Of a stretch of 64,000 nt of DNA, positions 1-64,000 are shown piece after piece; the stretch's first letter is position 1; the number at the start of each line of letters is the position of its first letter. The stretch is from Rhodovarius crocodyli. GTDB lineage: Bacteria > Pseudomonadota > Alphaproteobacteria > Acetobacterales > Acetobacteraceae. The stretch spans positions 248,001 through 312,000 of the forward strand of contig NZ_SACL01000001.1 of the NCBI RefSeq assembly GCF_004005855.1. The letters are read 5' to 3'. The position numbers and the translations under genes are program-made. The notes under the pieces were generated by a model. The model had not been told where the DNA came from. It worked only from the letters and a program-made list of their open reading frames with translations, and searched no databases.

Positions 1-1147
1 TGGTCACGGCATCGCCGCCCATCGCCTCGACGATGGAGCGGTAGGCGTCGAACTGGGCGTTCTCGTCCGGCAGGCTGTCTCGGTTCAGGAACAGGAACTC
101 GCTGCGCAGCAGGCCGATGCCCTGCGCACCCGCCTGGGCGATCAGCGGCAGCTCCGCCGGGATCTCCAGATTGGCCTGCAGCTCCAGCAGCTCGCCATCC
201 GTGGTCTCGGCCGGCAGGCGGCGCAGCTTGGACAGCTTGGCCCGTTCGCGGGCATAGGCCGCGACCTTGTCCTTGGCACTGGCCAGCGTGGCCTCGCCGG
301 GGTGCAGGGCGATGGTGCCGGCGCCGCCGTCCAGCACGGCGAAATCGCCGCGCTTGGCGGCCTCCGTCAGGCCCGCGCAGCCGACGATCGAGGGGATGCC
401 CAGCGCGCGCAGCATGATGGCCGTGTGGCCGTCCGCGCCGCCGTCATCGGTCGCGACACCCGCAATGCGTGAGGGGTCGAGCAGCGCCGCATCGGCAGGC
501 GTCAGTTCCTCCGCCACCAGGATGGCGCCTTGCGGCACCTCCTTGAAGGAGCGGAAGGGCGTGGCCGTCAGGTGCCGGATCAGGCGGCGCGCGATCTCGC
601 GCACCTCGCCCGCGCGGCGCAGCAGGCCGGACTTGTCGTCGTCCTTGGCGTTCAGGATGACGGCCGCGATTTCCTCGCTCTCGTCCAGAACGGCGGTCTC
701 TGCCGACAGAAGGGCATCGCCGATGCGCTTGCGGGCGCCGCGCAGCAGGCGCGAATTGCCCAGCATCATCAGATAGGCATCGAGCAGGGGCGCCAGCTCG
801 TCCTCGGCTTCCTCGGGCAGGATGGCCAGGCGGGACTTCAGCTTCGTCACCTGCTTGCGCGCGGTGGCGGCGGCGCTGTTCAGGCGCTCGCGCTCGATCT
901 CCACATGCTCGGCCTGGATGGCGCGGCGCGGGGCCTCGGCGGTGGGCTCGGTGGTGTCGTAGATGGTGCCGATGGCCATGCCGGGCGCCACCGGAATGCC
1001 GCGGTACAGCGCCTCCTTCGGCGCCTTCTTGGCGGGCTTGGCCTTGGACGGGGCGGGGGGCGCCGCTTCCACCGCCTTCACGGCGGGCTTGGCCTCGGGC
1101 TTCGTCTCGGGCTTGGGTTCTGGCTTGGCCTCGACCTTGGGCGGCAT
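1..1147 (-). CDS. ptsP: PTS enzyme I (phosphoenolpyruvate-protein phosphotransferase), C-terminus off window
   Basis: Enzyme I takes phosphate from PEP and passes it to HPr. About 382 N-terminal residues lie in the window; the PEP-binding C-terminal barrel lies beyond the edge. The phospho-His motif GGADGHTAIMLR is at about residue 240, after the helical HPr-binding region. There is no GAF domain, so it is not a classical EI-Ntr. The first ~48 residues are a Lys/Pro/Ala-rich tail with repeated AKP/EPKP units before the conserved LYRGIPVAPG start; this tail is unusual for EI. It lies 80 bp downstream of ptsH and is the last visible gene of the regulatory PTS operon. Could equally be called ptsI. 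Confidence 0.93.
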   Translation of the reverse strand, partial: MPPKVEAKPEPKPETKPEAKPAVKAVEAAPPAPSKAKPAKKAPKEALYRGIPVAPGMAIGTIYDTTEPTAEAPRRAIQAEHVEIERERLNSAAATARKQVTKLKSRLAILPEEAEDELAPLLDAYLMMLGNSRLLRGARKRIGDALLSAETAVLDESEEIAAVILNAKDDDKSGLLRRAGEVREIARRLIRHLTATPFRSFKEVPQGAILVAEELTPADAALLDPSRIAGVATDDGGADGHTAIMLRALGIPSIVGCAGLTEAAKRGDFAVLDGGAGTIALHPGEATLASAKDKVAAYARERAKLSKLRRLPAETTDGELLELQANLEIPAELPLIAQAGAQGIGLLRSEFLFLNRDSLPDENAQFDAYRSIVEAMGGDAVT

Positions 1148-1227
1148 CGTCTGTTCCGGTTCAGGGCGCGGGCGCAGCAGGCGTCGCTCACGCAGTCACA
1201 TGACAGCCCGGAGGAAAGGCTCCGGGG

Positions 1228-1578
1228 TTAGTCCTCGTGGAAGCCCGCTTCCACCAGCCCCGCCACGGCTTCCAGGGCCTCCTTCGCGTCCCAGCCCTCG
1301 GCGGTGATCTCGACTTCCGTCCCCTTGCCGGCACCCAGCATCATCAGCCCCATGATGGAACAGGCGGGCACCGCCTCTCCGTCACGGACGACGTGCATGC
1401 ACGCGGAAAAGCGCTCCGCCTCGCTGACCAGCTTGGCGGCGGCGCGGGCGTGCAGCCCGCGGGAATTGATGATCTGAACCTTGCGCTTCAGCACATGGGC
1501 CCCCGGCATCTCAGGACAGTTGCAATCCTGCCCGGAGAATATGGCGCCAGTTGGGTCACTATTGATGTTCTGATCCAT
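1228..1578 (-). CDS. ptsH: HPr phosphocarrier protein
   Basis: HPr relays phosphate from EI to the EIIA protein and is a target of HPr kinase. The EI-dependent His is in NSRGLHARAA (His43 here), and the HprK target Ser is in ACSIMGLMM (Ser74). Their 31-residue spacing equals the classic His15/Ser46 spacing. At 116 aa it is longer than the usual 85-95 because of a ~25-residue N-terminal extension containing a CNC motif. An alternative ATG at 1509 would give a normal-length protein, but neither start has a strong Shine-Dalgarno. It sits 49 bp after the EIIA gene. With no sugar permease nearby the role is inferred to be regulatory. Confidence 0.93.
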   Translation of the reverse strand: MDQNINSDPTGAIFSGQDCNCPEMPGAHVLKRKVQIINSRGLHARAAAKLVSEAERFSACMHVVRDGEAVPACSIMGLMMLGAGKGTEVEITAEGWDAKEALEAVAGLVEAGFHED

Positions 1579-1627
1579 CACTTTCCGTTCCCCCGTGTAA
1601 CGTCAGCTGCCATGCCGGCCACCTTGG

Positions 1628-2041
1628 TCATCCCCCTTGGCAGACAGGCTTCCCCGGCCCGTCGCCACCGGCGGTGATGTACTTGCGCCCCGCCTGTACC
1701 GCATGGTCGATGCATTCGCCCAGCGGTTCCACGCTGCGCAGCTTGGCCAGCTTCACCAGCATGGGCAGGTTGGCGCCGGCCACCACCTTCACCTTCCCGT
1801 TCGCCAGGGACAAGGCCAGGTTGGAAGGCGTGCCGCCCAGGATGTCCGTGATCAGCACCACGCCGTCACCGTCATCGACCGAGCCGATGCTTTCCTTGAT
1901 CTGGCTGCGCTGGGTTTCCATGTCGTCGTCCGGGCCGATGCACACGGTTGCAACCCCGCGCTGCGGGCCCACGACATGTTCCATGGCCAACCGCAGTTCC
2001 TCCGCGAGCCGCCCATGGGTGACAAGAACCATACCGATCAT
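1628..2041 (-). CDS. PTS EIIA component, mannose/ManX family
   Basis: A stand-alone EIIA of 137 aa that accepts phosphate from HPr. The conserved start MIGMVLVTHGRLAEEL carries the phospho-acceptor His9. The ITDILGGTPSN segment is typical of the mannose-family EIIA fold. The ATG at 2041 was chosen because the domain begins there and lies 34 bp after the rapZ stop; a longer frame upstream would run into rapZ and has no domain match. In alphaproteobacteria this EIIA sits with hprK, rapZ and ptsH and acts as a regulatory output rather than in sugar uptake. That role is known for the family and not shown by the sequence alone. Confidence 0.92.
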   Translation of the reverse strand: MIGMVLVTHGRLAEELRLAMEHVVGPQRGVATVCIGPDDDMETQRSQIKESIGSVDDGDGVVLITDILGGTPSNLALSLANGKVKVVAGANLPMLVKLAKLRSVEPLGECIDHAVQAGRKYITAGGDGPGKPVCQGG

Positions 2042-2075
2042 GGGGTGTTGCTGCTCACTGCTAGGGGGGCTTCGC

Positions 2076-3158
2076 TCATAGTCTCGCCAAGGTCCGGGGC
2101 GACCCGTCACGGGCAGCCCCTTCGGGGGTGGAAGGGTGAGGTGGTTCCGGGATGGCGGGGGAGCCATCCGGGCAATGTTCTGAAACACGATCCGGGCGCG
2201 GGGCTGTAGCCCCTGCCACGCCGGACGGCAATTCCTGTCCGGCGGTTGACTGCATATGGTGATTGTGGGCGGCGATGTATTCCTTCGGGGGCTGTTCCCG
2301 ATGCGTCAGGTTTACGCGCCAGCCATGTTCTGCCGCCATGCGTTCAAGATGCGCGGCCAGTTTTTCCGCAACGGCCACGGAACGATGCTTGCCGCCCGTG
2401 CATCCCAGGGCGATCGTCAAGTATTTCTTGCCCTCGAGTACATAGCGCGGCAGCAGCGGGTCCAGCAGCGCCGTGAAGTTGCGCCAGAAGCCCGGAAAGG
2501 CCGGGTCGGCCTCCACATGCGCCGCCACGCGCGGGTCCTGCCCGGTCAGCGGCTTCAGCGCCGGCACATAATGCGGGTTGGCCAGGAAGCGCAGGTCAAA
2601 GACCAGGTCGGCCTCGCGCGGCAGCCCCTTCGGAAAGGCGAAGGACATCACCGTGATCGCGAGCCCCGGCGCGCCGTCGGGGCGGAAGCGCTCCTCCATC
2701 TTGAGGCGCAGCTGCGGCAGCGGCAGCTCGGAGGTATCGACCAGCAGGTCCGAGGCCTCGCGCAGGGGGGCCATCAGGGCGATCTCGCGCTGGATGCCGT
2801 CCTGCACGCGGGTGCCCAGCTCCCCGCCCGGGGCCAGCGGATGGCGGCGCCGCGTCTCGGAATAGCGGCGCAGCAGCACGCTTTCCTCGGCGGCGGCGAA
2901 CAGCAGCGTCACGTCCAGGTCGGGGCGCAGGCGCAGGCGTTCGATCACGATCAGCAACTCGGCGGGCTCGAAGCCGCGGCTGCGGGTATCGACCCCCACC
3001 GCCACCGGCAGCGCGCCGTCGCCCAGCACCGATTCGAGCATCGCGAGCGGCGGGTTGTCCACCGTCTCGAAAGCCATGTCCTCCAGCATGTTGAGGATGG
3101 AGGCACGCCCCGCCCCGGCCAGGCCGGTGACAATGACGACGGGGCGGCGGGCGGTCAT
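2076..3158 (-). CDS. rapZ: RapZ family RNase adapter / nucleotide-binding protein
   Basis: In E. coli RapZ guides RNase E to the GlmZ small RNA and so sets GlmS levels. The N-terminal P-loop reads GLAGAGRAS, with Arg where many homologues have the Walker A Lys. The C-terminal GCTGGKHRSV motif and RVNLTHRE segment are intact. The protein is 360 aa against about 285-290 for the family. The extra ~65 residues after THRE are Pro/Gly-rich and follow a NHHM segment. The start overlaps the hprK stop by 4 bp (ATGA), fixing the start. Most likely a second-messenger or RNA-regulatory partner of the PTS. Confidence 0.9.
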   Translation of the reverse strand: MTARRPVVIVTGLAGAGRASILNMLEDMAFETVDNPPLAMLESVLGDGALPVAVGVDTRSRGFEPAELLIVIERLRLRPDLDVTLLFAAAEESVLLRRYSETRRRHPLAPGGELGTRVQDGIQREIALMAPLREASDLLVDTSELPLPQLRLKMEERFRPDGAPGLAITVMSFAFPKGLPREADLVFDLRFLANPHYVPALKPLTGQDPRVAAHVEADPAFPGFWRNFTALLDPLLPRYVLEGKKYLTIALGCTGGKHRSVAVAEKLAAHLERMAAEHGWRVNLTHREQPPKEYIAAHNHHMQSTAGQELPSGVAGATAPRPDRVSEHCPDGSPAIPEPPHPSTPEGAARDGSPRTLARL

Positions 3159-3601
3159 TGCGCGAGGAAACCCGCGCGCATGCGGTGCCGGCCGGTGGCG
3201 GCGGCCAGGGCCCAGGCGGCTTTCTCGACGGCTGCGGGGTCAGTCGCATCCAGGGCGCAGCGGGGCACCTCGATACCCAGCGCCTGCCAGCAGCGCGGTT
3301 CCGGCAGGCGGGGAATGGCGGCGGCGGGCGTCAGCTCCGCCACCAGCGCGACAGGCGCGCCGGCATGTTCCAGCCCTTCATAGATACCGAGGCCCCTGAT
3401 CTCCAGCAGGCCCGCGCCCTCGGCGGGGGCGGCGGCGTATAGGGCGCCCTCGCGCGCTTCCAGCACCACGCGGTCATCCGCGACGAGGGACCAGCCGTTC
3501 CCCATCAGGCGCAGTGCCAGAGAGGATTTGCCGGCGCCCGGCGCGCCAAGAAGCAGCACCGCCGCACCCCGGAGGGAGACGCAGCTTGCGTGAAGGCGCA
3601 T
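3155..3601 (-). CDS. hprK: HPr kinase/phosphorylase, short alphaproteobacterial form
   Basis: Phosphorylates the regulatory Ser of HPr using a P-loop kinase fold. At 148 aa it keeps only the catalytic domain, as in other alphaproteobacteria, and lacks the N-terminal half of the Firmicute enzyme. Walker A is GAPGAGKSSLALRL near residue 20, followed by LVADDRV and the EIRGLGIYE segment typical of HprK. The ATG at 3601 starts the domain; in-frame codons upstream have no domain match. It is the first gene of the operon and diverges from the dehydratase gene at 3750, so the 148-bp gap should hold both promoters. Confidence 0.93.
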   Translation of the reverse strand: MRLHASCVSLRGAAVLLLGAPGAGKSSLALRLMGNGWSLVADDRVVLEAREGALYAAAPAEGAGLLEIRGLGIYEGLEHAGAPVALVAELTPAAAIPRLPEPRCWQALGIEVPRCALDATDPAAVEKAAWALAAATGRHRMRAGFLAQ

Positions 3602-3749
3602 GGGCGGGGGTCCGGTGCTTGCCTCATTCGGGGCGGAAATATGGCGCAATAATGGTAACGACGGAAGTGTTCCGCGACTCAACCCATGCGTGTGCCGTTT
3701 CGGGGCCGGCGGGGCTTGGCCGCGCGCCCTGCCCCTGGCATGCCGGGGC

Positions 3750-4667
3750 ATGGCCATCACGCGCTCTCACATCCAGTCCGCCCACACGCGCATCCGCGCC
3801 GACATCCGCACCACCCCGGTGCTGGAACTGCCCGAGGGCGTGTTCGGTCCCGCGCTGAACCTGAAGCTGGAGCTGACGCAGGTGACCGGCAGCTTCAAGC
3901 CGCGCGGCGCCTTCAACCGCCTGCGGCTGGCGGGTGACCTGTCGCATGGGGTGGTCGCGGCCTCCGGCGGCAATCACGGCGCCGCCGTCGCCTATGCCGC
4001 GCAGGCGATGGGCGTGCGGGCGGACATCTTTGTGCCTGAGGTCTCGGCACCCGAGAAACAGGCGCGCATCCGCTCCTATGGCGCAAACCTGGTGGTGGGC
4101 GGCGCGCGCTATGCCGATGCGCTGGCGGCCAGCCAGGCGCATCGGGACATGACCGGCGCGCTCGAAGTCCACGCATACGACCAGCCCGAGGTGCTGGCGG
4201 GGCAAGGAACGGTGGCGCTGGAATGGGAAGCCCAGGCCCCGCGCCTGACGCATCTGCTGGTGGCCGTGGGTGGCGGCGGGCTGATCGGCGGCATGGCCGC
4301 CTGGCACGCCGGCTGCGCGACCGAGGTAATCGCGGTGGAGCCCGAGACCAGCTGCGCCCTGCATGCGGCGCTGGCCGCGGGCAAGCCCGTCGAGGTGCCG
4401 GTCTCCGGCGTCGCGGCCGACAGCCTGGGCGCGAAGCAGGTGGGGGCGGCCATGTTCCCCATCGCCGCCCAGAACATCCGTACCAGCGTGCTGGTGGCCG
4501 ACGACGCGATCCGCGCGGCCCAGGCCCGGTTGTGGGAAGCCGCCCGCATCCTGGCCGAGCCCGGGGGTGCGACGGCGCTGGCCGCGCTGCTCAGCGGCGC
4601 CTGGGTGCCGCCCAGGGGCGCGCGCGTGGGCGTGCTGGTCTGCGGCGGGAATACCGCGATCGGGTGA
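3750..4667 (+). CDS. Threonine/serine dehydratase family PLP enzyme
   Basis: A fold-type II PLP enzyme of 305 aa, most likely a threonine or serine ammonia-lyase producing a 2-oxo acid. The PLP lysine is Lys50 in GSFKPRG. The phosphate/substrate loop SGGNHGAAVAYAA and the Gly-rich AVGGGGLIGG loop are both present. There is no C-terminal ACT regulatory domain, so it resembles the short catabolic type. Serine racemase or hydroxyaspartate dehydratase are possible alternatives within the family. The start at 3750 gives a normal N-terminus. Its TGA ends directly against the TAG of the opposing VOC gene, with no bases between. Confidence 0.87.
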   Translation: MAITRSHIQSAHTRIRADIRTTPVLELPEGVFGPALNLKLELTQVTGSFKPRGAFNRLRLAGDLSHGVVAASGGNHGAAVAYAAQAMGVRADIFVPEVSAPEKQARIRSYGANLVVGGARYADALAASQAHRDMTGALEVHAYDQPEVLAGQGTVALEWEAQAPRLTHLLVAVGGGGLIGGMAAWHAGCATEVIAVEPETSCALHAALAAGKPVEVPVSGVAADSLGAKQVGAAMFPIAAQNIRTSVLVADDAIRAAQARLWEAARILAEPGGATALAALLSGAWVPPRGARVGVLVCGGNTAIG

Positions 4668-5090
4668 CTACAGCGCGAAGGTGACGCGGCCCTCGGCATC
4701 GATGGGCCAGGAAGCGTTCCACGCGATCTCCCAGGCGTGGCCGTCAGGGTCGGCCACATAGCCGCGATAGCCGCCATGGGGCGGCTCGTCGCCCGGGCGC
4801 AGCACCTGCGCGCCGGCCGCGGCCAGCTTCGCGATCAGCGCATCCACCTCGGCCGCCGAGCCCACATTATGCGCCAGGGCGAAGGCGCCGGGCGAGGCCA
4901 GACCACCGCGTCGCATGTCCTCCTCCAGCGCGGCCTTCGCCCACAGGCCCAGGATGAAGCCGTTCATCTGGTAGAAGGCGATGTCGTCGTGCTCGAACAC
5001 CGGCTCCCAGCCGAAGCCCTCGCGGTAGAAGCGCTTCGAGCGTTCCACATCCTGGATGCCCAGGGTGATCAGCGACATGCGGTGCGACAT
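4668..5090 (-). CDS. VOC (glyoxalase/bleomycin-resistance) family protein
   Basis: A 140-aa protein with two beta-alpha-beta-beta-beta vicinal oxygen chelate modules. The first runs from LITLGIQDVERSKRFYREGFGW, and the second ends in GGYRGYVADPDGHAWEIAWN. The C-terminal DPDGHAWEI supplies the usual metal-ligand Glu. The substrate cannot be told from sequence. It lies 5 bp downstream of the FMO-like gene on the same strand and probably shares its transcript. An alternative ATG at 5078 would shorten it by four residues. Confidence 0.85.
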   Translation of the reverse strand: MSHRMSLITLGIQDVERSKRFYREGFGWEPVFEHDDIAFYQMNGFILGLWAKAALEEDMRRGGLASPGAFALAHNVGSAAEVDALIAKLAAAGAQVLRPGDEPPHGGYRGYVADPDGHAWEIAWNASWPIDAEGRVTFAL

Positions 5091-5095
5091 GACGG

Positions 5096-6508
5096 TCAGC
5101 TTCTCGGCACGAAGAAGGGCGTGCTTTCCAGCTCCGGCTCGTCGAAGGCCTCCAACTCCTCGCGCAGCTTCGCAAAATCCTCGCGGAACAGGCCGCGCAG
5201 GATGGCCAGCGCCACGCGCTCCCCCGCGATGGCCACGGCCGGGATGTCGCTGGCGATGCCGCCGAAGCTGGTATGGGCGCCGTAGTTCAGCAGATGGATC
5301 TGCTTGAGTTCAGGCGGCGCGCCCAGGTCGCGCGGCAGCAGCTCGAACCCCGCCCCCAGATAGGGAAAGGCCGCCAGGTCATGTCGCACCAGCTCGGGCG
5401 GCGGCACATAGCGGTCGGCCCAGCGGGCGATATGCGGGGCGAAGGCTGACAATTCCGGCACCCGGTCCATATCGACCAGGAAGCCGGTGCCGACGATCAG
5501 GAAGTCATGCACGCGCTCGCTGCCGTCGGCGAAGCGCATTACGACCTTGTCGCCCTCACGCCGGACAGAGGCGGTGGGCATGTCCAGGTGGATGTTCACG
5601 CCCAGGCGCATCACCCGGTGCACCGTCTCATGCGGGGGTGGGGCCTGCAGGTCCTGGATATAGGTCATGACCTGCCAGCGGTCCTCGTCCGGCAGTTCAC
5701 CCCAGCCATGGTGATAGGCGCTGCCGGTGCCGCGCCCCTTGTTGATCTGCGGCAGCACCTTTCGGCGGACATAGACATCCGCGCTGGCCGCGCCGTTGAT
5801 CATCGCCACCGCCGCGTTGTCGAGCGCCGATGGCCCCGCGCCGATCACCGCCAGCGACTTCCCGCGCAGCGCGGCGAAATCGATCATGTCGTTGGTGTGG
5901 GCCGCGAGGTGGGGGCGCATCTCCTCCGGCACGAAGCCGGGCCAGAACATGCCGCCCACCGCGCCGCGCCCGGTGGCCAGCACAACGCGGCGGGCCAGGA
6001 TGGGCTCCCCGCTGTCGGTGACCACGCGCAGCAGCCCGTCGGCCGGCTGGATGGACTTCATGGTCACGCCGTGGCGGATGGGCAGGCGCAGCATGCGCTG
6101 CAGCCAGCCGAGATAGTCCTGCCAGTCCTGGTTCGGGATCTTGTACAGCGCGTTCCAGGCATCCAGGCCGAAGCTCGCCTCATGCCAGGCGCGATAGGTC
6201 AGGCTCGGGATGCCGAAACAGGGGCCCGTGAGGTTCTTCGGGCTGCGCAGCGTCTCCATCCGCGCATAGGTCACCCAGGGGCCTTCCTGGCCCGCGGCGG
6301 CGGCCTCCAGCACCTCGATGTTGCGGATGCCCTTCAGCTTCAGCGCGCCGGCGGCGGCGATGCCGTTCATGCCGGCGCCCACCACCACCACGTCGCGCAC
6401 GCCCGGCCGGCGCGGCACCCAGTCCTTGGCCGGCAGGTTCAGCATCTCAAGGTCGCGCCGGACCGCCTGTTCGAGGGCGGCGAGACCGAGGGGCGGGCTA
6501 TGGTTCAT
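5096..6508 (-). CDS. FAD/NAD(P)-dependent monooxygenase-like flavoprotein
   Basis: A 470-aa flavoprotein with an FAD-binding VVGAGMNG near residues 42-49 and a second Rossmann motif VIGAGPSALDN near residue 220. A C-terminal VGTGF motif also occurs. This layout fits class B flavin monooxygenases and related lysine/ornithine hydroxylase-like enzymes. The exact FMO or Baeyer-Villiger fingerprint is not obvious, so the reaction is unassigned. The ATG at 6508 overlaps the TGA of the upstream dehydrogenase by 4 bp, which fixes the start and implies translational coupling. The pair probably acts on one nitrogenous or carboxylated substrate, which is inference. Confidence 0.82.
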   Translation of the reverse strand: MNHSPPLGLAALEQAVRRDLEMLNLPAKDWVPRRPGVRDVVVVGAGMNGIAAAGALKLKGIRNIEVLEAAAAGQEGPWVTYARMETLRSPKNLTGPCFGIPSLTYRAWHEASFGLDAWNALYKIPNQDWQDYLGWLQRMLRLPIRHGVTMKSIQPADGLLRVVTDSGEPILARRVVLATGRGAVGGMFWPGFVPEEMRPHLAAHTNDMIDFAALRGKSLAVIGAGPSALDNAAVAMINGAASADVYVRRKVLPQINKGRGTGSAYHHGWGELPDEDRWQVMTYIQDLQAPPPHETVHRVMRLGVNIHLDMPTASVRREGDKVVMRFADGSERVHDFLIVGTGFLVDMDRVPELSAFAPHIARWADRYVPPPELVRHDLAAFPYLGAGFELLPRDLGAPPELKQIHLLNYGAHTSFGGIASDIPAVAIAGERVALAILRGLFREDFAKLREELEAFDEPELESTPFFVPRS

Positions 6509-7599
6509 GGTGCGTTGCAATATCCACCCTTCGGGGCCGGCTTGTCCACGCGCCCGATTCCATGACGTAACTGTTGATCCAGGGCAGACAGATCCAGCCC
6601 GTCCAGCAGCGGGTTCACATCCAGCGCCCCGCCCGAGGCCGCCGCCAGCGCCGTGGCGCAGGCCGCCGTGACGGGCATGGCCACGCCCTGGGCAGCCGCC
6701 AGCCGCAGATAGAAAACGAGGCCATAGGGCACGTCCTCCGTCACGTAGCGGTTGCCGAGGTCGGTGGGGCCATAGACCGCGCCGCGCCCGGCGGCGATGG
6801 CGGCCGCCATCTCATGCATCGGGCCCAGCGGCACGCCGTTCGCCCGGTGCAGCAGGGTGGGCAGGCTCGGCACCTCCAGCCCGAAGCTGGCGGCGAGCGC
6901 CGCGCGTTCGGCATCCATGGCCGTCATCATGCGGCAGGCGGCCTCGGTCATCATCTCATATTGCGGCCAGGCCTCGCGCTTCTCGATGCGCGTCAGGTTG
7001 GTCAGGGCCAGCACGCCATGGATGATGGGGTTGGAGCCGACCAGCGCCACGGCCAGCGCGTCCCGCACCGGGATATAGCGGTTGCCGAACAGGGTTTCGG
7101 CCAGCGCAGCCATCTCGGGCGCGCGGTCCGCCGGGATGGCCGCGATGTCCAGCGCGCTGCGGATCATGGCCACGCGCACGCGGTCCGGCGCGGTGCGGCG
7201 GCCGCCGATGGGCGTGGTGCCGAGGCAGCCCACCGGCGCGCGGTGGCCGTGGCCCGCCATCAGCGCCTCGAAGGCCAGCGGCGCGAGCGACGACGCGGGC
7301 GAGATCAGCAAAGGCACATGGGCCGGCAGCGCCGCCGCGATGCGCGGCAGCAGGGCAGGAAAGGCATAGGCCGGCACGGCCAGCACCGCGGCCTCCGCAT
7401 CGCCCAGCGCATCGGGCAGGTCGCGCGCGACGCGTAGCGGAAAGCGGCCGGCCAGCAGCCCCTCGGCCTCGATGCTGTCGCCCAGCCCGGCGGTTCCGGC
7501 GCCGGAGGGCGACCAGATCGCCACCTCATGCCCGCGAGAGGCCGCCAGCGCCGCGATACCCGGGCCCACCGCCCCTGCCCCCAGCACCGCCAGCCGCAT
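6505..7599 (-). CDS. NAD/NADP octopine/nopaline dehydrogenase family protein
   Basis: A 364-aa dehydrogenase with an N-terminal Rossmann fold, MRLAVLGAGAVGPGIAALAA, and a C-terminal helical domain of the octopine/nopaline dehydrogenase type (HGVLALTNLTRIE region). Family members reduce imines between amino acids and 2-oxo acids or carry out related reactions; some are annotated as ketopantoate-reductase-like. The start at 7599 puts the GAGAVG motif at residue 8 as expected. It is the promoter-proximal gene of a two-gene unit with the FMO-like gene, and diverges from a Bug receptor at 7722. Substrate unknown. Confidence 0.8.
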   Translation of the reverse strand: MRLAVLGAGAVGPGIAALAASRGHEVAIWSPSGAGTAGLGDSIEAEGLLAGRFPLRVARDLPDALGDAEAAVLAVPAYAFPALLPRIAAALPAHVPLLISPASSLAPLAFEALMAGHGHRAPVGCLGTTPIGGRRTAPDRVRVAMIRSALDIAAIPADRAPEMAALAETLFGNRYIPVRDALAVALVGSNPIIHGVLALTNLTRIEKREAWPQYEMMTEAACRMMTAMDAERAALAASFGLEVPSLPTLLHRANGVPLGPMHEMAAAIAAGRGAVYGPTDLGNRYVTEDVPYGLVFYLRLAAAQGVAMPVTAACATALAAASGGALDVNPLLDGLDLSALDQQLRHGIGRVDKPAPKGGYCNAP

Positions 7600-7721
7600 C
7601 GCGCATCCCTTCTGCTCGCGGCATGAGCATCGGCACCGCCGTGCGCCCTGTCCAGCCGTGCGGAATGTCTTTCCCTCCATGCGGCGGGCACGACAGAATG
7701 GCGCCGCATCAGGAGCTTGCC

Positions 7722-8705
7722 ATGGCCGAGACCACCCGCCGCGTGCTGCTTTCGACCGTCCTCGCCACGCCGGCGGCGGCCATGGCGCAAGGGCTGCCCG
7801 CGGGCTGGCCCGACCATTCCCTGCGCATGATCGTGCCGGCGGCCGGCGGCGGCGGCACGGCCGACACCATCGCCCGCATCCTGGCGCAGGAGCTGGACAA
7901 GCGCCTGCCCCAGCGCACGCTGGTGGACAACCGGGTGGGTGCCAACGGCAATGTCGGCGCCGCGCTGGCCGCGCGGGCCGCGCCGGACGGCTACACCATG
8001 CTGTATGGCTGGGCCGGCACGCTGGCCACCAACCCGGCCATGTACCGGGACCTGCCCTTCGACCCGCTGCGGGACTTCGAGCCCTGCATCCTGATCGGCA
8101 ACGTGCCCAACATCCTGGTGGTGACCAACGGCATGGGCGTGCGGGACCTGGCGGGCTTCACCGCCTATGCCCGTGCCCATCCCGGCCAGATCTCCTTCGG
8201 GTCGTCGGGCAATGGCAGCTCAATGCACCTGGCGGGAGAGATGTACCGCCAGGCCACCCACACCGACATGGTGCATGTGCCCTACAACGCCGTGGCCCAG
8301 GGCATCAACGACCTGATCGCGGGGCGCATCCAGGCCATGTTCAACCTGGTGACTGGGGTGCAGAACCAAGTGAGGGCCGGCATGCTGACGCCCATCGCGG
8401 TGCTGAGCGACCGCCGCGCCCCTGCCCTGCCCGATGTGCCGACCGCCGCCGAGCTGGGCATGCCCGGGCTCGAATTCGGCACCTGGTTCTGCCTGATGTT
8501 CCCGCGCGGCACGCCGCAGCCGATCGTGGCCGCGATGAACCGGCTGGTGAACGAGATCCTGGCCGATGAGGACGCCAAGACCCGGCTGGCGGCACAGGGG
8601 CTGGATATCCTCGGCGGCCCGCCGCAGCGCCTGACGGAGTTCCTGACCGCCGAGATCAGGCGCCACGGAGAGCTGGTCCGGGCCTCCGGCGCCAGCATGA
8701 ACTGA
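7722..8705 (+). CDS. Tripartite tricarboxylate transporter receptor (Bug family)
   Basis: A periplasmic solute receptor of 327 aa. It has a short signal peptide (RRVLLSTVLATPAAAMAQG) and the Bug signatures IVPAAGGGGTADTIAR, VDNRVGANGNVGA and a central FGSSGNGSSMHLAGEMY ligand loop. Bug proteins bind carboxylates such as citrate, nicotinate or amino acids. No TctA/TctB membrane genes lie nearby, so it is an orphan receptor. AGGAG at 7711-7715 supports this start, which lies downstream of the longest frame. It is divergent from the octopine-dehydrogenase-like gene and may bind a substrate of that pathway, which is inference from position only. Confidence 0.92.
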   Translation: MAETTRRVLLSTVLATPAAAMAQGLPAGWPDHSLRMIVPAAGGGGTADTIARILAQELDKRLPQRTLVDNRVGANGNVGAALAARAAPDGYTMLYGWAGTLATNPAMYRDLPFDPLRDFEPCILIGNVPNILVVTNGMGVRDLAGFTAYARAHPGQISFGSSGNGSSMHLAGEMYRQATHTDMVHVPYNAVAQGINDLIAGRIQAMFNLVTGVQNQVRAGMLTPIAVLSDRRAPALPDVPTAAELGMPGLEFGTWFCLMFPRGTPQPIVAAMNRLVNEILADEDAKTRLAAQGLDILGGPPQRLTEFLTAEIRRHGELVRASGASMN

Positions 8706-8711
8706 CGGCGC

Positions 8712-9350
8712 TCAGCGCGCCTGTTCCAGCTCCTCGCGGAAGCGGGGGTTGTTGAACTGGAACTGGAAGGGATCGAGCCGCACGCCGAGCTCGACATTGT
8801 GCAGCGTGACGCGGGTGGTGCGGCCCTGGGCGTCCAGCACGGCCCATTGCCGCAGGGCCGGCGGGTCATCGTCCAGGATCAGGGTGATGCTGCCTTCCTC
8901 CGGCGCCGAGGTGCGGCGCACCGTCACGCGCATCAGCCCGCCGCCGCGCTCGGTCTCCGTCACGGTCACGTCGCCCGACAGCCGCAGCGGGTTGCGCAGC
9001 AGCACGCCCAGCGGCGTGGAGTTGACGGGCACCACCGTGGGTTCCCGCAGCGCGCGGTCATAGTGGAAGAACTGGTTGTCCGCCGCGACCAGCAGGGTGG
9101 GCTCCGGCGGGTCATAGTCGAAGCGCATGCGCGAGGGGCGCCAGATGAGTGCCGTGCCCTGGGCCGTGGCGCCGTTTTCCGCCACCTGGGTGAAGCGGGC
9201 GCGCAGGGTGGTCAGGCCGTTGAAATAGGCCTCCACCCGCTGCACCACGGCGGGGTCCACCCGGCCGCGGGCTGCGGGGCGGCCCGCCTGGGCCAGCGCC
9301 AGCTTCGGCAAGGCCAAGGCGGGCAGCGCGATCAGGGCACGGCGGTTCAT
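8712..9350 (-). CDS. lolA: Outer-membrane lipoprotein carrier protein LolA
   Basis: LolA carries lipoproteins across the periplasm from LolCDE to the outer membrane. The 212-aa protein has a signal peptide (RALIALPALALPKLALAQA), then VQRVEAYFNGLTTLRARFTQV and RMRFDYDPPEPTLLVAD, the typical LolA lipid-pocket start. The gene start shares one base with the stop of the preceding gene (TGATG), so translation is probably coupled. The order ftsK, secreted protein, lolA resembles the ftsK-lolA neighbourhood seen across proteobacteria. No lolB is visible. Confidence 0.9.
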   Translation of the reverse strand: MNRRALIALPALALPKLALAQAGRPAARGRVDPAVVQRVEAYFNGLTTLRARFTQVAENGATAQGTALIWRPSRMRFDYDPPEPTLLVAADNQFFHYDRALREPTVVPVNSTPLGVLLRNPLRLSGDVTVTETERGGGLMRVTVRRTSAPEEGSITLILDDDPPALRQWAVLDAQGRTTRVTLHNVELGVRLDPFQFQFNNPRFREELEQAR

Positions 9351-10021
9351 CAGCGGGTCACACCCGGGGGCGGCAGGGCGGTGCCGCGCTGCGGGAAGGG
9401 CTGGCCCCCAGGTGCGCCACCGGGGGCACCCCCTTGGGCGCCCTGGCGGGCCATCATCTCGGCCATGCCGGGGGGCAGCTGCATGGTCTGGAAGCCCTGC
9501 GGCCGGGCGAAGCGGCTGGCATCGATGGCGGCATAATCCACCTGGGTCGCCTCCATGATCACCTGGCCCTGGGTGTTGGCCACGCGCAGCGTCAGGCCGT
9601 CATTGCTGATGCAGGCGCGCGCGGACTGGCCCTGGTCCTCGATGCGCCAGTTCGTGCAGGGGGTGTTCGCCACGCGGTCGCTGCCCTCACGCGTGAAGCG
9701 CGCGGTCGCGCTTTCGCGCCCGATGCGGGCGGCGGGGTTCTGGCTCGTGGGCATGTCCATGATCATGCGCTGCTGCGGCATCACCATGAAGCCGCTGCCG
9801 GCGCGCTGGTCAGCCACCAGATAGCCCTGCTGGCCCATATCCATGCGCATGCTGCGCGTCGAGGACTGGAACGCCATGGTCGTCTGGCTGACCGGCCCGT
9901 CGCTGTTGATGCGATAGGTGATCGTCACGTCACGCGTCGGGAACATGGAGGCGGGACGATCCTGGGCCATGGCGGGTGCGGCAGCCATCATCAGCGGCAG
10001 GATAAGTGCGGCTTTGCGCAT
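9350..10021 (-). CDS. Secreted DUF4412-like protein
   Basis: A 223-aa exported protein with a clear signal peptide (KAALILPLMMAAAPAMAQD). The mature part is rich in Met and beta strand, with repeated M-x-M segments such as SMRMDMGQQGYLVAD and QQRMIMDMPTSQ. The C-terminus is a Gly/Pro/Gln tail (AQGGAPGGAPGGQPFP). This resembles DUF4412-type periplasmic proteins, whose beta sheet fold is related to LolA; function unknown. It lies between ftsK and lolA and shares a base with lolA, so a role in envelope biogenesis with LolA is plausible but unproven. Confidence 0.75.
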   Translation of the reverse strand: MRKAALILPLMMAAAPAMAQDRPASMFPTRDVTITYRINSDGPVSQTTMAFQSSTRSMRMDMGQQGYLVADQRAGSGFMVMPQQRMIMDMPTSQNPAARIGRESATARFTREGSDRVANTPCTNWRIEDQGQSARACISNDGLTLRVANTQGQVIMEATQVDYAAIDASRFARPQGFQTMQLPPGMAEMMARQGAQGGAPGGAPGGQPFPQRGTALPPPGVTR

Positions 10022-10134
10022 GGTTTATACTCCTTTTTCCAGGCATCGGCTTCACCTGGGATCTGGCGTTGGCTCCGCCCGGCATATGGGGGCGGATCCC
10101 GGCGGCAAGAAGGTGCCACCGGGGCATCAACGCC

Positions 10135-12594
10135 TCAATCGTCCGAACGGCGGACGAGAATCTCGCGCTTTCCGACATGGTTGGCGGGCCCGACGATGCC
10201 CTCCTTTTCCATCTGTTCCACCAGCTTCGCGGCCTTGTTGTAGCCGATGGACAGGTGCCGCTGGACCAGGCTGACGGAGCATTTGCCCTCGCGCGCCACC
10301 ATGTCCACGGCGCGGTCGAACAATGATTTGTCACCGTCCGAGGCGGAATTGATACCGCCCGACCCGCCGAAGCCGCCCTCGTCGTCCTCGGCGGCCTCCG
10401 TCACCTCATCCACATAGTTCGGCTCGGCCTGCTCACGCAGCCAGTCGGCCACGCGCTGGACTTCCTCGTCGCTCACGAAGGGGCCGTGCACGCGCTTGAT
10501 ACGCCCGCCGCCTTCCATGAACAGCAGGTCGCCCTGGCCCAGCAGCTGCTCGGCGCCCTGCTCGCCCAGGATGGTGCGGCTGTCGATCTTGCTGGTCACC
10601 ATGAAGCTGATGCGCGACGGGAAGTTCGCCTTGATGGTGCCGGTGATGACGTCCACCGACGGGCGCTGGGTCGCCATGATGACGTGGATGCCGGCGGCGC
10701 GCGCCATCTGCGCCAGGCGCTGCACTGCGGCCTCGATCTCCTTGCCGGCCACGATCATCAGGTCCGCCATCTCGTCGATGACGACCACGATCATGGGCAG
10801 GGGTTCCAGGGCGAGCGACTGTTCCTCGAACACCGGCTTGCCGGTCTCGGGGTCGAAGCCGGTCTGCACCTTGCGGGTCAGCACCTCGCCACGGCCACGG
10901 GCCGCGTTCACGCGCTCGTTGTAGCCGCCGATGTTGCGCACGCCGATGCTGGACATGGCGCGGTAGCGGCGCTCCATCTCCCGCACCGTCCATTTCAGGG
11001 CGCCGATCGCCTTGGGCGGCTCGGTCACCACGGGCGCCAGCAGGTGCGGGATGCGGTCATAGACCGACAGTTCCAGCATCTTGGGGTCGATCATGATGAA
11101 GCGGCATTCCTCCGGCCCGAAACGGTAGAGGAGCGACAGGATCATGGTGTTGATGCCGACCGACTTGCCCGAGCCGGTGGTGCCCGCGATCAGCAGGTGG
11201 GGCATCCGCGCGAGGTCGGCCAGCACCGGCGTGCCGCCGATGTCCTTGCCGAGCGCCATGGGCAGGCGGGCGTTGGTGCGCGTCCATTCCTCGCTGTTCA
11301 GCATCTCGGAGAAATAGACCGTCTCGCGCTTCGCGTTCGGCATCTCGATGCCCATCACGGTGCGGCCCGGCACGGTGGCGATGCGCACGGCGGTGACGGA
11401 CATGTTGCGCGCGATATCGTCCGCGAGGCCGATGACGCGGGACGCCTTGGTGCCCGGCGCGGGCTCCAGCTCATACAGCGTGACGACGGGGCCGGGGCGG
11501 ATGTCGACGATCGTGCCGTTCACGCCGAAGTCGGAGAGCACCGTCTCCAGCCGGCGGGCATTGGCCTGCAGGGCGGCGGTGTCGCCGTTGTAGTCGCCGC
11601 GCGGCGGCGCCTCGCGCAGCAGTTCCATGGGCGGCACCAGGCTGCGGCCGGGCTCCAGCGGCAGGATGGGCTGCACCGGCTTGCCGGCGGGCTTGCGGGC
11701 GGGGCCGACGCTGGGGCGGGCGGGGGCGGGTGCCTCGGCGGCCTCGAAGGGCGCGGGGGTGGCGGGGGCGGAGGGTTCCTCGCGCCAATGGTCGCGCGGG
11801 GCGTGGTGGGTGTCGGCCGCGGCATCGGCGGCCTGCAGCAGGCCGCGCAGATCGGCGCCGGCCTCGACCTTGCGGCGGCGGCCGAAGCCGAACAGCCACA
11901 GCACCGCGCGGCCGGTGCCCAGCAGCACGCGGGTGACCAGGTGGCGGCGGGCGGCGCCCGCGCGGGCCACGGTGGCGGCCGCATCGCCGGTGATGGCGGC
12001 GGCGCGGCGGTATTCATGCGGGGCGAAGGCCAGTGCCGCCAGCAATACCAGCACGCACAGGATGGCCAGCAGGCCATGGCCGATCACGGCGCCCAGCGGC
12101 CCCAGTATGGCCTGCAGCCAGCCGGTGATGCCCGCGGCCACCAGCGGGCCGAGCGCCCCGCCGGCCCCGGCCTGCACCGGCACCTCCACGCTGGAGGAAA
12201 TGGACGAGAAGCCCGCCGCGAGGACCGGCATGCCGAGCAGCACGGCCGCCAGCCGCGCCGGGAACAGGGAAATGCCGCGCCCCATGGCCAGCCGCCAGGC
12301 CCAGGCCATCAGCGCCACGGCCGGCATATAGGCCGCGAAGCCCACCCCCTGCAGCAGCAGGTCACTGACGGTGGCGCCCAGCGGCCCCGCCAGGTTGCGC
12401 ACCGGCAGGGAGGTGGCGGTGGAGCCCGAGGGGTCTGCCGCGTGATGCGTGACCAGCGCCAGCAGCAGCGCGAAACCGGCGAAACCCGCCAGAAGCGCCA
12501 TCACATGCGCCCCGCTGCGCGCCAGCGCGGCCTTTACGGCCGGCGAGGCGAAGCGGCTGCCCCCGTTGTCATCAGCAATCTCGGCACGAGCCAT
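10135..12594 (-). CDS. ftsK: DNA translocase FtsK
   Basis: An 819-aa divisome-anchored motor that pumps chromosome-dimer DNA toward XerCD/dif. Four to five transmembrane segments occupy about residues 30-190, followed by a Pro/Ala linker. The motor follows with Walker [13 protein letters not shown] and Walker [16 protein letters not shown]-terminal winged-helix gamma domain ([29 protein letters not shown]) reads KOPS sites. The ATG at 12594 begins MARAEIADD; the longer in-frame extension has no domain content. It is the first gene of the ftsK-DUF4412-lolA group. Confidence 0.96.
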
Positions 12595-12610
12595 CGGTTC
12601 CGGTCCTTGA

Positions 12611-12703
12611 GCGTGATCGCCGTAGGTGCGGAGCACCGCAGGCGTGAATCACGCGATCAATCAAAAGCTTGGCGTGGGATCTGTGAGCGGGGGCGAACAG
12701 ATC
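12611..12703 (-). promoter_or_regulatory. ftsK upstream leader with nested inverted repeats
   Basis: Outer arms GCGTGAT (12611-12617) and ATCACGC (12648-12654) enclose an inner GGTGC-GGA-GCACC hairpin (12625-12637). An alternative pairing joins TGATCGC (12614-12620) with GCGATCA (12653-12659). Farther upstream GATCTGT (12678-12684) pairs with ACAGATC (12697-12703). Together they occupy the 20-110 bases before the ftsK start. They could be leader RNA structures or dyad protein sites; no regulator can be named. Confidence 0.4.
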
Positions 12704-12779
12704 ACATGCCAGGGATCGGGTTGCACTGTCGGGGGGATGTCCAGAATAGCGCGTCGGGCCGCGTCGGGGGAAGCCCAAC

Positions 12780-12808
12780 AAAAAGGGCCGGAGCTTTCGC
12801 CCCGGCCC
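12780..12808 (-). terminator. Rho-independent terminator of glnK-amtB
   Basis: On the minus strand GGGCCGGGGC pairs with GCTCCGGCCC around a GAAA tetraloop, followed by five T. It starts about 25 bp past the amtB stop and separates the operon from ftsK. Confidence 0.85.
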
Positions 12809-12832
12809 CCCTTTCTCAAGCTGCAGCGATGC

Positions 12833-14158
12833 TCAGCCCAGACGCTCGCCGTGCTGCGTCACGTCCAGGCCCTCGCGCTCCTCTTCCTCGGAGACGCGCA
12901 GGCCGACGATCACGTCCACGATCTTCAGCAGGATGAAGGTGACGATGGCGGTGTACACCAGCGTCGCGGCCACGGCGTAGACCTGGATCAGGAACTGATC
13001 GAAGGAACCGCTCGTGCCTTCCGGCAGCGCCGTGGTGGCGGACAGCGGGCCATAGGCCAACAGGCCGGTCAGCAGCGCGCCGACGATGCCGCAGATGCCG
13101 TGCACGCCGAAGGCGTCCAGGCTGTCGTCATAGCCCAGGGCATGCTTCAGCGCGGTCGCGCCCCAGAAGCCCGCGAGGCCGGCCAGCAGGCCGATGATGA
13201 TCGCGGAACCCGGCAGCACGAAGCCGGCGGCAGGCGTGATGGCCACGAGGCCGGCCACGGCGCCCGAGATGGCGCCGAGCACGGAGGGCTTGCCCTTGGT
13301 CATCCACTCGGCCAGCAGCCAGGCCATGGTGGCCACGGCGGCGGCCAGGTGCGTCACCAGGAAGGCCATGCCCGCACGCGCGCCGGCACCACCGGCGGAA
13401 CCCGCGTTGAAGCCGAACCAGCCCACCCACAGCAGGGAGGCGCCGATGACGGCGAAGGCCAGGTTGTACGGGGAGAGGTTGTCCGTCCCGTAGCCCACGC
13501 GCTTGCCCAGCACGATCGCGGCCACGAGGCCCGCCACGCCGGCGTTGATGTGCACGACCGTGCCGCCCGCGAAGTCCAGCGCGCCCAGGCCGAAGATCCA
13601 GCCGTTCGGATGCCAGACCCAGTGGCAGATCGGGGAGTAGACGATCAGCGACCACAGGATGGTGAAGATCACCAGCGCCGAGAACTTCATGCGCTCGGCG
13701 AAGGCACCGGTGATCAGCGCCGGGGTGATGATCGCGAAGGTCATCTGGAAGGTCAGGAAGACGCTTTCCGGGATGGTGAAGGCCACCGCGGCGTCGCCCG
13801 TGCCCAGGGTGAAGGGCTTGTCCCAGCCCTCGGCCAGGCCCGCCAGCATGAAGCGGGAGAAGTCGCCCACCCAGGCGCCACCCTCACCGAAGGCGAGGCT
13901 GTAGCCGGCCACGACCCACACGATGGAGGCGATGGCGGTGATGGCGAAGGACTGCGCCAGCGTGGCCAGCACGTTCTTCTTGCGGACCATGCCCGCATAG
14001 AACAGCGCCAGGCCCGGGATGGTCATCATCAGCACCAGGGCGGTGCTGACGAGCATCCAGGCGGTATCGCCGGTGTTGACCGTGGCGTCCTGCGCCATGG
14101 CGGGCATCGCGGCGAAAAGTGGCGCGGCCAGGACGGCGGCGCGCGTGAACAGCTTCAT
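12833..14158 (-). CDS. amtB: Ammonium transporter AmtB
   Basis: A 441-aa inner-membrane ammonium channel with a cleavable signal peptide (FTRAAVLAAPLFAAMPAMAQ) and eleven predicted membrane segments. The pore twin-His residues are seen in VHINAGVAGL and FGVHGICGIVG. The PII-binding cytoplasmic tail SEEEEREGLDVTQHGERLG is conserved. The ATG at 14158 begins the signal peptide; the longer frame overlaps glnK and has no match. It is 19 bp after glnK, the standard arrangement in which GlnK plugs the channel when nitrogen is sufficient. Confidence 0.96.
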   Translation of the reverse strand: MKLFTRAAVLAAPLFAAMPAMAQDATVNTGDTAWMLVSTALVLMMTIPGLALFYAGMVRKKNVLATLAQSFAITAIASIVWVVAGYSLAFGEGGAWVGDFSRFMLAGLAEGWDKPFTLGTGDAAVAFTIPESVFLTFQMTFAIITPALITGAFAERMKFSALVIFTILWSLIVYSPICHWVWHPNGWIFGLGALDFAGGTVVHINAGVAGLVAAIVLGKRVGYGTDNLSPYNLAFAVIGASLLWVGWFGFNAGSAGGAGARAGMAFLVTHLAAAVATMAWLLAEWMTKGKPSVLGAISGAVAGLVAITPAAGFVLPGSAIIIGLLAGLAGFWGATALKHALGYDDSLDAFGVHGICGIVGALLTGLLAYGPLSATTALPEGTSGSFDQFLIQVYAVAATLVYTAIVTFILLKIVDVIVGLRVSEEEEREGLDVTQHGERLG

Positions 14159-14177
14159 GGTGCGTATCCCCTCGATA

Positions 14178-15915
<1,738 letters not shown>

Positions 15916-16140
15916 AAGGCTCAGGGGCTTTGCCCCCGAGACCCCCACCAGGAGATAATATCTCCTGGACCTGATGGGAGTTTGGCGCCCGGCCTTCGCA
16001 GGCGGGTCGCTTATATTATTATAAATATCAACGTTTTCAATATTTTGCACCAACTCCCCGGGGTCCAGGGCCGCTACGGTCCTGGCGGGGTTGTCAGGGG
16101 CAGCGCCCCTGACTGGGGTCCGGGGCAACGCCCCGGGGCC
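15916..16140 (+). repeat. Interspersed hairpin-rich intergenic element, copy A
   Basis: Fills the whole gap between the convergent stops of the ubiH-like gene and thiD. Order: a GGGGC-TTT-GCCCC hairpin (15924-15936); a perfect palindrome with 10-bp arms (15948-15968); TTTGGCGCC; an AT-rich core containing TTATTATAAATATCAACG; the 36-bp conserved block (16053-16088) that folds as CCAGGGCC-GCTAC-GGTCCTGG; then CAGGGGC-AGC-GCCCCTG (16096-16112) and a further GGGGC/GCCCC hairpin. Copies B (26157-26381) and C (40772-41017, inverted) share this layout. No transposase or flanking duplication is seen. Confidence 0.85.
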
Positions 16141-16932
16141 TCACCCCAGCCGCACCCCATGGTTCAACGGCCCATGCCCAGCGCCATACCCTGGTGCCGC
16201 CAGCATCGCTGCCCGCACATAGTCCCGCGCCCGCACGGTCGCGGCACTCAGGCTCATTCCCTGCGCCAGCCCGGCCGCCAGGGCGCTGGCCATGGTGCAG
16301 CCGGTGCCATGGGTGTGCCTCGAACGGATGCGGCTGGATTCGAAGCGTTCCGTGCCTGCGCGCGTCACGAGCAGGTCGACGAGCACTTCGCCCTCCATAT
16401 GACCACCCTTCAGCAGCACGGCGGGAACACCCAGTTCCAGCATGGCCTCGGCGGCGGCCTGCATGTCGGCTTCATCGCGAATCTCCCGGCCGGACAGCAC
16501 CTCGGCCTCGGGGATATTCGGGGTGATCACGGTCGCCAGCGGCAGCAGGCGGCGCTTCAGCGCCTCCACCGCATCCTCCTGCAACAGGCGGTGCCCGCCC
16601 TTCGCGACCATCACCGGATCGGCCACCAGGGGCACGCCGGCCGCGCTCTGCTCAATTTCCGCGCACACCGCCTCGATGGTCGGCACATCATGCAACATGC
16701 CGGTCTTCAGCGCGTCCGCGCCGATGTCGTCCAGCACCAGTTTCATCTGCTGGCGGATGAACTCTGGTTGAACCGGCACAACGCCGAACACGCCCAGCGT
16801 GTTCTGCGCCGTCAGGGCCGTGATGGCCGTGGCGGCATAGGCGTCCATGGCCATCACCGCCTTGATATCGGCCTGGATTCCGGCGCCGCCGCCCGAATCG
16901 CTGCCCGCGACGATGAGGACGCGGCCCTTCAC
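16141..16932 (-). CDS. thiD: Hydroxymethylpyrimidine/phosphomethylpyrimidine kinase
   Basis: A 263-aa ribokinase-fold enzyme that phosphorylates HMP and HMP-P for thiamine synthesis. The N-terminus [20 protein letters not shown], the central KTGMLHD and [10 protein letters not shown], and the C-terminal [18 protein letters not shown] anion-hole motif are all intact. The start is a GTG at 16932 overlapping the glmM stop by 4 bp (GTGA); no ATG fits the conserved N-terminus. It ends against repeat element copy A. No other thiamine genes are visible. Confidence 0.94.
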
Positions 16933-18281
16933 GGCGCGTTCGCCGCCGCGCGGATGATGTCGGTCAGGCGCAGCATGGTGCGGTCCAGCATGGCTTCCTC
17001 CTCGGCTTCCACCATCACGCGGATCACGGGTTCCGTGCCGGATTCGCGGATCAGAACGCGGCCCTTTCCGTTCAGCTCGGCTTCCTCGGCGGCGATGGCG
17101 GCCTTCACCTCGGGCCGGGCCAGGGGCTTGCCGCCGCTGTGGCGCAGATTGTTCAGCTTCTGCGGCAGGGGGGTGAAGCGGCGGCAGGCCTCGCTGGCCG
17201 GGCGCTTTTCCTCGACCAGCAGGGCCAGCACCTGAAGGGCCGCCACCAGACCGTCCCCGGTGGTGCCGAAATCGGACATGATCATGTGGCCCGACTGCTC
17301 GCCGCCGAGGTTGCAACCGATCTCGCGCATGCGCTCGCTGACATAGCGATCGCCCACGGCGGTGCGGTGCAGGGTCAGGCCCTTGGCCTCCAGCATGCGC
17401 TCCAGGCCCATGTTGGACATGACGGTGGCCACCACGCCGTCGCCGCGCAGGCGCCCCTCGGCGTGCCAGCGTTCCGCGATCAGGGCCAGGATCTGGTCGC
17501 CGTCGATGACGGTGCCTTCCTCATCCACCAGCACCAGGCGGTCGGCGTCGCCGTCCAGCGCGATGCCGAGATCGGCGCGGCGTTCCCGCACCAGATCCGC
17601 CAGCGGCCCCGGATGGGTGCTGCCGCAACCCTTGTTGATGTTGAAGCCGTCCGGCGTCACGCCGATGGGAACGACCTCGGCGCCCAGCTCCCACAGCACG
17701 GTGGGCGCCACCTTGTAGCCGGCGCCATGCGCGCAATCGACGACGATGCGCATGCCCTCCAGCGTCAGGCCGCGGGGGAAGGTCTGCTTGGCGGCCTCGA
17801 TATAGCGGCCGGGGGCATCCTCCAGCCGGCTCGCGCGGCCGAGGCGCCCCGGGGTCGCCAGCGCGTCGGTCAGGTCACCGGCCATCAGGCGCTCGATCGC
17901 CATCTCGTCGGCATCCGACAGTTTCAGCCCTTCCGGGCCGAACAGCTTGATGCCGTTGTCCTCGAACGGGTTGTGGCTGGCAGAGACCATCACGCCCAGA
18001 TCGGCGCGCATGGACCGTGTCAGGGCCGCGATGGCCGGCGTCGGCAGCGGCCCCACCAGCACCACATCCATCCCCGCCGAGACGAAGCCCGCCGTCAGCG
18101 CCGGTTCCAGCATATAGCCGGACAGCCGCGTGTCCTTGCCGATGATGACACGGTGGCGATAGCTGCCCCGGTTGAAGAAGCGACCGGCCGCCTGGCCCAG
18201 CCGCAGGGCGGTGGCCGCGTCCATGGGCGCCTTGTTGGCGGTGCCGCGAATGCCGTCCGTGCCGAAAAGTCGTCTCGTCAT
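16929..18281 (-). CDS. glmM: Phosphoglucosamine mutase
   Basis: Converts GlcN-6-P to GlcN-1-P for UDP-GlcNAc, peptidoglycan and LPS synthesis. The 450-aa protein begins [15 protein letters not shown], has the phospho-Ser loop [16 protein letters not shown] near residue 100, the metal loop DGDADRLV, and the C-terminal phosphate-binding [14 protein letters not shown]. The ATG at 18281 gives the standard N-terminus. A GTG at 18287 would overlap the folP stop by 4 bp and add two residues, so either start is possible. It sits between folP and thiD in a tight three-gene unit. Confidence 0.95.
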
Positions 18282-18283
18282 GG

Positions 18284-19336
18284 TCACGGTTTACGCGCCT
18301 CCGTCATCGCCTGCCAGAGCGCGACGGCCTGGCGTGTCTCGGCCACGTCATGCACGCGCAGCATGGTGGCGCCGCGCTCCAGCGCCGCCAGCGCCACGGC
18401 CAGGCTGCCGGGCATGCGGTCGGCCGGGGTTTCGACACCCGCGATGCGGCCGATGAAGGTCTTGCGGGACGCGGCATAGAGCACCCGGCAGCCCAGCCCG
18501 GCCAATACCGGCAGGCGGCGCGTCAGCTCCAGGTTATGCGCCGCGGTCTTGCCGAAGCCGATGCCGGGGTCGAGCATGATGCGTGCGCGGGGGATGCCCG
18601 CTGCCTCCAGCGCCGCGATGCGCCCGGCCAGGAAGCCCGCCACCTCCAGCGCCACGTCCTCGTAATGCGCCAGGGACTGCATGGTGCGCGGATCGTCGCC
18701 CGGCATGTGCATGATGATGACGGGTGCCTGGGCGCGGGCCACCACGCCCACCGCCTGCGGGTCATGCCGCAGGGCCGAGACGTCGTTGATGATATGGGCC
18801 CCCGCCGCCAGGCACTCGGCCATGACCAGGGCGTGACGGGTGTCGATGGACAGCACGGCCTCACCCGCCAGGGCGCGCACCACGGGCAGCACGCGGGCGA
18901 GTTCCTGCTCCGGCGTGACCGGCGCGGCACCGGGGCGGGTGGATTCGCCGCCGATGTCGATCAGGTCCGCGCCCTCGGCCAGCATGGCGCGGGCGGCGGC
19001 GATGGCGGACTGGGGCGCATCGTGCAGGCCGCCGTCCGAGAAGCTGTCAGGCGTGACGTTCAGGATGCCCATGATCAGCGGCCGGTCGCCGGGCAGCCCG
19101 GCGAAGGGCGGCGGGGCGGCCGACATGCGTTCGCGCAGCGCGGGCGGCAGGTCCGTGGCCGGGATGACCGCACCCGCCAGCCGCACCAGGGAAAAGGCCA
19201 GTGCCCCGCCCGCCAGCGGCACGGCCCGGCCCGCCGCCACGGCCGCCAGGGCTTCCTCGCCGGCCAGCAGGCCCCAGGGTTCCGCAATGTCCATGCCCCG
19301 CAGAAACCCCAGCGCACGCATCAGTGCAAGCCTCAT
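18284..19336 (-). CDS. folP: Dihydropteroate synthase
   Basis: Joins 6-hydroxymethyl-dihydropterin pyrophosphate and p-aminobenzoate in folate synthesis; it is the sulfonamide target. The TIM-barrel signatures [46 protein letters not shown] and ASRKTFIGR are all present. About 90 N-terminal residues precede the barrel, as in other alphaproteobacteria. The start is uncertain: ATGs at 19336, 19321 and 19294 are all plausible, and 19336 gives 350 aa. The gene leads folP-glmM-thiD and diverges from a Bug receptor 60 bp away. Confidence 0.93.
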
Positions 19337-19396
19337 GGGTTCGCCCCGGCGGGAAGCCGCGCTAGGCTGGCGCCACAACCGAGACGAGAGCCCGCC

Positions 19397-20377
19397 ATGA
19401 CACTTTCCCGCCGCCTCGCACTCGCGGGCCTCGCAGCGCCTGCCTTGTCGCCCTTCGGCGCCCATGCGCAGTCCGGCCGGCCGATCCGCCTGCTGGTGGG
19501 CTTCCCGCCCGGCGCCAGCCTGGACATCCTGGCCCGGCTGCTGGCGGAGGGCATGGCCGAACGGCTGGGCCGCCCCGTGGTGGTGGAAAATCGCGCCGGC
19601 GCCGGTGGCCTGGTCGCGGCCGAGGCTCTCGCCCATGCCTCGGGCGACGGCGAGATGCTGATGGTGGCCCCCATCGTCGTGCCGGTGTTCTTCCCCTTCG
19701 TCTATCCGCGCATGACCTTCGACCCGATCAAGGACCTGGCGCCCGTCGCGCGGCTGACGGCCTTCAACTTCGCGCTGACCGTCAAGCGGGATCACCCGGC
19801 GCAGAACCTGGCCGATTTCATCACCTGGGCGCGTGAGAAGGGCGAGAACGCGACCTATGGCTCGCTGTCCGCCGGCACGCCCTCGCACTTCCTGGGCGAC
19901 CTGTTCAACCAGGCGACGGGCTGCAAGCTGCGGCACATCCCCTATCGCGGCAGCGCCCCGCTGATGACCGCCCTGCTGGCGGGCGAGGTCGACAGCGGCT
20001 TCCCCACCACCGGCACCATCGTGGGCCGGCTGCAGGATGGCTCCCTGCGCGCGCTGGCCATCACGGGCGACACGCGCTCCCCCCTGCTGCCGGATGTGCC
20101 GAGCTTCGCGGAGCTGGGGCCGCAGCTGCGCCAGATGGGTGAGGCCGTGCTGTGGTACGGGCTGTTCGCGCCGGGGCACACCGCCGCCTCGACCATCGCC
20201 AACCAGGCGCGTGCCGCGCTGGACACCATCGCCCTGCCGGAGCAGAGCCACCGCCTGACGCAGCTTGACATGCCGCCCCTGCCGCTGGGCCCGACCGAGT
20301 TCGCCGCCAACATCCAGGCGGATGTGCGCCGCTGGGGCCCGCTGATCGAGGCCAGCGGCTTCCGGATCGAGAACTGA
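19397..20377 (+). CDS. Tripartite tricarboxylate transporter receptor (Bug family)
   Basis: A 326-aa periplasmic receptor with signal peptide SRRLALAGLAAPALSPFGAHAQ. It has the Bug motifs RLLVGFPPGASLDILARLLAEG, VVENRAGAGGLVAAEAL and the mid-protein YGSLSAGTPSHFLGDLF with IPYRGSAPLMTALLAG. It is another orphan without TctAB. Only 3 bp separate its stop from the next gene, an MBL-fold hydrolase, so the two are probably co-transcribed and may serve uptake and hydrolysis of the same ester or lactone. That link is inference from position. Confidence 0.92.
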   Translation: MTLSRRLALAGLAAPALSPFGAHAQSGRPIRLLVGFPPGASLDILARLLAEGMAERLGRPVVVENRAGAGGLVAAEALAHASGDGEMLMVAPIVVPVFFPFVYPRMTFDPIKDLAPVARLTAFNFALTVKRDHPAQNLADFITWAREKGENATYGSLSAGTPSHFLGDLFNQATGCKLRHIPYRGSAPLMTALLAGEVDSGFPTTGTIVGRLQDGSLRALAITGDTRSPLLPDVPSFAELGPQLRQMGEAVLWYGLFAPGHTAASTIANQARAALDTIALPEQSHRLTQLDMPPLPLGPTEFAANIQADVRRWGPLIEASGFRIEN

Positions 20378-20380
20378 TCC

Positions 20381-21232
20381 ATGCCGAGCGTGACGTTGAT
20401 GGGCACGGGCGGCCCGCGGCTCGATACCCGGCGCGCCACCTCCCTGCTGCTGCGCAGCGGTGAGGAGGAGGTGATGATCGACACCGGGCGCGGGGCCATC
20501 CATGGCCTCGCCCAGGCCGGGGCGGATTTCCGCAACCTGACCCGCGTACTGATCACCCATCACCATTTCGACCATATCGGCGACTTGTACGACGTGATCC
20601 TGACCACCTGGATCGAGGGCCGGCGCGAGCCGCTGCTGATCCAGGGGCCGCCGGGCACGAAGCGCATCGTCGATGCGCTGCTGACCCAGATCTATGACCG
20701 CGACCTGAACTGGCGCAGCCTGGGCGAGCCCGCCCATGGCGGCTGGTCACCCGTCATCGCCGAGGATATCGGCCTGGGCGAGCCCGTGACCGGCAAGGGC
20801 TGGGAAGCGGTGGCGCATGAGATGAGCCACGGCCATGGCCTGCCGACCCTGCCGGCGGCCTTCCTGAAGCAATGGATCTGCTACGGCTATCGCTTCACGC
20901 TGGGCGGCAAGGTGTTCGCCTTCAGCGGCGACACGGTGGACTGCCCCGGGCTGCGCAGCCTGGCCCAGGGCGCCGATGTGCTGGTGCTGTGCTGCTGGAC
21001 CGCGGGCAGCCTGCTGGTCAGCGACCACCTGAAGAAGCTGGCGCAACACACGCTGGCCTGCGGCGATACGGTGGGCAAGATCGCGCAGGAATGCGGGGTG
21101 AAGCAGCTGGTGCTGACGCATCTGCGCCCGAACGCCACGCCCGAGATGCTGGAGACCCTGCGCGCCGAGGTGGCAGCCGATTTCGCCGGCACGCTGACCA
21201 TCGCCCAGGATGGCCTGGTGGTGGAAATCTAG
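20381..21232 (+). CDS. MBL-fold metallo-hydrolase (RNase Z/arylsulfatase-like)
   Basis: A 283-aa cytoplasmic metallo-beta-lactamase-fold enzyme. The metal motif THHHFDHIGD gives HxHxDH near residue 60; further ligands are likely in HEMSHGHG, FSGDTVDCPG and VLTHLRPNA. The order resembles the RNase Z/PhnP/arylsulfatase group rather than lactamases. The substrate is unknown. It follows the Bug receptor by 3 bp. No signal peptide is seen. Confidence 0.85.
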   Translation: MPSVTLMGTGGPRLDTRRATSLLLRSGEEEVMIDTGRGAIHGLAQAGADFRNLTRVLITHHHFDHIGDLYDVILTTWIEGRREPLLIQGPPGTKRIVDALLTQIYDRDLNWRSLGEPAHGGWSPVIAEDIGLGEPVTGKGWEAVAHEMSHGHGLPTLPAAFLKQWICYGYRFTLGGKVFAFSGDTVDCPGLRSLAQGADVLVLCCWTAGSLLVSDHLKKLAQHTLACGDTVGKIAQECGVKQLVLTHLRPNATPEMLETLRAEVAADFAGTLTIAQDGLVVEI

Positions 21233-21409
21233 GCCGCCTCCAGCATCGGCACGCGGTCGCCCAGCGGGCGGATGGCGATCAGGCGCCGGGCCTCGGCGGC
21301 GAAACCCCGCAACCGCCGCTCCCGCCCGCGATCCGGCACCAACCGGACCGCGGCATTCTGATAGTAGCCCTGCCGCCTTCGCCGATGGTGTTGGCGCAGA
21401 CAGGGACGA

Positions 21410-22198
21410 TCAGTACTCTTCGTCCTCGTAACCGCCCGAGGCGTCGTCGTAGCCGCCCGCGCTGCTGTCCTCGTAGCCGCCCGTGGCGTCCTGCTGATAG
21501 CCGCCCTGGTCGTAGCCGGTCTGCTCATAGGCGCCGGCCGCGTCCTGGCCGCCCGTGCTGCCGCCCGGATTGGTCCAGGGCGAGGATGCGGGCACCGCTT
21601 CCTGGCCGAAGGCGCCGGCGGCGGCGCCGGCCGGGTCGTTCGCAACGCTCTGCGCGGCAGCGGCCGCACCGGAATGGCCGCTGAAGGCGTTCATCAGCAT
21701 GTTGCCCAGCACCATGCCGCCGGCCACGCCGGCGGCGGTGGTCAGCGCCGTGCCCAGGAAGCCCGGGCCCTGGCGGCCCTGCAGGGCCTGCGGGTTATAG
21801 CCGGGCGGATACTGGGGCTGCGGCGGCGGGGGCATGGGCGCGGCGCGGCCGCCGCCGAAGCCCAGGAAGCCGCGATTGCGCCCGGCCTCCTCCTGCCGCC
21901 GAGAGCTTTCCAGCTCCCACTCGAGCTGCTGGATGCGGTTGTTCGCCTCGACCAGCGCGTGCTCCTGCACGAAGGCGGTCTGGGTGATGCGGTAGCGCGC
22001 TTCCGGATACTGGCGGAACAGGCCGTCGATCATCTGATCGGCGTCACGGTCGACCGGGGGCAAGGGCGGCTGCTGGGGCTGGGCGCCCACGCTCGGCATG
22101 CGCCCCCCCCAGGGGGAGGAGGCGGCTGCGGCAGGCTGATTGGCGCCAGCGATGCGCTGCACGAACTCCGTGATGATACGGCGTTCTTCGTCGGTCAT
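21410..22198 (-). CDS. DUF2076 family protein with Tyr/Gly-rich tail
   Basis: A 262-aa protein of unknown function. The conserved N-terminus MTDEERRIITEFVQRIAG is followed by VDRDADQMIDGLFRQYPEARYRITQTAFVQEHAL and a coiled coil (NNRIQQLEWELESSRRQ). A Gly-rich hydrophobic segment GFLGTALTTAAGVAGGMVLGNML lies near the middle, as in other DUF2076 proteins. The last ~40 residues are low-complexity, with Gly-Tyr units among Asp/Glu/Gln (for example GGYEDSSAGGYDDASGGYEDEEY split into repeats). The start at 22198 is chosen over a longer frame because the family begins there. Function unassigned. Confidence 0.85.
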   Translation of the reverse strand: MTDEERRIITEFVQRIAGANQPAAAASSPWGGRMPSVGAQPQQPPLPPVDRDADQMIDGLFRQYPEARYRITQTAFVQEHALVEANNRIQQLEWELESSRRQEEAGRNRGFLGFGGGRAAPMPPPPQPQYPPGYNPQALQGRQGPGFLGTALTTAAGVAGGMVLGNMLMNAFSGHSGAAAAAQSVANDPAGAAAGAFGQEAVPASSPWTNPGGSTGGQDAAGAYEQTGYDQGGYQQDATGGYEDSSAGGYDDASGGYEDEEY

Positions 22199-22335
22199 GG
22201 CCCCTCGGGGTTCCTTCCAGATGATGGACACTCACGTGCGACGGCGAATATTACATGCCGTTCAGGAACGAGATGTGGCCCGACTGCGCCCGCGATTCAA
22301 GCGGGGAATCAATCGGTCACATTCCGGGGAAAGAA

Positions 22336-22734
22336 CTATTCCTTCGGCACCGCGCGCGGGCGGCGGGCCGCGTCGATGGCGACGAAGGTGAAGGTGGCTT
22401 CGGTCACCTTGTTCATCTCGTCGCTCTCGCGCTCACGCCGCCAGGCCTCGACCGCGATCTTCATCGAGGTGCGGCCCACCGAGAGGACGCGCGAATAGAG
22501 GCTCACCTCATCACCCACCAGCACCGGGGACAGGAAGGTGATGCCCTCCACCGAGATGGTGGCGCAGCGGCCCCGGGCGCGCCTGGCGGCGGCGTTGCCG
22601 GCCGCGAGGTCCATCTGCCACATCAGCCAGCCGCCGAAGATGTCCCCGGCGGGGTTGGTGTCGGCCGGCATGGCCACGGTGCGGATCGCGGGCGGCTCCT
22701 GCGGGGGGCAGGGCGGGGCTGGCTTTTCGGACAT
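22336..22734 (-). CDS. Acyl-CoA thioesterase, YciA-like hotdog protein
   Basis: A 132-aa single hotdog-domain thioesterase that hydrolyses acyl-CoA. It has the diagnostic MPADTNPAGDIFGGWLMWQMDLAAG segment (catalytic Asp region), then VEGITFLSPVLVGDEVSLYS and a C-terminal TEATFTFVAID strand. It is close to E. coli YciA, a broad acyl-CoA hydrolase. The length is normal. The gene stands alone between the DUF2076 and ZnuA-like genes, all on the same strand but with gaps of 80-140 bp. Confidence 0.9.
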   Translation of the reverse strand: MSEKPAPPCPPQEPPAIRTVAMPADTNPAGDIFGGWLMWQMDLAAGNAAARRARGRCATISVEGITFLSPVLVGDEVSLYSRVLSVGRTSMKIAVEAWRRERESDEMNKVTEATFTFVAIDAARRPRAVPKE

Positions 22735-22814
22735 GATCGGGCTTTAGCGCGGCGCGGGCGCGCGGTCATCCGCGCCGGGGTGACGAATCGGCAAGCGGCC
22801 GCGCGAATTGCCCT

Positions 22815-23663
22815 TCAGGCCAGCATGCCGCGCACCAGCAGCGAGACGTTGTGGCGCATCATCGCCTCGTAATCCGCGGCCGGGCCATCGGGCGGCGACA
22901 GCGCATCGGCATAGAGACGGCCGGTGACCTGCACGCCGGCCTCGGCGGCCACGCGGTTCAGGGTGGCGGGGTTGGTCAGGTTTTCCATGAACAGCGCGCG
23001 GATGCCCCCGGCGCGCAGCTGGCGGATCAGGTTGGCCACCTGCTGGGCGCTGGGCTCGGCGCTGGTCGAGACGCCCTGCGGCGCCAGGAAGCGCACGCCA
23101 TAAGCCGCGGCGAACCAGCCGAAGGCGTCATGGCTGGTCACCACGACGCGGCGGGCCTCCGGCACGCGCCCGATCTCGGCCTTCACCCAGGCGTCCAGCT
23201 CCGCCAGGCGCGCTTCCTGGGCGGCGGCGTCCAGCCCCGTGGCCTGGGCAATGCGGCGGATATAGTGCCGCGCGGCCGAGACATCCTGCCAGGCATGCGG
23301 GTCGCTGCCGCCATGGGAATGGCCGCCGCCGCGAACGGGGCGGGCCGGCAGCCCCTCTGTCACTGTCACCATGCGGGCGTTGCCCCCGGCACCGCGCGCC
23401 AGCCGCGCGAACCAGTCATCGAAGCCCCAGCCATTCTGGAAGGCGTGGGTGGCGCCGCGCAGTGCCTCCGCATGGGAGGGGCGGGGCTGGAAGTGATGCG
23501 CGTCGACCTCGGGGCCCGCGATGGTCCGCACCTCGGCGGCGTCACCCGCCACGCGGCGCACTAGGTCACCCAGGATGGAGAAGGAGGCCACCAGTACCGG
23601 CCTGGATTGGGCCAGGGCCGGGGCGGCAAGCGGGGCGAGAAGGAGGGCGCGGCGAAGGATCAT
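22815..23663 (-). CDS. Zinc/manganese ABC transporter substrate-binding protein (ZnuA-like), orphan
   Basis: A 282-aa cluster A-I metal receptor with a signal peptide (RRALLLAPLAAPALAQS). Likely metal ligands lie in GPEVDAHHFQPRPSHA, DPHAWQDV, VVTSHDAFGWFAAAYG and a late Asp in LYADALS. A short His-rich loop GGGHSHGGSDPH, typical of zinc rather than manganese receptors, is present near residue 115. No ABC ATPase or permease gene is adjacent. It starts 22 bp after gpsA; that gap is almost all A/T and includes a dyad (23669-23684). Confidence 0.87.
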   Translation of the reverse strand: MILRRALLLAPLAAPALAQSRPVLVASFSILGDLVRRVAGDAAEVRTIAGPEVDAHHFQPRPSHAEALRGATHAFQNGWGFDDWFARLARGAGGNARMVTVTEGLPARPVRGGGHSHGGSDPHAWQDVSAARHYIRRIAQATGLDAAAQEARLAELDAWVKAEIGRVPEARRVVVTSHDAFGWFAAAYGVRFLAPQGVSTSAEPSAQQVANLIRQLRAGGIRALFMENLTNPATLNRVAAEAGVQVTGRLYADALSPPDGPAADYEAMMRHNVSLLVRGMLA

Positions 23664-23668
23664 GCCGC

Positions 23669-23684
23669 AATGATATAATGTATC
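23669..23684. promoter_or_regulatory. AT-rich dyad before znuA-like gene
   Basis: The minus strand reads GATACATTATATCATT, an imperfect dyad (GATACA/TATATC, five of six paired) wedged between the gpsA stop and the receptor ATG. It loosely resembles Zur-type operators but could equally be a -10 region. No Shine-Dalgarno is visible in the same gap. Confidence 0.3.
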
Positions 23685-23685
23685 G

Positions 23686-24639
23686 CTACTCTGTGCGGAA
23701 GGGCCGCGCGAGCAGCGCCTCCATCGCCGCCGGCACGGTCAGCCGCCCCGACAGGATTTCGGCCACCGCCGCGCAGATCGGCATTTCCACGCCCAGCGCA
23801 GCGGCCCGCGCCAGCAAGGCGGGGGCGGTGGCCACGCCCTCGGCCACGCCACGGCTGCGGGAAAGGGCTTCATCCAGGCTCAACCCCTCACCCAGCCGCA
23901 TGCCGAGCGCGGTGTTGCGGCTGCTGGGCGAGGAGGCGGTCAGCATCAGGTCGCCAAGGCCGGACAGGCCGGCGGCGGTCTCCGCCCTGCCCCCCAGCGC
24001 CAGCACCAGCCGCGACAGCTCCGCCAGCCCGCGCGTGATCAGGGCCGCGCGGGCGTTTTCGCCGAAGCCCGCACCGGTCGCGCAGCCTGCGGCGATGCCA
24101 AGCACGTTCTTGGCCGCGCCCCCTGCCTGCACGCCCATGACATCGGCGCTGGCGTAAAGCCGCAGCCGCGGGCCGGCCAGCGCCGCGATCGCGGCCTCGA
24201 TCAGCGCCGCGTCCTCGCTGGCGATGACGGCCGCCGCCGGCAGCCCGGCCGCGATCTCATGCGCGAAATTGGGGCCCGAGACGATGCCGAGCGCGGGCCA
24301 GCCCAGGAACTCGGTGGGAAACAGGCGGCTGGTGGCCTCGACACCCTTGCTGGCGATCAGCGCGGGGCGCGGCGCCACATCGGCCAACGCGCCGCGCAGA
24401 TGCTGCACCGGCACGGCCAGGATGGTGATGTCGGCACCCTCCAACGCCTGGGCCATGTCGCCCGTGATGGCCAGTTCCGGCGGCAGCGCCACGCCCGGCA
24501 GGCGCGGCGTGGCGCGGCTGGCCGCCGTCTCCGCCGCATTGCTGCGGGCCCAGAGCGTCACGCGCGAACCCGCCCGCAACGCCGACAATGCCAACGCGGT
24601 GCCCCAGGCGCCCGCGCCGAGAACGGCAACCTTACTCAT
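23686..24639 (-). CDS. gpsA: Glycerol-3-phosphate dehydrogenase [NAD(P)+]
   Basis: Makes sn-glycerol-3-phosphate from dihydroxyacetone phosphate for phospholipids. The 317-aa protein has the Rossmann motif VAVLGAGAWGTALALSALRAG at residues 4-24, the IASKGVE and SGPNFAHEIA substrate segments, the catalytic Lys in GAAKNVLGIAAG, and GLSGLGDLMLTASSPSSRN. The start overlaps the rlmJ stop by 8 bp. Probably part of an SDR-rlmJ-gpsA run on the minus strand. Confidence 0.95.
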   Translation of the reverse strand: MSKVAVLGAGAWGTALALSALRAGSRVTLWARSNAAETAASRATPRLPGVALPPELAITGDMAQALEGADITILAVPVQHLRGALADVAPRPALIASKGVEATSRLFPTEFLGWPALGIVSGPNFAHEIAAGLPAAAVIASEDAALIEAAIAALAGPRLRLYASADVMGVQAGGAAKNVLGIAAGCATGAGFGENARAALITRGLAELSRLVLALGGRAETAAGLSGLGDLMLTASSPSSRNTALGMRLGEGLSLDEALSRSRGVAEGVATAPALLARAAALGVEMPICAAVAEILSGRLTVPAAMEALLARPFRTE

Positions 24640-25435
24640 CGCACACCCGCAGCATGCGCCAGCCTGCCCCCGCCTCGTCGGACAGCCGCTCCGACAGCGC
24701 GGCCAGGATGGCGCCGCCCTCTGCCTCGAACCCCCAGGGCGGATTCACCACCGCCAGGCCACAGCCATTCAGCCGGGTGGCGTCCGTGGGGTCACGCAGC
24801 CACAGCTCGGCCGTGACGATATCGCGGATGCCCGCATCGCGCAGCGCCTGATGGAACAGGATGACGGGCGCGCGGTTCTTGATCGGGTACCAGGCGGCCT
24901 GCACATGGCCGCGCGCGCGCTGCCAGACGCCGGCCATGCCCTCTGCCAGGCGATCGAACTCGCCACCCTGCTCGAAGGGCGGGTCGAACAGCACCAGGCC
25001 CCGGCGTTCGGGAAACGGCGTCAGGGCGCGCGCGACCTCGTAGGCATCGCGCTGATGCACGGCGACACCCTTGAAGCCGCGCTTCAGCGTGGCGTTGTCC
25101 TCGGGGTGCAGTTCGTTCAGCACCAGCGTGTCGATCGGGCGCAGCATCGCCTGCGCGATGGCCGGGCTGCCGGGATACAGGCGCGGGCGCACCACATCCA
25201 GGTAATCGACCAGCGGGCCGGTCTCGATATTCAGCAGCCGGGCGATGCCCTCATGCCACTCCCCGGTCCGCACCGCCTCCGGCCCCGACAGGTCGTAGCT
25301 GCCGATGCCCGCATGCACGTCCAGCACGCGGATGGGCGTGGGCTTGCGCGTCAGCATCTGCAGCAGCCACACCAGCAGCGCGTGCTTCATGCAATCGGCG
25401 AAATTGCCGGCGTGGAAGGCGTGGCGGTAGTTCAC
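24632..25435 (-). CDS. rlmJ: 23S rRNA (adenine-2030-N6)-methyltransferase
   Basis: A 267-aa SAM-dependent enzyme that makes m6A2030 in 23S rRNA. It starts NYRHAFHAGNFADCMKHALL, the invariant RlmJ N-terminus, followed by the SAM loop VLDVHAGIGSYDL and catalytic VLFDPPFEQGGEF. The start is GTG at 25435, overlapping the SDR stop by 4 bp (GTGA); the in-frame ATG far upstream is inside the SDR gene and is not real. Confidence 0.93.
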   Translation of the reverse strand: MNYRHAFHAGNFADCMKHALLVWLLQMLTRKPTPIRVLDVHAGIGSYDLSGPEAVRTGEWHEGIARLLNIETGPLVDYLDVVRPRLYPGSPAIAQAMLRPIDTLVLNELHPEDNATLKRGFKGVAVHQRDAYEVARALTPFPERRGLVLFDPPFEQGGEFDRLAEGMAGVWQRARGHVQAAWYPIKNRAPVILFHQALRDAGIRDIVTAELWLRDPTDATRLNGCGLAVVNPPWGFEAEGGAILAALSERLSDEAGAGWRMLRVCDE

Positions 25436-26145
25436 GGCTGCAGGCGGATGGTCTCGCCGTGGCGGGTTTCCGCCGGCAGGCAGAGCGCGGCCAGCAGCGG
25501 CGCCACCTGGGCGGGCTGGGTCAACTCCGCCGGGTTCTGGCCGGGGAAGGCGACCTTGCGGGTGGCGGTGGCCATCGGCGGGGGCTCGGCCAGGTTGATG
25601 CGGAGGTCGGACTGCGCGGCGTCCTTCGCCCACACGCGGGTCATGTGCGCGGCGCCGGCCTTGGCGGCGCTGTACAGGCCCCAATAGGCCGAGGGCTCCT
25701 CCGCCACCGCATCGGTCACCACCACGGCGCGGCCGGCGGGGGCGGCGCGCAGCGGCGGCTCCACGCTGCGGATCAGCCGGTACAGCGCGGTCATGTTCAC
25801 TGCCACCGACTGGTCCCAGTCGCGCGGCACGATGTGGGACACCGGCGTCAGCCGCGACAGCACGGCCGCGGCATGCACGAAGATGTCCAGCCGCCCGAAC
25901 CGCTCGACGATCGAGGGGCCGATATAGTCGAACTCATCCTTGGCCGTGGTCAGGTCCAGCGGCACCAGCGTGGCGGAACCGCCGGCGGCGCGGATGGCGT
26001 CGTCGGTTTCCTCCAGCCCCCCCTGGGTACGGGCGGTCAGCACGCAATGGGCGCCCAGCCGCGCCAGCTCGATGGCAACCGCGGCGCCCAGGCCACGTGA
26101 AGCACCGGTGACAAGCGCCACGCTGCCGGAAAGTGGAAGTGTCAT
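25432..26145 (-). CDS. Short-chain dehydrogenase/reductase
   Basis: A 237-aa classical SDR. The cofactor motif TGASRGLG is near residue 15, HAAAVL stands in the place of NNAG, and the catalytic YSAAK (Tyr-x-x-x-Lys) is in GLYSAAKAGA. The usual catalytic Ser is hard to place: the strand reads AVVVTDAVAEEPS. The C-terminal motif ETIRLQP fits SDRs near YciK. The substrate is unknown. The ATG at 26145 begins 12 bp past the end of repeat copy B. Confidence 0.85.
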   Translation of the reverse strand: MTLPLSGSVALVTGASRGLGAAVAIELARLGAHCVLTARTQGGLEETDDAIRAAGGSATLVPLDLTTAKDEFDYIGPSIVERFGRLDIFVHAAAVLSRLTPVSHIVPRDWDQSVAVNMTALYRLIRSVEPPLRAAPAGRAVVVTDAVAEEPSAYWGLYSAAKAGAAHMTRVWAKDAAQSDLRINLAEPPPMATATRKVAFPGQNPAELTQPAQVAPLLAALCLPAETRHGETIRLQP

Positions 26146-26156
26146 GCTGTTCCCTC

Positions 26157-26381
26157 GATGGGGGCTTCTCCCCCATGCCCCACCAGGGGCGCTGCCCCTG
26201 GACCCCGCCAAAGGCCGAGAGGCCTTTGGAAACCGATACTTGGCGCCTTACCCTGGCAGTTGGGGCACCAGATTCATTTTATAATCAAGAAGAGAGGCGT
26301 TCCCAAGCCGAGGTGCCGACTCCCCGGGGTCCAGGGCCACTACGGTCCTGGCGGAGGTGTCGGGGGCGGAGCCCCTGACCG
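26157..26381 (+). repeat. Interspersed hairpin-rich intergenic element, copy B
   Basis: Fills the gap between the SDR start and the purF stop. Order: GGGGG-CTTCT-CCCCC-like hairpin at 26160-26175; a CAGGGGC-GCT-GCCCCTG hairpin; a stem CCAAAGGCC-GAGA-GGCCTTTGG (26208-26229) in the place where copies A and C carry a different palindrome; CTTGGCGCC; a variable AT-richer core; the 36-bp conserved block (26319-26354), with one base different from A and C; and a GGGGGC-GGA-GCCCCTG hairpin ending next to the purF TAG. The right end again abuts a gene 3' end. Confidence 0.85.
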
Positions 26382-27854
26382 CTACTTCCCCACCGCCATC
26401 TCCGCCGCCAGCGCCGCCTGCTCCTGCGGCCAGTCCGTCAGCGGGATGGAGTAGTCACCCGTGAAGCAGGCGTCGCAGAATTGCGGGTTGGCGTTGTCGC
26501 GGCGGGCATGGCCCAGCGCGCGGTACAGGCCGTCCAGCGAGATGAAGGCCAGGCTGTCCACGCCGATCAGCTTCGCCATCTCCTGCACGTCGTGCTGCGC
26601 GGCCAGCAGTTGCCGGCGAGAGGGCGTGTCGATGCCGTAGAAGCAGGAATGAGTGGTGGGCGGCGAGGAGATGCGCATGTGCACCTCGGCGGCACCCGCC
26701 TGGCGCACCATCTCCACGATCTTCTTGCTGGTGGTGCCGCGCACGATGCTGTCATCGACCAGGATGACGCGCTTGCCCTCGATCATCGCGCGGTTGGCCG
26801 AATGCTTCAGCTTCACGCCCAGGTGGCGGATCTGGTCGGTCGGCTCGATGAAGGTGCGCCCCACATAGTGGTTGCGGATGATGCCGAGCTCGAACGGGAT
26901 CTTGGCCTCGGCCGCATAGCCCATGGCGGCGGGCACGCCGCTGTCGGGCACAGGCACGACCACATCGGCATCCACATTGCTCTCGCGCGCCAGCTCCGCG
27001 CCGATGCGCTTGCGCGTCTCATAGACGCCGATGCCCTCCATGATGGAGTCGGGGCGGGCGAAGTAGATGTATTCGAAGATGCAGAAGCGCTCGCGCTGGC
27101 GCTCGAAGGGACGGACGCTGGTCACGCCGTCGTCGTTGATCACGACCAGCTCGCCCGGCTCGATGTCGCGCACGAACTCGGCGCCCACGATGTCCAGGGC
27201 GCAGGTCTCGCTGGCCAGGATCCAGCCGTCGCCGCCGGCGGCGTTCTCCAGCTTGCCCAGCACCAGCGGGCGCACGCCCAGCGGGTCACGCGCGCCCATC
27301 AGCGCGCCGTTGTGCAGGGCGACGACCGAATAGGCACCTTCCACCTGCTTCAGCGCGTCGATCAGCCGGTCCTGCACATTGGCATACAGGCTGATGGCGA
27401 TGAGGTGGATGAACACCTCCGAGTCGGTGGAGGACTGGAACAGACAGCCCCGCTTCACCAGCGCGCGCCGCAGCATCATCGCGTTGGTCAGGTTGCCGTT
27501 GTGGCCCACGGCGAAGCCGCCGAACTCGAAATCCGCATACAGCGGCTGCACGTTGCGCAGCGCCGTCTCGCCGGTGGTGGCGTAGCGGTTGTGGCCCACG
27601 GCGGCGCGGCCCGGCAGGCCCGCCATCACCTTGGCATCACCGAAGATGTCGCCCACCAGCCCAAGGCCGCGGTGGATATGGAAGCTGGCCCCGGCGGAGA
27701 GCGAGACGATGCCCGACGCCTCCTGGCCTCGATGCTGGAGCGCGTGCAGGCCGAGGGCGGTCAGCGCCGCCGCGTCCTGATGGTTCCAGATGCCGATGAC
27801 GCCGCATTCCTCATGGAATTTGTCGTCTTCGAAGGGGTTGGTCGTCAGCGGCAT
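26382..27854 (-). CDS. purF: Amidophosphoribosyltransferase
   Basis: Catalyses the first step of de novo purine synthesis (PRPP + glutamine to phosphoribosylamine). The 490-aa protein has an N-terminal Ntn glutaminase domain with nucleophile Cys17 in HEECGVIGIW exposed after propeptide removal, then LQHRGQEASGI. The PRPP loop VILVDDSIVRGTTSKKIV is in the C-terminal domain. Cysteines in THSCFYGID and FCDACFTG suggest a Fe-S cluster like the Bacillus-type enzyme. The ATG at 27854 gives the usual short propeptide. It follows cvpA by 84 bp, as in many proteobacteria. Confidence 0.96.
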   Translation of the reverse strand: MPLTTNPFEDDKFHEECGVIGIWNHQDAAALTALGLHALQHRGQEASGIVSLSAGASFHIHRGLGLVGDIFGDAKVMAGLPGRAAVGHNRYATTGETALRNVQPLYADFEFGGFAVGHNGNLTNAMMLRRALVKRGCLFQSSTDSEVFIHLIAISLYANVQDRLIDALKQVEGAYSVVALHNGALMGARDPLGVRPLVLGKLENAAGGDGWILASETCALDIVGAEFVRDIEPGELVVINDDGVTSVRPFERQRERFCIFEYIYFARPDSIMEGIGVYETRKRIGAELARESNVDADVVVPVPDSGVPAAMGYAAEAKIPFELGIIRNHYVGRTFIEPTDQIRHLGVKLKHSANRAMIEGKRVILVDDSIVRGTTSKKIVEMVRQAGAAEVHMRISSPPTTHSCFYGIDTPSRRQLLAAQHDVQEMAKLIGVDSLAFISLDGLYRALGHARRDNANPQFCDACFTGDYSIPLTDWPQEQAALAAEMAVGK

Positions 27855-27938
27855 GGATACCTCATCCTCGTGGCGTCCCGGCAGGCGCCTCAAATGGGGG
27901 CAGGTGCGGTGCCTGTGACAGCACCGTGAATGCGGCCC

Positions 27939-28499
27939 CTATGTGCGGCTGCCGACGCGCGGACGCAACAAGTCTTCCTGCGTTGGCTCACGGCGTTCTG
28001 GCGGGGTTGCTATGCGCGGGCGGTATTCCGGGGGCAGCAGTTCGGCCACCGCCTCGGCGCCCTGCACCACCCAGGGCAGGCCGCGGGCCTCACGCACCGC
28101 ATCGGGCCAGCGGTCGGTGGAGGGCAGGAACAGCCCCGCGATGATATAGGCGAGTACGATCAGGAAGGCGCCGCGCACCAGCCCGAACACGAAGCCGAGG
28201 GAGCGGTCGACACCGCCGAGCGCGCTGTCCTCCACCCGGTTGGCCAGGGTGTTCACCACGAAGGTCAGCAGGATGAGCACCACGAGGAAGCCCGCGCCCA
28301 CCGCCAGGCCGTCGGCCAGCCAGGGCGGATCGATGTAGTGTTCGAACAGCGGCTTGATCTGGGGGCGCAGCGCGAAACCCGCGACGATGGCGCCCACCCA
28401 GGCGGCGATGCCCAGCGTTTCCCGCACGAAGCCGCGCCAGAACGACATGACGCCTGACAGCACCAATACGCCGAGAGCAACGCCATCAACCCAGTTCAT
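27939..28499 (-). CDS. cvpA: CvpA family membrane protein
   Basis: An inner-membrane protein of 186 aa with four predicted transmembrane helices (about 5-25, 30-48, 65-90, 105-125) and a soluble C-terminal tail rich in charged residues. The N-terminus MNWVDGVALGVLVLSGVMSFWRGFVRE matches the CvpA family (needed for colicin V export in E. coli, with a role in envelope homeostasis). Adjacency to purF supports the call. ATGs at 28505 and 28520 are alternative starts. Confidence 0.9.
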   Translation of the reverse strand: MNWVDGVALGVLVLSGVMSFWRGFVRETLGIAAWVGAIVAGFALRPQIKPLFEHYIDPPWLADGLAVGAGFLVVLILLTFVVNTLANRVEDSALGGVDRSLGFVFGLVRGAFLIVLAYIIAGLFLPSTDRWPDAVREARGLPWVVQGAEAVAELLPPEYRPRIATPPERREPTQEDLLRPRVGSRT

Positions 28500-28627
28500 C
28501 CACATCCTCTCGGCTATCACGCAGATGCGGTATAGCGGCGCGGAGGGGATGCGGCCAGGGCGCGTAATCTGTGGGAATATTCACCTTGGGTTGCACGCCA
28601 TCTTCACGCCATGCTACGGCGTGTTGC

Positions 28628-29578
28628 ATGATGAAGAAGCTCGGCCCCAAAACGACCGACGTGAGCGCGTCCAGGATGGCGATTTCCAACAAGGGAAAGC
28701 CACTTCCATCCGCTGCTCGTCAGGTGCGTAACGCCGCCGCCGCCTTCGCGGTTGCCACCCTGCTCGCGGCCCCCGTGGTGCTGGTTCCCAGCACCGCTGA
28801 TGCCCGGAGCGAGCGCACCGCCGCCCGTTCCCATCGCAACGAGGCCCGGCCGGCCCGCACCCCGCAGGCCAGCCGCACTACCACCCATCGCCCCACCGCC
28901 CAGCGCGCCACCACCAACCGCCACACCGCCAACCGCCGCCGCGTCCGTTCCAGCCGCCATGCCTCCGCCGATGCGCCGCGCATGCCGGACCGCCCGCGTG
29001 AGCTTCTGCCGGTGGCCATGGGCAGCACCCTCAATTCCAGCACCTTCATGCAGGGCGGCCCCCGCGCCGCCTGCCTGGACGGCACCCGCCGCGCCGAGCA
29101 GATCCACGGCCTGCCGCGCGGCCTGCTGACCGCCATCGCCCTGTCCGAGAGCGGGCTGCACGCCTATGCCATGAACATCGGCGGCCGCACCGTGATCCCC
29201 GAGGACGGCGAGGCCGCCGCCCGGCTGCTGCGCGCCGCTTCCAGCCGCCGCACCGTCATGGCCGGCTGCCTGCAGATCAACGCCCGCGTGCATGCCCGCG
29301 GCGAGACCTGGCCGCTGGACGCCCGCATCTCCACCGACTGGGCCGGCGGCGTGCTGGCCCGCTGGGGCCATGAGCTGGGCTGGGACGAGGCGCTGCGCCG
29401 CTGGCATGGCGCCAGCACCCGCAACCATGCCCGCCTGGTGTGCCGCGTGCGCGCCAAGCTGGACGTGGTGAACCCGGACAGCACCCTGTTCCAGGAATAC
29501 GACTGCAACCCGGGCCGCGAGGCACGGACCCGCGCCAATGGCGAGGCGCATTTCGCGGCCGCCGAACAGCAGCTGTAA
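28628..29578 (+). CDS. Secreted lytic transglycosylase-like protein
   Basis: A 316-aa exported protein. A signal peptide hydrophobic core (AAAAFAVATLLAAPVVLVPSTADA) follows a long basic N-region. A ~65-residue Arg/Thr/His-rich low-complexity linker comes next. A C-terminal SLT-like domain follows, with catalytic Glu174 in LLTAIALSESGLHAYAMN and GCLQINARVHA. It would cleave peptidoglycan glycan strands. Codon third-position GC rises sharply from the ATG at 28628, favouring that start; ATG 28676 is the alternative. It ends at a strong terminator. Confidence 0.8.
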   Translation: MMKKLGPKTTDVSASRMAISNKGKPLPSAARQVRNAAAAFAVATLLAAPVVLVPSTADARSERTAARSHRNEARPARTPQASRTTTHRPTAQRATTNRHTANRRRVRSSRHASADAPRMPDRPRELLPVAMGSTLNSSTFMQGGPRAACLDGTRRAEQIHGLPRGLLTAIALSESGLHAYAMNIGGRTVIPEDGEAAARLLRAASSRRTVMAGCLQINARVHARGETWPLDARISTDWAGGVLARWGHELGWDEALRRWHGASTRNHARLVCRVRAKLDVVNPDSTLFQEYDCNPGREARTRANGEAHFAAAEQQL

Positions 29579-29600
29579 GGCCCCGGCCTACCGCAAACAA

Positions 29601-29638
29601 AAAAGCCGGAGAGGGACACCCGTCCCTCTCCGGCTTTT
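29601..29638. terminator. Bidirectional rho-independent terminator
   Basis: A 13-base stem GCCGGAGAGGGAC pairs with GTCCCTCTCCGGC around an ACCC loop, flanked by A-run and T-run, so it works on both strands. It sits between the convergent transglycosylase and dctP genes. Confidence 0.93.
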
Positions 29639-29655
29639 TCTTTGCCCAGGGCCCG

Positions 29656-29674
29656 GCAGGGGCTGAGCCCCTGC
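29656..29674. repeat. Solitary GGGGC/GCCCC hairpin
   Basis: GCAGGGGCT-G-AGCCCCTGC, perfect 9-bp arms, 15 bp downstream of the dctP stop on the minus strand. Its stem matches the hairpin modules that end repeat copies A-C, so it may be an isolated module of that family, or simply a second terminator stem. Confidence 0.5.
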
Positions 29675-29688
29675 ACGCCCGCACCGCG

Positions 29689-30777
29689 TTACTGGCGCTG
29701 CTGGGCCGCCGCGAAGGCGAAGTTGTCGTAGCTGTTCTCGGCCACGCGGAACCACTGGAACAGGTCGCTGCGGTACGGCAGGTACTTGTCCATGATGGCC
29801 TTGAAGCGCGGGTTGCGGCCCGACAGCTCCGCGATCATCTCCTCATTGGCGCGCCAGGCGGCCTGCAGCACTTCACGCGGCCAGAAGCGCAGCTGCGCGC
29901 CGGCACCCACCAGGCGGCGCAGCGCCAGCGGGTTGAAGTGGTCGTAGCGGCTGATCATCTCGCTGTCGGCCTCAAGGCAGGCCATCTCCAGCGCGTGCTT
30001 GTACAGGTCCGGCAGGGCCGCGAAGGCGCGCTGGTTGATGATCAGGTGCAGGTTCGCACCCGGCTCCCAGAAGCCCGGCGCGTAGTAGTTGCGGGCGACG
30101 CGCACATAGTTGCCGCGCTCATCGTCATGCGGGCCGGTGAACTCGGCCGCGTCGATCACGCCGCGCTCCAGGCTCGGGTAGATGTCGGACGGCGCGGTCA
30201 GCACCGGGGCGGCGCCCAGGCGCGTGAACAGCTGCCCGGCCAACCCCGTGATGCGGAACTTCAGGCCCTGCAGGTCCTGCAGGCTGCGCACCTCGTTGCG
30301 GAACCAGCCGCCCATCTGGGCGCCCGTGTTGCCGGCGGAGAAGCCGACGGCGTTGTATTCCTTCAGCAGGTCGGCCAGCAGCTCATTGCCGCCGCCATGG
30401 CGGAACCAGGCCACCTGCTGGCGGGCCGTCAGGCCGAAGGCGAGCGCCGTGAAGGGCGCGAAGGACACGTCCTTGCCCACGAAATAATAGGTGGCGGTGT
30501 GGCCGCACTCGATGGTGCCGGCCTGCACGGCGTCCAGCACCTGCAGGCCGCCCACGATCTCACCGGCCTGGAAGGGCTGGATGCGGAACTTGCCGTCGGT
30601 CAGCTGGGCGACGCGGTTGCCGATACGCTCTGCGGTGTGGAACAGAATGTCGAACACGCGCGGGAAGGAGGACTGGAGGCGCCACCGCACCTCAGGCAGG
30701 CTCTGGGCCAGGGCGGGGGTGGCAAGCGCGGCAGGAGCCGCGGCTGCAGCGGCGCCCAGGATGTGGCGGCGTTCCAT
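29689..30777 (-). CDS. TRAP transporter solute receptor (DctP/TakP type), orphan
   Basis: A 362-aa periplasmic receptor with a Tat/Sec-like signal (RRHILGAAAAAAPAALATPALAQ). The mature part has the DctP fold with QSSFPRVFDILFHTAERIG, GLKFRITGLAGQLFTRLGAAPV and an Arg in FRITG that normally salt-bridges the ligand carboxylate. The segment DAAEFTGPHDDERGNYVRVARNYYAPGF resembles TakP-like 2-oxo-acid receptors. No DctQ or DctM membrane gene is adjacent. It is separated by 79 bp from the exopolysaccharide locus and probably is its own unit. Confidence 0.9.
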   Translation of the reverse strand: MERRHILGAAAAAAPAALATPALAQSLPEVRWRLQSSFPRVFDILFHTAERIGNRVAQLTDGKFRIQPFQAGEIVGGLQVLDAVQAGTIECGHTATYYFVGKDVSFAPFTALAFGLTARQQVAWFRHGGGNELLADLLKEYNAVGFSAGNTGAQMGGWFRNEVRSLQDLQGLKFRITGLAGQLFTRLGAAPVLTAPSDIYPSLERGVIDAAEFTGPHDDERGNYVRVARNYYAPGFWEPGANLHLIINQRAFAALPDLYKHALEMACLEADSEMISRYDHFNPLALRRLVGAGAQLRFWPREVLQAAWRANEEMIAELSGRNPRFKAIMDKYLPYRSDLFQWFRVAENSYDNFAFAAAQQRQ

Positions 30778-30856
30778 ATTCTATCCGATCCTTGCAATTA
30801 TCGAAAAGGCTCGGGCGTGTAGCGCGATATTTCTAACAATAAAAGGTGAGCATTAC

Positions 30857-32020
30857 TTACCAGAACAGCGCGCCCCTCCAGGCCAGCCGCAGCTCGTCAT
30901 CCCACATCCACAAGGGGCTCCAGGCCAGAACAAGCCCCAAAATCAACAGCATAAGCGTGAGGAAGCGTTCCCACGGCCGCAGCACGCGCGATGCCAGCCA
31001 CCCCAGTGAGAAGGCGAAGCCCGCCGCGGCGGCCCATAGCGGATCAGCTATGTGCCACCGCCATGTGGCCATGGCACCGGCGATGGGCGCCACCAGCAGC
31101 GCCATCAGCGCGAAGGCCGGGCGCGCCCGTTCCGCCGCCGTGCCGATCACCAGCATCAGCGGCAGCGCGGACAGGGGCACGGCAGCCAGCATCCAGGCCA
31201 TCAGCAGGCCCAGCGGCAGCAGGAACTGCCCGCCATGTTCCGCCAGCCAGAGCGACTGCGCGGCGGCATCCGCGCCGTGCATGGCGGCCGACCAGCGCAG
31301 GAAGGCGAATTTCGGCGGCTCACCCAGCGTCGCCGCCGCCACCAGGATGCCGCCAAGCGCCACGACAGTGGGAAACAGCGTCAACAGATAGAGTGCGACG
31401 GCGGAGGCGCCGTCCCGCACGTCCCGCAGGGCCAGCGGCAGCAGCACCAGCATGGGCGCCAGGATATAGATGGCGGTCGGCGTGGTCATGATCATGCCGG
31501 CCAGCGCCAGGCCCAGCGCGATCAGCGACTGGCTGTCACCCACCGAGGAAGCGCGGTCGAAGGCCATGCCTACCAGCGCCATCATGATGGCCGCCAGCAG
31601 CAGGGTGGAACCGGAGGTGACGAGAATGAGCATCACCGGGTTCAGCGCGACGGCCATCACCACCAACGTGCCGCCCATCACCGGCCAGCCGCGCCCCATC
31701 AGGCGCCAGTGCAGCGCCCCCATCAGGCAGGCGCCGGTGGCGACGGTCACAAGCAGCAGCGTCTGCGGCCCGCTGTCCGGGATGGCGTGCAGCAGCAGCA
31801 GCAGCAGCGCGCTGAACCATTGCCCGGCCAGGGCGGCCGGGTCATCGGCGAAGGCCCAGTTCTCGGCCAGCCGGCCCGACAGATCGGTGCTCTGCAGCAC
31901 CCGGTCGGCGGCCAGCGCATAGAGAATGAAGCAGCACGCGATGACCAGCAGCGTCGCCAGCATCGGCCGGCGCGCCACGAAGGCCGCGCGCCGCTCCTCC
32001 GCCGCGACGCGCCCGTTCAC
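30857..32020 (-). CDS. Polytopic membrane protein of the exopolysaccharide locus
   Basis: A 387-aa integral membrane protein with about ten hydrophobic segments and few soluble loops. I do not recognise a family. It starts with GTG at 32020, overlapping the GT2 stop by 4 bp (GTGA); longer frames upstream are not real. The tight coupling to a cellulose-synthase-like GT suggests a role in polymer export, acyl or lipid modification, or assembly of the synthase. The loops lack clear catalytic motifs such as HxxxxD or the MBOAT His. It is the last gene of the three. Confidence 0.8.
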   Translation of the reverse strand: MNGRVAAEERRAAFVARRPMLATLLVIACCFILYALAADRVLQSTDLSGRLAENWAFADDPAALAGQWFSALLLLLLHAIPDSGPQTLLLVTVATGACLMGALHWRLMGRGWPVMGGTLVVMAVALNPVMLILVTSGSTLLLAAIMMALVGMAFDRASSVGDSQSLIALGLALAGMIMTTPTAIYILAPMLVLLPLALRDVRDGASAVALYLLTLFPTVVALGGILVAAATLGEPPKFAFLRWSAAMHGADAAAQSLWLAEHGGQFLLPLGLLMAWMLAAVPLSALPLMLVIGTAAERARPAFALMALLVAPIAGAMATWRWHIADPLWAAAAGFAFSLGWLASRVLRPWERFLTLMLLILGLVLAWSPLWMWDDELRLAWRGALFW

Positions 32021-33921
32021 GGCGAGCCCTGCTGGGCGATGCCGGATTGGGCGATGCCCGCCAGCTGGGTCTGCGTGATCTTGCTGGTGCCGTGCTGGGT
32101 CTTCTCCCAGAAATGCGGCTTCACGATCAGCTGCCACAGCGCCTTGTAGGCGGCGATGGAGTGCATGACCCAATAGACCGGCGCGATCAGCGCCCAGGGC
32201 ATCAGGCTGAACCAGCCGCGCTTCGCCGCCGCCACCATGGTCATGTAGACATACATCGCGTTGCCCACGACCAGGTTCAGGATGGCGAAGTAGATGATCG
32301 GCGCCGGGAACAGCGGCGACACGATGTCGGAGCCGAACACCAGCCCCACCAGCGTGGTCAGCCACAGCAGCGGGTTCAGCACGGCCGTCAGCACCGGGAA
32401 GCCGATGAAGAAGTGGAAGCCCCAGAAGCCCACGCCGCCCAGGCGCCGGTACAGCTGGATCGGCCGGCGCATGTGCACCAGCCAGGTCTGCATGTAGCCC
32501 TTGATCCAGCGGCTGCGCTGGTTGATCCAGCTGCGCGGCACGCCGTTCGCTTCCTCGAAGGTGGTGCTGTTCATCACCGCCACCTGATAGCCCTGCTGCG
32601 TCAGGCGCACGCCGAGGTCGGCGTCCTCCGTGACGTTGTAGGGGTCCCAGGCGCCGGCCGCGCGCAGCACGGAGGTGCGGAAGTGGTTGGAGGTGCCCCC
32701 CAGCGGAATGGGGATCTTGAGCGCGTGCAGCCCCGGCAGCAGGTAGTCGAACCAGTTGGAATATTCGAGCGTGAACATCCGCGTCAGGAAGTTCTCGCGG
32801 CGGTTGAAGTAGTTCAGCCGCGCCTGGATGCAGGCCACGTTGTCCGCGCTGCGCTTGAACATCGCGACCGCCTTCTTCAGCTGGTCGGGCTCGGGGATGT
32901 CCTCGGCGTCGAACACCACGATGTATTCGCCGCGCGCGAAGCGCAGGGCGTAGTTGCAGGCCTTGGGCTTGGTCTTGGGATAGCTGGTGGGCACGCGGAC
33001 GATCTCGAAGATGCCCTCGGCCTTCAGCGCCTTGGCGGCCTCGATGGTCTCGACGTCATCGGCCTCCAGCACCAGCTTCACGTCCAGCTTGGCCAGCGGA
33101 TAGTCCATCCGGCGCATGGAATGCACCAGGATCGGCAGGACCTCCGCCTCCTTGTACATGGGCACCAGCACCGTATAGGTCGGCAGGTCCTCGGCGCGCA
33201 GGGCGGCGATTTCCTCGGGCGTCACGCTTTCATCCACGCTGTGGTGGCTGCCCTTCCAGGTCAGCAGGAAGCGGAAGCCGAAGCACAGCAGGTAGAAGAC
33301 GGTCACCGCCGCCGACAGGCCGATCATGGTGCCGGTCGGCGCCAGGATCAGCCCCAGGATGAACAGCGAGACCGCGGCCCAGGCCCAGATGGCCTGCGGC
33401 ACCGTCAGCACCTTCTTGGCGGACAGCTCGGGGGTCGCGATATGCAGCGCCTCGCGCGCCTCCTGGTCGGCCAGCTGGTCGAAGCGCTTCTGCAGCGCCC
33501 ACAGGATGTCGAACTTGGCCGTGACGGCCCAGCCCAGACGGTCATGCGGATAACGGCGGGACGCCCATTCGATCACATCCGGCGCGCCGGGGCGTTGGGC
33601 GGCCAGGATCAGCGCACCGTTGCCGGCGCGCTTCCACGGCACCAGGCCCAGCGCCAGGTACTGCTCGCGGTCGCTCGCATCCAGCAGGGAGGCATCGGGC
33701 GGTTCCACCGTCAGGTCCGCCAGCGGCAGGCCGGTGCCGGCGGCGGTCGCCAGCGCCCAGTCGCGCGGGCTGACGGCACCATCGGCGACCAGCGCCTCAC
33801 CGATCGAGGTGCGCCAGTTCGACGCATTGTCGCGCGCGCGGGCCAGCGCATCCTGGTCCAGCCGCCCGCGCAGCATCAGCTGCGCGAGGGTGGCTTCCTC
33901 CAGCGGAAGAGCCTGGGACAT
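32017..33921 (-). CDS. Cellulose-synthase-like GT2 glycosyltransferase with N-terminal MshEN-type domain
   Basis: A 634-aa processive glycosyltransferase. Residues ~10-150 resemble the GspE-N/MshEN domain (SIGEALVADGAVSPRDWALA, then GLPLADL), which in MshE and NfrB binds cyclic di-GMP. Two helices lie at ~173-222. The GT-A domain ~245-480 has EADD near 286, DAED at 338-341, TED at 431-433 and QRSRW at 468-472, the full BcsA-type set. Three to four C-terminal helices follow. There is no PilZ domain. It lies 7 bp after the BcsB-like gene. The polymer is unknown; c-di-GMP control is inference. Confidence 0.88.
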   Translation of the reverse strand: MSQALPLEEATLAQLMLRGRLDQDALARARDNASNWRTSIGEALVADGAVSPRDWALATAAGTGLPLADLTVEPPDASLLDASDREQYLALGLVPWKRAGNGALILAAQRPGAPDVIEWASRRYPHDRLGWAVTAKFDILWALQKRFDQLADQEAREALHIATPELSAKKVLTVPQAIWAWAAVSLFILGLILAPTGTMIGLSAAVTVFYLLCFGFRFLLTWKGSHHSVDESVTPEEIAALRAEDLPTYTVLVPMYKEAEVLPILVHSMRRMDYPLAKLDVKLVLEADDVETIEAAKALKAEGIFEIVRVPTSYPKTKPKACNYALRFARGEYIVVFDAEDIPEPDQLKKAVAMFKRSADNVACIQARLNYFNRRENFLTRMFTLEYSNWFDYLLPGLHALKIPIPLGGTSNHFRTSVLRAAGAWDPYNVTEDADLGVRLTQQGYQVAVMNSTTFEEANGVPRSWINQRSRWIKGYMQTWLVHMRRPIQLYRRLGGVGFWGFHFFIGFPVLTAVLNPLLWLTTLVGLVFGSDIVSPLFPAPIIYFAILNLVVGNAMYVYMTMVAAAKRGWFSLMPWALIAPVYWVMHSIAAYKALWQLIVKPHFWEKTQHGTSKITQTQLAGIAQSGIAQQGSP

Positions 33922-33928
33922 CTAGGCT

Positions 33929-35740
33929 TCACCCTTTCTTCCGGCGCATGCGCAGCACGGCCAGCAACACCAGGACGGTCAGCAGCACCCAGCCGGCGAT
34001 GAACAGCTCAGTCCGCCACTGGGAAAGGAAGGACAGCGCGCCGCGCGTCTCGATCATGCGGGCCTCCTCAACGCTCACCTGCTGGCGGCGCGTGTCGAAG
34101 GAGGCAGGAATGCGCGAGCCGTCCAGCACCGCCACATTGCCGGTGGACAGCACGGCAGGGGTGGTCAGGCTGCGCTCGGACCCCGGGGAGAACCACAGGC
34201 CCGGGATGCCCCCGGCCTCGGCCACCTGCACCACCGACAGCCCGGCGGCGGGCGAGATCTCGGCACGCGCGCCGTTGCGCTCATCCTGCAGCACCACGCG
34301 GCCCAGATCCGGGCGCAGCAGCGCGCGGGCGTTCAGCTCCGACGGCGCGGTGCGGGACAGCAACAGGAAGGGCCGGTCGAGCCGCGCGCCGGCCGAAACC
34401 TCGATGGCGTGGGCACGGGCGCCCGCACGGCTCAGGATGGTGGCCATGGCGGGGATGCTCGCCACCGCCTCATGCGCCGGCACATCCACCCGCACCAGCG
34501 CCGGCCGGTCGGAGGAGACGTAGAAGCCGTTGAAGTCGGTGGGGCGCGGATAGCCGTCGCCCAGGATCACCTCGCTCGACGGGCTCATGGCGAACAGGAA
34601 GCTGCTGTCGCAGGCCGGGCGGAAGCCGATGCGCGCGAAGCGCAGGCGGATCGACATGCGGTGCTGGATGAATTCCTCGGGCAGCGGGATCAGCACCCCG
34701 TTCATCATCACCAGTTCGCGGTAGGTCTCGCTCCAGACCACGCGCTGGCCCACCCGCATGGTCACGCTCATGGCGTTGTTGGGCGGCATCACCGGGCCGC
34801 GGCCGAACAGGCGGATGGCGGTGGGGCGGCGGCCGGGCGGCAGGTTGTTGAACGGGATCTCGACCTCGAAGGTGCCCTCGCTGAAGATCTGCACTTCGGA
34901 GAGCCCGACGCCGAGATCGGCGAAGGTCACGCGATCAGAGGTGGCGGCCAGGGAGGTGGGCGCGCCCACGCCCGCCACGGCGGGAATGACGCGCATGGCG
35001 CCGGCGGCCTCGGTCAGCGCACGGGCGGCGGCGGTGTCGGCCACGCGCAGGCGAGCATTGCCGTCGGGCATGGCCTCGACCGAGAGCGGCGCGCTGCCGC
35101 GCCCGATCACGATGCGGGCGCTCGCGTCACCGGGGCCCACCATCACGGGCTTGGCGCCACGGCTGATGAGGGAGACGGCGAGGCCGAGCGCGGCCTCGAC
35201 ATCCTGCATGCTGGGGTTGGAAGGCAGGGCGATGGGCACGGTGCCCGTCAGGCGGCGCCACACCACGCCCACGCCTTCCTCGCCGTCGGCATCCACCGTC
35301 AGCCGGGTGGCGGGCAGGATATGGCTCCAGACCGCGGGGGTGTCGTTGTCGAAGCACAGCACCTCACGCTGCAGCGCCTGGTCGGCGGCGAAGCGGATGC
35401 GCAGGTAGTCATACCGCGCGAGCGCCGGCGGGATGGGAATGTTGTGGGTGCCCGGCCCATCCCGCAGCGGGATGGAGGCCACCGGGAAGTCGTTGGCCAG
35501 GACCTGGATCGAGGAAAGCTGGTCCAGCAACGGGCTGGGGTTCACGTCCACCCGCAGCTCCGGCCGCACCGGGTTGGCCGGCATGGGGAAATAGACTTCC
35601 TGCGTGGAGCGGGAACCCTGCAGCACCAGGCCGTTGGTGAAGCCCAGATCCTCAAGCGTGTCAGCAGCGGCGGGCACCACCGAAGCGCAGGCCAGGATGG
35701 CCCCCGCGATCATCCCCAGGCCGGAATGACGATTCCTCAT
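33929..35740 (-). CDS. BcsB-like cellulose synthase regulatory subunit
   Basis: A 603-aa periplasmic protein with a signal peptide (MIAGAILACASVVPAAADT) and a C-terminal anchor helix (ELFIAGWVLLTVLVLLAVLRMRRKKG). In between are BcsB-like jelly-roll carbohydrate-binding and flavodoxin-like modules (LEDLGFTNGLVLQGSRSTQEVYFPMP; TFEVEIPFNNLPPGRRPTAIRLFGRG). BcsB docks on the catalytic subunit and guides the glucan across the periplasm. It is somewhat shorter than classic BcsB. It is the first gene of the locus; the 212-bp upstream gap is markedly AT-rich near 35815-35865 and should hold the promoter. Confidence 0.85.
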   Translation of the reverse strand: MRNRHSGLGMIAGAILACASVVPAAADTLEDLGFTNGLVLQGSRSTQEVYFPMPANPVRPELRVDVNPSPLLDQLSSIQVLANDFPVASIPLRDGPGTHNIPIPPALARYDYLRIRFAADQALQREVLCFDNDTPAVWSHILPATRLTVDADGEEGVGVVWRRLTGTVPIALPSNPSMQDVEAALGLAVSLISRGAKPVMVGPGDASARIVIGRGSAPLSVEAMPDGNARLRVADTAAARALTEAAGAMRVIPAVAGVGAPTSLAATSDRVTFADLGVGLSEVQIFSEGTFEVEIPFNNLPPGRRPTAIRLFGRGPVMPPNNAMSVTMRVGQRVVWSETYRELVMMNGVLIPLPEEFIQHRMSIRLRFARIGFRPACDSSFLFAMSPSSEVILGDGYPRPTDFNGFYVSSDRPALVRVDVPAHEAVASIPAMATILSRAGARAHAIEVSAGARLDRPFLLLSRTAPSELNARALLRPDLGRVVLQDERNGARAEISPAAGLSVVQVAEAGGIPGLWFSPGSERSLTTPAVLSTGNVAVLDGSRIPASFDTRRQQVSVEEARMIETRGALSFLSQWRTELFIAGWVLLTVLVLLAVLRMRRKKG

Positions 35741-35952
35741 GCTGACTTCCTCATCCTGCACGGCAAGGCACGCGCCGGCATGCGACGCGATTCCTGCGAG
35801 ACCATACATCTGGTTTCAACTTTTCGTTATACCAAAACTAACCATTAATCCTATTTTTTAGAAGTCACGTGGCAGCATTATTACCTGAGCGTTATGTACG
35901 GGCTTTCCCCCGCCCCTGTGCGGCCCCGCCCCTTTCCTGCTACACCGCGCGC

Positions 35953-36150
35953 ATGAGCCATTCCGATGCCAACTCCGCACCATTGGACCCCAAGCTGCTG
36001 GAGATCCTGGTCTGCCCCGTGACCAAGGGCCCGCTGCGCTACGACCGCGCGACGAATGAGCTGGTCAGCGAGCAGGCGGGCCTCGCCTATCCGGTCCGCG
36101 ACGGCATTCCCATCATGCTGCCCGGCGAGGCGCGCAAGCTCGAAGGCTGA
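35953..36150 (+). CDS. Trm112-like small protein
   Basis: A 65-aa Trm112/YcaR-family protein. The body [42 protein letters not shown] is the whole family fold. Only one Cys of the zinc knuckle remains, as is common in proteobacterial members. In other systems Trm112 activates methyltransferases; the bacterial role is not settled. Its stop shares one base with the next start (TGATG), so it is coupled to the DUF971 gene. Confidence 0.9.
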
Positions 36151-36518
36151 TGACCGACGCCCCCACCGCCCTGCGCTATCGCCGCGAGGCGCGGGTCCTG
36201 GAGGTGGAGTTCCCCGGCGGGGCGCATTTCGCCCTGCCCGCCGAATACCTGCGCGTCGAAAGCCCCTCGGCCGAGGTGCAGGGCCATGGGCCCGGCCAGA
36301 AGACCATCGTGGGCGGCCGCCGCCATGTCGGCATCATCCGCATGGAGCCGGTGGGCCATTACGCCGTGCGCATCGTCTTCGACGACCTGCACGACAGCGG
36401 CATCTACACATGGGTGTACCTGAGAGAGCTTGGCGAGCAGCAGGCCGCCCGCTGGGCTGCCTATGAGGACGCGCTGGCCGCGCGGCGGCTCAGCCGCGAC
36501 CCGCCCGGCCGCCGTTAG
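36150..36518 (+). CDS. DUF971 (gamma-butyrobetaine hydroxylase N-terminal-like) protein
   Basis: A 122-aa protein made of the DUF971 domain. The signature HYAVRIVFDDLHDSGIYTWVYLRELG is intact. In eukaryotic butyrobetaine hydroxylase this domain sits before the oxygenase domain; the stand-alone bacterial form occurs near Fe-S or apbC genes. Function unknown. The start overlaps the Trm112-like stop by one base. No oxygenase domain follows; the next gene is ahcY. Confidence 0.88.
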   Translation: MTDAPTALRYRREARVLEVEFPGGAHFALPAEYLRVESPSAEVQGHGPGQKTIVGGRRHVGIIRMEPVGHYAVRIVFDDLHDSGIYTWVYLRELGEQQAARWAAYEDALAARRLSRDPPGRR

Positions 36519-36534
36519 CCCTGCGTTCATAACA

Positions 36535-36552
36535 CATAAAGATATCCTTATG
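36535..36552. promoter_or_regulatory. Candidate operator upstream of ahcY
   Basis: CATAAAGATATCCTTATG is an 18-bp dyad centred on GATATC with eight of nine base pairs matching, 66-83 bp before the ahcY ATG. Methionine-cycle genes in proteobacteria are often under SahR-type ArsR-family control through dyads of this size. The assignment to SahR is inference; no regulator gene is in the window. Confidence 0.5.
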
Positions 36553-36617
36553 GGTGATTGCATGCCGCTGCGCCGCATGCTACCGCCCCCGCACATCCAG
36601 CAAACGGAGCCGCCATC

Positions 36618-38021
36618 ATGCCCCTCGCCAGCGAATACATCGTGAAGGACCTCTCCCTTGCCGGCTGGGGCCGCAAGGAAATCGAGATGGCCGAGGACGA
36701 AATGCCCGGCCTGATGGCGACCCGCGCCGAATTCGGTGCCAGCCAGCCCCTGAAGGGCGCGCGCATCGCCGGCTGCCTGCACATGACCATCCAGACCGCC
36801 GTGCTGATCGAGACGCTGGTGGCGCTCGGCGCCGATGTGCGCTGGTCCTCCTGCAACATCTTCTCCACCCAGGACCACGCGGCCGCCGCCATCGCCGAGG
36901 CCGGCGTGCCCGTCTTCGCCATCAAGGGCGAGACGCTGCCGGAATACTGGGACTATGTGCAGAAGACCCTGGAATGGGCCGATGGCGGCGAGCCGAACAT
37001 GCTGCTGGACGACGGCGGCGACATGACGCTGCTGGTCCATTACGGCCTGCGCGCCGAGAAGGGCGACACCGCCTTCCTGGACGGCGCCACCAATGAGGAA
37101 GAGACCGTCTTCTTCGCGCTGATCAAGAAGCTGCTGGTCCAGAAGCCGGGCTGGTTCGCGAAGCTCGCCGCCTCCATCAAGGGCGTGTCCGAGGAGACGA
37201 CCACGGGCGTGCACCGCCTGTACTCCATGGCCAAGGAAGGCAAGCTGCTGTTCCCGGCCATCAACGTGAACGACAGCGTCACCAAGTCCAAGTTCGACAA
37301 CCTGTATGGCTGCCGTGAGAGCCTGGTGGACGCCATCCGCCGCGGCACCGACGTCATGATGGCCGGCAAGGTCGCCGTGGTGTGCGGCTATGGCGATGTG
37401 GGCAAGGGTTCCGCCGCCTCGCTGCGCAACGCCGGCTGCCGCGTGATGGTGACCGAAGTCGACCCGATCTGCGCGCTGCAGGCCTCGATGGAAGGCTATG
37501 ACGTGGTGACCATGGACGATGCCGCGCCGAAGGCCGACATCTTCGTCACCGCCACCGGCAACATCGACGTCATCACCGTCGAGCACATGCGCGCGATGAA
37601 GAACCGCGCGATCGTGTGCAACATCGGCCACTTCGACAGTGAGATCCAGGTCGCCGGTCTGCGCAACTTCAAGTGGACCAACATCAAGCCGCAGGTGGAC
37701 GAGATCGAGTTCCCCGCCGGCAACCGCATCATCCTGCTCTCCGAGGGCCGGCTGGTGAACCTGGGCAATGCCATGGGCCACCCCAGCTTCGTGATGTCCG
37801 CCTCCTTCACCAACCAGACGCTCGCGCAGCTGGAACTGTGGATGAACCCGGGCAAGTACGAGAACAAGGTCTATGTGCTGCCCAAGCACCTGGACGAGAA
37901 GGTGGCCTTCCTGCACCTGGAGAAGGTGGGCGCGAAGCTGACCAAGCTGAGCACCGCCCAGGCCGACTACATCGGCGTGACCACCGCCGGCCCCTTCAAG
38001 GCCGAAGCCTACCGTTACTGA
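36618..38021 (+). CDS. ahcY: Adenosylhomocysteinase (S-adenosylhomocysteine hydrolase)
   Basis: Splits S-adenosylhomocysteine into adenosine and homocysteine, relieving product inhibition of methyltransferases. The 467-aa protein carries the NAD-binding [20 protein letters not shown] loop near residue 255, substrate residues in [15 protein letters not shown], and the C-terminal NAD-contacting segment [15 protein letters not shown] with FKAEAYRY at the end. The length is that of the bacterial form with the ~40-residue insert. The start at 36618 gives the standard N-terminus. Long identical stretches to other alphaproteobacteria are expected for this protein. Confidence 0.97.
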
Positions 38022-38035
38022 TCGACGGGCGGGCC

Positions 38036-38062
38036 CCCATGCGCCACACTGAGGCGCATGGG
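38036..38062 (+). promoter_or_regulatory. Hairpin burying the start codon of the DUF4149-like gene
   Basis: CCCATGCGCC (38036-38045) pairs perfectly with GGCGCATGGG (38053-38062) over a 7-nt loop. The right arm contains the ATG at 38058-38060, and the adjacent GAGG lies in the loop edge. The stem is 15 nt past the ahcY stop, so it could also slow or protect the ahcY transcript end; no T-run follows. Confidence 0.6.
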
Positions 38063-38471
38063 AATCCTGTTCTTCATCGCGTTGCTGGCCGTGTCGCTCT
38101 GCCTGGGCGGCATGGCCTTTTTTTCGTTCTGCGTGGCGCCGCTCACCTTCTCGCGCCTGCCGCCAGAGCACGCCAAGACCTTCATCCGGGCCATTTTCCC
38201 GCTCTACTACCTCTACATCATCGGCACCGCGATCGCGGCGGCCATTGCGCTGATGCCCATGTCGGGCATGGCCTCGGCCCTGATGGCGGGGGTGGCCTTC
38301 GTCGCCTTCTGGCTGCGCCAGGCGCTGACGCCGCGCATCAATGCGCTGCGTGACCAGTCAGAGGCGGGGGACGCGAATGCCGAGCGCCGCTTCCGCCGGC
38401 TGCACAAGGCCTCGGTCATCGCGAACCTCATCCAGATCGGGACAACCATTGCCGTGCTTGGCGGGTTCTGA
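38058..38471 (+). CDS. DUF4149 (TMEM205-like) membrane protein
   Basis: A 137-aa inner-membrane protein with four hydrophobic segments. The first runs GILFFIALLAVSLCLGGMAFFSFCVAP, where the F-x-VAP element is typical of DUF4149. A helix-loop RRFRRLHKASVIANLIQIGTTIAVL closes it, matching the family's H-x-x-S segment. Function unknown. Its ATG is inside a strong hairpin, 36 nt after ahcY, and expression may depend on upstream translation. Confidence 0.82.
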   Translation: MGILFFIALLAVSLCLGGMAFFSFCVAPLTFSRLPPEHAKTFIRAIFPLYYLYIIGTAIAAAIALMPMSGMASALMAGVAFVAFWLRQALTPRINALRDQSEAGDANAERRFRRLHKASVIANLIQIGTTIAVLGGF

Positions 38472-38569
38472 GAACAGATGACACACGCTTCACCCCCATC
38501 CCGTTGACGCCCCACCGCCTATAGTTCATCCGGAAATTCTCACCTTTCCCCCCTGGGAGAATCGCGCAA

Positions 38570-38974
38570 ATGAACCGCCGCCACCTTCTGCTGGCTCCCC
38601 TGGCTCTCGCTCTCCCGGGCTGTGAGGCCATTACCGGCTTCATCGGCGGCCCCAGCAGCCAGCCCCCGGCCATCGTCTTCTTCGAGGGCTTCAGCGCCGA
38701 CATCCCGGACAGCGCCATGGAGAACCTGCGCGGCGCCGCCGCCACCGCCGCGCGCTATCCGACCAGCCGCGTCCTGGTGATGGGCTTCGCCGGCCCCACC
38801 GGCGGCCAGGCCTACAACCAGCAGCTCTCTCAGCAGCGCGCCAACGCCGTCGCCGCCAAGCTGCGTGAGCTGGGCGTGGCGCCGGAGCGCATCGCCATCC
38901 AGGCGCGCGGCCCCGTCTCCTTCGACCTGGTCGAGCTGGAATCCCGCCGCGTGGAAATCCGCTTCGGCGAATAA
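38570..38974 (+). CDS. OmpA-like outer-membrane lipoprotein
   Basis: A 134-aa lipoprotein: the signal peptide RRHLLLAPLALALPGC has a lipobox ending at Cys18. An OmpA_C-like domain follows with FFEGFSADIPDSAMENLRGAA, LVMGFAGPTGGQAYNQQLSQQRANAVAAKLRELGV and a final RRVEIRF. This fold normally binds diaminopimelate in peptidoglycan. The usual Asp/Arg pair is only partly conserved (no NRRVE; SRRVE is present). It ends 3 bp before recQ, an unusual partner, so co-transcription may be incidental. Confidence 0.87.
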   Translation: MNRRHLLLAPLALALPGCEAITGFIGGPSSQPPAIVFFEGFSADIPDSAMENLRGAAATAARYPTSRVLVMGFAGPTGGQAYNQQLSQQRANAVAAKLRELGVAPERIAIQARGPVSFDLVELESRRVEIRFGE

Positions 38975-38977
38975 CTG

Positions 38978-40771
38978 ATGGAGAACCCGGCGGAGGTCTT
39001 GCGCCGGGTCTTCGGCCATGAGGGCTTTCGCGGCCTTCAGGCCGGGATCGTCGCGCATGTGATGGAGGGCGGCAGCGGCCTGGTGCTGATGCCGACCGGC
39101 GGCGGCAAGTCGCTGTGCTACCAGGTGCCGGCCCTGTGCCTGCCTGGGCTGGCGGTCGTCGTCTCGCCGCTGATCGCGCTGATGGAAGACCAGGTGGCCG
39201 CCCTGCGCCAGCAGGGTGTTGCCGCCGCCGCCCTGCATTCCGACCTGGACGAGGAAGAACGCTTCGAGATCCGCCGCGCCATGGCGCGCGGGGAGCTGCG
39301 CATCCTCTATGTCTCGCCGGAACGCCTGGTGATGGACGGCACGCTGGACAATCTGGCCCGGCGCGAGGTCAGCCTGTTCGCGATCGATGAGGCGCATTGC
39401 GTCAGCCAGTGGGGCCACCATTTCCGCCCCGAATATCGCGGCCTGACGGTGCTGGCCGAACGCTTCCCGCTGGTGCCGCGCCTGGCCCTGACGGCCACGG
39501 CCGATGAGCGCACGGTGGACGACATCCGCCGCCAGCTGGTGCTGGCCGATGCGCCGGTGTTTCGCGGCGGCTTCGACCGCCCCAACATCTTCATCACCGC
39601 GGAGCCGCGCGAGACCGAGCGCGCCCAGCTGCGCGCCTTCATCAAGCGCGCCTCGGACGGGCGCGGCGCCGGCATCATCTATTGCGGGTCCCGCCGCAAG
39701 ACCGAGGACACCGCCGCCTGGCTGAAGCAGGACGGGCATGACGCCATGGCCTTCCATGCCGGCATGGAGGCCAGCGCCAAGCGCGAGGCGCATCATCGCT
39801 TCGCGCGCGGGGATGCCGTGATCATGTGCGCCACCATCGCCTTCGGCATGGGCATCGACCGGCCGGACGTGCGCTGGGTGGCCCATACCGACCTGCCGAA
39901 AAGCCCCGAGAGCTGGTACCAGGAGATCGGCCGCGCCGGCCGCGACGGCCTGCCGGCCCAGGCGCTGCTGCTGTACGGCCCGGGCGACATCGCCCTCGGC
40001 CGCCATCGCATCCAGGAATCCCCCGCCAGCGACGAGCAGAAGCGCATCGAGCGCGGGCGGCTGGAAGCCATCGTCAGCATCGCGGAATCCGCCACCTGCC
40101 GCCGCCGCGCCCTGCTGCGCTGCTTCGGCGAGGATCTGGAGGAGGATTGCGGCGCCTGCGACGCCTGCGCCACGCCCCCCAAGATGTGGAACGGCACCGT
40201 GGCGGCGCAGAAGATGCTCTCGGCCGTGCTGCGCACCGGGCAGCGTTTCGGGCTGGGGCACATCATCGACGTGCTGCGCGGCCGCATGACGGACAAGATC
40301 GCCCAGCACGGCCATGACCAGCTGCCCACCTTCGGCGTCGGCAAGGATCTGCCGGACCATACCTGGCGCGGGGTGGCGCGGCAGCTCGTCTCACGCGGGG
40401 CGCTGGACGTGGCGGTGGAAAACCACGGGGAACTGCTGCCGACCGACCAGGCGCGGCCCATCCTGAAGGGCGAAACCCAGCTGATGCTGCGCGCCGATAC
40501 GGTGAGCAAGGCGAGCACGCCGCGCGAAAGCTCGGCACCCGAGCGCGGCGAGGACCCGGTGTTCGACGCGCTGCGCCAGTGGCGGCGGGACGAGGCGCGC
40601 AACCAGGGCGTGCCGGCCTATGTCATCTTCCAGGACAAGACCCTGGCCGAGATCGCGTATCGCAAGCCGCGCAGCCTGGATGGGCTGGCGGGCGTGCCCG
40701 GGGTGGGGACGAGCAAGCTGGATAAGTATGGCGATGCGGTGCTGGAGGTGCTGCTGGAGGCGGGGGCTTAA
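38978..40771 (+). CDS. recQ: ATP-dependent DNA helicase RecQ
   Basis: A 597-aa 3'-5' DNA helicase for recombination repair. Walker A PTGGGKS is at 39-45, DEAH and the aromatic loop in IDEAHCVSQWGHHFRPEY near 133, and motif VI in QEIGRAGRDG. The RecQ zinc site uses C-x-C residues in CRRRALLRCFGEDLEEDCGACDAC. A winged-helix and a C-terminal HRDC domain (FDALRQWRRDEARNQGVPAYVIFQDKTL) complete the standard architecture. The TAA is followed at once by repeat copy C. Confidence 0.97.
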   Translation: MENPAEVLRRVFGHEGFRGLQAGIVAHVMEGGSGLVLMPTGGGKSLCYQVPALCLPGLAVVVSPLIALMEDQVAALRQQGVAAAALHSDLDEEERFEIRRAMARGELRILYVSPERLVMDGTLDNLARREVSLFAIDEAHCVSQWGHHFRPEYRGLTVLAERFPLVPRLALTATADERTVDDIRRQLVLADAPVFRGGFDRPNIFITAEPRETERAQLRAFIKRASDGRGAGIIYCGSRRKTEDTAAWLKQDGHDAMAFHAGMEASAKREAHHRFARGDAVIMCATIAFGMGIDRPDVRWVAHTDLPKSPESWYQEIGRAGRDGLPAQALLLYGPGDIALGRHRIQESPASDEQKRIERGRLEAIVSIAESATCRRRALLRCFGEDLEEDCGACDACATPPKMWNGTVAAQKMLSAVLRTGQRFGLGHIIDVLRGRMTDKIAQHGHDQLPTFGVGKDLPDHTWRGVARQLVSRGALDVAVENHGELLPTDQARPILKGETQLMLRADTVSKASTPRESSAPERGEDPVFDALRQWRRDEARNQGVPAYVIFQDKTLAEIAYRKPRSLDGLAGVPGVGTSKLDKYGDAVLEVLLEAGA

Positions 40772-41017
40772 GGCGGGGGTTTAACCCCGGCCCCCACCAA
40801 GGGGCGCCGCCCCTTGGAACCCCGCCAGGACCGTAGCGGCCCTGGACCCCGGGGAGTTGGCGCCGAACACTTAAAACGTTGATATTTATAATAAAAATTG
40901 ACGCCTCACCTACGAAGATAGGGCACCAAACCATTATCAGGTCCAGGAGATATTATCTCCTGGCGGGGGTGCCGGGGGCAGCGCCCCTGGCTGGGGGTTC
41001 GAGGGCAAAGCCCCTGG
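40772..41017 (-). repeat. Interspersed hairpin-rich intergenic element, copy C (inverted)
   Basis: Occupies most of the 338-bp gap after recQ; the remaining 92 bp before the MBL gene are ordinary leader. Read on the minus strand it has the same order as A: GGGGC-TTT-GCCC hairpin; an extra hairpin shared with B; the same perfect palindrome as A (40943-40963); TTTGGTGCC; an AT-rich core sharing TTATTATAAATATCAACG with A; the 36-bp block (40822-40857), identical to A; and a final CCAAGGGGC/GCCCCTTGG stem against the recQ stop. Thus the conserved right end touches a gene 3' end here too. Confidence 0.85.
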
Positions 41018-41109
41018 CGGCGCCCCACGCAACCGTCACTTGCACTCCCCTGACGCCACACGCTTCACTCCCCTCAGCGCCGCAAAGACGGCGCGAGAGG
41101 AGACGTGAC

Positions 41110-42081
41110 ATGATCAACCGTCGTGCCCTTCTGGGCGCGGGCGCCATGCTGCCGCTCGCGGCCCAGGCCGCCGCCCCCTTCGCCAACACCCCTGCCCCCG
41201 GCTGGTATCGGTTCCGCTGGGGCGATTTCGAGGCCACCGTCGTCTCCGACGGCACGCTGCCGCTGGGCGAGCCCGCCGGCGGCTTCCCCACCTCCCCGCC
41301 CGGCGAGGCGCGCCAGCTTCTCGAAAGCGCCTTCCTGCGCCCCGACAACGTGCTGCTGGAGCAGAACTGCCTGGTGCTGAACACCGGCCGGCAGCTGATC
41401 CTGTTCGACACCGGCATGGGCGACAGCATGGGCCCCGCCAGCCAGATGTTCGGCCCCACCACCGGCAAGCTGCTGGCCAATCTGCGGGCCGCGGGCATCG
41501 ACCCGGCCGCGATCGACATGGTGGTGCTGACCCACCCGCATTGCGACCATTGCTGGGCGCTGGTCGACGCCCAGGGCCGCCGCAACTTCCCCAACGCGCA
41601 GGTGGCCCTCAGTGAGGTGGATCTGCGCTACTGGACCGATGCCAACAACAAGCGCGGCCCGGAATTCATGGGCGCCTTCATCGACGGCGCGACCAAGAAC
41701 CTGAACGCCTATCGTGACCGGCTGGTGATGGTGCGCGATGAGCAGGAGGTGGTGCCGGGCGTGACCGCGCTGTTCGCCCCCGGCCACACGCTGGGCCACC
41801 ATGTCTATGCCATCACCAGCCAGGGCCGCACGATGATCAACTCGGGCGACCTTGCGCATCACCATGTGCTGCTGCTGCGCCGGCCGATGTGGGAATTCGC
41901 CTATGACACCGACCCGGCGCTGTCGGCCCGCACGCGCACCCGCATGCTGGACCGCGTGGCGACCGACGGGCACGCCATGATTTCCTACCACTTCCCTTGG
42001 CCGGGGCTGGGGCATGTCACGAAGGAAGGCCAGGGCTTCGCCTGGCACCAGGCACCGATGAACGTCACCACCGTGGGGTGA
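41110..42081 (+). CDS. Exported MBL-fold metallo-hydrolase
   Basis: A 323-aa metallo-beta-lactamase-fold protein with a signal peptide (NRRALLGAGAMLPLAAQAAAP). Metal motif THPHCDHCW near residue 140, ligands in FAPGHTLGHH and NSGDLAHHHV, and a final His in ISYHFPWPGLGHV. This order fits quorum-quenching lactonase or alkylsulfatase-like subfamilies of MBL. An extended N-terminal segment after the signal (TPAPGWYRFRWGDFEATVVSDG) is typical of lactonase-like secreted members. The substrate is unproven. It lies downstream of repeat C. Confidence 0.87.
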   Translation: MINRRALLGAGAMLPLAAQAAAPFANTPAPGWYRFRWGDFEATVVSDGTLPLGEPAGGFPTSPPGEARQLLESAFLRPDNVLLEQNCLVLNTGRQLILFDTGMGDSMGPASQMFGPTTGKLLANLRAAGIDPAAIDMVVLTHPHCDHCWALVDAQGRRNFPNAQVALSEVDLRYWTDANNKRGPEFMGAFIDGATKNLNAYRDRLVMVRDEQEVVPGVTALFAPGHTLGHHVYAITSQGRTMINSGDLAHHHVLLLRRPMWEFAYDTDPALSARTRTRMLDRVATDGHAMISYHFPWPGLGHVTKEGQGFAWHQAPMNVTTVG

Positions 42082-42094
42082 CCCAGGGCGTGGG

Positions 42095-42604
42095 CTATTC
42101 CTCCGGCGTCGCCGTGACCTTGCGCAGCAGGCCTACAAGGGCCTGCTGTTCCTCGGGCGTCAGCCCGGACAGCAGGGTGGCGTTGGCGCCGGCGCCGGCG
42201 CGGCGTGCCTCGTTCACCACGCGCTCACCTTCGGCGGTGATGGCCAGCACCAGGGTGCGCTTGTCCATCGGGTCCTTGTCGGTGCGGACCAGGCCACGCA
42301 GCACCAGCCGGCGCGCCACGCCCTGCACCGTCGCGGGGTCCATCGCCACCAGCCTGCCCAGCCGGTTCTGCGTGGTGGCGCCCAGCTCCGCCAGCTTGCT
42401 GAGTGCCGCGAATTGCGGCGCCGTCAGCGCCAGGCCGACGGCACATTCCTGGAACAGAGACTGATGTCGCTGCAGCGCCCGGCGCAGCAGATGCCCCGCC
42501 GAGGATTCGAGCGGATACTGCACCCGAACGGGCGGTTGGTTGGCGGCCTGGCCGGACTCGGCCTCCGCCTGAGCCCACAGAGGCGCTTGCGAAGATGCGC
42601 TCAT
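42095..42604 (-). CDS. MarR family transcriptional regulator
   Basis: A 169-aa winged-helix regulator. The dimer helices flank the DNA-binding region LTAPQFAALSKLAELGATTQNRLGRLVAMDPATVQGVARRLVLRGLV, and the wing is DKDPMDKRTLVLAITAEGERVV. The ~35-residue N-terminal extension is Ala/Gln-rich. It diverges from a hydratase-like gene, and the gap holds a 10-bp inverted repeat (42642-42651 and 42677-42686) that it probably binds. MarR proteins usually sense aromatic or phenolic acids. Confidence 0.9.
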   Translation of the reverse strand: MSASSQAPLWAQAEAESGQAANQPPVRVQYPLESSAGHLLRRALQRHQSLFQECAVGLALTAPQFAALSKLAELGATTQNRLGRLVAMDPATVQGVARRLVLRGLVRTDKDPMDKRTLVLAITAEGERVVNEARRAGAGANATLLSGLTPEEQQALVGLLRKVTATPEE

Positions 42605-42641
42605 CGTCTTCTCAAATGCCCGTGAACTGGGCAGGTCGTCA

Positions 42642-42686
42642 AGTACAGGCAGGGCAGGTATGCGTGCAGGTGACAATGCCTGTACT
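42642..42686. promoter_or_regulatory. Candidate MarR operator
   Basis: AGTACAGGCA (42642-42651) and TGCCTGTACT (42677-42686) are perfect 10-bp inverted arms 25 bp apart, lying between the divergent marR start (42604) and the hydratase-like ATG (42696). The spacing centre to centre is 35 bp, more than three helical turns, so two dimers or a DNA loop may be involved. It could also form an RNA hairpin. Confidence 0.55.
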
Positions 42687-42695
42687 CTGCATGAC

Positions 42696-43379
42696 ATGAC
42701 GGCACTGTTGACGATTACAAGCCTGCCCAACGCCCTGGCGGAAGCCTGGGAAAGCGGCATTCCGGTGGCGATGCCCCCAGCCGGGCTGCTGCCTGCCGAC
42801 CTGCCTGCGGCAGAGGACATGGCGGCGGAGCTGACGGGCCTGCTGTCCCTGCCGATCTGCGGCGTGCGGGTCACGGAGGCCGGGCTGCTGGGCCCGCTGC
42901 CGCCGGCGCGGCTCGTCACCTCGGGCGTCACGCTGCCGCTGGGCGCCCTGCCCCATGGCATGGCGGCCCCGGCCCTGATCGGCGTGCTGGCCGAGGCGCT
43001 GGACCCTGACGGAGAGGGCGCACCCGTGTTTTCCGCCCTGCACCCGGGGCTCGATCTGTCGGCCAGCCGCTTCCAGGACGGGCCGCCCGACGAGGCAGCC
43101 CTGGTGGCGGACCTGCTGGGGCTGGGCCATGTGGTGGCGGGCGCGGCGGGGCCGGTCGTGCTGCCCACGGCATGCGCGCTGGGCGGAGAGGCGGCCGCAC
43201 TGGAGTTGGAGCTGGAGCCGCTGCTGCTGCGGGCGGCCCACGCCACGCGCCGCGCAGGCGGCCTGCCGGCGGGGGCCGTGGTGGTGCTGGTGCTGGCCGG
43301 CAGATCGGCGCCCGTCGGCACCGGCGACATCACGGCGGACTGGCCCGGCCTGGGCCAGGCCGGCGCCACCATCGGCTGA
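42696..43379 (+). CDS. 2-keto-4-pentenoate hydratase-like protein
   Basis: A 227-aa protein weakly resembling the fumarylacetoacetate hydrolase / 2-keto-4-pentenoate hydratase fold. The ordered segments LGALPHGMAAPALIGVLAEAL and AGAVVVLVLAGRSAPVGTGDITADWPGLG recall the hydratase C-terminus, where a V-x-x-GS-pattern places the enol product. The metal-binding ExE set is not clear, so activity is uncertain. An in-frame ATG at 42660 is possible but would lie inside the operator. Regulation by the divergent MarR is likely. Confidence 0.55.
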   Translation: MTALLTITSLPNALAEAWESGIPVAMPPAGLLPADLPAAEDMAAELTGLLSLPICGVRVTEAGLLGPLPPARLVTSGVTLPLGALPHGMAAPALIGVLAEALDPDGEGAPVFSALHPGLDLSASRFQDGPPDEAALVADLLGLGHVVAGAAGPVVLPTACALGGEAAALELELEPLLLRAAHATRRAGGLPAGAVVVLVLAGRSAPVGTGDITADWPGLGQAGATIG

Positions 43380-45341
43380 TCAGCGCGCCAGCGTCTCCAC
43401 CGTGGTCACACGCGCGGAGACCCGGCCGTTGCGCGCCCGCGCCGCCTGCAGCGCCGGGCCCAGTGCCGCCGAAAGCTGGTCGATGCTTTCCTCGAAAGGC
43501 CGCTGCTCGGTGAACAGCGGCTGCTCGGTCACCACCATCATGACCATTTCCAGCCCATAGGGCGGGCCGATCACCCAGGGGAAGTTGGGCGCGGTCTCGC
43601 TCATGGCCGCACGCTGGCCCGGGGCCATGCGCATATCCGTCAGCAGCCGCAGCGCCTTGCCGTCATGCATGACGAACCACAGGTTCACCACGCCGCCGGC
43701 CTCGGGGCCCGTGATGCTCAGCGTCAGCCGGTCACCGTCCTGCACGCGGCGGGCACGGGGCTCGACATCCGGCCGGCCGCCCGGGGCGACCAGCACGGGG
43801 CGCAGGCTGCGCACCAGCGGGCAGTATTGCGGCTCGATCACCTCCACCGCGCTGTCCAGCGTGGCGCCCGCGACGGCCAGGCTGTTGTGCACGGTGGACA
43901 GTTCCTGCGGCAGGCTCACGCCCGTCAGCCGCACCCGCGTGCCGGTGCGGCTGCCCTGCATCCACCCGCAGGAGAGATGGATCTCCATCCCGCGCATCGC
44001 GGCGTCGATCGCGGCCTCACGCGGGTCCGGGCGGCCGGCGGGCGACTGCTGCGCATCGGTGCCCGGCGTGTCCGGCCGGCCAGGCTCGGGGCGCACGGGC
44101 TCAGGGCGGGGCGGCTCGGGGCGCACGGGCTCGGGGCGGGGCGGTTCAGGCCTCGGGGGATCCGGCCTCGGGGGCTCGGGCCTGGCGGGCTCCGGCCGGG
44201 TCGGCTCGATGCGGATGGGCGGCGCGGGCGGCTGCTCGGGGGCCGAGGCCGGGGTGCGGCCCAGGAACCACCAGGCACCGCCGCCACCGGCCAGCAGCAG
44301 CACCGCCGCCACACCGGCCAGCAAGGCGCCCTTTCCGCCACCGCCCTTCGGCGCGGCGGGTGCGGGCGTGCCGGGCTTGGGCGCCGTGATGATGCGCCTG
44401 GCACCATCCCCGACGGACCCCACCACCTGCGGCTCGGAGGAGCGGAACACCTCCGTGGCGGGGGCGGCGGCGACCGGGGCCGCCACGGCGGCAGCCAGGG
44501 CGGCGGCGAACTCTCGCGCGTCGGGAAACCGGGCGGCCGCATCCTTGGCCAGGGCGCGGGCGATGACGGCATCGAGGCCGGGCGGGGTCGAGGGGGCCTC
44601 GCGGCTGGGCGGCACCGGATCCTCGTGCAGCACCTTGTACTGCACGGCGGCATAGCCGCCCGGGAAGGGCTTCTTGCCCGTCAGCATCTGGTACAGCACC
44701 ACGCCGGTGGCCCAGATGTCCGATCGCCGGTCCGCGGCATCGCCGCGGAACTGTTCCGGCGACATGTAGCTGGGCGTGCCGAGCTGGCTTTCGCCCACCG
44801 TGGTCAGGTCGGCGTCGCCGTCCTGCTGGTCGGGCTTCAGGTGCGCGATGCCGAAATCCGCGATCTTGACCCGGCCGGGCGGGTCCGCCCGCGTCAGCAT
44901 GATGTTCGCGGGCTTGATGTCGCGGTGGACCACCCCCTGCTCATGGCAGAAGGCCAACGCGTCCAGCACCTCGGTGATGATGCGCTGCGTCTCGGGCAGG
45001 CCGAACTGATACTGCCGGTCCAGCAGGTCGCGCAGGGTGCCGCCCTCGACCAGCTCCATCACCATCCAGGCGGCCTCGGCGTCCTCACCGAAGTCATAGA
45101 TGGCGACGACGCCGGGGTGCTTGAGCCCGCCCGCGGCCTGGGCCTCGCGCCGGAAGCGCTGGAAGGATTCCTGGCCGATCCGGTCATTCGCCGGCGGCGC
45201 GTTCATGATCTTGATGGCGACGCGGCGGCGGATCGTGGCGTCGAAGGCCGCGACCACCCGGCCCATGGCGCCCACGCCCAGCTCGCTCTCGACGCGATAG
45301 CGGGCGGGCAGCCCGGCCGGAATGCCGGTCGGTGCGGTCAT
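43380..45341 (-). CDS. Membrane Ser/Thr protein kinase with Pro-rich linker and DUF4384-like domain
   Basis: A 653-aa Hanks-type kinase. N-terminal kinase domain: Gly loop LGVGAMGRVV (21-30), Lys44, HRDIKPAN with Asp141, DFG at 162-164, SPE near 194. A juxtamembrane Ala-rich stretch, a transmembrane helix (~339-360), a Pro-rich linker of PRPEP units (380-423), and a C-terminal beta-rich domain resembling DUF4384 (GDRLTLSITG...VNLWFVMHDGKALRLLTDM) follow. The C-terminal part should face the periplasm. It is the last gene of a three-gene unit with a 4-bp overlap. The kinase family is certain; its targets are unknown. Confidence 0.9.
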   Translation of the reverse strand: MTAPTGIPAGLPARYRVESELGVGAMGRVVAAFDATIRRRVAIKIMNAPPANDRIGQESFQRFRREAQAAGGLKHPGVVAIYDFGEDAEAAWMVMELVEGGTLRDLLDRQYQFGLPETQRIITEVLDALAFCHEQGVVHRDIKPANIMLTRADPPGRVKIADFGIAHLKPDQQDGDADLTTVGESQLGTPSYMSPEQFRGDAADRRSDIWATGVVLYQMLTGKKPFPGGYAAVQYKVLHEDPVPPSREAPSTPPGLDAVIARALAKDAAARFPDAREFAAALAAAVAAPVAAAPATEVFRSSEPQVVGSVGDGARRIITAPKPGTPAPAAPKGGGGKGALLAGVAAVLLLAGGGGAWWFLGRTPASAPEQPPAPPIRIEPTRPEPARPEPPRPDPPRPEPPRPEPVRPEPPRPEPVRPEPGRPDTPGTDAQQSPAGRPDPREAAIDAAMRGMEIHLSCGWMQGSRTGTRVRLTGVSLPQELSTVHNSLAVAGATLDSAVEVIEPQYCPLVRSLRPVLVAPGGRPDVEPRARRVQDGDRLTLSITGPEAGGVVNLWFVMHDGKALRLLTDMRMAPGQRAAMSETAPNFPWVIGPPYGLEMVMMVVTEQPLFTEQRPFEESIDQLSAALGPALQAARARNGRVSARVTTVETLAR

Positions 45342-46273
45342 GGCTCCTGCAGCCCCTGTCGCATCATGGCGCGCAACTCCTCGGCGCGGGCCTCCGCCAT
45401 GTCCACCATGGCCGGCGCGAAGAAACGCGCGTCCCGCGTGAACAGCAGATAGGCCTGCATCTCATTGATCATCAATTCCTCATTCTGCGCATCATAGCCC
45501 ACGCTGCCAAGAAAGCGCCGGAAGGCGGCGCGCTCGGCCTCGGTGAAACTTCCATGCCAGAGGCGATGAACATGGCGGGCATAGCCGGAATTGGTGAAAT
45601 AGACCCCGTGCCCCAGCTCATGCCCCAGCACGGCGGCGCGGGTGGCGGCATCCATGCGGGGGCCGAGGTTGGGGATGGTCAGCACCGCCACCGGCTCTGG
45701 CCCAGGGGCGGCGGCGGCGATGGCCTCCACCATGCCGGCCAGGCGCTGCTCGGCCTGGGTCAGCACCTGCCCGCCCTGCCGGGCCAGGTCGATGAAGCGC
45801 CGGATGTCCGCCAGCAGATAGTTGTGGCCGACATAGAATTCCTCGGCCGTGGTGTTGCTGGCGGCGATCAGCTGCTCCAGCTCGGGCATGCTCAGCACGC
45901 GGTCGCGCGGGGCGCCGGCCTTCTCCAGCAGGGCAGCCACGCGGTTCATGGCCGCCGCCTGCTCGGCCAGTCCCGGAAAATCCAGGATGAACACGCGGGG
46001 ATGGCCGGCGAGCTGGAAGATGCCGGGCTCGGCGCCCGCCGCCGCCGCCGCGATGGCCGCGGCATCGGCCCGCACGATGGGCGTCAGCACCGGCACGAAC
46101 AGGGCAGCGGGGGCTGAAGGCTGGCCGGCGGGGGCCGGTGGGGAGCCGTGCGGCGAGGCCGCGTGGGGCACCGGCGGCAGCACGCGCGCCCGTGGCCAGG
46201 CGAGCCAGGCGAGGCCCGCCACCAGGGCGAGGCCTGCCGCCCCGCCCGCCAGCCAGGCCGCGCGCGGGATCAA
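45338..46273 (-). CDS. Membrane-anchored HExxH zinc metallopeptidase-like protein
   Basis: A 311-aa protein with an N-terminal signal anchor (AWLAGGAAGLALVAGLAWLAW) and a Pro-rich spacer. The catalytic HELGH is at 218-222, and downstream NEELMINEMQAYLLF may give the third zinc ligand (Glu). No named peptidase family is recognised. The start is TTG at 46273, overlapping the OmpA-like stop by 4 bp (TTGA); there is no ATG before residue 109. Its stop overlaps the kinase start by 4 bp. Located in the envelope. Confidence 0.8.
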   Translation of the reverse strand: MIPRAAWLAGGAAGLALVAGLAWLAWPRARVLPPVPHAASPHGSPPAPAGQPSAPAALFVPVLTPIVRADAAAIAAAAAGAEPGIFQLAGHPRVFILDFPGLAEQAAAMNRVAALLEKAGAPRDRVLSMPELEQLIAASNTTAEEFYVGHNYLLADIRRFIDLARQGGQVLTQAEQRLAGMVEAIAAAAPGPEPVAVLTIPNLGPRMDAATRAAVLGHELGHGVYFTNSGYARHVHRLWHGSFTEAERAAFRRFLGSVGYDAQNEELMINEMQAYLLFTRDARFFAPAMVDMAEARAEELRAMMRQGLQEP

Positions 46274-47244
46274 GGGCCGAGGTTGAGGATCTGCACGCGG
46301 CGGTTCCGACGCTCGGGCATCTCGTCCGGGGTCGGGATCAGCAGCTGGCTTTCACCCAGCCCCACCACCTGCAGCCTGAAGGCCGCGACGCCAGCCCGTG
46401 CCACCAGGAAGTCACGCACGGCACCGGCCCGGCGCTCCGACAGCACCTGGTTGGCGAAGGCATCGCCCGCCGTGTCGGTGTGGCCTTCGATGCGGAAGCG
46501 GAAGGCGCGCAGCTGCGGCGAGTTCAGCGCCATGCCCAGCCGCGCCAGATCCTCCACCGCGTTCGGCTCCAGCCTGGCGGAGCCGGTGGCGAAGTTCACC
46601 TGCAGGCTGATGGCGGGCACATCGGCGGGCGCCGTGGTCACCGCCATGCCGCCGGGCGGCGGCGGGGGCGGCACGGGGCGCACGGGCGCGCCGGGCTTCA
46701 CGCTGACGGGCGGCGGTGGGGGCGGTGCCGGCTGCGGGCTGAACGCCTGGGGCGGCGGGGGCGCCATCGGGGCCGGCTCGGGGCGCGGCCGTGCCATGGG
46801 GGGCACCGGCTCCGGCCTCGGCTGCCCGAAGGCGGGCGGCGAGGATTCGGGCCCGGGTGCCGCCATCGGCGGGGGCGGCGGCGGGGCAAGCGTGGGCGGG
46901 GGGGGGTCCGGGCGCGCCTGGCCGGAGGGCGGCGGCGGAGGCACCGGAGGCTGCGGCGCCTGGGCCTGCGGGGCCGGCGTCAGCGTCGGCACGGAGGGCG
47001 CGGGCGTCAGGGTCGGGACGCTCGGCGCCGGGGTCGTGCTCTCGCCGCCCGGCCGCACCATGCCGCGCGCGGAATCATCGTCGATCGTGCCTGGGCCGAT
47101 GGGGCGGCGCTGCAGGCTCTCGATCATTTCCTGCGTGCGGCGGTCGACCTGTGCCTGGGCCGGCATGGCCAGCGCGAAGGCCAGCACCGTGCCCGTCAGC
47201 AATGTTCCGGTCAGGGCGGTGCAACGGGCCAATTGGTTTCGCAT
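46270..47244 (-). CDS. OmpA-domain protein with long Pro-rich linker
   Basis: A 324-aa exported protein: signal peptide (LTGTLLTGTVLAFALAMPAQAQ), a tandem APSVPTLTP repeat near residue 75, ~120 residues of Pro/Ala/Arg spacer, and a C-terminal OmpA domain (LQVNFATGSARLEPNAVEDLARL; RFRIEGHTDTAGDAFANQVLSERRAGAVRDFL; ERRNRRVQIL). The GHTDTAG and NRRV elements are the peptidoglycan-binding residues. It is the first gene of the unit with the metalloprotease and kinase, divergent from an EamA gene 187 bp away. Confidence 0.9.
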   Translation of the reverse strand: MRNQLARCTALTGTLLTGTVLAFALAMPAQAQVDRRTQEMIESLQRRPIGPGTIDDDSARGMVRPGGESTTPAPSVPTLTPAPSVPTLTPAPQAQAPQPPVPPPPPSGQARPDPPPPTLAPPPPPPMAAPGPESSPPAFGQPRPEPVPPMARPRPEPAPMAPPPPQAFSPQPAPPPPPPVSVKPGAPVRPVPPPPPPGGMAVTTAPADVPAISLQVNFATGSARLEPNAVEDLARLGMALNSPQLRAFRFRIEGHTDTAGDAFANQVLSERRAGAVRDFLVARAGVAAFRLQVVGLGESQLLIPTPDEMPERRNRRVQILNLGP

Positions 47245-47431
47245 GGCTGTCTCCTCACGCTCGGGCCACCATAACAGGCCTGCCGAGCGCCTTCATGGTT
47301 CGAATGCCGTATGCGGGAAGGAAAGCCCGCAATACCGACAAGACTGTGGCGGAAACCCTGCCGCGCGCGTGAAGTTGCTCCCTCTTGCCGCCGCGCCGCG
47401 CTGCTGCGCCTATGCGCCGCATGATCGCCGG

Positions 47432-48280
47432 ATGCCGTTCGTGAACGCCGCCACCCTGGCCGGGGGCGGCGCCCTGCTGTTGTGGGCCTTCCTGGCCGTG
47501 CTGGCGCGCGCGGCGGCGGGCATCCCGCCGCTGCAGCTGACGGCGATGGGCTTCGCGGTGGGCGGCACGCTGGGCCTGGCCTGGGCGCTGGCGCGCGGCG
47601 GACTTTCGGCGCTGCGCCAGCCGCCCATCGCCTGGGCCCATGGGGTGGGCGGGCTGTTCGGCTATCACGCGCTGTATTTCGCGGCCCTGGCCTGGGCACC
47701 GCCGGCCGAGGCCAATCTGCTGAACTATCTGTGGCCGCTGCTGATCGTGCTGCTCTCGGCGCCCATACTGGGCATGCGGCTGGGGCCGTGGCGGCTGCTG
47801 GGCGTGGCGATGGGCTTCGCCGGCAGCCTGGTGCTGCTGGCCGGCGGCGCGCATTTCGCGCCCGATGCCTGGGCCGGCTTCGCCCTGGCATTGGGCTGCG
47901 CCTTCACCTGGGCGCTGTATTCCGTGCTGGCCCGCAGACTGGCCGAGGTGCCGACCGAGGCAGTCGCGGGCTTCTGCCTGGCTTCAGCCGTGCTGGGCCT
48001 GGCGGCCCACGCCCTGTTCGAAAGCTGGGTGTGGCCCGATGCCCGGCAATGGCTGGCCATCGCCCTGCTGGGCGCGGGGCCGGTGGGGGCGGCGTTCTTC
48101 CTGTGGGATATCGGCATGAAGCGCGGGGACCCGCGCCTGCTGGGCACGCTGGGCTATGCGGTGCCTGTGGCCTCCACCGTGCTGCTGGCGCTGTGGGGGG
48201 AAGCCGCGCTGGACGGCCGGCTGCTGCTGGCCATGGCGCTGGTGGCGGGCGGCGGGGTCATCGCCGCCCGGGCGAAGTGA
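47432..48280 (+). CDS. EamA family (DMT) exporter
   Basis: A 282-aa inner-membrane transporter of the drug/metabolite superfamily with ten hydrophobic segments arranged as two EamA repeats (first: GGGALLLWAFLAVLAR; second: GFALALGCAFTWALYSVLARR). It resembles YddG-like aromatic amino acid exporters: PPAEANLLNYLWPLLIVLLSA is the YddG pattern. The ATG at 47432 is chosen because the longer frame runs through the divergent ompA-like gene. Its TGA is inside an 18-bp palindrome shared with the opposing gene. Confidence 0.88.
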   Translation: MPFVNAATLAGGGALLLWAFLAVLARAAAGIPPLQLTAMGFAVGGTLGLAWALARGGLSALRQPPIAWAHGVGGLFGYHALYFAALAWAPPAEANLLNYLWPLLIVLLSAPILGMRLGPWRLLGVAMGFAGSLVLLAGGAHFAPDAWAGFALALGCAFTWALYSVLARRLAEVPTEAVAGFCLASAVLGLAAHALFESWVWPDARQWLAIALLGAGPVGAAFFLWDIGMKRGDPRLLGTLGYAVPVASTVLLALWGEAALDGRLLLAMALVAGGGVIAARAK

Positions 48281-48295
48281 AGGCCTAGGCCTTCA
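48278..48295. repeat. Perfect 18-bp palindrome spanning two stop codons
   Basis: TGAAGGCCTAGGCCTTCA includes the TGA of the EamA gene and, on the other strand, the TAG of the M20 gene. No T-run follows, so it is not a canonical terminator, but it folds on both transcripts. Confidence 0.7.
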
Positions 48296-49454
48296 GCTCC
48301 TGCTCCACGATCGCGCTGAACACCTCGATGCCATACGGGATCGCGTCGTCGTTGAAGTCGTATTTCGGATGGTGCACCGGCACCGCGCCCTTACCGTCCG
48401 CCGCCTTCTGCCCCAGCTTGAAATAGCAGCCCGGCCGCTTTTCCAGCATGTAGGAGAAATCCTCGGCGCCCATCACCGGCCGCACCTGGGTATGGACGGC
48501 GGCCGCGCCCAGCACCTTGGTGGCGGCACGGGCGGCCTTCTCGCTCTCGGCCGCGTGGTTAACCGTGACGGGGTAGCCGCGCTGGTAATCCACCTCGATC
48601 ACGGCATCGTACTGGTCGGCCACGGCGGCGGCGATGCGCCTGATCTTCGCCTCCACCAGGTCACGCGTGGCGGCGCTCAGGGTGCGGATGGTGCCGCCGA
48701 TCTCGGCGGTTTCCGGGATCACGTTGCGCGCCGTGCCGGCATGGAACATGCACAGGCTGATCACGGCCGATTCCAGCGGGTCCACCCCACGGGAGACGAT
48801 GGACTGGATCGCCACCACCAGCTGGCTGCCCACCACCACCGGGTCGATGGCGTTGTGCGGCCGCGCCGCATGGCCGCCCCGCCCGGTGATGCGGAAGATC
48901 ACGCCGTCGGCCGAGGCCATGATGGGGCCGGAGACGCATTTCACCTCGCCCAGCGCCAGGCTGGGGTCGTTGTGCAGGCCATAGACGCTGTCGCAGGGGA
49001 AGCGGTCGAACAGGCCTTCCTCGATCATCACCTTGGCACCGCCGCCGCCTTCCTCGGCGGGCTGGAAGATGAAGTTCACCGTGCCGGTGAAGTTCTTGGT
49101 CTCGGCCAGGTGCTTGGCCGCGCCCAGAAGGATGGCGGTGTGCCCGTCATGGCCGCAGGCATGCATGCGGCCCGGCGTGGTGGAGGCATGGGGCAAGCCC
49201 GTCTCCTCCGTCATCGGCAGGCAGTCCATGTCCGCGCGCAGGCCGATGCTGGGGCCGCTGCCGTTGCGCAGCACGCCCACCAGGCCCGTGCCCGCGATGT
49301 TCCGGTGCACCTCGATGCCCCACTCCGCCAGCTTGGCGGCCACCAGGTCGCTCGTCTTGTGCTCCTGGAAGCCCAGCTCCGGGTTGGCGTGGATGGTGCG
49401 GCGCCATTCGCCCACTTCGGGGGCGAGGGCGGCGATGCTGTTGCTGATGGGCAT
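48285..49454 (-). CDS. M20 family amidohydrolase (hippurate hydrolase-like)
   Basis: A 389-aa di-metal amidohydrolase of the HipO/AmaA type. The N-terminal metal motif is [20 protein letters not shown]. The general base/metal segment is [20 protein letters not shown]. The dimerisation lid contains [19 protein letters not shown], and the last ligand is in [12 protein letters not shown]. It would remove an N-acyl group from an amino acid or conjugate. GGGAG eight bases before the ATG at 49454 supports this start over the one two codons earlier. Confidence 0.93.
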
Positions 49455-49525
49455 GCCCATATCTCCCTGCTTGGGGGCAGCCTGCATCTCGCCCAGGGCC
49501 GTGCCAAGTGCTTCACTGGCCCGAA

Positions 49526-50983
49526 ATGACGGGGCGGAACATGCTGCTTGCACTGGACCAGGGCACGACCTCCACACGCGCGATCCTGTTCGATGCCGGG
49601 CTTGCGCCTGTCGCGGTGGCGCAGCGGGAACTGCCGCAGCATTTCCCCTCACCCGGCTGGGTGGAGCACGACGCCGAGCAGATCCTGGCCCATGCGCTGG
49701 AGGTGATGCGCCAGGCCGCCGCCGCCGCGCAGCGCCCCATCGCGGGCATCGGCATCACGAACCAGCGCGAGACGACGGTGCTGTGGCGGCGCGACACCGG
49801 CCAGCCCGTGCACCGCGCCATCGTCTGGCAGGACCGCCGCACGGCCGATTTCTGCGCCCGCCTGCCCGCCGGGATGGTGACGGAGCGCACCGGCCTGCTG
49901 CCCGATCCCTATTTCAGCGCCGGCAAGCTGGCCTGGCTGCTGGACAATGTGCCCGGCGCCCGCGCGGATGCCGAGGCCGGGCGCCTGTGCTTCGGCACCA
50001 TCGACAGCTTCCTGCTGTTCCGCCTGACCGAAGGCCGCGTCCACGCCACCGACGCCACCAATGCCTGCCGCACCCTGTTGTGGAACATCCACACCGGCGA
50101 GTGGGACGAGGAGCTGCTGCGCCTGTTCGCCATCCCGCGCACCATATTGCCCGAGGTGCGGGATTGCGCGGCGGAATTCGGCGAGACCACGGCGCTGGGC
50201 CGGCCCCTGCCCATCCGCGGCATGGCGGGCGACCAGCATGCGGCCACACTGGGCCAGGCCTGCTTCGCGCCGGGCATGATGAAATCCACCTACGGCACCG
50301 GCTGCTTCGCCCTGCTGGTCACGGGCGATCAGCCCGTCATGTCCCGCCACCGGCTGCTGACGACGCTGGCCTGGCAGCTGGGCGGCAAGCGCGCCTATGC
50401 GCTGGAAGGGGCGATCTTCAACGCCGGCAGCACGGTGCAGTGGCTGCGGGATGGCCTGGGCATCATCGCCTCCGCCGCCGAGGCCACAGAGCTGGCCGCC
50501 CAGGCCGACCCGGCGCAGCAGGTGCATCTGGTGCCGGCCTTCACCGGGCTGGGCGCGCCGTGGTGGGATGCCGGGGCGCGGGCGGCCATCCTCGGCCTGA
50601 CGCGGGGCGCCGGCCGGGCCGAGATCTGCCGCGCGGCGCTGGAGGCCGTGGCCTTCCAGACCGAGGACCTGCTGGCCGCCATGCGGGCCGATACCGGGGG
50701 GCCCATCACCACCATCCGCGTCGATGGCGGCATGGCCAACAGCGACTGGACCATGCAGCAGCTGGCCGACATCACCGGCGCCATCGTGGACCGCCCTACC
50801 GTGACCGAGACCACCGCCCTGGGTGCCGCCTGGCTGGCCGGCCTTCAGGCGGGGCTGCTGCCGGGGCCGGAGGAAGCGCCCACCCATTGGCGGCTGGAGC
50901 GCCGCTTCACCCCGCGCAGCGGGACCGACGCCGCCGCCCGGCACGCTGCCTGGCTGGACGCGGTGCGGCGGGTGCGCAGCTAG
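49526..50983 (+). CDS. glpK: Glycerol kinase
   Basis: A 485-aa FGGY kinase that phosphorylates glycerol with ATP. Motifs: [15 protein letters not shown] at the start, substrate [17 protein letters not shown] and [26 protein letters not shown], and the ATP-binding [19 protein letters not shown] 49541 and GTG 49508 are other possible starts; the GGGGCGG before 49541 is the best Shine-Dalgarno. No glpD or glpF is adjacent. Its TAG shares bases with the opposing stop (CTAG at 50980-50983). Confidence 0.95.
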
Positions 50984-51366
50984 GCCTCCAGCCGCTCGAT
51001 ATCCTCGTCCGACAAGCCGAAATGGTGGCCGATCTCATGGATCAGCACGTTGCGGACGAGGCGGAACAGATCCTCCCCGGTGTCGATCCATTCCAGCAGG
51101 ATCGCCTCCCGGTACAGGAAGATCGTGTCGGGCTGGGTCTGGACGTCGAGCACGGATTTCTGCGTGAGCGGCGTGCCGCGATACAGGCCCGTCAGCTCCC
51201 AGGGGGATTCCATCCCCATGGCGGCGAGTGTCTCGTCGTCGGCGGCTTCCTCGACCACGATGGCGCAACCCTTCACAGGCGCGCGCAGTTCTTCAGGCAT
51301 GGCGGCGAAGGCTTCTTCGGCCAGGGCCACGATGTCCTCGACGGTGGGGGCGGTGGTATGACGCAT
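50980..51366 (-). CDS. Putative zinc metallopeptidase, zincin-like (HExxH)
   Basis: A 128-aa minimal zincin of the family that has [20 protein letters not shown] near the C-terminus, with zinc ligands in HEIGHHFG. The N-terminus [20 protein letters not shown] and the [13 protein letters not shown] segment are conserved in this family of small putative proteases. The biological target is unknown. The ATG at 51366 is 25 bp from the divergent PCD gene. Confidence 0.88.
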
Positions 51367-51391
51367 CAACACATCATAGCGGAGGCGCCCC

Positions 51392-51676
51392 ATGGTGCAG
51401 AAGCTGAACACGGCGGAACGGGCGGAGCTGGCCTCCACCCTGCCCGGCTGGAGCATGGTGGAGGGCGAGGACGCCATCCGCCGCGATTTCACCTTCGAGG
51501 ATTTCGTCCAGGCCTGGGGCTTCATGGCCAAGGTGGCGCTGCTGGCCCAGGCGCAGGACCATCACCCGGACTGGCGGAATGTCTGGAACAAGGTCCAGAT
51601 CACGCTCAGCACCCATGACGCGGGCGGCCTGTCGGCCAGGGACGTGAAGCTGGCGCGCGCGATCGACGCGCTGTGA
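51392..51676 (+). CDS. phhB: Pterin-4a-carbinolamine dehydratase
   Basis: A 94-aa enzyme that dehydrates 4a-hydroxytetrahydrobiopterin, recycling the cofactor of phenylalanine hydroxylase. The catalytic [33 protein letters not shown] segment is intact. GGAGG sits at 51381-51385. No phhA is visible, so it may serve another pterin role. The mmcB start overlaps its stop by 4 bp. Confidence 0.95.
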
Positions 51677-52116
51677 CGCCGGTCTGCCGGGCGGCGGCGC
51701 GGCTGTGCCTGCTGCACGGCTGGGCGCCGGTGGCCGAGGCGCCCCTGCCCGACGGCCGCCGGGCTGACCTGTGGGTGCTGACGCCTGCCGGCGAATTCCT
51801 GGTGATCGAGAGCAAATCAGGCCTGCGGGACTTCCAGACCGACCGCAAATGGCCGGAATACCGCGCCTGGTGCGACCGGCTGTACTTCGCGGTGGACCTG
51901 GATTTCCCGCCTGAGGCGCTGCCGACCGATGTCGGGCTGATCGTGGCGGATGGGCCTGAGGCGGCGCTGGTCAGGGAAGCGCCGCATCACCCGCTGGCGC
52001 CGGCCCGGCGGAAATCGCTGCTGGCGCGCTATGCGCTGCTGGCCGGAAGGCGCCTGGCGCTGGCACAGGACCCCGAGGCGGCCCTGGCACTGATGGGCGC
52101 GCTCAGGGTCGAGTGA
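51673..52116 (+). CDS. mmcB: MmcB family DNA repair protein
   Basis: A 147-aa restriction-endonuclease-like protein. The family motif [35 protein letters not shown] supplies the PD-(D/E)xK-type D...ExK residues (Asp, Glu, Lys). YFAVDLDFP and GLIVADG follow. In Caulobacter MmcB is a LexA-controlled repair protein; no LexA box is evident here. It starts with GTG, overlapping the phhB stop (GTGA). It ends directly against an opposing gene. Confidence 0.9.
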
Positions 52117-52509
52117 TCACCAGATGACGGGGATGCGGACCTGCGCGCCGGGGGCAGGCCGGAACAGCCGGTCCTGAAGGTCCCCGGGGGAGCCGGTTTC
52201 CTGCGCATGGCCGCGGCCGGGCAGGCGCGGCGCGATGAAGGTGGGCTGCACCTGGGCAACGTCGGCGCGCGGGGCCTCACGCGGGGCCTGGATGCGGGCG
52301 TTGGGCACGGGTGCCGCCTCCAGCCGGGGGCGCGCCGGGGCCGGCGTGGCCACCACCACGGATTCCGGCACCACGATGCCGCCGCCCATGAAGGCGCCGT
52401 CAGTGGCACTCGGCCGGTTATCGACGCGGTTGCGCTGCGCGGCGGCAGGGAAACTGCCGATGACAATCGCTGCCATCAAAGCCGCGCTCAGTGCCTTATT
52501 GAGAAGCAT
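52117..52509 (-). CDS. Secreted hypothetical protein
   Basis: A 130-aa protein with a signal peptide (NKALSAALMAAIVIGSFPAAAQ). The mature part is Pro/Ala/Arg-rich and probably disordered, without recognisable domains, ending in RPAPGAQVRIPVIW. The stop touches the mmcB stop with no gap. Upstream, 38 bp separate it from the histidine kinase stop. Function unknown. Confidence 0.65.
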   Translation of the reverse strand: MLLNKALSAALMAAIVIGSFPAAAQRNRVDNRPSATDGAFMGGGIVVPESVVVATPAPARPRLEAAPVPNARIQAPREAPRADVAQVQPTFIAPRLPGRGHAQETGSPGDLQDRLFRPAPGAQVRIPVIW

Positions 52510-52547
52510 ATGTTTATTTTGATGACGCCGTTTGGGCGTTGCAAGCG

Positions 52548-53972
52548 TTAATTTCCGCTGCGGACAATGATGCGGACGCTGAGCCCGGGCGGCGATGCCC
52601 CCGGAATCGCGTCCTCCAGCCGCACAACGCCGCCGTGCAATTGCGCCACCGCCCGGACCAGCGACAGGCCCAGCCCATAGCCCGGCGTGGCGCGCGACGG
52701 CTCTGCCCGGAAGAAGCGCACGCCGGCCCGGGCACGGTCCTGAAGCGACAGGCCCGGCCCGCTGTCGCTGACGATGACCTCCAGCACCCCATCCTCCTCG
52801 CGGCGGGCCGACAGGCGCAGCACGCCGCCGGGCGGGGTGAATTTCACGGCGTTATCCAACAGGTTGGCGGTGGCCTGCATCATCAGGTCGCGGTCGCCCA
52901 CCATGGGCAGCGTGTCCGGCAGGTCGGTCTCCAGGCGCTGCTCCCGCATCTCGGCCGCGGCGTCGTAGAAGTCGGCCACGTCGCGCAGCGTCTCGACCAG
53001 GTCGAAGGGGGCGAAGGCCGCGCGCCGCGCCCCGGCCTCCACCTCCGTGATGCGCAGCAGGGCCTGGAAGATGCGGCTGATACCGTCCAGATCCTGGATG
53101 CCCTGCTCCATCGCCGCCCGCAGGTCGTCAGCATCCCGGGCCGCGATTAAACTTTCCTCGAGCTTGGCCCGCGCCCGGGCGATGGGCGTCCGCAGGTCGT
53201 GCGCGATGGCATCCGAGACGCCTTTCACCCCCTGCATGAGTGATTCGATCCGGTCGAGCATCGTGTTCATGCTCTCGCCCAGCCGGTCGAACTCGTCGCC
53301 CTGCCCGGTCAGCGGCACGCGGCGCGTCAGGTCACCGCCCGCGATGCCCAGCGCGGTGCGGAAGGTGGGTTCCAGCCGGCGGTCGATGATCCGCCGGATG
53401 ATGGAGGCGCCCAGCAGCGCCACGATCAGCGAGGCCCCGAGCGACCAGGCCACGCCCTCCGTCAGGGTCAGGCGCAGCTGCAGGCGCTCGCTTTCGTCGC
53501 GGCCCACCAGCATCCGCATGCCCGGCAGGTCACGCCGCAGCAGCCGGGCATCGGTGGGGATGCCGTCATGCATGATGCGGATGCGCAGGAAGCTTTCGTC
53601 GGAATTGGCCTCGTCAGGCCAGGCTTCCATGTTGCCGGCAAGCCGCTCGCCACTCTCGCTCAGCAGCAGGTAGATGGTCTCGTTGGAGATATCGAGCGCG
53701 ATGCGTTCCTGGATCGCATCCTGCAGCGCCAGCTGCCCGCCCTCGCGCCAGCGTTCCGTCAGCGCCACGGCATCGGCCCGGATGGCCGCCACCAGCTGGC
53801 GGTCGAGCGCGCCGGCCGTGGCCCACCACATGACGGAGACGAGCACGACCGCCGCCACCAGGAACATGACGGTGAAGAAGGCGGCGAACCGGAAACCCGC
53901 GCTTTGCGTCAGGCTCGGCGGGGCAGCCCCCCGATAGGGCAGGATGCGCCCCTGGGGGGAATCGACCGGCAC
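52548..53972 (-). CDS. Two-component sensor histidine kinase
   Basis: A 474-aa membrane kinase. Two transmembrane segments (~30-51 and 175-195) bracket a ~125-residue periplasmic sensor. HAMP follows (~198-250), then the H-box AIAHDLRTPIARARAKLE with His258, N-box LLDNAVKFTPPGG and G-boxes SDSGPGLS and GYGLGLSLV. The start is GTG at 53972, 7 bp after the response-regulator stop. It probably phosphorylates that regulator. The signal is unknown. Confidence 0.92.
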   Translation of the reverse strand: MPVDSPQGRILPYRGAAPPSLTQSAGFRFAAFFTVMFLVAAVVLVSVMWWATAGALDRQLVAAIRADAVALTERWREGGQLALQDAIQERIALDISNETIYLLLSESGERLAGNMEAWPDEANSDESFLRIRIMHDGIPTDARLLRRDLPGMRMLVGRDESERLQLRLTLTEGVAWSLGASLIVALLGASIIRRIIDRRLEPTFRTALGIAGGDLTRRVPLTGQGDEFDRLGESMNTMLDRIESLMQGVKGVSDAIAHDLRTPIARARAKLEESLIAARDADDLRAAMEQGIQDLDGISRIFQALLRITEVEAGARRAAFAPFDLVETLRDVADFYDAAAEMREQRLETDLPDTLPMVGDRDLMMQATANLLDNAVKFTPPGGVLRLSARREEDGVLEVIVSDSGPGLSLQDRARAGVRFFRAEPSRATPGYGLGLSLVRAVAQLHGGVVRLEDAIPGASPPGLSVRIIVRSGN

Positions 53973-53979
53973 TGCCTGC

Positions 53980-54660
53980 TCAGGGTTCCGCGCGGATCAT
54001 GTAGCCCGCGTTGCGCACGGTATGGATCAGCGGCTTGTCGAAGCCCTTGTCCAGCTTCTGCCGCAGGCGGGAGACATGGACGTCGATGACGTTGGTCTGC
54101 GGGTCGAAGTGATAGTCCCACACCTTCTCCAGCAGCATGGTGCGGGTCACGACCTGGCCGGCGTGGCGCATCAGGTGCTCCAGCAGGCGGAACTCACGCG
54201 GCTGCACGTCGATCTTACGACCAGAACGCGTAACGGTGCGCGACAGCAGGTCCAGCTCCAGATCGGCCACGCGCAGCTTGGTGGCGGGGGCATCGACGGT
54301 CGGGCGGCGGGACAGGGCCTCGACGCGGGCCAGCAGCTCGGCGAAGGCGAAGGGCTTCACCAGGTAGTCGTCGCCGCCGGCCTTCAGGCCCTTCACGCGC
54401 TCATCCACCGCGCCGAGCGCGGAGAGGAACAGCACAGGGGTGCGGTTGCCCTGCCCGCGCAGGGTCTCGACGATGCGCACGCCGTCGACGCCGCCTGGCA
54501 GCATGCGGTCCAGCACCAGCATGTCGAATTGCTCGGACGCGGCCAGGAACAGCCCGTCACGGCCGTTGCCGGCATGCTCGACCGTATGGCCGGCTTCCTG
54601 AAGACCCTTCTTCACGAAGCGCGCCACCTCGGCATCGTCTTCAACCAACAGGATGCGCAT
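53980..54660 (-). CDS. OmpR/PhoB-family response regulator
   Basis: A 226-aa regulator: receiver domain with acidic pair EDD (7-9), phospho-Asp51 in LVLDRMLPG, Lys in DDYLVKPF, then a winged helix (SRTVTRSGRKIDVQPREFRLLEHLMRHAGQVVTRTMLLEKVWDYHFDPQTNVIDVHVSRLRQKL). It resembles envelope-stress regulators such as CpxR or MprA-type partners. It lies between the trypsin-like protease gene and its kinase on the same strand. Confidence 0.93.
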   Translation of the reverse strand: MRILLVEDDAEVARFVKKGLQEAGHTVEHAGNGRDGLFLAASEQFDMLVLDRMLPGGVDGVRIVETLRGQGNRTPVLFLSALGAVDERVKGLKAGGDDYLVKPFAFAELLARVEALSRRPTVDAPATKLRVADLELDLLSRTVTRSGRKIDVQPREFRLLEHLMRHAGQVVTRTMLLEKVWDYHFDPQTNVIDVHVSRLRQKLDKGFDKPLIHTVRNAGYMIRAEP

Positions 54661-54744
54661 CCGAGTCCTCGTCTTGAACTAACTCGACTGTAACGATCTC
54701 GCTTTGACCCTCAAGCCCATGCGTCGCAAGCAAAATCCGCTCGA

Positions 54745-55848
54745 TCAGCCCGGACCGGGGGGCCGACGGCCGACCTGGATGGAAGTTTCGACGCTGCGGC
54801 CGTCCCGCTGCACCGAAAGGCGCACGGATTGGCCGGGCGGCAGGGCCGCGACATAGCGCACCAGCACGCGGGAGCTTTCGGTGCGTTCACCGTTCACGGC
54901 CAGCACCACGTCGCCGGCGCGCAGGCCGCCGCGGGCTGCGGGGCCGTTGCGCACCACATCAGTGACCAGCACGGCGCGGCGCCCGGCGCGCGGGTCCTCC
55001 GGCACCAGGTCCTGCACCGAGACGCCGAGCCAGCCGCGATCGACTCGCCCGTCGCGGCGCAGTTGCTCCACCACCGGCCGCGCCAGGTCGGAAGGCGTCG
55101 CGAAACCGATGCCGGCCGAGGCGCCGGAAGGCGAGTAGATGGCGGTCGAGATGCCGATCACCTCGCCCGCCTGGTTGAACAGCGGGCCGCCGGAGTTGCC
55201 GGGGTTGATGGCGGCATCGGTCTGGATGAAGTCGTCGAAGGGCCCTGCCCCGATCTCTCGCCCACGGGCGGAGACGATGCCGGAGGTGACGGTGCCGCCC
55301 AGCCCGAAGGGGTTGCCCGCCGCCAGCACCCACTGGCCCACGCGCATGGCGCCCGAGGAACCCCAGGGCACGGCCGGCAGCGGCTGGCGCGGCTCCACCT
55401 TCAGCACCGCCAGGTCCATCAGCTCATCCGTGCCGACGACGCGGGCGGGCATCTCGGTGCCGTTCTGCAGCGAGACGGTGACGCGGGTGGCGGAGCCCAC
55501 GACATGGTTGTTGGTGACGATGTAGCCGGTGGGGTCGATCACGAAGCCGCTGCCGGCACCCTGCGTGCGTTCCCGCCTGCCGCGGAAATACCGCTCGAAG
55601 GGGGTGCCGCGGAACTCGGGCGGCACGGTCGTGGTCTCGCTCTGCACCGCGATGTTCACGACGGCGGGCAGCACGCGCTCCGCGAGGTCCGCGAAGTCGG
55701 GCAGCACGCTGCCGCGCTGGGCCACGGCCTGGCTGCCGCAGCCGATCAGCGGCACCGCCGGCACCACCAGAAGCCCGGCGAGAAGCGCGCGGCGCCTGGA
55801 CGGAAGGAGGGACAGGCGGCGGGCGACGGGGCTCTGGGCTGGCGGCAT
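54745..55848 (-). CDS. Lipoprotein-like trypsin/PDZ serine protease (DegP/DegS family)
   Basis: A 367-aa HtrA-family protease. The catalytic triad is His115 (TNNHVVG), Asp145 (DLAVLKV) and Ser219 (GNSGGPLF). One C-terminal PDZ domain (~265-355) makes it DegS/DegQ-like rather than two-PDZ DegP. The leader has a twin-arginine-like SRRRALLAGLL and ends in LIGC, a lipobox with Cys37, so it may be a membrane lipoprotein. The ATG at 55848 is chosen; GTG 55857 would add three residues. Together with the downstream regulator and kinase it forms a likely envelope-stress unit. Confidence 0.9.
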   Translation of the reverse strand: MPPAQSPVARRLSLLPSRRRALLAGLLVVPAVPLIGCGSQAVAQRGSVLPDFADLAERVLPAVVNIAVQSETTTVPPEFRGTPFERYFRGRRERTQGAGSGFVIDPTGYIVTNNHVVGSATRVTVSLQNGTEMPARVVGTDELMDLAVLKVEPRQPLPAVPWGSSGAMRVGQWVLAAGNPFGLGGTVTSGIVSARGREIGAGPFDDFIQTDAAINPGNSGGPLFNQAGEVIGISTAIYSPSGASAGIGFATPSDLARPVVEQLRRDGRVDRGWLGVSVQDLVPEDPRAGRRAVLVTDVVRNGPAARGGLRAGDVVLAVNGERTESSRVLVRYVAALPPGQSVRLSVQRDGRSVETSIQVGRRPPGPG

Positions 55849-55870
55849 GATCTTCACGCTGGACTGACAA

Positions 55871-55890
55871 CCCCCGGTTGATCCCGGGGG
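55871..55890 (-). promoter_or_regulatory. Hairpin in the protease leader
   Basis: CCCCCGG (55871-55877) pairs with CCGGGGG (55884-55890) over TTGATC, 23-42 bases before the protease ATG. It could control translation or act as an operator. The next ~30 bases upstream are AT-rich and may contain the promoter. Confidence 0.4.
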
Positions 55891-55994
55891 CCGATGACGA
55901 CGATACGGGATAATATAGGTTAACGGGCGTCACATCACCCGGTTGGCTGACATGAAAGCCATGTTGCGGCCGGATTGCTCGGCCCGCAGCTTCC

Positions 55995-56819
55995 TCAGGC
56001 CGGCGTATCGCCGGCCAGGGTGATGCGGTGCATCAGCCGCAGGTGGCCATGATAATCGTTCAGCGGGTAATGCAGGCAGCAGCGGTTGTCCCACAGGGCC
56101 ACGCTGCCCGGCGCCCAGCGGAAGCGGCAGGTGTATTCGGGCCGCACGCTGTGGCGGTACAGATAGTCGAGCAGCGGGGTGCTTTCCTCCTCCGTCATCC
56201 CCTCGAATCGGGCCGTGTGGCCGGCATTCACGTACAGCGCCGTCCGCCCCGTCTCGGGGTGGGTGCGGGCCACCGGGTGCAGCGCGTCGTAGCTCTTGCG
56301 GGCTTCCTCGCGGCCGCTGTCCTTCAGCCGGTCCTCGCGCGTCTTGCTGACATCGGCCTTGGCGGAGGTGTTGTGCGCGCGCAGCGGCCGCAGCACGGCC
56401 TGCATGGCGGGCGACAGCCCTTCCCAGGCATGCCGCAGCGAAGCGAACAGCGTGTCGCCCCCGGCCTCAGGCACCTCTCGCGCGACCAGCATGGTGGCCA
56501 TGGGCGGCTGGTCCAGATAGGCGGTGTCGGTGTGCCACACACCGCCGAAATTCACCTTCTCATGCGGCAGCTTCTTCACCTCGATGATCTCGGGGAAGCC
56601 CTCGATGCCCTTCACGAAGGGGTATTCCACCGCCTGGCCGAAGCGCCGCGCCACGGCGGCGAACTGCGCGGGCGGCAGATCCTGGTCACGGAAGAACACC
56701 ACGCCGTGCTCCAGCCAGGCGGCGCGGATCGCGTCCACCTCGGCCTGCGGCATGTCACCGGACAGCGTCACGTCCAGGATTTCGGCGCCGATCGCGCCCC
56801 CCAGCTTGCGGATGATCAT
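55995..56819 (-). CDS. TauD/TfdA-family alpha-ketoglutarate dioxygenase
   Basis: A 274-aa Fe(II)/2-oxoglutarate oxygenase. The facial triad is His96 and Asp98 (GVWHTDTAY) and a distal His near 250 (CLHYPLNDYHGHLRLMHR), with Arg for 2-oxoglutarate in LMHRI. The start MIIRKLGGAIGAEILDV is typical. Members hydroxylate taurine, alkyl sulfonates, 2,4-D or carnitine precursors; the substrate is not decidable. No sulfonate transporter is nearby. The longer frame upstream is not used. Confidence 0.92.
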   Translation of the reverse strand: MIIRKLGGAIGAEILDVTLSGDMPQAEVDAIRAAWLEHGVVFFRDQDLPPAQFAAVARRFGQAVEYPFVKGIEGFPEIIEVKKLPHEKVNFGGVWHTDTAYLDQPPMATMLVAREVPEAGGDTLFASLRHAWEGLSPAMQAVLRPLRAHNTSAKADVSKTREDRLKDSGREEARKSYDALHPVARTHPETGRTALYVNAGHTARFEGMTEEESTPLLDYLYRHSVRPEYTCRFRWAPGSVALWDNRCCLHYPLNDYHGHLRLMHRITLAGDTPA

Positions 56820-56832
56820 GTGATGTCGACGT

Positions 56833-56851
56833 CCCTCAACTCTCTTGAGGG
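56833..56851 (-). promoter_or_regulatory. Hairpin before the TauD-family gene
   Basis: CCCTCAA and TTGAGGG pair perfectly over a CTCTC loop 14-32 bases before the ATG at 56819. The stem includes the GAGGG that could serve as the ribosome-binding site, so it may limit translation. Confidence 0.4.
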
Positions 56852-56992
56852 GGATGATGCCGCATGCCCCGGCTTTGACCACCCCCGACCGGCACCGGAC
56901 CGGCCGGGTGCAGCGCAGCGAAATTGGGGCTTGGCCTGACCTTGTTCTCGGTGAAAGGTGTAGCGGACGTAACCGGAAAGATCAGCTGACGC

Positions 56993-57265
56993 ATGGGGCA
57001 GGAGTGGAAAGGCCGTCCTTGGGAGGGCGCCGTCCAGACGGTGCAGTGCCGGTTGGACCGCGAAGGGCCGGGCGGGCTGTTCGTCGGCGACCTGGTCTTC
57101 ACCCCTGACGGTCCGCACCTGGTCGTGCGCTGGGATGATACGGATTGGGGAAAATTCGCGCTGGACGTGGTTCAGCTTGAGGCCGGGCACCTGAAGGAAG
57201 ACCCGCCCGGCAGCGGCAACTGGGGCTATGCCAAGCCCATCCGGGACCCGCGCGCCTTCGGCTGA
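56993..57265 (+). CDS. Small hypothetical protein
   Basis: A 90-aa soluble protein with a compact mix of beta-strand (LFVGDLVFTPDGPHLVVRWDD) and charged turns. No signal or membrane segment and no family that I recognise. Third-position GC is high and the composition is that of a folded protein, so it is probably real. The next 255 bp downstream hold no clear gene or motif. It starts in an isolated plus-strand position opposite the TauD-family gene. Confidence 0.6.
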   Translation: MGQEWKGRPWEGAVQTVQCRLDREGPGGLFVGDLVFTPDGPHLVVRWDDTDWGKFALDVVQLEAGHLKEDPPGSGNWGYAKPIRDPRAFG

Positions 57266-57520
57266 CGGCCGGCCGGCAGATGGCAAAGCCTTCATCCCCG
57301 GCCCATCTCGTTGCAGGGCCGATGCGCGCAGTCTTCCCTTCACCAGCTCCCGCCTCAGGGCCTTCGGCAAGGCGGGGACAGGAACGGGGCGGCGGCCAAT
57401 TCCCGGCAGGCCTGTCGCCCGGCGGCCCGGCGCGGAGACGCTCCGGGCCGTTTCGTTTCCGGCACCATCCCATCAAAGCGGGTGATTTCCTTGCGGCCGG
57501 CATGGCGGTAGCTGCATGCC

Positions 57521-57949
57521 ATGGAACGCATCATCTACAGGAACAGCCGCGGCTGGCGGCTGCGCTGGCTGTGCCTGGGCTTTATCATCGTGATGCTGGG
57601 GCTGATCGGCGGCGCGGGGCTGATCCATGTGACCGACAGCGACCGCGGCAATGACCGCGAGAGCTTCCTGGGCGTCGCCGGCATGCTGGCCGTCGTGATC
57701 CTGCTGCTGGACGCCTTCCGCCGCCATTACGTGTACCGCGTGCTGGGCGACCGGCAGACCCTGGTGGTCGAGACGCTGCCGCTGTTCGGCGCCCCCGCGC
57801 GGCATGTCTTCCCGCGCCGGGACATGCGCCCGGGCAACGGCAAAAGCTGGAACGCGCGGGGAAGTGTCTCCACCAGCGTGTCCCTGCATGTGAAGGGACG
57901 CCGCTTCCCCTTCATCGTGGACACCACCGAGGATTCGATACGCTGGTGA
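57521..57949 (+). CDS. Small hypothetical membrane protein
   Basis: A 142-aa protein with two transmembrane segments (RWLCLGFIIVMLGLIGGAGLI and FLGVAGMLAVVILLLDAF) followed by a ~75-residue soluble beta-rich tail (YVYRVLGDRQTLVVETLPLFG), resembling small membrane proteins with a PH-like tail. No family is recognised. It ends 37 bp before nadE on the same strand and could be co-transcribed. Confidence 0.65.
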   Translation: MERIIYRNSRGWRLRWLCLGFIIVMLGLIGGAGLIHVTDSDRGNDRESFLGVAGMLAVVILLLDAFRRHYVYRVLGDRQTLVVETLPLFGAPARHVFPRRDMRPGNGKSWNARGSVSTSVSLHVKGRRFPFIVDTTEDSIRW

Positions 57950-57986
57950 TTGACCGGGGCGGCGGGACACCCGACTCTGCTCCATC

Positions 57987-60029
57987 ATGAGCCTGCCCTT
58001 CGACAATCTGTACCGCCACGGCTTCGTCCGGGCCGCGCTCTGCGCGCCGGTGATGGCGCTGGCGCATCCGGCCGCCAATGCGCGCGCCAGCATCGACATG
58101 GCGCGCGGGGCCGCGGCCCAGGGCGCCCGGCTGGTGCTGTTCCCGGAAATGGGGCTGTGCGGCTATTCCATCGAGGACCTGCTGCTGCAGACCACCCTGC
58201 TGGATGCGGTGGAGGCCGGGCTCGCCACGATCGCGGAGGCCAGCCGCGACATCCCTGCCCTGCTGATCCTGGGCGCGCCGCTGCGCCAGGGCCCGGGCGT
58301 GTTCAACTGCGCGGTGGCGATCCAGGGCGGACATATCCTCGCCGCCATCCCCAAGACCTACCTGCCCAACTACCGCGAATTCTATGAGAAGCGGCAGATC
58401 GCCCCGGCCATGACCGCCACGGCGGATGAGATCACGATCGCCGGCCAGACCGTCCCCTTCGGCACCGACATCATCCTGCCCGCCGAGGACAACCCGGACG
58501 CGGTGGTGCATATCGAGATCTGCGAGGATCTCTGGACGCCCATCCCGCCTTCCTCGCGCGGGGCGCTGGCAGGGGCCACCATCCTCTGCAACCTGTCGGG
58601 CAGCCCGGTCACGGTGGGCAAGGCGGAGGACCGGCGCGCGCTGGCCGACGCGCAGTCCCGCAGCACCATCTCGGCGTATCTGTACACCGCCGCCGGCATG
58701 GGCGAATCCACCACCGACCTGGCCTGGGACGGCCAGCTCTCCGCCTTCGAATACGGCGAATTGCTGGGCGAGGGCGCCCGCTTCTCGGATGAGGCCGAGA
58801 TGCTGGTGGTGGACATCGATGTCGAGAAGCTGGCGCAGGAGCGCCGCCGCATCGGCAGTTTCCGCGACGCGGGGCTGGGCGAGGACCTCGCCTTCCGCCG
58901 CATCCCCTTCCGGCTGGACCCGCCCGGCGGCCCCCTGCCGCTGAAGCGCGAGATCGCGCGCTTCCCCTATGTTCCCGCGCGCCCGGAAAAGCTGGACCAG
59001 GATTGCTACGAGACCTGGAACATCCAGGTGACGGGGCTGATGACCCGGCTGCGCTCCACGGGGCTGAAGAAGCTGGTGATCGGCGTGTCGGGGGGGCTCG
59101 ATTCCACCCAGGCGCTGATCGTGGCGGCGCGCACCATGGACCGCCTGGGCCTGCCGCGTTCCAACATCATCGGCGTGACCCTGCCGGGCTTCGCGACCAG
59201 CGACGGCACCAAGACCTCCGCCTGGGCGCTGATGCGGGGGCTGGGCGTGGATGCGCGCGAGGTGGACATCAAGCCGCTGGCGACCCAGCTGCTGAAGGAC
59301 CTCAACCACCCCTACTCCGAGGGGCATAACCAGTACGACGTCACCTTCGAGAACGTGCAGGCTGGGCTGCGCACCGATTATCTGTTCAGGCTGGCCAACC
59401 ATTCCGGCGGGCTGGTGGTCGGCACGGGCGACCTGTCGGAACTCGCGCTCGGCTGGTGCACCTATGGCGTGGGCGACCACATGTCGCACTACAACGTCAA
59501 TGCCTCCCTGCCCAAGACGCTGATCCAGCACATGATACGCTGGGTGATCGGGGCCGGCATCTATGACGCGGATGTGGGCGCCACGCTGGAAGCCATCCTG
59601 GGCACCGAGATCAGCCCCGAGCTGGTGCCCCCCGGCGCCGATGGCGTGATCCAGTCCACCCAGGCCATCATCGGCCCTTATGAGCTGCAGGATTTCCACC
59701 TGTTCCAGACCCTGCGCTGGGGGTTTTCGCCGGGCAAGGTGGCGTTCCTGGCGCAATCGGCCTGGGGCGATGCCGCGCGCGGCGCCTGGCCGCGCGGCAT
59801 CGAGGGCGCGGACCGCCACGCCTATGACCTGCCCACCATCAAGCACTGGCTGCGGATCTTCCTGCGCCGCTTCTTCGGGCAGAGCCAGTTCAAGCGCAGC
59901 GCCGTGCCCAATGCGCCGAAGATCTCCTCGGGCGGGTCGCTCTCCCCGCGCGGCGACTGGCGCGCGCCCTCCGATGGGCTGGCCGATGCCTGGCTGGAGG
60001 CCCTGGAACGCGAGGTACCGGATGTATGA
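57987..60029 (+). CDS. nadE: Glutamine-dependent NAD+ synthetase
   Basis: A 680-aa fusion of nitrilase-type glutaminase and NAD synthetase that amidates deamido-NAD with glutamine nitrogen. The glutaminase triad is Glu54 (FPEMGLCGY), Lys123 (IPKTYLPNY) and Cys179 (IEICEDLW). The synthetase P-loop SGGLDS is at 368-373. This is the long two-domain bacterial form with an ammonia tunnel. Its stop overlaps the next gene by 8 bp. Confidence 0.97.
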   Translation: MSLPFDNLYRHGFVRAALCAPVMALAHPAANARASIDMARGAAAQGARLVLFPEMGLCGYSIEDLLLQTTLLDAVEAGLATIAEASRDIPALLILGAPLRQGPGVFNCAVAIQGGHILAAIPKTYLPNYREFYEKRQIAPAMTATADEITIAGQTVPFGTDIILPAEDNPDAVVHIEICEDLWTPIPPSSRGALAGATILCNLSGSPVTVGKAEDRRALADAQSRSTISAYLYTAAGMGESTTDLAWDGQLSAFEYGELLGEGARFSDEAEMLVVDIDVEKLAQERRRIGSFRDAGLGEDLAFRRIPFRLDPPGGPLPLKREIARFPYVPARPEKLDQDCYETWNIQVTGLMTRLRSTGLKKLVIGVSGGLDSTQALIVAARTMDRLGLPRSNIIGVTLPGFATSDGTKTSAWALMRGLGVDAREVDIKPLATQLLKDLNHPYSEGHNQYDVTFENVQAGLRTDYLFRLANHSGGLVVGTGDLSELALGWCTYGVGDHMSHYNVNASLPKTLIQHMIRWVIGAGIYDADVGATLEAILGTEISPELVPPGADGVIQSTQAIIGPYELQDFHLFQTLRWGFSPGKVAFLAQSAWGDAARGAWPRGIEGADRHAYDLPTIKHWLRIFLRRFFGQSQFKRSAVPNAPKISSGGSLSPRGDWRAPSDGLADAWLEALEREVPDV

Positions 60030-60294
60030 CCTGGACGCCGCGCGACGCGGCTGGGCCGTCAACCGCCTGGGCCACCGGCTGCGCCTGCCCGAGGAACGCG
60101 CCCGGCTGAAAGCCGATGAGGCCGGCTATCTGGCGACGGCCGGGCTGGCGCCGCGGGAACTGGCCGCCATCCAGGCGCGTGACTGGCCGGGCCTCTCGGC
60201 CATGGGCGCCAGCATCTATGCGCTGGCGAAGCTCGGCGGCGCGCTGGGCGTCCCGCTGCCGCGCGTGATCCAGAGCTTCCGGGAGCCGCGCTGA
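60022..60294 (+). CDS. LigA-like small subunit of an extradiol dioxygenase
   Basis: A 90-aa protein of the LigA (protocatechuate 4,5-dioxygenase alpha) family. The conserved segment NRLGHRLRLPEERARLKADEAGYLATAGLAPRELAAIQARDWPGLSAMGASIYALAKLGGALG matches in order. LigA helps form the active site lid over LigB. It starts with ATG inside the nadE 3' end (8-bp overlap) and ends exactly where ligB-like begins. The full enzyme could act on protocatechuate, gallate or another catechol. Confidence 0.88.
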   Translation: MYDLDAARRGWAVNRLGHRLRLPEERARLKADEAGYLATAGLAPRELAAIQARDWPGLSAMGASIYALAKLGGALGVPLPRVIQSFREPR

Positions 60295-61116
60295 ATGGCG
60301 CGCATCATCGGCGGCATCGGCATCAGCCATTCCCCCGCCGCCATCTTCGCGCATGACAACGGCCACGCGGAAAAGCCCGAATGGCAGGGCTTCTTCCAGC
60401 CCCTGGCCCGGGTGCGGGAATGGGTGAGGCAGGCAGCGCCGGACCTGATCGTGGTGGTGTTCAACGACCACCTGAACCACTTCTTCTTCGACGCCTATCC
60501 GACCCTGGCGATGGGTGTCGCCCCCGAATACCCCCTGGCGCCGGAGGGCGGGGCCTGGCTGCCCTTCCCGCCCGTGCCCGGCCACCCGGCAGCGGCGCAA
60601 CTGGCCGCCGCCCTGCTGGAACGCGACTTCGACCTGACCCTGTGCCAGGAGCTGGCCTTCGACCACGGCGCCGCCGGGCCGCTGCGGCTGGTGGGTGAGC
60701 CCTGGGCCGCCCCGGTGGTGCCCATCGTGGTCAACACGCTGCGCGCGCCCATGCCCCGCCCGGCGCGCCTGTTCGCCCTGGGCCGGGCGCTGCGCGAGGC
60801 CATCGCCGAATTGCCCGAGGACATGCGCGTGCTGGTCGTCGGCACCGGCGGCCTGTCCCATGCGCTGGACGGCCCGACCGCCGGCCACATCGCCCAGGAC
60901 TGGGACCGCGATTTCCTGGCCCGCATGGTGGATGACCCCGCAAGCCTCGCTGCCCGCAGCCTGGCCGACTACGAGGCCGGCGCCGGCTCCGAGGGGCTGG
61001 AGAGCATGATGTGGCTGGTCATGCGCGGCGCCCTGCCCGAGCGCGTCTCGCCGCTGCTGTCGGCCTATCATCCCTTCGGCGTGACCGGGCTCGGGCTGTT
61101 GTTGCTCGAGCCCTGA
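60295..61116 (+). CDS. LigB-like catalytic subunit of an extradiol dioxygenase
   Basis: A 273-aa type II extradiol dioxygenase that opens aromatic rings meta to the diol. The iron-ligand His12 is in GIGISHSPA; His59/His62 are in FNDHLNHFFFD, and the later FDHGAAGPLR and GTGGLSHAL complete the LigB pattern. The gene follows ligA-like without a spacer. Together with the adjacent BKACE enzyme it suggests a ring-cleavage pathway, but no transporter or semialdehyde enzymes are present here. Confidence 0.9.
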   Translation: MARIIGGIGISHSPAAIFAHDNGHAEKPEWQGFFQPLARVREWVRQAAPDLIVVVFNDHLNHFFFDAYPTLAMGVAPEYPLAPEGGAWLPFPPVPGHPAAAQLAAALLERDFDLTLCQELAFDHGAAGPLRLVGEPWAAPVVPIVVNTLRAPMPRPARLFALGRALREAIAELPEDMRVLVVGTGGLSHALDGPTAGHIAQDWDRDFLARMVDDPASLAARSLADYEAGAGSEGLESMMWLVMRGALPERVSPLLSAYHPFGVTGLGLLLLEP

Positions 61117-61150
61117 ACCCCGGCCATGATCCCGGAAACGGGAGAGAAGC

Positions 61151-62077
61151 ATGGCCAAGATCATCATCAGCTGCGCCATCACCGGGGGCATCCACACCCC
61201 CAGCATGAGCGAGCACCTGCCCATCACCCCCGAGCAGATCGCCGAACAGTCCATCGCGGCCGCCGAGGCCGGGGCCGCCATCATCCACCTGCATGCGCGC
61301 GACCCGATCGACGGCCGCCCGACACCCGACCCCGAGGTGTTCATGCAGTTCCTGCCGCGCATCAAGCAGAACACCAACGCCGTGGTGAACATCACCACCG
61401 GCGGGGGCCTCGGCATGACGCTGGACGAGCGCATCGCCGGCGCCCTGCGCGCCAGCCCGGAGATGGCGAGCCTGAACATGGGCAGCATGAACTTCAACAT
61501 CGCGCCCAGCGCCGCGCGGGTGAAGGAATGGAAGTTCGCCTGGGAGAAGCCCTACCTCGAAAACACCACCAACTTCATCTTCCGCAACACCTTCGCGGAT
61601 GTGGAGCAGGTGGTGGAACGGCTGGGCAAGGGCCACGGCACGCGCTTCGAGTTCGAATGCTACGACATCGGCCACCTGTACAACCTGGCCCATATGCTGG
61701 ACCGCAAGGTGGTGGAGGGGCCGCTGTTCGTGCAGTCCATCTTCGGCATCCTGGGCGGGCTCGGCGCCGATATCCGCAACCTCAACTTCATGAAGGAAAC
61801 CGCGGACCGGCTGTTCGGCGACCAGTATGTGTGGTCCGTGCTGGCGGCCGGGCGGCACCAGATGGCCTTCACCACCATGGCCGGCATCCTGGGCGGCAAT
61901 GTCCGCGTGGGGCTTGAGGATTCGCTCTGGATCGGCCCGGGCCAGCCCGCCACCAGCAATGCCCAGCAGGTGGCCAAGATCCGCCGTATCCTGGAGGAAC
62001 TGGGCCACACCATCGCGACGCCCGACGAGGCACGGCAGATCCTGGCGCTGAAGGGCGGGGACCGGGTGGGGTTCTGA
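61151..62077 (+). CDS. 3-keto-5-aminohexanoate cleavage / BKACE family enzyme
   Basis: A 308-aa TIM-barrel enzyme (formerly DUF849) that cleaves beta-keto acids with acetyl-CoA. Zinc ligands His46/His48 lie in IIHLHARDPIDGRP. The conserved NITTGGGLGMTLDERIAG, SLNMGSMNF, and late VRVGLEDSLWIGPGQPA are all present. The substrate varies in this family and cannot be named. GGAGAG precedes the ATG. It lies 34 bp after ligB-like and shares a base with the next gene. Confidence 0.93.
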   Translation: MAKIIISCAITGGIHTPSMSEHLPITPEQIAEQSIAAAEAGAAIIHLHARDPIDGRPTPDPEVFMQFLPRIKQNTNAVVNITTGGGLGMTLDERIAGALRASPEMASLNMGSMNFNIAPSAARVKEWKFAWEKPYLENTTNFIFRNTFADVEQVVERLGKGHGTRFEFECYDIGHLYNLAHMLDRKVVEGPLFVQSIFGILGGLGADIRNLNFMKETADRLFGDQYVWSVLAAGRHQMAFTTMAGILGGNVRVGLEDSLWIGPGQPATSNAQQVAKIRRILEELGHTIATPDEARQILALKGGDRVGF

Positions 62078-62634
62078 TGGAGGATCCGTCCCGCCTCTAT
62101 CACCCCGGCAACCGGGCCCTCCAGGACGCGTTCGACGGCCGCCGCGTGGCCGATGCGCTGGAGAAGCACCGCCGGCACGAGGCCTTCTGGGATGACGACA
62201 TCGCCCTGATCCATGCCGCGCCCTTCTTCTTCATCGCCAGCGGCGCGGAGGGGCGGATGGATGTCAGCTTCAAGGGCGGCGCGCCCGGCTTCGTGCGCGT
62301 CACGGGCCCCGCGACGCTGGAGTGGGAGGAGCTGGACGGCAACTCCATGTACCTGACCCTGGGCAACCTGGCGGTGAACCCCAGCTGCGCGCTGCTGTTC
62401 ATGCGTTTCGACGGCGCGTCGCTCAGGCTGCGTGTGCGGGGCCAGGCGCAGGTCACGGGCAAGCAGGTGCGCGTCACCGCCACCGACATCTTCCCCAACT
62501 GCCCGCGCTATATCCCGGACCTGGGCACCGGCACGCCCTCGGCCTATCTCGACCCTGGCGTGGCGCCTGCCTGGAAGTCACGGGACTATGTGCGGGACAT
62601 CCTGCCGGCGGACGACCCGCACAAACCGGCTTAG
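62077..62634 (+). CDS. Pyridoxamine 5'-phosphate oxidase family protein
   Basis: A 185-aa split-barrel FMN-type protein. Core segments HAAPFFFIASGAEGRMDVSFKGGAPGFVRV, LGNLAVNPSCALLFM and LRVRGQAQVTG fit the PPOX fold, with FPNCPRYIPDL near the end. Such proteins bind FMN or F420 or reduce heme or flavins; the function is unassigned. The start overlaps the BKACE stop by one base. Its 3' end overlaps the opposing lipoprotein gene by 4 bp. Confidence 0.88.
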   Translation: MEDPSRLYHPGNRALQDAFDGRRVADALEKHRRHEAFWDDDIALIHAAPFFFIASGAEGRMDVSFKGGAPGFVRVTGPATLEWEELDGNSMYLTLGNLAVNPSCALLFMRFDGASLRLRVRGQAQVTGKQVRVTATDIFPNCPRYIPDLGTGTPSAYLDPGVAPAWKSRDYVRDILPADDPHKPA

Positions 62635-63203
62635 AACCGGCCGCGTATCCCGCCGCGCAGGCGCTCATTCTCCTGCCGCCTCAGCCCCTGTTCCAGGGCG
62701 GAGGCCGCGGCCGCCGTCGCCGGAAGGGGCGGCATCGCGGCCAGGCGCTGCACCGTCACCTCCGCCTGCGGGAAGGCCCTGGGCGGCAGCACATCGGCCG
62801 CCGCGCGCGGATTCTCCGCCCGCAGCGCACGCGACACGCCGTACAGCCCGTCGATCACCAGCTGCGGGTCGGCGTCGCTCGCGATCAGCAGGGTCTGGCG
62901 CAGCTCGCTCTGCGCCGCCGGCAGCGTCATCATCTCACTGCCCATGAAGCTGTAGCGCGGGTCATAGGGCAGCGTGGCCGCCAGGAACTCCATGTTGGCG
63001 GCGGCACGGGCCAGGGCGGCCGGGCCGCCGGTGTTGTTGCCGAAGGCATAGGCGCTGCCGAGGATGGCGGCCCTTGTCGGGTCGCCCGCGCCCTGGGTCG
63101 CGTCCGATGGCAGCCGGGCGTTGGAGCCCGGCGGTGGTGCCACGCCGCAGCCGACCAGCGGCAGCAGGGCCAGGGTCATCGTCAGGAGTATCTTTCGCGG
63201 CAT
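62631..63203 (-). CDS. Hypothetical lipoprotein
   Basis: A 190-aa lipoprotein: signal LLTMTLALLPLVGC (lipobox LVGC) followed by a Pro/Gly stretch. The mature part has helical repeats (AALARAAANMEFLAATLPYDPRYSF; LRQTLLIASDADPQLVIDGLYGVSRAL). No family is recognised. GAGG before the ATG at 63203 supports this start over the one at 63221. It converges with the PPOX gene, overlapping by 4 bp. Confidence 0.7.
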   Translation of the reverse strand: MPRKILLTMTLALLPLVGCGVAPPPGSNARLPSDATQGAGDPTRAAILGSAYAFGNNTGGPAALARAAANMEFLAATLPYDPRYSFMGSEMMTLPAAQSELRQTLLIASDADPQLVIDGLYGVSRALRAENPRAAADVLPPRAFPQAEVTVQRLAAMPPLPATAAAASALEQGLRRQENERLRGGIRGRF

Positions 63204-63266
63204 CGCCTCAGTTCCATCCATGTGAAACCTAAATCCCCGGCGGCCCGAAAGTTCCCGTGCCCGGCC

Positions 63267-64000
63267 TCAGCTTTCCGCCAGCCGCCGTTCCGCCAACCTG
63301 ATCCGCCTCTCGTGATACTGCGCCAGGCTTTCCCGGTGAGCGATGCTGACAACGGTGGTGCCGGGCAGCTCCTGCTTCAATAGGCGATAGAGATGCCCCT
63401 CGCTTTCGGGGTCCAGGCTGGCCGTCGCCTCGTCCAGGAACAGCCAGTCGGGCTTCTGCAGCAACGCCCTGGCCAGGGCCACGCGCTGCTGCTCACCGCC
63501 GGACAGGCGCTGGGCCCAGGCGTCCTCCGCATCCAGCCGGTCCCGCAGGTGGCCGAGGCCCACGGCCTCCAGCACGCGCAGCAGTTCCGCCTCGTCGCAG
63601 CCCGCCTCGGCGGTGGGATAGCACAGGGCATGGCGCAGCGTGCCCAGCGGCAGATAGGCCCGCTGCGGCAGGAACATCGCCCGCGCGCCCTTCGGCAGCG
63701 CGGCGCTGCCGGTGCCGAAGGGCCAGATGCCCGCGATGGCCCGCAGCAGCGTGGACTTGCCGCTGCCCGAAGCGCCGGCCAGCAGCACATGCTCGCCGGG
63801 GTTGATGGTCAGGTCCGTGGGCTCCAGCAGCACCCGCCCGCCGGGCAGGGAGATGGAGAGGTCACGCAGCTCCAGCGCGCCGCCCTCATGCAGGCTGCGC
63901 ACGCCGGTCGCCTCGGCGGCCGCGGCTTCGTCGATGGCGCGGGAGAAGGTGGTCAGTCGTTCGACCGTCGCACCCCATTCGGTCAGGTTGGAGTAGTTGT
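63267..64000 (-). CDS. ABC exporter fusion protein, C-terminal part (SbmA/YddA-like)
   Basis: Partial: ~243 C-terminal residues are visible. The first visible residues NYSNLTEWGATVERLTTFSRAIDEA are the end of a membrane domain of the ABC_membrane_2 type. The nucleotide-binding domain follows with Walker A AGASGSGKSTLLRAIAG, Q-loop FLPQRAYLPLG, signature LSGGEQQRVALARAL and Walker B PDWLFLDEATASLD. It resembles YddA/SbmA-related or vitamin B12/peptide exporters; the transported molecule is unknown. The remaining part lies outside the window. Confidence 0.88.
   Translation of the reverse strand, partial: NYSNLTEWGATVERLTTFSRAIDEAAAAEATGVRSLHEGGALELRDLSISLPGGRVLLEPTDLTINPGEHVLLAGASGSGKSTLLRAIAGIWPFGTGSAALPKGARAMFLPQRAYLPLGTLRHALCYPTAEAGCDEAELLRVLEAVGLGHLRDRLDAEDAWAQRLSGGEQQRVALARALLQKPDWLFLDEATASLDPESEGHLYRLLKQELPGTTVVSIAHRESLAQYHERRIRLAERRLAES

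Follow-up and report, generated by a model that had tools for sequence, protein, structure and literature searches.

REPINs are described in excerpts of PMC3116915 as paired, inverted REPs with compensatory changes and with hairpin and clover forms. For bacterial MITEs, a review (PMC10969869) reports inversion for Correia, a 3'-untranslated placement for QMITE2 and terminator-like sequences for SPRITE. CGTC-tagged REPs of alphaproteobacteria are given as missing in Acetobacteraceae in excerpts of PMC3733652. A literature search at the level of titles and abstract openings returned no description of an element such as the one reported here.

The window, i.e. the whole stretch of 64,000 nucleotides of Rhodovarius crocodyli that was analysed, was predicted from its letters to contain three copies (A, B and C) of a hairpin-rich element, copy A filling a 225-bp gap between two convergent stop codons. 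The size and boundaries of this gap (15916-16140) were exact: on the left it is bounded by the TAA (15913-15915) of a + strand FAD-binding monooxygenase-like gene, and on the right by TCA (16141-16143), the stop of a − strand thiD-like kinase gene. Unlike copy A, copies B and C each lie behind one stop and ahead of one start codon. The claimed perfect palindrome (CCAGGAGATA-A-TATCTCCTGG) has 10-bp arms without mismatch, the sequence TTATTATAAATATCAACG is indeed common to the cores of copies A and C, and the 36-bp block at 16053-16088 recurs at 26319-26354 with 1 mismatch and, inverted and identical, at 40822-40857; a 35-base pattern of this block had no match (≤3 mismatches) in any of 100 dinucleotide shuffles. 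The fold of copy A was more stable than 200/200 shuffles on either strand (z −5.85 and −7.44). TTTGGCGCC and GCACCAA, which had been taken as short inverted ends, are inverted, but they mark the inner boundary of an inverted repeat that is longer and extends outwards through H1/H3. The GGGGC/GCCCC stems were present as described and are mostly element-borne: 7 of the 8 occurrences of GGGGCNNNGCCCC in the window lie inside A, B or C and the remaining one in another gap at 29659, and in 91 loci of the same genome, fetched around elements (273 kb, overlaps included), 206 distinct occurrences were located ≤230 nt from an H1/H3 match and 1 outside, within a called gene. Coordinates of the features are collected in Table 1.

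Table 1 Features of the element copies in the window, with strand and the analysis on which each row is based
Feature	Position	Strand	Basis
Copy A, whole element; occupies the complete gap between convergent stops	15916..16140	+	sequence reading
Left outer hairpin CTCAGGGGCTTTGCCCCCGAG, covarying stem	15920..15940	+	stem covariation
H1 palindrome CCAGGAGATAATATCTCCTGG, most frequent H1 type in the genome	15948..15968	+	comparison of copies
H2 stem-loop in centre (GGCGCC...GTCGC)	15984..16010	+	fold and terminator scan
AT-rich core; together with H2, the one-strand intrinsic-terminator signature	16011..16049	+	terminator scan
Inner edge of right arm; partner in predicted folds is AGTTTGGCGCC of the left side	16050..16064	+	predicted folds
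H3 hairpin CCAGGGCCGCTACGGTCCTGG, within the common 36-bp block	16065..16085	+	repeat search
H4 outer hairpin GTCAGGGGCAGCGCCCCTGAC, covarying	16093..16113	+	stem covariation
H5 outermost hairpin, adjoins right stop codon	16120..16136	+	stop-to-hairpin distances
Copy B; alternative H1 CCAAAGGCCGAGAGGCCTTTGG; purF-like gene stop and short-chain dehydrogenase start on its two sides	26158..26381 (left edge approximate)	+	
Copy C; immediately 3' of recQ-like gene stop	40772..41045 (far edge approximate)	−	

The description as a repeat was correct and its copy number was understated, A, B and C being 3 of at least 71 copies in the intergenic gaps of the window's genome (G000; 5.27 Mb, 48 contigs). 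Sixty distinct copies with the H3 block were obtained by extraction from fetched loci at ≤4 mismatches, and 11 additional ones were recovered as H1 places with different or degenerate H3 sequences. A 32-base pattern searched at ≤3 mismatches matched 58 places in G000 (32 forward, 26 reverse), and its reversed control 0. With the R. lipocyclicus (G072, same genus) version of site A as query, at least 36 further places in G000, counted from the matches listed and resting on the best 40 of 176 candidates scored, were matched over ≥150 bases. This sister subfamily has a different centre in 15/15 places read, with a stem of approximately 20-22 bp and a loop of approximately 30 nt.

The architecture is a quasi-palindromic chain of outer hairpins, H1, centre, H3 and outer hairpins with inverted arms, and the median span between outer hairpins is 233 bp (52/60 copies), below the 500 bp MITE limit. 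Within this one architecture hairpins and centres vary: H1 and H3 occur in very different types with complementary arms in each (CCAGGAGATAATATCTCCTGG, CCAAAGGCCGAAAGGCCTTTGG, CCAGGACCGAGCACGGTCCTGG, CCAGGAAACTGAGTTTCCTGG and others), some copies are degenerate, and a frequent H1 of R. lipocyclicus is CCAAAGGCCGAAAGGCCCTTGG. Profile R1, built from an RNAalifold core alignment and used as a profile only, matched 20/299 family genomes at E ≤ 1e-5, G000 included, many of the matches being partial. In other Acetobacteraceae genera an equal order of parts with long-stem centres was seen by eye. A strict linker pattern matched only G000 (4 places) among 385 class genomes, a count uninformative on spread, given the variable linkers and the small number of family genomes drawn. 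Long-stem relatives were also seen by eye at L084, L104 and L105 (G153, G288 and G096; another genus), in apparently one rplS-leuC gap of three species, with the two arms swapped in one of the three. In the R. lipocyclicus assembly, several copies are located where a contig ends.

Pairing in the outer stems has been kept while the sequence changed. Core-proximal outer hairpins were detected on the right in 59/60 copies and on the left in 57/60. At the three outermost positions, pairing was kept in 47-57 of 59 right stems (shuffle means 28-39) and in 50-55 of 57 left stems (shuffle means 23-36), identical hairpins being left unmerged in these counts (40 and 42 distinct). The weakest outer-stem position was left position 3 with 45/57 (shuffles: mean 38.6, maximum 43), and pairing was maintained across several pair types. 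Two-sided changes have left pairing intact in 22 distinct centre stems of the sister subfamily, whose halves were located by complementary probes at ≤4 mismatches, a procedure biased towards pairing. RNAalifold predicted 18 pairs in the core, in 0 of which both sides had changed; joint alignment of two H1 types is the probable cause.

Placement relative to genes was determined with a simple codon-usage gene caller made for this analysis. The 71 copies comprise 41 in convergent and 28 in co-directional context, 2 beside a contig end and 0 in divergent context; of the 63 gene junctions in the window, 41 are same-direction, and convergent and divergent ones number 11 each. Core overlap with a called gene of more than 30 nt occurred in 0/71 copies, and a called neighbour enters an edge at L007 and L032. 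The anticipated confinement to 3' ends was found in so far as a gene 3' end is present on at least one side in 71/71 copies, and was not found in so far as the opposite side is a gene start in 28/71. Of the 15 G000 copies of the sister subfamily that were read, 10 lie between convergent genes and 4 in co-directional gaps, and for 1 a left gene is missing. From outermost hairpin to stop codon the median distance was 6 nt on the right (n = 50; one at 80 nt) and 6 nt on the left (n = 42; two above 50 nt), and the element was closer to the stop in 19/22 co-directional sites measured. Element-free convergent gaps in the window are also short (8/10 are ≤13 bp), so the precision of the stop distance may partly reflect lack of room.

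A GC-rich hairpin directly followed by a T-rich tract, the criterion for an intrinsic terminator, is found on one strand of the centre. At dG ≤ −12 it was detected on the element's strand in 45/60 copies, on the other strand in 9/60 and in mononucleotide shuffles in 10/60; at a threshold of −10, 6/64 gene ends of the window had a signal of this kind no further than 100 nt away. For contrast, window positions 29579-29688 hold a strong ordinary bidirectional terminator between convergent genes, with an 18-bp stem and A and T tracts. Two-sided intrinsic-terminator-like stems between element arms were observed in R. lipocyclicus, at L289 and at L167 (about 1260-1480). RIP/BIME-1 is a REP pair with an IHF site (consensus WATCAANNNNTTR). 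An IHF site of this kind in the AT core between the palindromes was considered and rejected, the full consensus occurring in only 5/60 copies and ATCAA in 44/60.

Placement just behind stop codons together with a terminator signature would also be expected of a structured 3'-end module made by the host, i.e. hairpin chains that evolved in place at gene ends for termination or RNA stability and resemble each other through gene conversion. We regard this as rather unlikely. Among the copies in co-directional gaps, 12 have the terminator strand aligned with transcription and 16 opposed to it, and this absence of orientation bias counts against selection for terminating the upstream gene; a selected terminator role of the centre is putative. 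The mean column identity of 80% over the core of approximately 150 bp (47 of the 60 copies) likewise speaks against hairpins made in place, as do the empty alleles at B and C described below.

Thirty flanks were compared with R. lipocyclicus and 26 were used, L006, L011, L018 and L026 being without a usable match. The resulting 36 site pairs comprised 3 without right flank, 20 without left synteny and 13 with both flanks aligned. From these 13, L019, L042 and L076 were set apart, as they had been found via the R. lipocyclicus element and are biased towards occupied sites. Presence/absence between species, proposed as a check of orthologous gaps, was seen at the ten unselected two-flank sites (sites A, B and C plus seven located only through a flank): 7 were empty in R. 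lipocyclicus (B, C, L013, L015, L024, L028 and L048), 2 were occupied (A, with a different centre, and L012), and L009 held another hairpin array. Such an array with CTGCCAAAAAGTAATGGGGG was observed in R. lipocyclicus L217 and L208, at the orthologous place of L009 and beside the L029 flank.

At site B the element is absent from R. lipocyclicus, G141, G284 and G188, where the purF-like stop overlaps the next start (codons read by eye); G257 carries an unrelated insert, and the site is not spanned in G225. Site C is empty in R. lipocyclicus, and 0/5 other congeners have an element behind the recQ-like stop, the other side being non-syntenic there. Because three further congeners besides R. lipocyclicus are without the element, copy B would most simply be a gain. 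Judged from these alignments, loss in R. lipocyclicus does not appear to be the account at B and, more weakly, at C, and may apply elsewhere. The empty alleles at B and C are without a resident hairpin, which together with the stop/start overlap at B in four congeners argues against an origin in place. Two sites, L015/L216 and L048/L224, are empty except for a lone hairpin that resembles one of the outer hairpins in the occupied allele; this agrees with host-made gene ends, and deletion between outer hairpins fits there equally with insertion. The empty alleles L013 and L024 hold other hairpins, so that gain and loss both fit at these four sites.

Cores differ between species at shared sites. 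With the orientation scored on the asymmetric centre, by a probe that was correct on 60/60 control copies, 3/7 scorable centres were inverted (L012, L019 and L040) and 4/7 had the same orientation (L032, L042, L076 and L078); the call at L019 is weak (score 42 vs 30), and L032, L040 and L078 were oriented by the right flank alone. Excluded from this count were L066, whose relative is without a centre, and L001, L009 and L016, whose relatives have other centres. The two species have almost the same outermost right hairpin at L019, where the core is inverted. At L076 (L076/L120) the left outer hairpins are near-identical across species, as a host-made module would also predict, and H1 is different.

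The original prediction of a repeated, structured, family-specific 3'-end element is thus supported, and both branches of its either/or reading received support, the element branch from the repetition and at least one polarised gain, the branch of a structured 3'-end module from the terminator-like centre. With a probability of roughly two thirds, copy A is a non-autonomous, quasi-palindromic hairpin-mosaic element of Rhodovarius of approximately 230 bp, for which the following mode of spread, persistence and placement is proposed. The substrate of spread would be single-stranded or cruciform element DNA, which would explain both the hairpin chain and the absence of duplications, and spread may proceed via some enzyme or by replication template switching. 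Copies would then stay at their site, while recombination via the arms they share may exchange or invert the inner part. Insertions would survive where they are least harmful, just 3' of stop codons, and those that survive may serve as a structured 3' end of the RNA or as a transcription terminator. More tentatively, and with some doubt on our side, the element might be a RAYT-less mobile cassette that enters a few nt behind stops and spreads in a hairpin-dependent manner, its arms remaining at the site and its payload (a 22-bp stem or a terminator, one-strand or two-sided) being swapped between copies and flipped in place, i.e. a mobile, exchangeable gene end.

Two described modes of movement were weighed against this hairpin-mosaic reading. 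A classical MITE, an internally deleted IS moved by a DDE transposase that recognises terminal inverted repeats, would share the size, the inverted-repeat ends, the intergenic placement and the presence/absence, and direct repeats are stated to fade in older copies (excerpts of the review PMC10969869). The search for target-site duplications proposed in the original prediction gave no signal, the own left and right flanks of 52 copies being no more alike than mismatched pairs (permutation); a possible diverged 9-10-nt repeat was seen by eye at the flanks of copy B. As no autonomous partner was found in a transposase search directed at Y1 only, and GC-rich hairpin chains with varying centres are unlike a deleted IS, this origin is improbable. 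Movement as a REPIN or BIME by a RAYT (Y1) transposase would be in line with the inverted palindrome pair and spacer, the compensatory changes and the species-specific types. Against it, Y1_Tnp gave 0 matches in G000 and 0 in G072 and was present in 1/12 genomes searched (controls 5/14 matched), and the GTAG/CGTC tag was not noticed by eye at any hairpin foot in the listed copies, GTAG occurring in the H3 loop on the − strand; this explanation is highly improbable. The reading as a family of independently functioning small RNA genes, to which the strong fold on both strands and the 3 promoter-like matches in copy A (vs 0.1 expected) would be suited, has a practically negligible probability given 0 Rfam matches at gathering score in the window, wholesale hairpin and centre differences between copies, and use of the element in both orientations relative to genes. 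Rfam at E ≤ 1 in 7 loci gave three matches, all below gathering; the 6S-like one in L084 was rejected and taken as long-hairpin resemblance.

In the fetched loci of R. lipocyclicus, two related IS ends (...GTCTGAACA) abut a GCCCCC, CCCCC or GGGGGC element hairpin in 9/9 distinct contexts (L102, L122, L186, L189, L191, L198, L211, L228 and L273), a biased sample since the loci were fetched around elements. At L211 the hairpin is a lone one of element type, and the partial transposase there matched LZ_Tnp_IS481 and rve above cut-off. These IS ends resemble ISs targeting REPs.

Like REPINs and BIMEs as presented in excerpts of PMC3116915 and PMC2817692, the element has two inverted palindromes with a spacer between them, stems that covary, many copies and an extragenic location. 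Unlike them, it is a multi-hairpin chain with varying centres and a terminator signature in the centre, in genomes (G000, G072) where a RAYT gene was not found, and with the foot tag not noticed by eye; the CGTC-tagged REPs are palindromic repeats of the same bacterial class, and their tag was likewise not noticed by eye in the element. With bacterial MITEs (Correia, ERIC, QMITE2, RUP/SPRITE), as characterised in PMC10969869, it shares non-autonomy, a length below 500 bp, inverted ends and intergenic placement; unlike these, it shows no detectable target duplication, is composed of mosaic hairpin modules, keeps a short and narrow distance to stop codons, and has no known partner IS (transposase search for Y1 only). 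The element works like a REPIN or MITE population and is classed as neither, because one defining feature of each was looked for and found absent. If the proposed reading is true, a REPIN-like population exists in genomes where RAYT was not found, the question of its mover is directly testable in Rhodovarius, and a mobile element with interchangeable terminator cores can supply gene ends in a bacterial genus.
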